Shown here piece by piece: positions 1 through 33,078 of a stretch of 33,078 nucleotides of DNA (the stretch's first letter is position 1; every line of letters begins with the position of its first letter). The DNA lies in assembly GCA_025363555.1 (NCBI GenBank), contig JANYDQ010000040.1:1-33078 (forward strand), in the 5' to 3' direction. The notes beneath the pieces were generated by a model. The model did not search any database. It saw nothing but the letters and a program-made list of their open reading frames with translations, and was not told the origin of the DNA. Source of the stretch: Bacteroidota bacterium. Its GTDB lineage: Bacteria > Bacteroidota > Bacteroidia > 2-12-FULL-35-15. Both the position numbers and the translations under genes were made by a program.

Positions 1-985
<985 letters not shown>

Positions 986-1222
986 TTGTAGAATTTGATT
1001 TTCTTGCTCTATTTCAAAAAAGAAAATTAATTATTATTTATTGTTTTGGACTTTGTTTCTCAATCTATAATAAGAACATTATTATAGAAGGGATACTTAC
1101 TATTTCTTTTGGCTTCTCAATATTTTCAAAGAACTTATTTATATTTTGTTTCCGTACTTACGGAATGATTTTACTTGCATAAAACCAATAAATTTCAAGT
1201 TGTAAAGAACTCCCTTTTTCTT
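986..1222 (-). other. 16S rRNA leader region
   Basis: This is the transcribed leader between the proximal rrn promoter and the 16S 5' end, about 240 nt and very AT-rich. It contains a boxA-like sequence, GTTCTTTGAAAAT on the minus strand at 1122-1134, a form seen ahead of many Bacteroidota 16S genes and probably acting in antitermination. It also holds a perfect 10-bp hairpin at 1064-1088. The exact 5' end of mature 16S cannot be fixed here. Confidence 0.7.
1064..1088 (-). other. Perfect hairpin in rRNA leader
   Basis: Two arms, tctataataa and ttattataga, are exact reverse complements separated by the 5-nt loop gaaca. It lies between the boxA-like element and 16S. It has no G/C-rich base and no clear U-run, so a processing or structural role is more plausible than termination. 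The function is inferred. Confidence 0.5.
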
Positions 1223-1230
1223 AGGGGCGA

Positions 1231-1260
1231 CAAAAGTACTAATACTTTTTGACCCTGCAA
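1231..1260 (-). promoter_or_regulatory. rrn promoter, proximal (Bacteroidota sigma type)
   Basis: On the minus strand, TTG (1258-1260) is followed after exactly 19 bp by TACTTTTG (1231-1238). This matches the Bacteroidota consensus TTG/TAnnTTTG perfectly. Transcription should begin a few bases downstream, near 1224, and run into 16S. Flanking sequence (ttaggggcgacaaaagta, cctgcaagttt) is shared with a second copy about 116 bp upstream. Confidence 0.82.
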
Positions 1261-1346
1261 GTTTTTTTTCAATTATTTTAAAAATATTTTTTAAAACTTT
1301 TTGTCTTGCAGTCTTTGTAAAGAACGTTTCCCTTTCTTAGGGGCGA

Positions 1347-1375
1347 CAAAAGTAGTATTTATTTTCGACCTGCAA
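1347..1375 (-). promoter_or_regulatory. rrn promoter, distal (tandem copy)
   Basis: This is a second perfect promoter. TTG (1373-1375) and TACTTTTG (1347-1354) are separated by 18 bp on the minus strand. Together with the proximal copy it forms a duplicated promoter module with a period of about 116 bp, as expected of a strongly expressed rRNA operon. The duplicated blocks are cttaggggcgacaaaagta, the gcaagttt segment and tttgtaaagaac. Confidence 0.8.
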
Positions 1376-1380
1376 GTTTT

Positions 1381-1903
1381 ATTTTTTATTTTTTTTCGGA
1401 GTTATTAACAATTATGGTGATGGTATGCCCAAAATCGAACAGGCAATGGGGTTTTAAGAGTAACTAAAAATATGTTAAAGATTCTATTTAATGTAAAGCT
1501 TACCCTTATACTTCATATAAAGAAGCAATGCTTTTTATTGCAGCACCATCTTTTCCCTGCTGTGAGCCCGCCCCAGGCTTATACCTGAACAAATACACCC
1601 TGCATTTATTTCTCTTTTGAAAAGAATGCAAAAAACAACTAAATTAAATGCAAAAGCACTGCACCAGCTATAACAGGAGGCAAAAACCGGGTAGCAGATA
1701 AGAAGGCAGGGGAGTCGCAGGTTAAAGCAAGTGGACTAAAATAAGTAACGAATGGTAGAGAAATAAGCGAAAAAACGACCCAAATGGACAAATAAGCATA
1801 ATAAAGAGAACCGGAAAAGAAAACATAAACAGAAAAAAAACAAGGATAAGCTGCTTCCACCAGCCTAAATTTGCAAAAAAGCGCCAAAAAACGCACTCGT
1901 TCA
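1381..1903. other. Gene-poor stretch upstream of the rRNA operon
   Basis: I see no convincing gene here. An 85-codon minus-strand frame (1639-1896, GTG start) is open, but it is Phe/Leu/Cys-rich with no family resemblance and looks like chance. A possible decayed T9SS tail lies at 1535-1612 and is listed separately. The remainder is AT-rich with no tRNA or terminator that I can defend. Confidence 0.5.
1535..1612 (-). pseudogene. Possible relic of a T9SS C-terminal sorting domain
   Basis: Read on the minus strand, this segment gives VYLFRYKPGAGSQQGK and then, after a one-base shift, MVLQ and a TAA stop. The pattern GVYxxRY...QQGKMVxQ-stop resembles the last 20-25 residues of T9SS type A sorting domains, as does the intact one ending at 2288 (KMVVQ). 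No matching body of a gene is visible upstream, so at best it is a short remnant. The match is short and could be chance. Confidence 0.3.
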
Positions 1904-2155
1904 GTCGTACACAGTCGCTGTGAGGTCGTGCATAGTAGCTGTGAAGTCGTTCATAGTAGCTGTGAAGTCGTGCACAGTCGCTGTGAAGTCGTGCACAGTC
2001 ACTATGACGTTGTGCATACTCATTATGACGTTGTGCACACTCACTATGATGTTGTTCATACTTGCTATGAGGTTATGTACAGTCGCTATGACGTTAAGCA
2101 CACTCACTATGACGTTAAGCATAGTTACTGTAATGTGAGTACAGTCTATTATAAT
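1904..2155. repeat. Degenerate 21-bp tandem repeat, about 12 units
   Basis: Twelve consecutive 21-bp blocks start at 1904, 1925, 1946 and so on. In the first eleven, eight columns are invariant (g1, t2, a8, a10, t12, t16, t18, a20), and most other changes are transitions. Units 1-5 read like gtcgtgcacagtcgctgtg and units 5-10 like gttgtgcacactcactatg. The last unit is decayed and seems to have lost a base. Several units contain CACAG-TCG-CTGTG, a small palindrome. Because 21 is a multiple of 3, three frames stay open: 1871-2173 plus, 1920-2138 plus and 1901-2122 minus, each encoding heptads. It lies between the rrn promoters and a decayed surface-protein gene. There are no unique spacers, so it is not CRISPR. 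Confidence 0.93.
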
Positions 2156-2201
2156 ATTTTTTGCAATAAATAAAAGTGGAATATATTTATTTTAAAGTTT
2201 C

Positions 2202-2222
2202 AAAAGCTCATGTAAAGCTTTT
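2202..2222 (-). terminator. Weak hairpin after the T9SS protein gene
   Basis: Arms aaaagct and agctttt (7 bp) flank the loop catgtaa, downstream of the minus-strand gene ending at 2288. In the minus orientation the stem is followed only by a short T run. It is a plausible but weak intrinsic terminator. Confidence 0.35.
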
Positions 2223-2287
2223 TTACACTTTACTTCTTTAAAAAGTATTGTCAACATAGAATTATATAGCAATTCCAGCCTCTTAGC

Positions 2288-4402
2288 CTATTGCACCACC
2301 ATCTTTCTTCTCACTTCCCTGCCTGCTGTATTCATCACCTCCACAAAATAAACCCCTTCTTGCATTCCACCTTTTTCTATCACACAATCTTTACCCGAAA
2401 AATGAATGGTTTTTAGTTCCTTACCTAATACATCGGTTATTTTTATTGTAGTGTTCTTCTGTGATTCGCTAAAGTTAATGGTGGTGGTAAAGGTAAAGGG
2501 GTTAGGAAAGATGGTAAATGAATTACTACTACTATTTTCAGCTAACCCAACCGAATAAAACAATACACAAGCAGAAGTGTCTATACAATTGCCAAGACTA
2601 ACCGATACAGCATATTGACCATTTGAGGTGGCAACATAAGCCTGGTTAGTTGCATTTGTTATTAAAACAAAACCATTTATTCCACAACCATACCATTGAT
2701 AAGTGGCACCGGGTTGATTGGAGGTTAATGTATCCATTGTCTGTGTTATCCCGGTATTAATGGTGTTTACTGTTACTGTTGATATGGCAGTGTTTGAACA
2801 GTTATTTGAAGTTCCTGTAATTGTATAAGTAGTTGTGGTAATAGGCGAAGCGATTGCAGAATCAGTATTTACAGGTATTGCACCAGAACTCCAGGAATAA
2901 GCACTTCCTCCATTTGCAATTAATGTCGTTGTTTGCCCTGCACATATTGTTGGTGAATTAACGGTAATGGTTGGTGATGGGTTTACCGTAACGTTTGTTA
3001 TTGCAGTTTTTGTACAACCATACGAATTTGTTCCGGTAACAGTATAAGTGGTAGTAACGGTTGGCGAAACCGTTGCAGTGTTAACTCCTGTTGGTGTTGC
3101 GCCTGCGCTCCATGTATAAGAGGTTGCACTACCACTAGCCGTTAAGGTTGCTGTTTGCCCTGCACAAATTGTTGGGGAATTTACTGTAACATTTGGTGCA
3201 GGATTAATGTTAACAGAAAAATAGTAATATTGAGGTCACATCCAACAAGCATTATTTGTTAACATAATAGTATAGAGAACTGTACAAGGTGTAGTTCCGG
3301 CATTAACTAATACATCATTAATAGTGTTGCCACCTGATGAAAACCCGGTAATACAAGAAGGTGATGAATGACTTATGCTAATTGTAGCGGTACAATTCAA
3401 ATATATCGAAGGAACATAAGAAACTGTTTCCCCTGAACAAATTGTCTGATTGGTTGGAGGGTTATTTAGAGAAGGTGCCTGATATGAAATGGTTTGCCAA
3501 AAGCTCATTGGAGAAGTGCAACCATTTACTGTTATTGTAAGCGAAAAATCCGTTTGAGTAGAACAAGAGGAAAAATTAGTGTTGGGTATCGCAGAATAAT
3601 TAAATGAAGTCGAACCGTTAGAAGGAGTTCCTCCTGTCCAATTGTAGATTGCTCCTGCAACAGAAGAGGTTGACAAATTTACCCAATCTTCGCCACAAAC
3701 ACCATTAAATGGTCCTATAATACTTGGCGCAGCCATAGCCGGACAACCAACCGTCAAAATCGCATTCGCACTTGTTACAGAACTTCCACCTCCTCCTCCC
3801 CCTCCAATACCACAATGATTTGTTATCACCACATGATATGAATTTCCATCCATTCCAAACACAACCGGATTAGCATAAAAACTATAAATAGAAGTATGCC
3901 CAACTGTATCAATAGTAGTTTTAACCAATGTACCTGGGTTTAGATACCAACGATAGGTAAAAGGTGGAGTGCCATTTACAGTTACAGAAAACGAAATAGT
4001 AGTAATGGTACCTGCTGTAAAAGTTTGGGATAAGGGTTGTATAGAAATGGAAACAGGAATACAGATTAAATTTACAGTATTGCTTGTTATCGAATTTAAA
4101 CCGGAACAATTGGTGATTATACAATAATAAGTATTGTTACTATCTGCCATTGTTAGCGGAGGTGTATTAAAAGTATTGGTTGCAGAAGCACTATTAACAG
4201 TGCTATCCACCACCACCCCATTTACATACCAGTAATAATTATAAGGCAAACTTCCGGAAACTGTAACACTAAAATGGGCAGCTCCCGGAATGGAATCGTT
4301 TTGGTTTTGAGGTTGGGTAGTTATAGAAACGGAAGTGCATTGTGCCATGCAAAGATGCTGAAAGACTACTGATAGTAAGAAAAGGAATAGTAGTTTTTTC
4401 AT
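2288..4402 (-). pseudogene. Large secreted Ig/PKD-like T9SS cargo protein split by an in-frame TGA
   Basis: One reading frame runs 705 codons from ATG at 4402 to TAG at 2288, broken only by a TGA at 3236-3238. The upstream half (388 aa) has a signal peptide (MKKLLFLFLLSVVFQHLCMAQ), then Ig-like segments (QPQNQN...YYWYVNG, QPLSQTF...YRWYLN) and a Gly-rich stretch (GIGGGGGGGSS). After the stop, 315 codons continue in the same frame with two similar repeats (NSPTICAGQTxTL...TTYTxTGT). They end in a type A sorting domain (SFTIFPNPF...GVYFVEV...KMVVQ). Such proteins are exported by Sec, crossed over the outer membrane by T9SS and displayed or released. TGA is an ordinary stop elsewhere in the window (gene ending at 24616), so the split is a nonsense mutation, a sequencing error or, less likely, readthrough. 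Without the second half the product lacks its sorting signal. Confidence 0.85.
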
Positions 4403-4709
4403 GTTAACACTTATTAAACGTGTATTAAATAGTAATTGGTAATCTTTTTAGTTTGTCAAAGATAGTTATTTCTGTGAAAGCAAAAACTTCCTCTGTTTTG
4501 AGGGTCAGGGTTTTTGTAGTTCAAATTTCAAATCATTTATCTAAGGTGAATTGTCAGAACACTTACTACAAATTTCGGATATTTATGACTACAATTTTGA
4601 GGTATAAAAATCCGCCTGCATTTAATGTGAATGAATAATTTAGTAATATTGCGGATGGGGAAGATATACTCTAGTTTATTAATACGCTATAAAAAATAAT
4701 TATTCAATA
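4403..4709. other. Divergent intergenic region
   Basis: These 307 bp separate the minus-strand T9SS gene from the plus-strand YCF48-like fragment. They contain the candidate minus-strand promoter. A 61-codon plus-strand frame (4453-4638) starts with TTG and resembles nothing known, so I treat it as chance. I see no clear plus-strand promoter. Confidence 0.5.
4457..4483 (-). promoter_or_regulatory. Candidate promoter of the T9SS protein gene
   Basis: On the minus strand, TATCTTTG (4457-4464) matches TAnnTTTG exactly. It is preceded at 16 bp by TTG (4481-4483), slightly tighter than usual. It lies 55 bp upstream of the ATG at 4402. Confidence 0.45.
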
Positions 4710-5078
4710 ATGAAACAACTTTTACTACTTATCACATTCAGTTTAATTTTCAATACTTCTTACTCTCAATGGACTGTAGAAAACCCAGGCGTTACAGACG
4801 ATTTATATTCGGTTGATTATTATTCTGCAAATAATATCTGGATTGGGTCGTACGACCAGTTTATTAAAACCACCAATGGCGGTACCTCATGGACAACCGT
4901 TTTTCCGCTAAGGGATGCTAGTAATGTTATTATCGGTACTGCTAATATTTATGACATTGCGCTCACGAGCCCTACAAGCGGAATTGCCACCGGTTTGTTT
5001 TATCTTGGAAATACCGAATACATTTTAAATACCACCAACAGCGGCACCAACTGGAACTATAGGTCAACGACATTTTAA
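4710..5078 (+). pseudogene. Truncated YCF48/BNR-like secreted protein
   Basis: This is a 122-aa product with a clear signal peptide (MKQLLLLITFSLIFNTSYSQ). It is followed by sequence typical of YCF48/BNR-type beta-propeller proteins, with blade motifs KTTNGGTSWT near residue 54 and NTTNSGTNWNYR near residue 109. Bacteroidota proteins of this kind are usually several hundred residues with many blades and a T9SS sorting domain. This one stops after about one and a half blades with no C-terminal domain, and a transposase fragment begins 40 bp later. It is therefore most likely the 5' remnant of a longer gene cut by an insertion or deletion. Whether the short product is still made and secreted is unknown. 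Confidence 0.65.
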
Positions 5079-5117
5079 AGGGAGTAAAAAGGAAAAAGCC
5101 TTATTTTTGCCACAAAA

Positions 5118-5336
5118 ATGGCAATGGATAAAGAAGCGTTAGGATTGTTTTTTCCTCAAGAGTTGTTAGAACATTTTGAAATCGTTTTGGTACACGAGTT
5201 AGGACACGTAGAAGCCAAAGAAGACTTTATAGAAGTTGTATTTGAAGAAAGAAATAGGGCAATGCCATCAATAAACTTGTGCGACTGTTTTATTCCCCCA
5301 AGTACCTTATGCCATTGTTTTACTGTTCCTGATTAA
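5118..5336 (+). pseudogene. Fragment of ISAon1-type transposase N-terminal region
   Basis: The first 50 or so residues (MAMDKEALGLFFPQELLEHFEI...EVVFEERNRAMP) resemble the N-terminal region of ISAon1-type transposases, which begin with a short helical segment (LLPExLLExFxI) followed by a strand with a xxLEEKN-like pattern. After residue 50 the frame changes to unrelated Cys-rich sequence and stops at 72 aa. The catalytic ORF that should follow is absent. I found no pair of terminal inverted repeats. It appears to be an immobile IS remnant directly abutting a truncated gene. The family assignment is from memory of the pattern, so confidence is moderate. Confidence 0.5.
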
Positions 5337-5493
5337 AAAAAGCACCTGCACTTTCACCTTCTCATTCCATAGAGCGTTGGAGGTAACTGATATAGTTTTT
5401 TCAACTATAATTATAATCTCCGGTAAGCGTAGAAAACTAAAAAATCTAAAATTCAATCAAAGAATTACTTAATATTGTACTAAAAAATAACCG

Positions 5494-6123
5494 ATGTCAA
5501 TTATACCTCAATTAGCGTCTTCTTTAAACCGAAGAGATGAAGTGCCTAACCAGGCACTTGCAAAACAAATAGCGGACAAAGGTGATAAAACTGCTGTAAA
5601 AGAATTAATAACCCATCTTTCTAATAAGAGCAAAGACATTCAAAACGATTGTATAAAAGTAGTGTATGAAATAGGGGAAAGAAAACCAGCTTTAATTGCT
5701 GATTACGCACCAGACTTTGTGGCTTTGCTGATAAGTAAAAACAATCGTTTGCAATGGGGCGGAATGACAGCATTAAGCACCATCACTCTCGAAAATCCAA
5801 AAGTAATTTATTCTTTTCTTTCCAAAATAATCACTGCCTGCAATAGTGGTTCAGTCATTACCAAAGATTATGGTGTAGCTATATTAATAAAATTGTGTTC
5901 GCTAAAACTCTATGCCGACAAAGTATTTCCATTACTAATAGAACAACTATTAAGCAGCCCTGCTAATCAATTGCCTGCTTATGCTGAAAAAGCAATACCA
6001 ATTATCAATGAAAAAAATAAGGCGGTTTTTATAAAAACACTTACTTCAAGATTGTGTGATATTGAAAAAGACACCCAAAAAAACCGGGTGGAAAAAGTAA
6101 TACAGAAAGTACAACAGTTGTAA
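5494..6123 (+). CDS. HEAT-like helical repeat protein, function unknown
   Basis: This 209-aa soluble protein has no signal peptide or membrane segment. It is built from amphipathic helix pairs such as DKTAVKELITHLSNKSKDIQNDCIKVVYEIG and NNRLQWGGMTALSTITLENPKVIYSFLSKI, the pattern of HEAT/ARM-type repeats that form a solenoid for protein binding. The Lys-rich C-terminus (KNRVEKVIQKVQQL) is a likely closing helix. It stands alone, about 155 bp from either neighbour. A near-match to a -7 element (TAATATTG) lies close upstream of the ATG. No enzymatic motif is visible, so no specific function can be given. Confidence 0.75.
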   Translation: MSIIPQLASSLNRRDEVPNQALAKQIADKGDKTAVKELITHLSNKSKDIQNDCIKVVYEIGERKPALIADYAPDFVALLISKNNRLQWGGMTALSTITLENPKVIYSFLSKIITACNSGSVITKDYGVAILIKLCSLKLYADKVFPLLIEQLLSSPANQLPAYAEKAIPIINEKNKAVFIKTLTSRLCDIEKDTQKNRVEKVIQKVQQL

Positions 6124-6279
6124 AAAAAATGAATAATACGATTCTGTTTAAATTAAATATAAAAGAGTGAAATTAAAACAATCTCAAAAATTAAAACTTA
6201 ATACTTCACCGCCCTCGCCTCGTCCTCTTAAGTTTTTCGGAGGATTCAAGGAGAGGGGTTTAGCGGGAAGTTAAACATC

Positions 6280-6834
6280 ATGCAAACCTACATAGCAATA
6301 TTAAGAGGAATAAACGTAAGCGGCAGCAAACCCATTAAAATGGATGCATTGCGCGCAATGTGTGAAACACTGAAGTTTAAAAACCCACAAACGTATATTC
6401 AAAGCGGGAATATTGTTTTTCAATTTAAAGAAACCAAACCAGAAGTGTTGGAACAACTGATTACAAAAAAAATAAAGGAAGTGTTTACATTTGATGTGCC
6501 GGTAATAGTGAAAGAGGCAAACGAATTGAAGACTGTGGCGAAGAATAATCCATTTGTAAATAAAAGAAAAGAAGATATTACAAAGCTTCACGTTACTTTT
6601 TTATCTCATGCACCTGAACAGGCAAACACAGATAAAATAATGGAACAAAATTATGGCGAAGATGAATTTATTTTATCAGGAAAGAATATTTATTTGTTTT
6701 GCCCCGTTAGTTATGGCAATTCAAAACTAAGCAATAATTTTTTTGAGAACAAATTAAAAGTACGCGCCACTACCCGAAACTGGAAAACAATAAATGAACT
6801 GGTCGCTATATCATCAACTATTCAAACCAAATAA
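6280..6834 (+). CDS. DUF1697 family protein
   Basis: This 184-aa protein starts with MQTYIAILRGINVSGSKPIKM, followed by TYIQSGNIVFQF, the two hallmark blocks of DUF1697. Length is typical for the family (about 170-185 aa). The later block NNPFVNKRKEDITKLHVTFLS and the terminal RATTRNWKTINEL also fit. The family is widespread, cytosolic and of unknown biochemical function. It lies 11 bp before the SRPBCC gene in the same orientation, so the two are probably cotranscribed. Confidence 0.88.
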   Translation: MQTYIAILRGINVSGSKPIKMDALRAMCETLKFKNPQTYIQSGNIVFQFKETKPEVLEQLITKKIKEVFTFDVPVIVKEANELKTVAKNNPFVNKRKEDITKLHVTFLSHAPEQANTDKIMEQNYGEDEFILSGKNIYLFCPVSYGNSKLSNNFFENKLKVRATTRNWKTINELVAISSTIQTK

Positions 6835-6845
6835 AAAATTTAATT

Positions 6846-7289
6846 ATGTTATTAGACTTAACCGTATCAAAATCCATTGAAATAAATGCATCCCCTGAAA
6901 AGGTGTGGGAAGGGTTAACAAATCCTGATATTATTAAACAATACCTGTTCGGAACAGAAACCATTACGGATTGGAAACCGGGCAGTGATATTATATTTCA
7001 AGGGGAATATAAAGGAACAAAATATAAGGACAAAGGTGTTGTGCTTGAAAATGTATTGCACAAATTAATCCGGTATAAATACTGGAGCGGGTTTTCAGGC
7101 GTGGAAGATAAACCCGAAAATTATAATGACGTAATTTATACCTTGCAAACTGCCGATGCTAAAACCTCCACTTTCACCTGGACACAAAAAGGATTTGCAA
7201 CCGAAGAGGGTTACAAACATTCGCTTGCAGGAATGGATGATTTCCTGAAACTACTAAAGGAAGAAATAGAAAAAACAAACACTATTTAA
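6846..7289 (+). CDS. SRPBCC / AHSA1-like domain protein
   Basis: This 147-aa protein has the AHSA1-type START fold pattern. It opens with VSKSIEINASPEKVWEGLTNPDIIKQYLFG, then DWKPGSDIIFQGEY and the late F-x-W-T-Q strand, and ends with the long C-terminal helix (MDDFLKLLKEEIE). Such proteins bind hydrophobic ligands or act as cochaperone-like modules, but members of this bacterial subgroup are mostly uncharacterised. It follows the DUF1697 gene by 11 bp and is followed by a bidirectional terminator that separates it from ftsZ. Confidence 0.85.
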   Translation: MLLDLTVSKSIEINASPEKVWEGLTNPDIIKQYLFGTETITDWKPGSDIIFQGEYKGTKYKDKGVVLENVLHKLIRYKYWSGFSGVEDKPENYNDVIYTLQTADAKTSTFTWTQKGFATEEGYKHSLAGMDDFLKLLKEEIEKTNTI

Positions 7290-7338
7290 ACTACGCAGCA
7301 ATCTCAACTATTCCCTTAAACATAATTTGACAGCATAA

Positions 7339-7370
7339 AAAAAACCTGCCATCACAGAGGCTGGTTTTTT
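7339..7370. terminator. Bidirectional terminator between SRPBCC gene and ftsZ
   Basis: Arms aaaaaacctgcc and ggctggtttttt pair with a single T-T mismatch around an 8-nt loop. A-rich and T-rich flanks give a U-run on both strands. It closes the plus-strand genes and the minus-strand dcw operon. Confidence 0.8.
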
Positions 7371-7391
7371 ATTTTTAACTGACTAAACTAA

Positions 7392-9077
7392 TCAATCCAC
7401 ATTATCGTGCAAAAAAGAATTATTTGGTTTTATTTCCGAACTCTTGTCTTCTCCTTCCGACAGCGTATAACGCGATACCTGTGATTCGGAAGAATGAGGA
7501 GTTGAATCCAAATTAATATTCCTTCTTTTATAAGCAGGTTCATTTTCCAATTCAGATAAACCATTCGGGGTTTTTAGTTTATGGCTTAGCGCCTTTAGTT
7601 TTGCTACTCTGTCCTGTGCTTTTCTCATTTGCTCGTCCTGTTCTGCATTTGCAATTACGGATTTCTCATTTTCTATTTTTGAAACAACAGGCTCGTCCTT
7701 CGCACTGGTAATAATGAATGGCTCATCAACAGCAGGTTTGTTGTTTGTAATTTCAAACTCAAAAACCATTTCGCTTTTCTCTTCTATTGCGTCTTCTGTT
7801 TTTTGCTCCGAAGTTTCAAAAATCATTTCCTCCGTTTCGGCTTTTACAAACATAAATGGTTCGGGAGTTATTATTTCTTGCTGTTGCGTTTCATTAATTA
7901 TTTCTTCCTCTTTCTTTACAGCAATGATTTCTGTTTTTTCTTCCGCTTTAATATAAGAAGTCATTGTCATCTCTTCTTCTTCCTTGATAAATGTTTCTTC
8001 AACTTCAGTAGTTTCAGAAGCAAAAACTGCGAAAGGAGTTTCTTCTTTTTTATCCGGCTCCAAAATGTGAATTTTACGTTCCGGAGCTTTTGTTTCAAAA
8101 TGAATACCAGCTTCGTGATGAGAGTTAAAGCCGGTTGCTATTATTGTTACATTTACTTTGTCGCCCAATGATAAATCCACCCCATACCCTTTAATTACTT
8201 CCGCAGACATTCCTGCTGCATCCTGTATAAAATCAGTTATTTCACCCAATTCATCCATTGTTATTTCGTCTTCACCACAGGTAATATTTACCAATACATA
8301 CCGTGCTCCCTTTATATTGCTGTCGTTTAATAACGGAGATGACATGGCATGTTCCACAGCACGTAATGCGCGGTGTTCACCACTTGCCTGCGCAGAACCC
8401 ATGATTGCAACACCGCTATCTTTCATCACGGTTTTTACATCATTGATGTCTGTATTGATTTGCAAAGTAGTGGTAATAATATCAGCAATGCCTTTTGCAG
8501 CAGTAGTTAAAATATCATCGGCATGACCGAATGCCTCTGTTACTTTTAAATTACCATATATTTCGCGCAATTTATCATTGCTGATAACAAGCAATGTATC
8601 TACATTTGCCTTTAAAGATTCTAAACCTGCATCTGCCTGTGCTTTCCGTTTTTTTCCTTCAAACCCGAAAGGAATTGTTACTATACCTACGGTAAGTATT
8701 CCCATTTCTTTTGCTGCCTGTGCTATTACAGGTGCCGCACCTGTTCCTGTTCCTCCGCCCAAACCAGCAGTAATAAAAAGCATTTCAGTGTTTTTTCCAA
8801 GAATGGCTTTTATTTCTTCGATGGTTTCAATGGCAGCATTTCTTCCCACCTCCGGTAACGAACCTGCTCCGCGACCTTTGGTTAATGTTGCTCCCAATAC
8901 CATTTTTAAAGGAACAGGGCTCATGTCCAATGCTTGCTGATCGGTATTGCAAACAATAAAATCAACGCCCTTAATTCCTTGTTTGTACATGTGGTTTACA
9001 GCGTTGCTGCCGCCACCGCCTACTCCTATTACTTTAATAATTGAAGAGTTGTCTGTAGGTAAATCAAATTTTATCAT
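7392..9077 (-). CDS. ftsZ: Cell division GTPase FtsZ
   Basis: This is the tubulin-like GTPase that polymerises into the division ring. The 561-aa product has the N-terminal GGGGSNAVNHM loop (20-30), the signature GLGGGTGTGAAP (105-116) and the T7-loop pattern NTDIND (208-213) needed for GTP hydrolysis. The GTPase body ends near residue 325. A long, strongly acidic linker follows (about 325-500, many E runs), then the conserved Bacteroidota tail with EPAYKRRNINLD and SRYTLSEGED near the C-terminus, where FtsA and other partners bind. It is much longer than E. coli FtsZ (383 aa) because of the linker. It is the last gene of the dcw operon, 118 bp after ftsA, with a terminator about 20 bp downstream. 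Confidence 0.98.
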   Translation of the reverse strand: MIKFDLPTDNSSIIKVIGVGGGGSNAVNHMYKQGIKGVDFIVCNTDQQALDMSPVPLKMVLGATLTKGRGAGSLPEVGRNAAIETIEEIKAILGKNTEMLFITAGLGGGTGTGAAPVIAQAAKEMGILTVGIVTIPFGFEGKKRKAQADAGLESLKANVDTLLVISNDKLREIYGNLKVTEAFGHADDILTTAAKGIADIITTTLQINTDINDVKTVMKDSGVAIMGSAQASGEHRALRAVEHAMSSPLLNDSNIKGARYVLVNITCGEDEITMDELGEITDFIQDAAGMSAEVIKGYGVDLSLGDKVNVTIIATGFNSHHEAGIHFETKAPERKIHILEPDKKEETPFAVFASETTEVEETFIKEEEEMTMTSYIKAEEKTEIIAVKKEEEIINETQQQEIITPEPFMFVKAETEEMIFETSEQKTEDAIEEKSEMVFEFEITNNKPAVDEPFIITSAKDEPVVSKIENEKSVIANAEQDEQMRKAQDRVAKLKALSHKLKTPNGLSELENEPAYKRRNINLDSTPHSSESQVSRYTLSEGEDKSSEIKPNNSFLHDNVD

Positions 9078-9195
9078 TGTTATTTTTATTTAGCACTGTT
9101 TTTTTTCGGTTTAAAATTGCCTTATTTTTTAATATGGAAATGAAGTTCGTTCGTTTAGTTATAAACCATGCAATGTTAATTTCTCTATTTATTTT

Positions 9196-10482
9196 TTATT
9201 GGTGTGCCGAATCATCATCAAAAAAACCTTTCAGTTTATCAAAGAAGCCACCCGATTTTTCTTTTGAATGCCCTTTAATTTTGGATGTGGAATCCTTCGC
9301 ATTATTTTTTTTGTTCTGTTTTTCCAGTGCATCCAATCCTTTCATCACAAGTCCTACTGATGTCGCATACATGGGACTGGTAACGGTTTCGCTTCCTTTT
9401 GCAAGATGTTCGTTTGGATAACCAATGCGTGTATCCATACCGGTAATGTATTCCACTAATTGAGTTACGTGTTTCAGCATTGCCCCGCCCCCCGTTACAA
9501 CAATTCCCGCAATTAATTTTTTTTCGTAGCCTGAATTTTTAATTTCATAATATACATGCTCAATAATTTCTTCCATTCGTGCCTGGATAATGGAAGATAG
9601 ATTTTTTACAGAAATTTCTTTGTGCGGCCGACCTCTTAACCCCGGAATAGAAACAATTTCGTTCTCCTGATTTTCGCTTGCTAATGCAGAGCCAAATTTT
9701 ATTTTTAATAATTCAGCCTGGTTCTTAATTATGGTGCACCCTTCTTTTATATCTTCTGTAATAATATTTCCACCAAAAGGAATAACGGCTGTATGACGAA
9801 TGATTCCATCCTGGAAAATAGCAATGTCCGTGGTACCTCCTCCTATATCTACCAATACCACCCCGGCTTCCTTTTCTTCATCGCTTAAAACAGCATCGGA
9901 GGAAGCTAGTGGTTCTAATGTTAATCCCGTTTTATCTGGAATTTCCAAACCTGCTTTTTGAACGCATTTATAAATATTGCGGGCGGCAGCTATTTGCCCT
10001 GTGATGATATGAAAATTTGCTTCTAATCGAATACCCGCCATGCCGATAGGGTTTTTAATTCCTGATTCGTTGTCAATAATATATTCCTGTGGCACCACAT
10101 GAATAATTTCTTCACCCGGTTGCATCACCAGTTTAAACATATCATCAATCAATGCATCTATATCATTTTGTGAAATTTCATCTTCCGCGCTTGCTCGCGT
10201 TTTAATACCTCTGTGCTGATTGCTTTTAATATGCTGACCTGCAATACCCACATTCACAGTTTTTATTTCCACACCGGACTTTGTTTCGGCTTCGGCTACA
10301 GCTACTCGAATTGCTTCTACTGTTTTATCAATATTCTGAACTACTCCGCGGGCAACTCCATAGGATTCTGATTTCCCCATTCCAAGGATTTCTATTTTTC
10401 CAAATTCATTTTTGCGCCCTACAATGGCTACAATTTTGGTAGTTCCGATATCTAAACCTACTACAATTTCTGATGGTTCCAT
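9196..10482 (-). CDS. ftsA: Cell division protein FtsA
   Basis: This actin-like ATPase tethers FtsZ filaments to the inner face of the membrane. The 428-aa product has the phosphate-1 motif LDIGTTK (10-16), the phosphate-2 motif VDIGGGTTDIAIF (211-223) and the adenosine motif VVTGGGAMLKHV (328-339). The C-terminus ends in an amphipathic helix, GGFFDKLKGFFDDD (411-424), which fits the membrane-targeting sequence. It sits between ftsQ (7 bp) and ftsZ (118 bp). I see no TAnnTTTG promoter in the ftsA-ftsZ gap, so ftsZ probably depends on readthrough from upstream. Confidence 0.97.
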   Translation of the reverse strand: MEPSEIVVGLDIGTTKIVAIVGRKNEFGKIEILGMGKSESYGVARGVVQNIDKTVEAIRVAVAEAETKSGVEIKTVNVGIAGQHIKSNQHRGIKTRASAEDEISQNDIDALIDDMFKLVMQPGEEIIHVVPQEYIIDNESGIKNPIGMAGIRLEANFHIITGQIAAARNIYKCVQKAGLEIPDKTGLTLEPLASSDAVLSDEEKEAGVVLVDIGGGTTDIAIFQDGIIRHTAVIPFGGNIITEDIKEGCTIIKNQAELLKIKFGSALASENQENEIVSIPGLRGRPHKEISVKNLSSIIQARMEEIIEHVYYEIKNSGYEKKLIAGIVVTGGGAMLKHVTQLVEYITGMDTRIGYPNEHLAKGSETVTSPMYATSVGLVMKGLDALEKQNKKNNAKDSTSKIKGHSKEKSGGFFDKLKGFFDDDSAHQ

Positions 10483-10489
10483 AATGCAA

Positions 10490-11296
10490 TTATTTTTTGG
10501 TACAAACTATTTGGTTTTTAAACTTTAAATTTATTGTTGAATATTTATCCCACCAACCGGTAGTGTTTAAGCCCTGTGTATAAAAAGTCATCAGTTTTTT
10601 AAATTTTTCATCCATCAATGTGGTATCACCGAAAACAATCTTTTGATTCCCCACCAATGGCACCAGTTCCATATCTCTGTCGCTATTAACATAAATCTGC
10701 TCTATTTGTGATTTCCAGAATTCGTGAGCATTTATGTAAATAGCCATTGCATATAATTCATCCAATATACTGTTGGCTCTTTTTAAACTATCCCTGGCAA
10801 TATCGCTGATCGAAAACATGTAATGCGTTGCATACGGCTCCGAAATTTTACCGTTTGCTACTATTACCCGTGCTGTATATCTGTCTGAAAGGGGCATAAG
10901 CCTGCCAGCATCATCCAAATAATAACTGTCATCATTAGAATTAATTATTCTTATTATCGGCTTTCTTTGTTTTACATTTACTTTTACATTTCCATCAATG
11001 GTTATAAATACCTCTGCTTTTGCAATATCTTCATGACTGTTTAACGCTTGTTCGATACCCGGAATATTTATACTTGACTTAGGCTGACCAACAATTGAAT
11101 CGCCCCTGTCCTTTATTAATTGAGTGATTTCCGTTTTGTTCAAAAAATAAACATCATCATCCAGGTTCATTTTAACCTCCAGGCTTTTGCAAAGCATTGC
11201 CTCCTGTTGTTTATTCACAAACCCCATGGTAACCAATAAGCCTGTAATTAAACCACACCAAAGAATTATAAACAATATTTTTTTAAATTTATTCAT
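10490..11296 (-). CDS. ftsQ: Cell division protein FtsQ
   Basis: This 268-aa bitopic membrane protein has a short cytoplasmic N-terminus (MNKFKK) and one membrane helix (about 7-27, ILFIILWCGLITGLLVTMGFV). The extracytoplasmic part opens with a POTRA-like segment (KTEITQLIKDRGDSI...INIPGIEQALNSHEDIAKAEVFITIDGNVKVNVKQRKPIIRI). The sequence VKQRKPIIRI is characteristic of FtsQ/DivIB. The protein links early and late divisome parts with FtsL. Its ATG overlaps the murC stop by one base (TAATG), suggesting translational coupling. Overall similarity to proteobacterial FtsQ is low, as usual for Bacteroidota. Confidence 0.93.
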   Translation of the reverse strand: MNKFKKILFIILWCGLITGLLVTMGFVNKQQEAMLCKSLEVKMNLDDDVYFLNKTEITQLIKDRGDSIVGQPKSSINIPGIEQALNSHEDIAKAEVFITIDGNVKVNVKQRKPIIRIINSNDDSYYLDDAGRLMPLSDRYTARVIVANGKISEPYATHYMFSISDIARDSLKRANSILDELYAMAIYINAHEFWKSQIEQIYVNSDRDMELVPLVGNQKIVFGDTTLMDEKFKKLMTFYTQGLNTTGWWDKYSTINLKFKNQIVCTKK

Positions 11297-12693
11297 TAAT
11301 TATTCTGTAGCAATGAATTTCTAATGGGTTCTACAAAGGTATCAATGTCCCCGGCTCCCAAAGTGAGCAACACTTCCAATTTCATACTCCTTAACTCTTC
11401 AACTAAATCTGCTTTCTGAATGATTCTTTTATTTACCAACTTCATCTTATCAAGCAACATTTTTGAATCAACCCCTTGAATCGGCAATTCCCTGGCAGGA
11501 TAAATTTCCATTAAGATACACTCATCCAACAAATCAAGACTTCTTGCAAAATCATCCGCAAAATCCCGGGTACGCGAAAAGAGATGCGGTTGAAATATCC
11601 CGGAGATTTTTTTATTCGGGTACATTTCCTTTACAGAATTAATAGTTGCTTTCAATTCTTCCGGGTGGTGTGCATAATCATCTATATACACTAATTTATC
11701 AGTTTTTACCTGGTAGTCAAATCTGCGCTTCACACCACCAAACGTCTTTAATGCTTCACGAACATTTACTTCTGAAACATTCATTTCGCAGGCAACAGCA
11801 ACTGCGGCAATTGAATTTTCAACATTATGCAATCCGGGGAGTCCTAAGGTTATATCTATAAAAATATTTATTGGAGTTACAATTTCGTAATTATATAGTC
11901 CATTGTCAATTCTTACATTTTGTGCAAAATAATCCGCTCTTTCATCATTTACGGAATAAGTAATTACTTTCTTTCCCGAATCAATCCTATTTACAATGTT
12001 TCTTTTTAAAATCAATTTTGATTTTACCTGCCGGGCAAATAATGAATAAGACTCCTGCATATATTTTTCATCACCGTAGATATCTAGATGGTCAGCATCC
12101 ACAGAAGTAATAACACCAATTTCGGGGTACAATGTTAAAAACGAGCGGTCATATTCATCTGCTTCCACTACTACTAAATTATTAGTTGATAAATTTGTGC
12201 TTAATAACAAATTGGTATTATAGTTTTGTGTAATACCGCCCAGAAATGCAGAGGGGTCAAGTTGTGCTGTTTTAAATATGTGGGCAATCAAAGAGGAGGT
12301 GGTTGTTTTTCCGTGTGTCCCTGCTACAGCTATTGTATTTGAATTTTCTGTAATCATTCCCAATACTTCAGCACGCTTTTTAATTGTAAAGTTATTTTCC
12401 CGAAAATAAATTAATTCGCTATGTTCCTTTGGTATGGCAGGAGTGTAAATAATTAAAATAGATTCTAAGTCATACGGAAGCACTTTGATAGAATCAGGAA
12501 TAAACCGGATATTATCATCAAAATGAATATCTATTCCTTCCGCAATTAATTCATCCGTAAGCTTAGAGGGGGTTTTATCATAACCGCTCACCCTCTTGCC
12601 CATCTTATTGAAATAACGAGCAAGGGCGCTCATACCAATGCCGCCTATTCCAAGAAAGTAAATTTCCTTTATATTTTTAAAATCCTGTTTCAC
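11296..12693 (-). CDS. murC: UDP-N-acetylmuramate--L-alanine ligase MurC
   Basis: MurC adds L-alanine to UDP-MurNAc with ATP, the first amino acid of the peptidoglycan stem. The 465-aa product has the N-terminal Rossmann motif FLGIGGIGMSALARYF (13-28), the ATP loop GTHGKTTT (125-132), EADEYDRSF in the central domain, and DDYAHHPEELKAT at the start of the C-terminal domain. Length is typical. Its start overlaps the murG stop by 4 bases (ATGA), and its stop overlaps the ftsQ ATG by one base. Confidence 0.98.
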   Translation of the reverse strand: MKQDFKNIKEIYFLGIGGIGMSALARYFNKMGKRVSGYDKTPSKLTDELIAEGIDIHFDDNIRFIPDSIKVLPYDLESILIIYTPAIPKEHSELIYFRENNFTIKKRAEVLGMITENSNTIAVAGTHGKTTTSSLIAHIFKTAQLDPSAFLGGITQNYNTNLLLSTNLSTNNLVVVEADEYDRSFLTLYPEIGVITSVDADHLDIYGDEKYMQESYSLFARQVKSKLILKRNIVNRIDSGKKVITYSVNDERADYFAQNVRIDNGLYNYEIVTPINIFIDITLGLPGLHNVENSIAAVAVACEMNVSEVNVREALKTFGGVKRRFDYQVKTDKLVYIDDYAHHPEELKATINSVKEMYPNKKISGIFQPHLFSRTRDFADDFARSLDLLDECILMEIYPARELPIQGVDSKMLLDKMKLVNKRIIQKADLVEELRSMKLEVLLTLGAGDIDTFVEPIRNSLLQNN

Positions 12694-13802
12694 TTTACTT
12701 TATTATTTATCAAACTCAATACTTCATGCGCAATCACATTCGCTGAATCATGAAACGCAAGTCTTCCTATATTTTCGGATAGTTTATGGCACAGTTCTGA
12801 ATTACTTATAAGTTCCAACGTTTGTTCGCATAGTTTATCACGAGCTTCTGTGTCTTTAATAAAAACGGCAGCGTTGTATGTAACCAATGCCATCGCATTT
12901 TTTGTTTGATGATCCTCTGAAACATTTGGTGAAGGAATTAAAATGCAGGGTTTTTTTACTAAACACAATTCGGAAATTGAAATTGCTCCTGCTCTTGAAA
13001 TAACTATATCAGATATGGCGTAAGCATAATCCATTTCTTTAATAAAATCTAATACTTTAAACCCGTTTCCGTTATATTTCACAATTGCTTGTTTTGCGGT
13101 TTCAAAAAATCCTTTCCCCGTTTGCCATATAAGTTGAATATTGTTTTTATCAAACGCTTCTAAACATTTCAAAATACTCTCGTTGATAGTTCGCGCTCCT
13201 AAGCTACCTCCTATAACCAAAATTGTTTTTTTGTTTTTGTTTAACCCAAATTGTTCCATTCCTCTTTCCCTCTTACCTTCAAAATTTAATATGTCCTGTC
13301 TCACGGGATTCCCGGTAAGCAATATTTTATCTTTTGGAAAAAATTTTTCCATACCACTATAAGCAACACAAATTCTATCCACTTTCTTAGCGAGAATTCT
13401 GTTTGTAATTCCGGGGTATGAATTCTGCTCCTGGATCAAAGTAACAGTTCGATATTTCGAAGAAATGTTTAACATAGGACCGCTTGCAAAACCTCCTGTA
13501 CCTATCACAGCATCTGGTTGAAATGATTGAAATATTTTTTTTGCCTTCATCAAACTACTTATTACTTTAAATGGAAAAGCCATATTTCCCATTGTCAGTT
13601 TTCGCTGAAAACCACTTATCCAAAGCCCCACGATAGTGTATCCAGCAGCCGGAACTTTTTCCATTTCCATTTTTCCTTCCGCACCAACAAATAAAAATTC
13701 AGTATCGGGTCGCAATGCCTTTATGGCATTTGCTATGGCAATAGCAGGAAATATGTGCCCGCCGGTGCCGCCTCCGCTCATTATTATTTTAAGCTGCTTC
13801 AA
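12690..13802 (-). CDS. murG: Lipid II synthase MurG (GlcNAc transferase)
   Basis: MurG transfers GlcNAc from UDP-GlcNAc onto lipid I to make lipid II at the inner face of the membrane. The 370-aa product begins with the glycine loop SGGGTGGHIFPAIAIA (9-24). It contains the second glycine loop IGGSLGARTINE and the donor-site block SRAGAISISELCLVKKPCILIPSP, close to the usual RAGA-x-x-x-x-E pattern. Its start overlaps the end of ftsW by 14 bp and its stop overlaps murC by 4 bp, so these three genes are tightly coupled. Confidence 0.98.
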   Translation of the reverse strand: MKQLKIIMSGGGTGGHIFPAIAIANAIKALRPDTEFLFVGAEGKMEMEKVPAAGYTIVGLWISGFQRKLTMGNMAFPFKVISSLMKAKKIFQSFQPDAVIGTGGFASGPMLNISSKYRTVTLIQEQNSYPGITNRILAKKVDRICVAYSGMEKFFPKDKILLTGNPVRQDILNFEGKRERGMEQFGLNKNKKTILVIGGSLGARTINESILKCLEAFDKNNIQLIWQTGKGFFETAKQAIVKYNGNGFKVLDFIKEMDYAYAISDIVISRAGAISISELCLVKKPCILIPSPNVSEDHQTKNAMALVTYNAAVFIKDTEARDKLCEQTLELISNSELCHKLSENIGRLAFHDSANVIAHEVLSLINNKVK

Positions 13803-14943
13803 CTATTTTTTTTATTTCCTTTGTATTTTCAATTTCACGGCTTACACTTAATATAATACCAATTGAGATACTGGTAAACCAGATAGATGTCCCCCCCATA
13901 CTCACCAATGGCAGTGGTTGCCCTGTAACAGGGAATAAATTTGCAGCTACCGCCATATTTATCATTGCCTGAAAAACTAAACTAAACGTTAAACCTATAG
14001 CAAGTAAACTCCCGAATATTTTTTCGCTCTTGTTAGCAATCCGCACACCTCTGAATAATAAAATGACATATAAAAATATAATAACTACCGCTGATATTAA
14101 TCCCCACTCTTCTATTACTATTGCAAAAATAAAATCGGATGAGGCTTGCGGAAGAAAATTCCGTTGAGTGCTATTCCCGGGACCTTTCCCAAAAACTCGG
14201 CCTGTCGCAATAGCGATTTTTGCCTGCTCCGATTGAAAATTAGTTTCACTATCGCCACTTCTAAAGTTTTCAATACGCGCTTTCCATGTTTCACCTCGCT
14301 TAATTATCGAAGGGAAATTAAAAATAGTTACAATTAATAGTGCACCAAAAATAATTCCTGAACCAATCAGAATTAATAAATACTTTGTATTCATTCTGCC
14401 GACAAACATCAAAACCAAACAAGTTAAAAATAATAACGCAGCTGTAGAAAAATTTGCCGGAAGAATTAATGCGCAGATAATTATGACAGGAATTACAATC
14501 GGTAAAAAAGCTTTCCTGAAATCTTTAATAACATCCTGTTTAAGTGAAAGCATACGCGCAACGTAAGTTATCAATGCTAACTTTGCAAAATCAGACGTCT
14601 GAAATGTCAGAGAGGTTCCGGGAATAGCTAACCAGCGGCTTGCTTCCCCTGCACTTACACCCTTAAGTAATGTATATAGCAATAAAGGAGCGGCTAAAAA
14701 AATTGCTATCTGTGATATCCGGGAAAAATAAGAATACTTCACTTTATGAATTAAATACATTAAAAATATACCCGAAGCAACTATAAAAATATGTTTTCTC
14801 AAATAAGAACCGGTATCCCCATCCTTATAATGATAAGCCAGGGCAACAACAGAACTATACACCACCAAAACAGATAATAGAGAAAGCAGCAAAACTACTG
14901 TCCATATAACCATATCTCCTTTCGTATGTTTAAATAAATTCAT
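13789..14943 (-). CDS. ftsW: Septal peptidoglycan glycosyltransferase FtsW
   Basis: This SEDS-family polytopic membrane protein polymerises lipid II into septal glycan together with FtsI. The 384-aa product has about ten hydrophobic segments, starting with VIWTVVLLLSLLSVLVVYSSV (12-32). It carries family blocks such as ASRWLAIPGTSLTFQTSDFAKLAL, FGKGPGNSTQRNFLPQASSDFIFAIVIEEWG, and the closing LPVTGQPLPLVSMGGTS. The Asp in QASSDFIFA corresponds to the conserved catalytic-loop position. It lies 30 bp after murD and overlaps murG by 14 bp. Confidence 0.97.
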   Translation of the reverse strand: MNLFKHTKGDMVIWTVVLLLSLLSVLVVYSSVVALAYHYKDGDTGSYLRKHIFIVASGIFLMYLIHKVKYSYFSRISQIAIFLAAPLLLYTLLKGVSAGEASRWLAIPGTSLTFQTSDFAKLALITYVARMLSLKQDVIKDFRKAFLPIVIPVIIICALILPANFSTAALLFLTCLVLMFVGRMNTKYLLILIGSGIIFGALLIVTIFNFPSIIKRGETWKARIENFRSGDSETNFQSEQAKIAIATGRVFGKGPGNSTQRNFLPQASSDFIFAIVIEEWGLISAVVIIFLYVILLFRGVRIANKSEKIFGSLLAIGLTFSLVFQAMINMAVAANLFPVTGQPLPLVSMGGTSIWFTSISIGIILSVSREIENTKEIKKIVEAA

Positions 14944-14973
14944 TTTTCGTCACTAAAATTTTATGTTCCTTAA

Positions 14974-16314
14974 TTACAATGCACGAACCGCTTGCTTAAA
15001 TTGATTACCCCTGTCTTCATAGTTTTCAAACAAATCAAAACTTGCACAGGCCGGAGATAACAAAACGGTATCGCCTTTTTTACCGATTTTGTATGCTTGA
15101 GCTACAGCCTCCGTTGCAGACTTCGCCTCTAAAATAGTTTCAACCATACCACCAAAAGCTTTAATAATTTTCTTGTTATCAGCACCAAGGCAAATAATAG
15201 CTTTTACTTTTTCGCTTACCAGTTCATTTAGCATGGAATAATCGTTTCCTTTATCAACTCCTCCAAGGATGAGGATAACAGGATTTTCCATGCTTTCCAA
15301 AGCATACCAGGTTGAATTTACATTTGTGGCTTTTGAATCATTTATAAATTCCACACCATGAATGTTACCTACCAACTCTAACCGATGATCGATGTTATGA
15401 AAATCCGAAAGACTTTCACGGATTGTTTCTTTTCTGACGCCCAATAATTTGCCGGCAACAGCAGCCGCCATAGAATTGTACATGTTGTGTTTGCCTTGCA
15501 GAGCTAGTTCCTGTATTGTCATAATTGTTTGGTTTTGGTTTTTTATATTTATTATTAATTGTTTGGTTTCATCTATAAACGCTCCTGTTTTGACTTCTTG
15601 TTTGATTGAAAAAGCATATTGTTTCGCCTTAATTTCTTTATGCTTTATTCTTTCTTTTGCTATTTCATCGTCAATGCAATAAATAAATGCATCCTCTTCG
15701 GTTTGATTTTGGATTATTCTGAATTTCGAATCCGCATATTTTTCTATTCTGTATTCATATCTATCCAAATGGTCCGGAGTAATGTTTAACAAAATTGCTA
15801 TCTCTGCCTTAAACTCAAACATTCCATCTAATTGAAAACTACTTAACTCTAAAACATAATAATCGAAATCATTTTCTGCTACCTGCATCGCAAAGCTTTT
15901 TCCTACATTCCCTGCAAGCCCCACATTTAATCCTGCCTTTTTCAGGAGATGATAGGTAAGAAGCGCAGTGGTAGTTTTACCATTACTTCCTGTGATGCAT
16001 ATTTTTTTTGCATTGGTATATCTCCCCGCAAATTCAATTTCTGAAATCAATTTTACTCTCTGTTTATGAAGACGTACTATCAAGTCTGCTGTGTCCGGAA
16101 TACCGGGGCTTTTAACCAACTCATCCGCACTAAAAATAAACTCTTCAGTATGTTTCTCTTCTTCCCATTCAACTCCATATTTTGAAAGAACGACCTTGTA
16201 TTTTTCATTTATTTTTCCATTATCTGAAAGAAAAACTTGAAAACCTTTTTTTTTTCCTAATATTGCCGCACCAACACCACTTTCTCCCCCACCCAGTATT
16301 ACCAGCCTTTTCAT
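14974..16314 (-). CDS. murD: UDP-MurNAc-L-Ala--D-glutamate ligase MurD
   Basis: MurD adds D-glutamate to UDP-MurNAc-L-Ala. The 446-aa product shows the Rossmann start RLVILGGGESGVGAAILGKK (3-22), the ATP loop GSNGKTTT (109-116), NDSKATNVNST in the C-terminal part, and the terminal block LLSPACASFDLFENYEDRGNQFK typical of MurD. One base separates it from mraY. Length matches the family. Confidence 0.98.
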   Translation of the reverse strand: MKRLVILGGGESGVGAAILGKKKGFQVFLSDNGKINEKYKVVLSKYGVEWEEEKHTEEFIFSADELVKSPGIPDTADLIVRLHKQRVKLISEIEFAGRYTNAKKICITGSNGKTTTALLTYHLLKKAGLNVGLAGNVGKSFAMQVAENDFDYYVLELSSFQLDGMFEFKAEIAILLNITPDHLDRYEYRIEKYADSKFRIIQNQTEEDAFIYCIDDEIAKERIKHKEIKAKQYAFSIKQEVKTGAFIDETKQLIINIKNQNQTIMTIQELALQGKHNMYNSMAAAVAGKLLGVRKETIRESLSDFHNIDHRLELVGNIHGVEFINDSKATNVNSTWYALESMENPVILILGGVDKGNDYSMLNELVSEKVKAIICLGADNKKIIKAFGGMVETILEAKSATEAVAQAYKIGKKGDTVLLSPACASFDLFENYEDRGNQFKQAVRAL

Positions 16315-16315
16315 A

Positions 16316-17569
16316 TTACCTTAACTTCAAAGTCACTATCGTTAATACCGACAGCATAATTCCGATAATCCAAAAACGGGAAACAATTTTAGATTCATGG
16401 AATCCCTTTTTCTGATAATGATGATGCAGTGGAGACATAAGAAAAATTCTTTTGCCTTCTCCATATTTTTTTCTGGTGTATTTGAAGTATGCTACCTGAA
16501 TCATTACTGAAACATTTTCAATAAGAAAAATTCCACATAAAACAGGAATTAATAATTCTTTTCTCACTGCAATAGCGAATACAGCAATGATGCCTCCAAG
16601 TGTCAGACTCCCTGTATCGCCCATAAAAACCTGAGCCGGATAAGCGTTATACCATAGAAATCCAACACATCCTCCCACAAATGCACCAATGAATATTACC
16701 ATTTCTCCAAAATTGGGAATATACATTACGTTCAGATAATTCGCGAAAATCATGTTGCCGGATATATATGCAAACACACCCAGTGTAGTACCAATTATTG
16801 CGGACGTTCCTGTAGCTAGACCGTCTATGCCGTCCGTAATATTAGCGCCATTTGAAACAGCTGTAATAATTATTATCACTACAAGAATATAGAGTATCCA
16901 TGTATATTTTCGCATACCTTCTCCAAATACCGCAAGAAGTGAAGAATAATTAAACTCGTTATTTTTCACAAAAGGAATTGTGGTATTGGGCAGTTTGCGA
17001 TCGTACATATAATGTATCTGCCCATCAGTTTCTATAATTTTAGTTACTTTATCAACATCCATTTTCTGTGCAAGTTCCAGTGGTATTTCCACTTTTGTTT
17101 TTATATCAGGATGGAAATACACAGTTATACCTATAAATAAACCGAGTCCGACTTGTCCCATTATTTTAAATTTTCCTGCAAGGCCCTTTTTATCCTTTTT
17201 AAAAACCTTAATATAATCATCCAGAAAGCCTATTAACCCAAGCCATATTGTAGAAACAATCATCAGGATAATATAAATGTTATCTAACCTGGCGAAAAGA
17301 AATGTTGGAATGAGTATTGCAGATATGATAATTAACCCACCCATTGTAGGAGTTCCTGCTTTTTGCTTTTCCCCTGCAAGACCCAGATCACGTATTGTTT
17401 CACCAACCTGTTTTCTTTGTAATAGATTAATAAAACTTTTACCAAATACCATCGAAATGAGTAACGATGTGATAAGTGCCATTGCTGCACGAAAAGTGAT
17501 GTAATGAAACACCCCTGCTCCGGGGAAATCAAATCGTTTCTCTAAAAAATCAAATAAATAATAGAACAT
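16316..17569 (-). CDS. mraY: Phospho-MurNAc-pentapeptide translocase MraY
   Basis: This integral membrane enzyme joins phospho-MurNAc-pentapeptide to undecaprenyl phosphate, giving lipid I. The 417-aa product has about ten membrane helices and the active-site motifs FLDDYIK (115-121, Asp117/118), [15 protein letters not shown], and [12 protein letters not shown]. The tail [23 protein letters not shown] contains the conserved histidine cluster. It is longer than E. coli MraY (360 aa) owing to an insertion of about 50 residues after the fourth helix (around 155-215), which Bacteroidota members share. The start overlaps the murE stop by one base. Confidence 0.98.
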
Positions 17570-19032
17570 TATTTTTCAAATAGTTTTAAGTTTTCCTGCA
17601 ATATCTGCATATCATCAAAAGGATATTTTACTCCGCTTATCTCCTGGTATTTTTCGTGTCCTTTGCCCGCAATAAGTATAATATCTCCGTGTTTGGCATA
17701 CGAACACGCTGTTTTTATTGCTTCTCCCCGATCAGTTATCGAAATTGTTTTTTTATTATTTACTGCATCCACCCCTTGTTGCATTGATTTAATTATTGTA
17801 TCCGGATTTTCACTACGTGGATTATCAGATGTAAGAATTACTTTATTACTTAAATCACATGCTATCTTGGCCATAATCGGCCGCTTTGCTACATCCCTGT
17901 CTCCTCCGCAACCTACTACAGTAATTACCTGTTCGTTCCCTGTTCGGATATCCATTATAGTTTTCAAAACATTTATTAATGCATCGGGAGTATGCGCATA
18001 ATCAACAATACCAACAATTCCATTAGTCGTTCTTAAATATTGAAAGCGACCTTCTACAGAACCTAATGAACTCAAAGTGGTAAGAACATTCATTTTATCT
18101 TCATTCAATAAAATTGCTGTTGCATACACAGCAAGTAAATTGTAAGCATTAAACTTTCCAATGAGTTTACTCCATACTTCCTGGCTGTCTATATTCAAAA
18201 GCAAACCGCTGAACTGGTTCTCCACCACTTTGCATTTAAAATCAGCCAGTGAAAGAAGGGAATATGTTTTTTTTATCGCTTTGGTGTTTTGCACCATTAC
18301 CTGGCCATTTGCATCATCCTTGTTAGTAAGAGCAAATGAGTCGGTGCCTAAATTGTCGAAGAATTGCTTTTTTGCTTTAATATACCCGTCAAAGGTTTTG
18401 TGATAATCTAAATGGTCATGCGTAATGTTAGTAAATACACCTCCAGTAAAATGAATTCCTGCAATACGATTTTGCACTACAGAATGAGAACTTACTTCCA
18501 TAAAACAATGTGTACACCCTTTCTCCACCATCTGATGAAGCAGTGCATTCAGTTGTATTGAATCGGGGGTGGTGTAAACAGAAGGAATGATATCATTGTT
18601 TATTTGATTTTTAACAGTTGAGAGTAATCCCGTTTTGTATCCTAGTTTTTTAAATAAATTAAATAAAAGGGTTCCCGTTGTGGTTTTTCCATTAGTGCCT
18701 GTTATACCCACTAATTTAATCTTTTCAGAAGGATTATCATAAAAATTACTTGCTATTATGCCTAGCGCTAATGTTGTATCTTTAACTTTTATGTAAGTAA
18801 TTCTTTCGTTTATTTCATTCGGCAGTTCTTCACAGAGTATTGCTATTGCACCGCCTGAAATAGTACTGCCTATGAAAACATGCCCATCGCTTTTGGTTCC
18901 TTTAACTGCGGCAAACAAACTGTCTTTTTCGATTTTTCTCGAATCGAAACTAATAGCTGTAATAGCCACATTTGTAGAGCCCACCACTTCCATTAAACTT
19001 ACTTTATATAAAATATCTTTTAATAGTTTCAT
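17569..19032 (-). CDS. murE: UDP-MurNAc-tripeptide synthetase MurE (mDAP type)
   Basis: MurE adds the third stem residue to UDP-MurNAc-L-Ala-D-Glu. The 487-aa product has the ATP loop TGTNGKTTT (111-119), the conserved block [20 protein letters not shown], and the specificity motif DNPR (403-406). DNPR is the form associated with meso-diaminopimelate rather than lysine, so the wall is predicted to be mDAP type. Two bases separate it from ftsI, and its stop overlaps mraY. In many bacteria murF would follow, but here it does not. Confidence 0.98.
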
Positions 19033-19034
19033 TA

Positions 19035-21179
19035 CTATAATAATATCAATTCTATTTTAGTTCCTTTAGTATAGCTTGTTCCCGCAGCTAATGATTGCGA
19101 AGAAACTGCCCCACTACCAATAATTTTCACACGCATATATTTATTATTTTCCAATAAATATAAAATATCCCTTGCCGACATCCCAACTAAATCCGGCACT
19201 ATGCCGCGTTTCAAAGTTTCTTCAATATTTTTTGAAGAAATATGAACCGAAGAGGAATCAACAGATGAACCCGATACCCAATCCGATTTATCATCATTCG
19301 AACTATTTTTTACTTTTAATAAAGTCAGCACATTTTTAATATCCGATTGATAACCACTTTTTGTTTCCGGTGCTTTCAATGAATAAGAAGGATGAACAGA
19401 ATTAATTTCTTTATGAATTTCAAGGCTTGTTGAATACACTTTATCTGCAACATCTCTAAACACCGGACCGGCAACAGCACCACCATAATATGCATCCCCG
19501 CTGGGGGCACTTATCACCACTATACAGGAATATTTAGGATTATCAGCAGGAAAGTAACCAACAAAGGATGCCTGGTAGGTTACTTTAAAATCTCCTTTGT
19601 ATCCGCCTTTTTTAGCTTGCTGTGCAGTTCCTGTTTTACCCGCTATCTGATAACTGGCAGATTTCAATGCTTTTCCTGTTCCGTTCAAAACCACGCCTTC
19701 CATCATTTTCTTTGCTTTACTAATTGTAGCGGGGGAACAGATGGCTTCATTAATTACTTCGGTTGAAAATGTTTTTATCGTTTTACCACGATTACGAATT
19801 TCTTTCACAAACATGGGCTTAACCATCCTTCCGTTATTTGCTACAGCACTATAAAATGTTAATGTCTGCAAAGGCGACAAGGTTAATTCATAACCGATAC
19901 TCATCCAAGGTAAAGAAGTACTCGACCAGCTTTTATCCTGGGTATTCTTAATGTATGGGGCAGCCTCACCTGGGATACATGTTTTGAGAGGAGAACCCAG
20001 ATTCATTTTACACAAATGATCAACAAACTGCTGTGGTTTTGCATTATAATAACGCGTGATAATTTTTGAAACTCCCACATTGGAAGATAGTTCAAAAGCC
20101 TGCTGAACCGTTATTTTATTTTTTCCTTCTTCCGGATGATGAGAGTCTTTCATAATCCTGTCTGCATACTGATGAGTTCCGTCTTCAATATCCACTATAT
20201 CATTCAAACCCACATACCCGTCTTCCATTACAGATATTAAAGATGCCAATTTAAAAGTCGAACCGGGTTCTGTGGCAGCGCCTGCTGCGTAATTCAAATT
20301 CTCATAATAAAATGAAGTGTCTTTATTATTCCTTGTCAGGTTAGCCATTGCTTTTATTTCACCCGACTTTATTTCCATCAAAATCAAACAACCATGATCT
20401 GCACCGTGCTTCTTCAAACAATTCATAAGGGAATTTTCTGCAACGTCCTGCACATTAATATCTATTGTAGATACAATATCATTGCCGTCTTCCGGGTCCA
20501 CCTCGTTATCATCATTTATCGGTCTCCAAACATTTCCGGCAATTTTTTGCATCAACCGATGCCCGGTTTTCCCCAACAGAATACTATCATAGGCTTTTTC
20601 CAATCCGTATGATTTTCCATTTCCCTCTTCATTAAGCTTACCTATTGTGCGTGCTGCAAGAAATTGAAAAGGGCGTTCTCGTTTATTTGTTTGCAAGTAA
20701 ATAAATCCTCCACGGTTTTTTCCTTTCCGCAGAATTGGAAATTTTTTTATTTTTTGCAAATCGGTATAAGAAACATCTCTTTGCAAAACCACCCACCTGT
20801 CTTTATCTTTTCGCGCTTTTGTCAAATATTTTTTATATTCCTTTTGTGTTTTATCCTTAAATAAATTAGCCAGGCAAAACGAAAGGGAATCCACATTATC
20901 ATAAAAAACATCTTGTGTTATTGCTTCTGTATTTACATCCATCCCTACTTCAAAATAAGGCAACGAAGTAGCCAGCAAGCTTCCGTTAGCATCATAGATG
21001 TTTCCTCTTACCGCTTCAATGTCGAAATATTTTGTTGTGAAATTTTCAGCTTGCGCCCTCCATTTGTCCCCTTCAGAAAACTGGATGAAACATATTTTAG
21101 AAATAATAGCGACACCAAAAAGACATACCATAAAATATATGAGATATACACGCCATAATATGTCTTTTTTGACTTCCAA
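19035..21179 (-). CDS. ftsI: Septal transpeptidase FtsI (PBP3-like) with PASTA domain
   Basis: This bitopic class B penicillin-binding protein crosslinks septal peptidoglycan as partner of FtsW. The 714-aa product has one membrane helix (about 10-30) and a dimerisation/pedestal region opening with VRGNIYDANGSLLATS (58-73). The three transpeptidase motifs are present: STFK (307-310, nucleophile Ser307), SSN (365-367) and KTG (515-517). A single PASTA domain closes the protein (about 660-714, starting VPDLVGMSARDILYLL). The longer length relative to E. coli FtsI (588 aa) comes from PASTA plus a Ser/Asp-rich linker (620-650). It directly abuts ftsL with no gap. Confidence 0.97.
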   Translation of the reverse strand: MEVKKDILWRVYLIYFMVCLFGVAIISKICFIQFSEGDKWRAQAENFTTKYFDIEAVRGNIYDANGSLLATSLPYFEVGMDVNTEAITQDVFYDNVDSLSFCLANLFKDKTQKEYKKYLTKARKDKDRWVVLQRDVSYTDLQKIKKFPILRKGKNRGGFIYLQTNKRERPFQFLAARTIGKLNEEGNGKSYGLEKAYDSILLGKTGHRLMQKIAGNVWRPINDDNEVDPEDGNDIVSTIDINVQDVAENSLMNCLKKHGADHGCLILMEIKSGEIKAMANLTRNNKDTSFYYENLNYAAGAATEPGSTFKLASLISVMEDGYVGLNDIVDIEDGTHQYADRIMKDSHHPEEGKNKITVQQAFELSSNVGVSKIITRYYNAKPQQFVDHLCKMNLGSPLKTCIPGEAAPYIKNTQDKSWSSTSLPWMSIGYELTLSPLQTLTFYSAVANNGRMVKPMFVKEIRNRGKTIKTFSTEVINEAICSPATISKAKKMMEGVVLNGTGKALKSASYQIAGKTGTAQQAKKGGYKGDFKVTYQASFVGYFPADNPKYSCIVVISAPSGDAYYGGAVAGPVFRDVADKVYSTSLEIHKEINSVHPSYSLKAPETKSGYQSDIKNVLTLLKVKNSSNDDKSDWVSGSSVDSSSVHISSKNIEETLKRGIVPDLVGMSARDILYLLENNKYMRVKIIGSGAVSSQSLAAGTSYTKGTKIELILL

Positions 21180-21608
21180 TTATTTAATCTTTTTAGATGT
21201 TGTGTTATCTGCTGTAACTATTATTTTCTTAGGAGGCACCACCGATTCTTTGATCCCTGTTTGCTGTTTTGCTAATGCTTTGGCAACTTCTGTTTGCTTA
21301 CTTTTAATAACAAGTGAATCTTTTACTACAATATATTGTGTTCGTAATTCTTTTATTGCATTTGTTAAGCGGTTTACTTTTCTTACCTGGTCGTCTGCAT
21401 AATAACCATTGGCTATGTAACAGATAGAAAGAAATGAAAGAAAGAAAATAAACGGCAAGTTTTTTAATGTTGTTTCTTTTGAAAGGAAATTTCCGCTAAA
21501 AACATTTGCAACCGAACGTACCACCTTATTATCCTTACTTACCTTCGCAGACTGAACAGGTTTTGCTTCCTCTTCCGCTTTCAATGGTTCTTTAAATTTA
21601 TTTGCCAT
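21180..21608 (-). CDS. ftsL: FtsL-like divisome protein
   Basis: This 142-aa bitopic protein has a charged cytoplasmic N-terminus of about 50 residues rich in Lys/Glu, one membrane helix (about 51-70, LPFIFFLSFLSICYIANGYY), then a predicted coiled coil (VRKVNRLTNAIKELRTQYIVVKDSL). Size, topology and position between rsmH and ftsI identify it as FtsL, which pairs with FtsQ and activates FtsW/FtsI. Sequence conservation is low, as usual for FtsL, so the call rests largely on context. The long cytoplasmic extension is common in Bacteroidota versions. Confidence 0.85.
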   Translation of the reverse strand: MANKFKEPLKAEEEAKPVQSAKVSKDNKVVRSVANVFSGNFLSKETTLKNLPFIFFLSFLSICYIANGYYADDQVRKVNRLTNAIKELRTQYIVVKDSLVIKSKQTEVAKALAKQQTGIKESVVPPKKIIVTADNTTSKKIK

Positions 21609-21637
21609 TATTCGTTACCGGTTTTTAGATCTTGCAC

Positions 21638-22534
21638 TTATTTTTTTTCTGCTATTCTTAATTTCGCACTGCGCGCGCGGCTATTTTCTTCGTTTTCTTT
21701 GGCGCCCGGTACTATTGGTTTTCGGGTTATCTGCTTAAAAGGTGCTAATTGGTTTCCATAAAAATCTTTTTCCACCTCACCTTCAAATTTTCCACTACGC
21801 ATTATATTCTTTACTAAACGATCTTCTAATGAATGATAAGAAATTACAACAAGTCTTCCGCCTGGTTTTAAAATATCAAGGCTTTGCAAAAGCAATTCTT
21901 TTAATACCTCCAATTCCTTATTCACTTCTATCCTCAATGCCTGGAACACCTGTGCATAGTATTGATTTTCTCTTCCCTGCTTCACACATTTTTCAATTGC
22001 TTCTTTTAAATCATTTACCGTTTCAATATGTTTTTCTTTTCGCGAATTAAATACAGAATATGCTAACCGCCCTGCATTATCCACTTCTCCATACAACTTG
22101 AATATTCGTTTTAATTCTTCCTCACTATATGTATTTAAAACATCTGCTGCCGTAAGTTTGGAATTACTATCCATTCGCATATCCAATTTCGCATCAAACC
22201 GTGTAGAGAAACCTCTTCCTGCTTCATCGAACTGGTGAGACGAAACTCCTAAATCAGCAAGTAAACCGTCAATGGGCAGAGCGTTGTACATTTTTAAAAA
22301 GTTTTTTAAATATTTAAAATTTTGTTTTATTAAAACAAATCGCTCATCTTCAATTTTATTTGTTAAAGCATCGTCATCCTGGTCAAAAGCATACAACTTA
22401 CCTGTAGTTAACTGCCTTAAAATTTCCCTGGAATGCCCCCCACCTCCAAATGTTACATCTACATAAATTCCTTCCGGATTAATATTTAAGCCATCAATAC
22501 ACTCTTTTAAAAGAACGGGATTATGATACTTCAT
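21638..22534 (-). CDS. rsmH: 16S rRNA m4C1402 methyltransferase RsmH
   Basis: RsmH (MraW) methylates N4 of C1402 in 16S rRNA using S-adenosylmethionine. The 298-aa product starts MKYHNPVLLKECIDGL and has the SAM loop VDVTFGGGGHSREIL (25-39). It continues with LLADLGVSSHQFDEAGRGFSTRFDAKLDMRM and ends with RKPIVPGAKENEENSRARSAKLRIAEK, all diagnostic for the family. It is the second gene of the operon, 3 bp after mraZ and 29 bp before ftsL. Confidence 0.98.
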   Translation of the reverse strand: MKYHNPVLLKECIDGLNINPEGIYVDVTFGGGGHSREILRQLTTGKLYAFDQDDDALTNKIEDERFVLIKQNFKYLKNFLKMYNALPIDGLLADLGVSSHQFDEAGRGFSTRFDAKLDMRMDSNSKLTAADVLNTYSEEELKRIFKLYGEVDNAGRLAYSVFNSRKEKHIETVNDLKEAIEKCVKQGRENQYYAQVFQALRIEVNKELEVLKELLLQSLDILKPGGRLVVISYHSLEDRLVKNIMRSGKFEGEVEKDFYGNQLAPFKQITRKPIVPGAKENEENSRARSAKLRIAEKK

Positions 22535-22537
22535 TGT

Positions 22538-23002
22538 TTAATTATCAGAAGGCGTAATTCCTCCCATTACATCTTCTGCTAATTTTTCGAAATCTGCTGT
22601 GCCACTATTAATAAATTTCTCATACGCCTTTTTATCCCATATTTCAATTCGGTCGCCTGCTGCTGCCATTACTACACTCTTGGTAATTTTTGAAAATGCC
22701 ATCATATCTTTGGAAATCAGCAAACGTCCGCTCGCATCCAGCTCAACAGGTACTACACCGTAATTAAACATCCTGATAAACTCTACATTCTTTTTGTTAA
22801 ACCTGTTCAGTTTGTTTACTTCTTTCACCATTCCATTCCAGGTAGCGATAGGGAACAACTCGAGAGACTTACTAAAAATGCTGCGCTTCATCACAAAACC
22901 ATCTTTCAGTTCTTTAGTTAGCTGGTTTTTGAACGCAACAGGAAGCATTACGCGACCTTTCGCATCTGCACTGCATTCATAAACTCCAAATAAGCTATCC
23001 AT
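22538..23002 (-). CDS. mraZ: Transcriptional regulator MraZ
   Basis: MraZ is a ring-forming DNA-binding protein of the AbrB/SpoVT swapped-hairpin class that controls the dcw operon through repeats ahead of its own gene. I chose the ATG at 23002, giving 154 aa starting MDSLFGVYECSADAKGRVMLP, because family members start this way. The 18-residue extension to 23056 (MVKSGKIIF...) has no family match and would run over the MraZ boxes. Two tandem half-domains carry the family motif twice: DAKGRVMLPVAFK (about 12-24) and DASGRLLISKDM (around 95). It is the first gene of the operon. Confidence 0.95.
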   Translation of the reverse strand: MDSLFGVYECSADAKGRVMLPVAFKNQLTKELKDGFVMKRSIFSKSLELFPIATWNGMVKEVNKLNRFNKKNVEFIRMFNYGVVPVELDASGRLLISKDMMAFSKITKSVVMAAAGDRIEIWDKKAYEKFINSGTADFEKLAEDVMGGITPSDN

Positions 23003-23041
23003 GGTTATTTTTTTTGCCGGTGTAAAACTAAAAATAATTTT

Positions 23042-23067
23042 CCCACTTTTTACCACAATCTACCACT
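23042..23067 (-). promoter_or_regulatory. MraZ operator: three GTGG boxes at 10-bp spacing
   Basis: On the minus strand, AGTGGT (23062-23067), TGTGGT (23052-23057) and AGTGGG (23042-23047) recur exactly every 10 bp, 40-65 bp before the mraZ ATG. MraZ is known in other bacteria to bind direct TGGG/GTGG repeats of this period upstream of its own gene. An autoregulatory operator is therefore the natural reading. No perfect TAnnTTTG is evident beside it. Confidence 0.75.
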
Positions 23068-23188
23068 TTGTTGAAAACTTTTGTCAGAAACATTATTTCC
23101 AATTTGTAATTAATAACGTTGCAACACAGTGATGATATACTGTTGAAGCTTTTTAAAACTTATTTTTTGCGGTGGGAGAAAATACCCG

Positions 23189-23221
23189 TTTGTTGACGAG
23201 AAAGGATAGAAATACATTTTG
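23189..23221 (+). promoter_or_regulatory. Candidate promoter of the pabB-like gene
   Basis: TTTGTTG (23189-23195) is followed after 17 bp by TACATTTT-G (23213-23221), one mismatch from TAnnTTTG. Transcription would start near 23227, leaving an untranslated leader of about 90 nt before the ATG at 23315. Confidence 0.4.
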
Positions 23222-23314
23222 AAGAAGAAACACAAAAGCCTGACAATATTTTTTAATTTCGCATGCTTTCATTCTTCACCCCAAACTGGTGATACAAATG
23301 ATGAAAGATTTATC

Positions 23315-24616
23315 ATGCTCCAGGAATTAAAATACACTGCTTCACAAAGCACCGACATCAATATTGAATGGCTAAACAGCCGCTTCAATAAAGTTTGCGT
23401 TTTTGATTCTAATGAAAAATATAATTCTAAAAACACATTACAGTTTTCTAAACTAATTGCTGTGTGCTCTGCGGAAGAGTTGACTTTAAATGATCGAAAG
23501 AATATATTTGAGCAGCTACAGGAGTTTTATGATAAAAGAAAAGGATGGTTGTTCGGATATATAACCTATGATATAAAAAACAACATTGAACATCTTCATT
23601 CCGAAAATAGTGATGGCTTGGGTTTCCCGTTGCTGCATTTTTTCGCTCCCAAAGTAGTTTTAGAAATTATTGCCAACGCGGTTTCGGTTTTTTATGATGA
23701 TGATTTTATTTCGAAAGAAGATGCAGAAGAAGTTTATTATATGAGTTTCTCAGCTAAAATTGAAAAAGAAAAACAGGAATTACCAGGAATTAAAATTCAT
23801 TCTAAAATAACAAAGCAGGAATACATTAATTCTGTAAACGCATTAAAACAGCATATTCATAAAGGAGATATTTATGAAGTTAATTTTTGCAGGGAGTATT
23901 ATTCGCAAAACGCAAAAATTAATCCTTTGGAAGTATATAAAAAGTTGAACGAAATTTCCCGCGCCCCTTTTGCAACTTATTGTAAATTTGATACCCACTA
24001 TGTCATTGGTGCCAGTCCTGAACGATTTATAAAGAAAAGTGGTAACAAGTTGATTTCGCAGCCCATTAAAGGAACAATTAAACGTTCGGAAAACAAAATC
24101 GAAGACGAAGAACTAAAACAGGAACTACTAAACAATGAAAAAGAAAGAAACGAAAATATAATGATTGTGGATTTGGTAAGAAATGATTTGTCTCGGGTAG
24201 CTACGCGCGGAAGTGTACATGTGGATGAACTGTTTGGTATTTATAGTTTCAAACAGGTCCACCAGATGATTTCTACTATTAGCTGTGAAATAAAAGAAAA
24301 CACCTCATTTACTGACATTTTAAAAAGCACCTTCCCGATGGGCTCTATGACCGGTGCACCAAAAGTAAGTGCAATGAAACTGATAGAACAATATGAAACC
24401 ACTAAACGGGGTTTGTATTCCGGAGCTGTTGGGTACATAGCACCCAATGGTGATTTTGATTTTAATGTACTTATACGCAGTATTCTCTATAATTCTGAAA
24501 ACAACTATTTATCCTTTATGGTGGGCAGTGCTATTACTGGCAAAGCAGATGCAGAAAGAGAGTATGAAGAATGTTTGCTGAAAGGAAAAGCAATGTTTGA
24601 GGTGTTGGGGAAATGA
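23315..24616 (+). CDS. pabB: Aminodeoxychorismate synthase component I (PabB-like)
   Basis: This chorismate-utilising enzyme adds ammonia to chorismate to give 4-amino-4-deoxychorismate for folate. I chose ATG at 23315 (433 aa, MLQELKYTAS) over the TTG at 23219, whose 32 extra residues lack family support. Family motifs are GDIYEVNFCREY (184-195), GASPERFIK (232-240), IMIVDLVRNDLSRV (282-295), and FPMGSMTGAPKVSAMKLIEQYE (340-361). The motif PIKGT (250-254) carries Lys252, the form found in aminodeoxychorismate synthase; anthranilate synthases have PIAGT. The glutamine amidotransferase partner (PabA) and the lyase (PabC) are not adjacent, so they must lie elsewhere or be shared with tryptophan synthesis. 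It is divergent from the dcw operon. Confidence 0.9.
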   Translation: MLQELKYTASQSTDINIEWLNSRFNKVCVFDSNEKYNSKNTLQFSKLIAVCSAEELTLNDRKNIFEQLQEFYDKRKGWLFGYITYDIKNNIEHLHSENSDGLGFPLLHFFAPKVVLEIIANAVSVFYDDDFISKEDAEEVYYMSFSAKIEKEKQELPGIKIHSKITKQEYINSVNALKQHIHKGDIYEVNFCREYYSQNAKINPLEVYKKLNEISRAPFATYCKFDTHYVIGASPERFIKKSGNKLISQPIKGTIKRSENKIEDEELKQELLNNEKERNENIMIVDLVRNDLSRVATRGSVHVDELFGIYSFKQVHQMISTISCEIKENTSFTDILKSTFPMGSMTGAPKVSAMKLIEQYETTKRGLYSGAVGYIAPNGDFDFNVLIRSILYNSENNYLSFMVGSAITGKADAEREYEECLLKGKAMFEVLGK

Positions 24617-24744
24617 TTCTAAAATAAAATCAATAAGAAAAAATAGGAACGGAATTAGGAACGGAATTTATCATCGTAAAAAAATGATGTTGAGCCTGTT
24701 TTTGCAAACATTAAAAACAATAAAAAGTTTAAAAGATTTAATTT

Positions 24745-24787
24745 AAGAGGGGTTAGTCCATTGGAAATTTATTTCCTTTTTTATTTT
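24745..24787. repeat. Dispersed intergenic repeat, copy 1
   Basis: The pattern agaggggttag-tccattggaaa-tttatttcc followed by a T/A-rich tail resembles copy 2 at 25354-25410 (agaggggagcc-atcggaag-tacatttcc). Both sit in intergenic DNA flanking the same small secreted-protein gene. Similarity is partial. Confidence 0.4.
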
Positions 24788-24902
24788 TAAAAATCTTCAC
24801 CAAAAAAATAGAATGTCCTTTTGTGCCAGACTTTTTTTATTTCCTTAAGTTGTTTTTTTCTATTTAATGTTCCATAATTATTTTTTTATAAAAATTAAAA
24901 TC

Positions 24903-24910
24903 TACATTTG
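24903..24910 (+). promoter_or_regulatory. -7 element before small secreted protein gene
   Basis: TACATTTG matches TAnnTTTG exactly, 16 bp before the ATG at 24927. The position expected for the -33 TTG is only T-rich. The predicted transcript has a leader of about 10 nt. Confidence 0.5.
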
Positions 24911-24926
24911 TACATTCATAAAAAAC

Positions 24927-25235
24927 ATGAAAAAATATTTATTTACTTTTCTCTTCGTTTCATTTACCACTTTTTCTTTTTCCCAGGATAGTGCAAAAGA
25001 AATTGCTGCACAACCCAATTTTAGCCAAGATGCCATTAAATATTATTTCAAGTCGTCCGAAAGCAGTCATTTGTCGAGCAAGGAACAAAACTGGAGTTTT
25101 TCGTTTATAAGCGCTGACAAAAAAAAATTACAGAAACTGGCAGACGAACTGAACCAGGGACAAACCAAACCAAAGGCAATAGAACACCGCGAAAGCATGT
25201 TTATTTTTACATTAAAAGGAAAGAATGAAATATAA
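24927..25235 (+). CDS. Small secreted protein of unknown function
   Basis: I chose ATG at 24927 because it gives a clean signal peptide (MKKYLFTFLFVSFTTFSFSQ, cleavage after about residue 19-20) and lies just after a -7 element. The earlier ATG at 24867 would overlap the promoter. The product has 102 aa. The mature part of about 82 residues is polar, with a predicted helix (SADKKKLQKLADELNQ) and a C-terminal strand (SMFIFTLKGK). It has no cysteines, lipobox or recognisable domain. It should be periplasmic or surface-exposed. I cannot assign a function. Confidence 0.7.
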   Translation: MKKYLFTFLFVSFTTFSFSQDSAKEIAAQPNFSQDAIKYYFKSSESSHLSSKEQNWSFSFISADKKKLQKLADELNQGQTKPKAIEHRESMFIFTLKGKNEI

Positions 25236-25332
25236 TCCCGAAACGCTTTTTAATCGTATCCGGGAACTAAATAAAACAGCAGTTAGGTTTGGAATACAAG
25301 GGCTGACTTCGTTTTATGTGGATACTTTGTAA
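25225..25332 (+). CDS. Possible 35-aa ORF overlapping the secreted protein gene
   Basis: An ATG frame of 36 codons starts 11 bp before the end of the preceding gene and reads MKYNPETLFNRIRELNKTAV then RFGIQGLTSFYVDTL. The composition is protein-like, with balanced charges and an amphipathic start. There is no own promoter; any translation would be coupled to the upstream gene. It could also be a leftover tail of a lost gene. I do not recognise it. Confidence 0.25.
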   Translation: MKYNPETLFNRIRELNKTAVRFGIQGLTSFYVDTL

Positions 25333-25349
25333 ACTTTAAATCAAACCAC

Positions 25350-25410
25350 CTCTAATAGAGGGGAGCCATCGGAAGTACATTTCCTGGATAAGAAATATAT
25401 TTATTTTTTG
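25350..25410. repeat. Dispersed intergenic repeat, copy 2
   Basis: This copy begins with a small palindrome, cctctaatagagg (25349-25361), then gagccatcggaagtacatttcc and an AT-rich tail. It parallels 24745-24787. A further cccctctccttgggatagggaa segment follows at about 25424-25445, similar in style to the ggaggattcaaggagagggg at 6239-6258. Confidence 0.4.
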
Positions 25411-25462
25411 CATCTTACCTCATCCCCTCTCCTTGGGATAGGGAATCAAGGGAAGAATTGCT

Positions 25463-26866
25463 CTATACCCTAATCCCAATAACCAAAACATCATCCACCT
25501 GTTCCAAATCGCCTTTCCAATGTTCGAAATGATAATTCAATAAATATTTTTGGTCTTTCATATCAATGTCTTGCGATTCCAGTAATAATTTCTGAAAATT
25601 TTTATACTTGAATTTCTTTCCGAGTTCGCCCCCAAACTGGTCGGCATAGCCATCGGTAAACATATAGATACAATCGTTTTTTTCGAGTTTCAGGATGTGA
25701 TTGGTAAATGATTTTGTTTCAAAATTTTCGTGGTCGCCACCAATCGCCATTTTGTCTCCCTTCATTTCAATGAGATGGTTGTTCCTCACTATGTAAATAG
25801 GATTGTTAGCGCCCGAAAACTGCAATTCCATTTTAGTTTGATTGATGGAACACAGCGCCATGTCCATTCCATCTGCAATGGAGTTCAAATTATTTGCCAG
25901 TTGGTTGTTCAGGTAATTCAATGCATCGGAAGGGGTATCCACTGTGTTTTCAGAAACCGACTGGTTAAGAATGGTGCTGCCTATAATGCTCATCAGTGCA
26001 CCTGGTACTCCATGCCCGGTGCAGTCCACAGCAGCTATCACAATCACTTCATCGGCAGGTTGGTTATTTTTAGAAATAGTTTGTTTTTTCGAAAACCAAT
26101 AAAAATCGCCACTGACAATATCTTTCGGGCGAAACAAAATAAAATAATCTTTCAGGCTTCCTTCTATTTTTTCTATAGGCGGAAAAATTGCCAATTGTAT
26201 TCGCTGCGCATAATTAATACTATCGCTTATGTTTTTATTTTTCTCTTCAATAATCTCCGTTTTAATTTCTAACTGGTGTTTGCTTTCTGCCAAAGCCAGG
26301 CGTGCAATTATGGCTTTGCGTGTAAGGTTGGTTCGGGTATTGATTAAAATAATGGTGAACAACGCCACCGAAGTGGTAAGCAAGCCGCCATTTACCAATA
26401 TGTCGCTAAGAGCAAGAGGACTGTTGAAGGAAAATAAAATAATATTGGCAATGATTGAAGCCACTACCACAAAAACAGAATAAATGGGTTTCCAGAGCAC
26501 AAACATACCTGCGCCTATAAATAAAGCAATGTAAGCAAAGGTGTGTTTTTGTAATTCGGAAACATCCATTACGCTATACATATAAGCATTTTGAATGGAG
26601 ATTCCAATGAAGGGAACCAACGCCATCAGTTCAGGAAAAAGCACCAGCTTTTTTCGGGAAAGAACACAAATGAGGATGAGAATGGAAACAATTATCCGGA
26701 AGGCAAAAAAATCGATAAGGTGAGCAGGGCTGTTAAAATAATCACTGATTACCCATATAGGATTTAGAATAATAGCCACCCACGCCACTGTGGAATGATA
26801 CTTCAAAGCGAAAACTTTCAGTTCCAGTTCTGCTTCCGTAAGATAATCGTTGGTGTGTTTATTCAT
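25463..26866 (-). CDS. Membrane-anchored SpoIIE-family serine phosphatase
   Basis: I chose ATG at 26866 (467 aa, MNKHTNDYL). The upstream TTG at 26887 is part of the promoter -7 box. The N-terminal half has about six membrane helices (between residues 25 and 190), then a coiled coil (LALAESKHQLEIKTEIIEEKNKNISDSINYAQRIQ) leading to a PP2C/SpoIIE domain. Phosphatase motifs are RPKDIVSGDFYWF, AAVDCTGHGVPGALMSIIG, MFTDGYADQFGGE and the closing QVDDVLVIGIRV. The Asp residues in SGDFYW, AAVDCTGHG, FTDG and DDV would bind the two metal ions. It probably dephosphorylates an anti-sigma antagonist or another Ser/Thr phosphoprotein in response to a membrane signal. No partner gene is adjacent. Confidence 0.92.
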   Translation of the reverse strand: MNKHTNDYLTEAELELKVFALKYHSTVAWVAIILNPIWVISDYFNSPAHLIDFFAFRIIVSILILICVLSRKKLVLFPELMALVPFIGISIQNAYMYSVMDVSELQKHTFAYIALFIGAGMFVLWKPIYSVFVVVASIIANIILFSFNSPLALSDILVNGGLLTTSVALFTIILINTRTNLTRKAIIARLALAESKHQLEIKTEIIEEKNKNISDSINYAQRIQLAIFPPIEKIEGSLKDYFILFRPKDIVSGDFYWFSKKQTISKNNQPADEVIVIAAVDCTGHGVPGALMSIIGSTILNQSVSENTVDTPSDALNYLNNQLANNLNSIADGMDMALCSINQTKMELQFSGANNPIYIVRNNHLIEMKGDKMAIGGDHENFETKSFTNHILKLEKNDCIYMFTDGYADQFGGELGKKFKYKNFQKLLLESQDIDMKDQKYLLNYHFEHWKGDLEQVDDVLVIGIRV

Positions 26867-26884
26867 AAAGTTTACTAAGCGGAG

Positions 26885-26892
26885 CAAAATTA
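26885..26892 (-). promoter_or_regulatory. -7 element of the phosphatase gene
   Basis: TAATTTTG on the minus strand matches TAnnTTTG exactly, 18 bp before the chosen ATG (26866). No TTG is visible at the expected -33 distance. It argues against the TTG start at 26887, which falls within it. Confidence 0.5.
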
Positions 26893-26915
26893 ATCATTTC
26901 GCTGGTAATAATTTC

Positions 26916-26923
26916 TACTTTTG
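26916..26923 (+). promoter_or_regulatory. -7 element of the methyltransferase gene
   Basis: TACTTTTG matches TAnnTTTG exactly, only 9 bp before the ATG at 26933. The mRNA would have almost no leader. No clear -33 TTG is present. It is back-to-back with the phosphatase -7 element 23 bp away. Confidence 0.55.
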
Positions 26924-26932
26924 TACTATTAT

Positions 26933-27682
26933 ATGAAAGATACTAACGATTCGAATTGGTTTATAGATTGGTTTAATTCGCCTTATTATCACATTCTTTA
27001 TTCAAACCGCAACTACAAAGAAGCGGAATTGTTTATTGATAACCTGGTGGATTACCTGCAACCAAAATCCACTTCCCGATTTCTCGATTTGGCTTGTGGC
27101 AAAGGAAGGCACTCCATCTATCTAAATTCAAAAAACTTTAATGTAACAGGCATTGATTTGTCTGAGCAAAGCATTGGGTTTGCAAACCAGTTTGAAAACC
27201 ATGCACTTCATTTTTATGTGCACGATATGCGAACACCTTATATAGAAAATCATTTTGATTATGTATTAAATTTATTTACGAGTTTTGGTTATTTTGAAAA
27301 CGAAAAAGATAATTATGCAACCATAGATAGTGTTTGTAAAGTGCTTCTACCAAAAGGAATTTTTGTTTTAGATTTCTTGAATGTCGAAAATTTAATTCCC
27401 CATATCATTCCTCACGAAATAAAAACAATACAGGGAATTGAATTCAGGATTGAAAAAAAAACAGAAGAAGGATTTATAGTAAAGAATATTTCTTTTACAG
27501 ACCAAGGAAAAGAATATCATTTCCAGGAATGTGTAAAAATAATTACATTGAATATGTTTGAAAAATACTTTCAGTCCAGGAAACTTAAAATAGTGGATTT
27601 GTTTGGTAGCTATAAACTGGATAAATTTAATCCGGCAACATCGGACCGGTTAATTTTAATTGCACAAAAACAAGAAGGATAA
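26933..27682 (+). CDS. Class I SAM-dependent methyltransferase
   Basis: I chose ATG at 26933 (249 aa, MKDTNDSNWF) because the earlier TTG at 26921 lies in the promoter. SAM-binding motif I is FLDLACGKGRHSIYL (50-64), and the acidic strand-2 end is VTGIDLSEQS (71-80). Motif II/III fits HDMRTPY and LLPKGIFVLDFLNVENL. The opening DWFNSPYYHILYSNRNYKEAELFIDNL is typical of a small-molecule methyltransferase group common in Bacteroidota, whose substrate is unknown. The ZIP gene starts 1 bp after its stop, so the two are cotranscribed. Confidence 0.88.
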   Translation: MKDTNDSNWFIDWFNSPYYHILYSNRNYKEAELFIDNLVDYLQPKSTSRFLDLACGKGRHSIYLNSKNFNVTGIDLSEQSIGFANQFENHALHFYVHDMRTPYIENHFDYVLNLFTSFGYFENEKDNYATIDSVCKVLLPKGIFVLDFLNVENLIPHIIPHEIKTIQGIEFRIEKKTEEGFIVKNISFTDQGKEYHFQECVKIITLNMFEKYFQSRKLKIVDLFGSYKLDKFNPATSDRLILIAQKQEG

Positions 27683-27683
27683 G

Positions 27684-28400
27684 ATGAACTATTTTATGTA
27701 CGTATTAATTTTTCTTTCAGTAATTGTAAGCGGAATGTCGGTGCTGGCAATTCATATCAGTACTAAAAACCTGAAATTAATTTTATCTTTTTCGGGTGCT
27801 TATTTATTTGCAATAAGTGTACTGCACCTTATCCCCGAAATTTACTTGTCGCACAGTCAAAACATAGGCATCTATATTTTGATTGGTTTCTTTGCTCAAA
27901 TTCTTTTAGAATTCTTCTCGGAAGGAATTGAACACGGACATATACATATTCATAAACACGAACAAGCACACAGCGCCTTTCCTTTTGCCATGATGATTGG
28001 GCTTTCCATCCATTCTTTCCTGGAAGGTATGCCCCTTGCCAATCCAAATACTGATTCGCACAGCTTTTTGCTCACCGGGATTGTAATGCACAATATTCCT
28101 ATTGCCATTGCATTAATGACAATGTTGTTACAATCGAATATCACCAAAACAAAAGCAGTAATGTGGCTAATTATTTTTGCATCCATTACTCCTCTCGGAA
28201 CGTTTACCAGCTATGCTATTGGCGAAAACATTATTTTTAATTTTTCTTCTTATTTCGATAAAATAATGGCGGTAGTAGTCGGGATATTTTTGCACATCTC
28301 CACTACTATTCTTTTCGAATCGAGCGAGAATCATCGCTTCAATCTCATCAAGTTTTTGGTAATTATACTGGGTGCCGGTTTTGCCATGTTTAGTTTATAG
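27684..28400 (+). CDS. ZIP-family divalent metal transporter
   Basis: I chose ATG at 27684 (238 aa, MNYFMYVLIF), one base after the methyltransferase stop; the TTG at 27660 would add eight polar residues of the upstream gene. It has about eight membrane helices. A His-rich loop, HGHIHIHKHEQAH (near residue 90), precedes the metal-site helices SIHSFLEGMPLA (HSFLEG, helix IV) and VMHNIPIAIAL (HNIPIA, helix V), the core ZIP motifs. It is predicted to import Zn2+ or a similar divalent ion into the cytoplasm. A strong terminator follows. Confidence 0.93.
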   Translation: MNYFMYVLIFLSVIVSGMSVLAIHISTKNLKLILSFSGAYLFAISVLHLIPEIYLSHSQNIGIYILIGFFAQILLEFFSEGIEHGHIHIHKHEQAHSAFPFAMMIGLSIHSFLEGMPLANPNTDSHSFLLTGIVMHNIPIAIALMTMLLQSNITKTKAVMWLIIFASITPLGTFTSYAIGENIIFNFSSYFDKIMAVVVGIFLHISTTILFESSENHRFNLIKFLVIILGAGFAMFSL

Positions 28401-28403
28401 CAC

Positions 28404-28432
28404 AAAAAATGCAGCACAGTGCTGCATTTTTT
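28404..28432. terminator. Strong bidirectional terminator (13-bp perfect stem)
   Basis: aaaaaatgcagca and tgctgcatttttt are perfect complements around the triloop cag. The stem carries its own U-run on either strand. It terminates the ZIP gene and the convergent peroxiredoxin gene. Confidence 0.92.
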
Positions 28433-28454
28433 AATCAGTTCCAACCTTAAAGAA

Positions 28455-28925
28455 TTATTTTAGTTTTGCCAAAATATCTTTCAAAGCCTCAAAATTTGGA
28501 TAGGCATTGGCATCTTCCAACACTTCGGAGTAACGCAAAATTCCTTCCCTGTCAATAACAAATGAAGCGCGTTTGCTCACCCCTTTCAATCCATGAATCC
28601 ACAAATCATAAATAGCCTCGTAAGCGGTAGATGCTTCTTTGTTGAAATCGGATAACAAAGCGAAATTGTAATTGTTCATTTCTTTATATTTAGCCAAAGT
28701 AAAAGGCATATCAACGGAGATACCAAAAACTGTTGCATTTAAGTCATTGTAAAACGAAAGTTCATCTCTCGTCTGGCAAAGCTCCTTTGTACATGTGCCT
28801 GTGAAAGCAGCCGGAAAAAACAATAATACTACATTCCTGCCCTTATAATCGGCAAGGTTTACTAAATTTTTGTCAGAATCTTTTAAAGAAAATAACGGTG
28901 CGGGTTGACCTATTTCAATTGCCAT
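28455..28925 (-). CDS. Thiol peroxidase / peroxiredoxin (AhpE/BCP-like)
   Basis: This 156-aa cytosolic peroxiredoxin reduces hydroperoxides by thiol chemistry. The active-site motif is PAAFTGTC (38-45), giving the PxxxTxxC pattern with peroxidatic Cys45. Cys50 follows five residues later, the spacing used as resolving cysteine in atypical 2-Cys BCP/PrxQ-like enzymes. The catalytic Arg fits SKRASFVIDREG. No signal peptide is present. It is divergent from the aquaporin-like gene, and the two promoters overlap. Confidence 0.93.
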   Translation of the reverse strand: MAIEIGQPAPLFSLKDSDKNLVNLADYKGRNVVLLFFPAAFTGTCTKELCQTRDELSFYNDLNATVFGISVDMPFTLAKYKEMNNYNFALLSDFNKEASTAYEAIYDLWIHGLKGVSKRASFVIDREGILRYSEVLEDANAYPNFEALKDILAKLK

Positions 28926-28969
28926 TTTTAAATTGGTTTAAGAATTATTAATAACTTATTTTAAGGACA

Positions 28970-28998
28970 CAAATTTAATCTTTTATATTTGTGCTCAA
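28970..28998 (-). promoter_or_regulatory. Peroxiredoxin promoter
   Basis: On the minus strand, TTG (28996-28998) is followed after 18 bp by TAAATTTG (28970-28977), a full consensus match 45 bp before the ATG at 28925. Confidence 0.75.
28984..28991 (+). promoter_or_regulatory. -7 element of the aquaporin-like gene
   Basis: TATATTTG matches TAnnTTTG exactly and lies inside the spacer of the divergent peroxiredoxin promoter. No TTG is seen at the -33 distance. The leader to ATG 29035 is about 37 nt. Confidence 0.5.
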
Positions 28999-29034
28999 CT
29001 TTAAAAAATCAAATAAACCTATACAATTTAAAAT

Positions 29035-29661
29035 ATGAGAAACTATCTTACAGAATTTATCGGAACTTTCTTTTTGGTTTTAGTTATCGCACTTACCGGG
29101 AACCCGATTGCAATTGGAAGTGTTTTAATGGTAATGGTGTATATGGGCGGGCATACATCGGGTGCGCATTACAATCCTGCTATTACTTTCGCCATCTTCA
29201 TCAGAAAAAAAATCAAAGGAAAAGAAGCTATCATGTATATGATTTTTCAATTGTTAGGTGCTACCATAGCGGCATTTACTTATTATTTTATTTTTGCAAA
29301 GACCTTTGCTCCGGCTCCTGCCGCAGGATTTAGCAATAATATTAAACCATTACTGGTAGAAATGCTGTTCACATTCGCGTTGGCTTCGGTAGTGCTGAAT
29401 GTGGGAACGTCTAAGAAAACATTTGGAAATTCTTATTATGGTATAGCCATTGGCTTTACGGTATTGGCTGCTGCTTTTGCCGGTGGACCCATTTCGGGCG
29501 GGGCATATAATCCGGCAGTGGGTGCAGGTCCTATTATAGTTGATTTTATTCTAAGCGGACACTCCATGTGTAACTTATGGATTTACCTGGTAGGTCCTTT
29601 TGTTGGCGCTGCCGTTGGCGCAGTTGTTTACAAGTATGTTAATCCTGATGAGTTTGAATAA
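29035..29661 (+). CDS. Aquaporin-like MIP family channel with altered filter
   Basis: This 208-aa protein has six membrane helices and two half-helix loops. NPA motif 1 is GAHYNPAITF (residues 47-49 NPA). NPA motif 2 is GGAYNPAVGAGP (159-161 NPA). In water and glycerol channels the second NPA is normally followed by Arg (NPAR), which lines the selectivity filter, but here it is Val162. The start EFIGTFFLVLVIALTG and the inverted-repeat topology are otherwise typical. It probably forms a tetrameric pore in the inner membrane, but the missing Arg leaves the substrate open. It is shorter than GlpF-type channels and lacks their DPAR motif. Confidence 0.9.
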   Translation: MRNYLTEFIGTFFLVLVIALTGNPIAIGSVLMVMVYMGGHTSGAHYNPAITFAIFIRKKIKGKEAIMYMIFQLLGATIAAFTYYFIFAKTFAPAPAAGFSNNIKPLLVEMLFTFALASVVLNVGTSKKTFGNSYYGIAIGFTVLAAAFAGGPISGGAYNPAVGAGPIIVDFILSGHSMCNLWIYLVGPFVGAAVGAVVYKYVNPDEFE

Positions 29662-29696
29662 AAAATAATTTCTTAATAAATAAATAAAATATCCAA

Positions 29697-30341
29697 ATGA
29701 GTAAAAATTTTTCTGTTTTCCTAAATGTAGTATTGCTAATCTCGGTTGCTGTATTATACTATTTACATTTTTCTTCACTCAACAAAACGGCTGATGCCGG
29801 CACATCTGCTGCTGATTCTGCCACAGCTGCTAAACCAAAGGTGATGATGCCGAAAGTAATCAAAGCATCTAAAATAGTGTATGTAAATTTAGATGTGCTA
29901 AGTGATAAGTATGAATTTTTAAAAGATGTAAGTAAGTCTGTGCAGGCAGAACAACGAACTTATGAGAATCAATATCAAACCAGCGGACAAAAGTTGCAGG
30001 AAGATTATGGTGCTTTCCAGGAAAAAGCAAATAAAGGACTGCTTTCCGAAAATCAAATAAGTGCTGAACAGGATAAATTTGCCAAACGAAAAGAAGATTT
30101 AGATCAGATACAGCGCAAATCGGAAGCACTTAGTGAAAAAGTACAGGCGATTACCGAGGAAGCACATAAAAACCTGGCGACATATATAAAGGAATATAAC
30201 AAATCAGGAAATTATAATTATGTGTTGGCATACAGCGAAGGTCCGCTAAGCCCTGTTTTATTAGTAAACGACAGTCTTGATATTACCAATGAAATATTGG
30301 ATGGTTTAAATGCACAATACAGGGCAACAAAAAAGAAATAA
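29697..30341 (+). CDS. OmpH/Skp-family periplasmic chaperone-like protein
   Basis: This 214-aa protein has an N-terminal hydrophobic segment (VFLNVVLLISVAVLYYLHF, 7-25) that looks like an uncleaved anchor. An Ala/Thr/Ser linker follows, then the OmpH core: SKIVYVNLDVLSDKYEFLKDVSKSVQAEQ and a long charged coiled coil (about 90-165). It ends with NYNYVLAYSEGPLSPVLLVNDSLDITNEILDGLNAQY, where the V/L-Y-x-x-x-x-LDIT-x-x-VL pattern is conserved in OmpH/Skp. Skp holds unfolded outer-membrane proteins in the periplasm. This paralogue appears membrane-tethered, and bamA is not adjacent. It follows the aquaporin gene by 35 bp. Confidence 0.9.
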   Translation: MSKNFSVFLNVVLLISVAVLYYLHFSSLNKTADAGTSAADSATAAKPKVMMPKVIKASKIVYVNLDVLSDKYEFLKDVSKSVQAEQRTYENQYQTSGQKLQEDYGAFQEKANKGLLSENQISAEQDKFAKRKEDLDQIQRKSEALSEKVQAITEEAHKNLATYIKEYNKSGNYNYVLAYSEGPLSPVLLVNDSLDITNEILDGLNAQYRATKKK

Positions 30342-30424
30342 CAAAAAGCAAACTCTAAATACTTAATTTAATTCCAAAAACTAAATTCTATCTACTAATA
30401 AAAATTACCTAACAAAAAATTAAG

Positions 30425-30811
30425 ATGATTCATAAAATAAAATATGTTGAGAAATTTCACGATGCTTTTAAAATCGGCAATCGTTACAATCCAACCGCAG
30501 ACGTAGGCGAAAAAGAATATATGCTTCGCTATAATTTAATTAAAGAAGAAAACGAAGAATATCTGGAAGCGTGCAAAAAAGGGGACATTGTAGAAATTGC
30601 CGATGCGCTTGGCGACCAGTTATATATTATTCTTGGAACTGTGTTACGTCACGGGTTGCAGCATAAAATGGAAGAAGTGTTTGATGAAATACAACGCAGT
30701 AATATGAGCAAGCTGGATGAAAATGGAGAACCTATTTTTCGTGAAGATGGAAAAATTATGAAAAGCAAACTATATTCTCGCCCTGATATTAAAGCAATAC
30801 TCGAGAAATAA
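30425..30811 (+). CDS. MazG-like NTP pyrophosphohydrolase family protein
   Basis: This 128-aa all-helical protein has the metal-binding pattern EExxE (41-45, KEENEEYLEA) followed 12 residues later by ExxD (57-60, VEIADALGD). This is the signature of the MazG/PRA-PH superfamily, which hydrolyses nucleoside triphosphates or related compounds to monophosphate and pyrophosphate. The C-terminal NMSKLDENGEPIFREDGKIMKS is typical of a subgroup often annotated as phosphoribosyl-ATP pyrophosphohydrolase-like. The exact substrate is unknown, and house-cleaning of abnormal nucleotides is a reasonable inference. It converges on the ABC transporter gene with only 10 bp between. Confidence 0.85.
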   Translation: MIHKIKYVEKFHDAFKIGNRYNPTADVGEKEYMLRYNLIKEENEEYLEACKKGDIVEIADALGDQLYIILGTVLRHGLQHKMEEVFDEIQRSNMSKLDENGEPIFREDGKIMKSKLYSRPDIKAILEK

Positions 30812-30821
30812 AATCAGGTTT

Positions 30822-33078
30822 TTATCCATTGTTTTTCTTTCCGAACCTGCTGAAAAGATTTTCCAGCATGGTTATAAAATTCTTCAGTACATCAAAGTAA
30901 AGTGTAATGGCAAGTATAAGCGACATTAACCAGATTATAGAAAGGTTAAAATAAAACGTATCAAAATAATTTCCAAAAACCTTTTTTCTTGGCGAAAAAA
31001 ACTGTGCACGACCTAAGTCTGAATCAACTGGGTCGAGATAAATAGGAGATAGTTTCTGAATAAAAGCCCCATCTAAATCCAGTATTCGTAATTCTGTATT
31101 TTTATTGGTTACCAGGTCATCCAAACTGGAATTATCATATTCGTTTTTTATTTTTGCATACCCTTCTTTACCCAACTTCGTTTCATAAAAGTTGGTAACA
31201 CTGTCTCGTAAGCCAATACTTTTATTATTCTGGTTGATATAATTTCTTTTTATGATGTTGTCGAAAAAACCACTTACCTGTTTGGCAACCTCTAAGTTAA
31301 ATTCTTCGATAGTAAGATTTTCTGCACCCGGACATCTTAAATTAATTCTTCTGAAAGCAGGAAGATTTAATTCTTTCTCTATTTCAGTTTTCAACATTTT
31401 CAATTCATCTGTTACTTCCTGTTTTTTTGCAGGTATAGTATAACTTTCCATACAATTTTCTAATTTATTGGTCATCGCTACCAGCCAATAATCCTTTTTA
31501 TAGGTTGCCATTCCAATTGCTTTTTCGTATTTATATCTGTCCTTATTATATTCATTGTCCCGGAATTGTTTTACTGCCATTGCCTCAAACGCCCATCGCG
31601 AAGCCATCAGGTCGCCTATTACAGGAACAACACTTTGAGAAGTAATAACAGGATTTAATTTATCAAACTTAACCATTACTCCACTAAATAATAATTGTGG
31701 AATAATTAAAATAGGTATCAATATATAAATGGTAACAGCCGAATTAAAACTTGCAGAAATATTCAAGCCAAGCATATTTGCAAAACAGAATGAACTAAAT
31801 AACATTAGCCAGTAAGAGGAATTCATATCTCTTATTTCGAGCACATAATTCCCTACTAACACAAATAATATTGCCTGGATAGAAGACAATGAAAACATAA
31901 TAACTATTTTCGACCAGATGTAACTACCCTTGCTTAAATTTAAAAAAGATTCGCGCTTTTGAATTTTCCTGTCTTTTATTATTTCTTCCGCACTAACGGT
32001 TAGCCCTATAAACAATGCAACCACCACCGACATAAACATATAAATCATTATGTTTTCATTTTCACGGTAAGTATATCCTATTTTGTTAGACAAATCTTTA
32101 TTTACAAATTTTATAAAATAAGCAAGGATAAAAGCCAATACCGGAGCTTCCAGTAAATTGATGGAGAGATATTGTTTATTGGTTAGTTTAGATAAAACAT
32201 CGCGGGTAATGAAAACCTTAAATTGCTTAAACTTATTGGGAACTTTAAAAGTGCTTTCTGGTATTTCCGTAATTGTTTTTACATCTTCAATTTTTGTTTC
32301 AATCTTTTCTTTATAATATCCGTTCCATTCAGATGGTGAAACTTTCCTGTTGAGTGTAATGTTACCGTATTCGTCCAGCACTTTCGATTCTATAATATTA
32401 AATACCTGTTCGGGATTAACATTACCGCATTCTATACATTCGCTTTCGTTGCTGTTGGCATGATTTACAACTGTTTTAAAATAGATGACAGAGTCCACAG
32501 GATTGCCATAATAAATAGGATAGCCCCCAACATCAAGAATCATCAGCTTATCAAACATTTTGAAAATATCAGATGATGGCTGATGAATAACAACAAATAC
32601 TAATTTCCCTTTCAGTGCAAGTTCCTTTAGTAAGTCCATAATATTTTCTGAATCTCTTGACGAAAGTCCTGACGTAGGTTCGTCCACAAAAAGAACAGAA
32701 GGTTCGCGAATTAATTCCAATGCAATATTTAATCGCTTGCGTTGTCCTCCTGAAATAGTTTTTTCCAGCGGACTACCTACTTTTAAATCACGTGTTTCAA
32801 TCAAACCGATGTTAGTTAAAACGTCAACCACCAGTTGTGAAATTGTCTGGTCGGTTTTGTTTCCGAAACAAAGTTTGGCATTGTAAAATAAATTTTGAAA
32901 AACAGTTAATTCCTCCATCAGCAAATCATCCTGCGAAACGTGACCTATAACTCCTTCTATTTTTGTTTTTTCTGAATGAATGTTTATTCCATTAATTTTA
33001 ACCGTACCTCCGCTTGGAATCTCGTTACCATTCAGCACATTTAATAAAGTAGATTTGCCTGCTCCCGAACCACCCATA
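30822..33078 (-). CDS. ABCG-like ABC transporter, ATPase-permease fusion (5' end outside window)
   Basis: The visible 751 residues start inside the nucleotide-binding domain: Walker A GGSGAGKST at 2-10, a Q-loop in GHVSQDD, signature TISGGQRKRLNIALELI, Walker B VLFVDEPTSGLSS and the switch His in VIHQPSSD. An ABC2-type membrane domain follows with about six helices (first near 307-325), a hallmark of the ABCG half-transporter order. A large extracytoplasmic loop (about 480-695) separates the fifth and sixth helices. An insert with CIECG (about 217) lies between the domains. Members often have N-terminal regions upstream of the ATPase, here unseen. The substrate is unknown. No partner gene is visible, so it may homodimerise. 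Confidence 0.9.
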   Translation of the reverse strand, partial: MGGSGAGKSTLLNVLNGNEIPSGGTVKINGINIHSEKTKIEGVIGHVSQDDLLMEELTVFQNLFYNAKLCFGNKTDQTISQLVVDVLTNIGLIETRDLKVGSPLEKTISGGQRKRLNIALELIREPSVLFVDEPTSGLSSRDSENIMDLLKELALKGKLVFVVIHQPSSDIFKMFDKLMILDVGGYPIYYGNPVDSVIYFKTVVNHANSNESECIECGNVNPEQVFNIIESKVLDEYGNITLNRKVSPSEWNGYYKEKIETKIEDVKTITEIPESTFKVPNKFKQFKVFITRDVLSKLTNKQYLSINLLEAPVLAFILAYFIKFVNKDLSNKIGYTYRENENIMIYMFMSVVVALFIGLTVSAEEIIKDRKIQKRESFLNLSKGSYIWSKIVIMFSLSSIQAILFVLVGNYVLEIRDMNSSYWLMLFSSFCFANMLGLNISASFNSAVTIYILIPILIIPQLLFSGVMVKFDKLNPVITSQSVVPVIGDLMASRWAFEAMAVKQFRDNEYNKDRYKYEKAIGMATYKKDYWLVAMTNKLENCMESYTIPAKKQEVTDELKMLKTEIEKELNLPAFRRINLRCPGAENLTIEEFNLEVAKQVSGFFDNIIKRNYINQNNKSIGLRDSVTNFYETKLGKEGYAKIKNEYDNSSLDDLVTNKNTELRILDLDGAFIQKLSPIYLDPVDSDLGRAQFFSPRKKVFGNYFDTFYFNLSIIWLMSLILAITLYFDVLKNFITMLENLFSRFGKKNNG

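Follow-up and report, generated by a model that had tools for sequence, protein, structure and literature searches.

A run of 21-bp units lies head to tail at positions 1904-2155 of a 33,078-nt stretch of DNA from a Bacteroidota bacterium (the window, by which we mean the whole stretch analysed), and the locus raises the question of what kind of object this repeat is. A sequence-only reading had put forward three candidates: a minisatellite, a cluster of protein-binding sites about two helical turns apart, or a gene for a short heptad-repeat peptide. The window corresponds to contig C106 in an assembly of 4.3 Mb and carries chromosomal dcw genes. The array is flanked by a 16S rRNA gene, whose 5′ end faces it, and by a surface-protein gene, which turns its 3′ end towards it. 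The features of the locus are as follows.

1..983, minus strand: 16S rRNA gene (Rfam), 5′ part, with the 5′ end at 983; a neighbour outside the element
1738..1903, plus strand: leader of the dispersed element, which aligns with the copy on contig C351 and partly with that on C11
1871..1880, no strand assigned: left arm, TTGCAAAAAA, of a perfect 10-bp inverted repeat around the array (partner arm at 2157-2166)
1876..1900, plus strand: core adjoining the array, AAAAGCGCCAAAAAACGCACTCG-like, common to all five family members (read from the loci)
1904..2134, no strand assigned: in-register array of eleven 21-bp units (TRF and unit alignment)
2135..2171, plus strand: degenerate, shifted twelfth unit (to 2155) and a short tail common with the C351 copy (alignment)
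2157..2166, no strand assigned: right arm of the 10-bp inverted repeat that brackets the array (partner arm at 1871-1880)
2288..4402, minus strand: neighbour outside the element, a gene with one in-frame stop that encodes a surface protein with Ig- and PKD-like domains

The array proved as regular as the sequence-only reading had described it. Eleven 21-bp units fill 1904-2134 with no indel and with 8 of 21 columns invariant, and the only break in register comes with a weaker twelfth unit at 2135-2155, shifted by one base. Mean unit identity is 80% to the consensus and 72% pairwise. TRF reports periods of 21, 42 and 63 over 1903-2116 with 0% indels, and a 20-mer of the window unit gave 5 matches at up to 3 mismatches, versus none in 100 shuffles. 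The unit alignment also bears out the palindrome claimed for the early units, CACAG-TCG-CTGTG, a dyad with 5-bp arms that drifts in later units. The perfect 10-bp inverted repeat that brackets the array may be due to chance, because its score of 10 in our flank test is reached by 9 of 84 arrays, with 2.7 expected.

Three of the six frames (+0, +1, -0) are open across the array, as had been said, but this is less noteworthy than it was taken to be, since a period divisible by three produces it: at least one frame is open in 83 of the 94 arrays in the catalogue described below, and three or more in 41 of them. We reject the peptide gene. The window's open frames (+0, +1, -0) carry 1, 1 and 2 stops in the homologous copy on C351, the copies on C187 and C28 have other frames open, and 87 of the 94 arrays lie outside ORFs of at least 150 aa, by mechanical ORF calls whose exceptions include plain coding heptads. 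The neighbouring genes had also been thought to add interest. The surface-protein gene at 2288-4402 (minus strand) has about 700 codons and a single in-frame TGA, either a sequencing error or a recent pseudogene; as it is otherwise open, calling it decayed was too strong. The 16S rRNA gene, on the minus strand, has its 5′ end at 983 and is the sole Rfam match in the window. Proximity to rRNA is not a general feature, for on the other four contigs with members of the same family Rfam found none.

Those contigs came from a genome-wide search for the window unit, a check that the sequence-only reading had proposed, which found related copies on C351, C187, C28 and C11. The copy on C351 comprises the whole leader, array and tail, matching window positions 1738-2171 (434 bp) at 83%; that on C11 has the leader plus barely more than one unit; those on C187 and C28 have units plus the core of about 25 bp adjoining the array. 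Unit number differs among the copies. Long inverted repeats are not seen at the ends of the window element, which has only an A/T-rich 10-bp pair beside the array. Neither the leader nor the element was found in 58 relatives, of which 35 belong to the same genus and 23 to the same class; six of them give element matches at E ≤ 0.01, each of only 20-30 bp. Neither the window element nor two exact patterns matched any viral contig or plasmid searched. The motif AAAGYGCCW occurs within 90 bp of 7 array edges (0.7 expected); we rejected it as a common flank motif of the wider class, as 4 of the 7 edges belong to the window family. Contig C187 also holds two arrays of different 21-mers about 210 bp apart (L150:7417-7605 and 6974-7204), one with the palindromic core TCGCGTACGCGA, and an array-bearing relative, G004, has two more close pairs (L118:13139 and 13510; L133:8098 and 8539).

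Taken alone, the window array is a fairly ordinary dispersed minisatellite; its class is strange. While reading the window-family copies we noticed other arrays of period 21 and unrelated sequence. A lag scan of 46 sequences over lags 8 to 41 found 16 regions at lag 21, whereas no other lag gave more than 2; some of the 46 sequences overlap, so the 16 regions are not 16 separate arrays. With thresholds that were chosen with the data in view, the scan gave 37 lag-21 regions in seven genomes versus none in 30 stretches (548 kb) from 16 other genomes of the genus. Arrays were also seen in a sample of 20 contigs of the window genome picked by number. All-N stretches were left out, 5 of 20 in this sample and 2 of 20 in a further one.

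Nearly all periods are 21 or one of its multiples. TRF, a method independent of the lag scan, agreed with it: for the six clade genomes (837 kb), meaning the window genome with its five closest relatives, it assigned such a period to 46 of 59 arrays, leaving the next relative, G034, out of the count. In 74 kb, G034 shows one or two arrays as well as, beside ftsZ (L119:4857-5094), a 7-bp microsatellite (GAATAGG-like) that mimics lag 21 and is distinct from the 21-bp arrays. In two more distant genomes, G059 and G060 (242 kb), the figure was 52 of 54, bringing the eight array-bearing genomes to 98 multiples of 21 among 113 arrays. Period 20 occurred once and period 22 never in the clade and these two genomes. 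In the comparison sets, 1 of 9 arrays from the 16 genus genomes (548 kb) and 1 of 21 from the remaining FtsA loci (1.27 Mb) had such a period. We picked G059 and G060 for the arrays in their FtsA loci; we added 20 further stretches by contig number, two of them on previously matched contigs, and the lag scan of the added samples found 32 regions in 136 kb (G059) and 15 in 106 kb (G060).

Our non-redundant catalogue holds 94 arrays. Density is 29-67 arrays per Mb in six clade genomes, 14 in G034, 229 in G059 and 141 in G060; on extrapolation the window genome would hold about 140 arrays and G059 about 870. The count for the window genome (G000; 12 arrays in 359 kb) is not blind, as C351, C187, C28, C11, C202, C134 and part of C315 were chosen from search matches. 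Contigs of G059 and G060 often begin or end within 21-bp arrays (L247, L249, L253, L254, L255, L260, L264, L265). The arrays therefore break short-read assemblies, and their true length is probably underestimated. The term minisatellite thus fits as a description of head-to-tail units, but overlooks the many arrays of the same period and different sequence in this genome and its kin. That the window array belongs to a lineage-specific, genome-wide, mostly intergenic class of 21-bp minisatellites is a conclusion that we hold at about even confidence.

We used FtsA to place the trait among relatives. The named FtsA neighbours of the window genome are uncultured Bacteroidota, mostly metagenome bins, and in a ranking by FtsA identity the array-bearing G026, G014, G004, G011 and G013 stand at 93-97%. 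Among 80 named FtsA loci we found two further array-rich genomes, CAIMUP01 (G059) and CAIWCG01 (G060), more distant Bacteroidota in which the trait is stronger than in the window clade. An FtsA tree of 81 rows resolves the seven array-bearing rows into two clades (support 100/99 each); G026 and G034 were placed by FtsA identity only. The tree forces two changes, none of 200 bootstrap trees allows one, and the trait needs at least two origins on it. Being built on a single protein, the tree does not distinguish parallel origin from a factor passed on by horizontal transfer.

Where the arrays sit is not random with respect to gene orientation. In the genus, 27 divergent, 97 tandem and 32 convergent gaps measure 400-4000 bp; of these, 11, 10 and 3, respectively, contain arrays. 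Longer gaps hold more arrays, and at equal gap length the preference for divergent gaps has odds of about 3.8 (permutation p 0.007). In one orthologous interval, a single case picked because G004 has arrays there, all four species carry arrays, and their units are unrelated. Two side observations concern contig C2 of G004. Between an array pair and the next gene lies a short frame (L133:8690-9419) with relatives at several sites in each sister genome, perhaps a mobile gene. At L133:1-3123, 2.75 kb matches G034 (C263:21578-24331) at 98%, whereas other aligned DNA is at about 72%; this may be a recent transfer or a contaminating contig.

Pairwise similarity of units between arrays is at the shuffled level except for the window family and one G014/G004 pair, so that nearly every array has its own unrelated 21-mer. 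Arrays hold 4-16 copies with a median length of 189 bp. Edge units are less like the consensus than inner units (identity 0.78 versus 0.90), and within arrays adjacent units are slightly more alike than distant ones. Register is good and imperfect: flanking units are shifted by one or two bases, and indels amount to 2.8% versus about 21.6% mismatches. Inverted repeats scoring at least 11 flank 7 of 84 arrays (0.8 expected); we saw no excess of insertion-type direct repeats at array flanks.

Many units are themselves palindromic. A dyad score of at least 6 is reached by 25 of 84 units, versus 4.9% of intergenic 21-mers and 2.1% of shuffles; the other 59 have no strong dyad. Dyad arms are more conserved than the rest of the unit (0.87 versus 0.79; higher in 23 of 29 arrays), and a column-permutation test for dyads reached p 0.05 in 15 of 37 arrays, with p 0.047 for the window array. 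Compensatory double changes are not in excess (28 versus 23.4 expected, 1400 pair cells in 26 dyad arrays), and the stems of the same 26 arrays show no G-U bias (64 versus 67 A-C), on which grounds we rejected an array of RNA hairpins. Enriched dyads with conserved arms and no compensatory excess point to a role as DNA or in the birth of arrays, not as an RNA stem. Along the unit, conservation is high in one block and low in another (k=1 power, z 3.1), and a helical-face signal at 10.5 bp is not clear (k=2, z 1.7).

We searched 22 genomes, 8 array-bearing and 14 others, for six protein families, and none of the six tracks the arrays. Counts of the Y1/RAYT transposase (PF01797) do not follow them. 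Reverse transcriptase (PF00078) is missing from the array-bearing G026, G014, G004 and G059. LytTR proteins (PF04397) are fewest where arrays abound, 2 in G059 and 4 in G060 versus 3-23 elsewhere. Ku (PF02735) occurs in 1 of 8 array-bearing genomes versus 5 of 14 others. The main MutS (PF00488) is found in 20 of 22 genomes without tracking arrays; a second MutS-like protein is lacking in all 8 genomes with arrays, but also in 7 of the 14 others. SbcD (TIGR00619) exceeds the cut-off in none of the 22 genomes, array-bearing or not, although it does so in 8 of 14 control genomes, and its absence over the cut-off would be a permissive background at most.

The best reading of these data, to which we give roughly an even chance, is local amplification with a ruler of two helical turns. 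A DNA segment of two turns (2 × 10.5 bp) would be duplicated and then re-duplicated locally to give an array. Duplication would be easiest at inverted-repeat segments in negatively supercoiled DNA, for example between divergent genes, where the twin-domain picture places supercoiling; cruciform extrusion under negative supercoiling would fit both the dyads and the divergent gaps. The step length would be set by some protein that holds, wraps, bridges, nicks or cuts DNA two turns apart. With a helical repeat of 10.5 bp, 21 is the smallest whole number of bases that gives whole turns, and a protein spanning two turns could thus make or tolerate only such steps. Some arrays may disperse later with flanking DNA, as the window array has with its leader. 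Established arrays probably act, if at all, as upstream DNA elements, either as protein seats or as absorbers of supercoils; changes in their length would keep the helical phase, and a role as RNA or peptide is not expected. We infer the local birth of arrays from their present sequences, not from comparison with an empty orthologous site. More tentative, and short of an even chance in our judgement, is the full form of this reading: that an unrecognised Bacteroidota machinery, gained at least twice, writes arrays de novo from local sequence in exact two-turn steps, preferring inverted repeats upstream of divergent genes and reaching about 230 arrays per Mb.

Much of the same evidence would suit operator clusters, in which a dimeric, sequence-specific DNA-binding protein reads each unit, the 21-bp spacing keeps the sites on one face of the helix, and neighbouring genes are regulated. 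Known LytTR operators are direct repeats about 21 bp apart. The enriched dyads with conserved arms and no compensatory drift (28 versus 23 expected) are as for a site read by protein, and the favoured upstream gaps and the block of conserved columns (z 3.1) agree. To that extent binding sites about two turns apart, as proposed from the window alone, could still describe these arrays, with dyads enriched, arms conserved in 23 of 29 arrays and divergent upstream gaps favoured. However, nearly every array has its own unit, the roughly 870 arrays extrapolated for G059 exceed any plausible number of cognate regulators, many units have no dyad, and conservation has no clear 10.5-bp signal (k=2, z 1.7). 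LytTR proteins, moreover, are fewest in G059 and G060 (2 and 4). We consider operator clusters unlikely.

Slippage during replication is the usual explanation of minisatellites and sets no fixed unit length. Neutral arrays of this origin, their common period an accident of lineage, would account for the decayed edges, the similarity of neighbouring units and the greater number of arrays in longer gaps, and SbcD below the cut-off in all 22 genomes may let palindromes persist. Such a process hardly explains why 98 of 113 TRF arrays, from unrelated seeds in two clades, are multiples of 21, or why divergent rather than convergent gaps are preferred, and we hold it to be improbable. Still more doubtful is a MITE-like mobile element with an internal minisatellite, of the BrickBuilt type. 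The window family does have leader, array and tail at several sites, and inverted repeats bracket some arrays (7 of 84 at a score of at least 11 versus 0.8 expected), yet flanking direct repeats are not in excess and a long inverted repeat was not found at the ends of the window element. An element of this kind would cover the dispersal of the window family at most, as the other arrays are unrelated and have no common leaders. We give very little credence to stacked hairpins of a structured RNA or to a short peptide of heptad repeats: the 5-bp-arm dyad of early units and the three frames open across the window array are met by the lack of compensatory excess and G-U bias in 26 dyad arrays, by stops in those frames in the C351 copy, and by the absence of any Rfam match in the window besides 16S rRNA.

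Scores to hundreds of unrelated arrays of one period per genome imply a molecular ruler on DNA. Since sister lineages with and without the trait occur in one genus, the origin of tandem repeats becomes testable here, and differences between them in gene content could reveal the factor. Should the arrays act in promoters, they would offer a genome-wide, phase-preserving way to tune upstream regions. As far as our searches show, the class is unreported: we found no literature report of a class of arrays with a fixed period, which is weak evidence of absence, as subscription papers and preprints were outside their scope.

Several known systems have individual features in common with these arrays. 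Plasmid iterons and LytTR operators are protein-bound direct repeats, likewise about two helical turns apart. Iterons, however, form one array beside an initiator gene and LytTR sites are paired, whereas here there are many arrays, each with its own sequence; we rejected LytTR operators, as LytTR regulators are not abundant where arrays are. A CRISPR array was rejected because the 21-bp units are head to tail, spacer-free and mutually diverged. REP/REPIN palindromes with RAYT are also short, intergenic and present in many copies, but REPs are one sequence that a Y1 transposase spreads over the genome; here each array has units of its own and PF01797 counts do not follow arrays in the 22 genomes, and we rejected this system too.

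The nearest published cases, as far as the parts of these papers that we consulted go, are a satellite survey, Borg repeats and BrickBuilt, and none has a fixed period across unrelated arrays. The satellites surveyed by Subirana and Messeguer (PMC6749651) resemble ours in that some species are rich in mostly short, unrelated, scattered satellites, but the sections seen describe no genome-wide fixed non-coding period. Borg repeats (PMC9879509) are likewise many, unique and independently arising, in some genomes but not in relatives; their units are perfect, variable in length, A-rich and about half within ORFs, whereas ours are diverged, of one length and, in 87 of 94 arrays, outside ORFs of at least 150 aa. 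We rejected Borg-type repeats, as the diverged one-length units lie on bacterial contigs, and the window contig carries chromosomal dcw genes. In Porphyromonas gingivalis, BrickBuilt (PMC4596501) is a MITE that contains a 23-nt minisatellite and varies in copy number. Like the window element, it is intergenic, has a leader and a tail around spacer-free tandem units about two helical turns long, and is dispersed within a single Bacteroidota genome. The resemblance is confined to the window family, which has leader, tail and several copies (whole on C351, leader on C11, core on C187 and C28), though terminal inverted repeats are not evident in it. BrickBuilt (PMC4596501) is one 23-nt family with terminal inverted repeats like those of insertion sequences, whereas here a single period of 21 runs through arrays of unrelated sequence.
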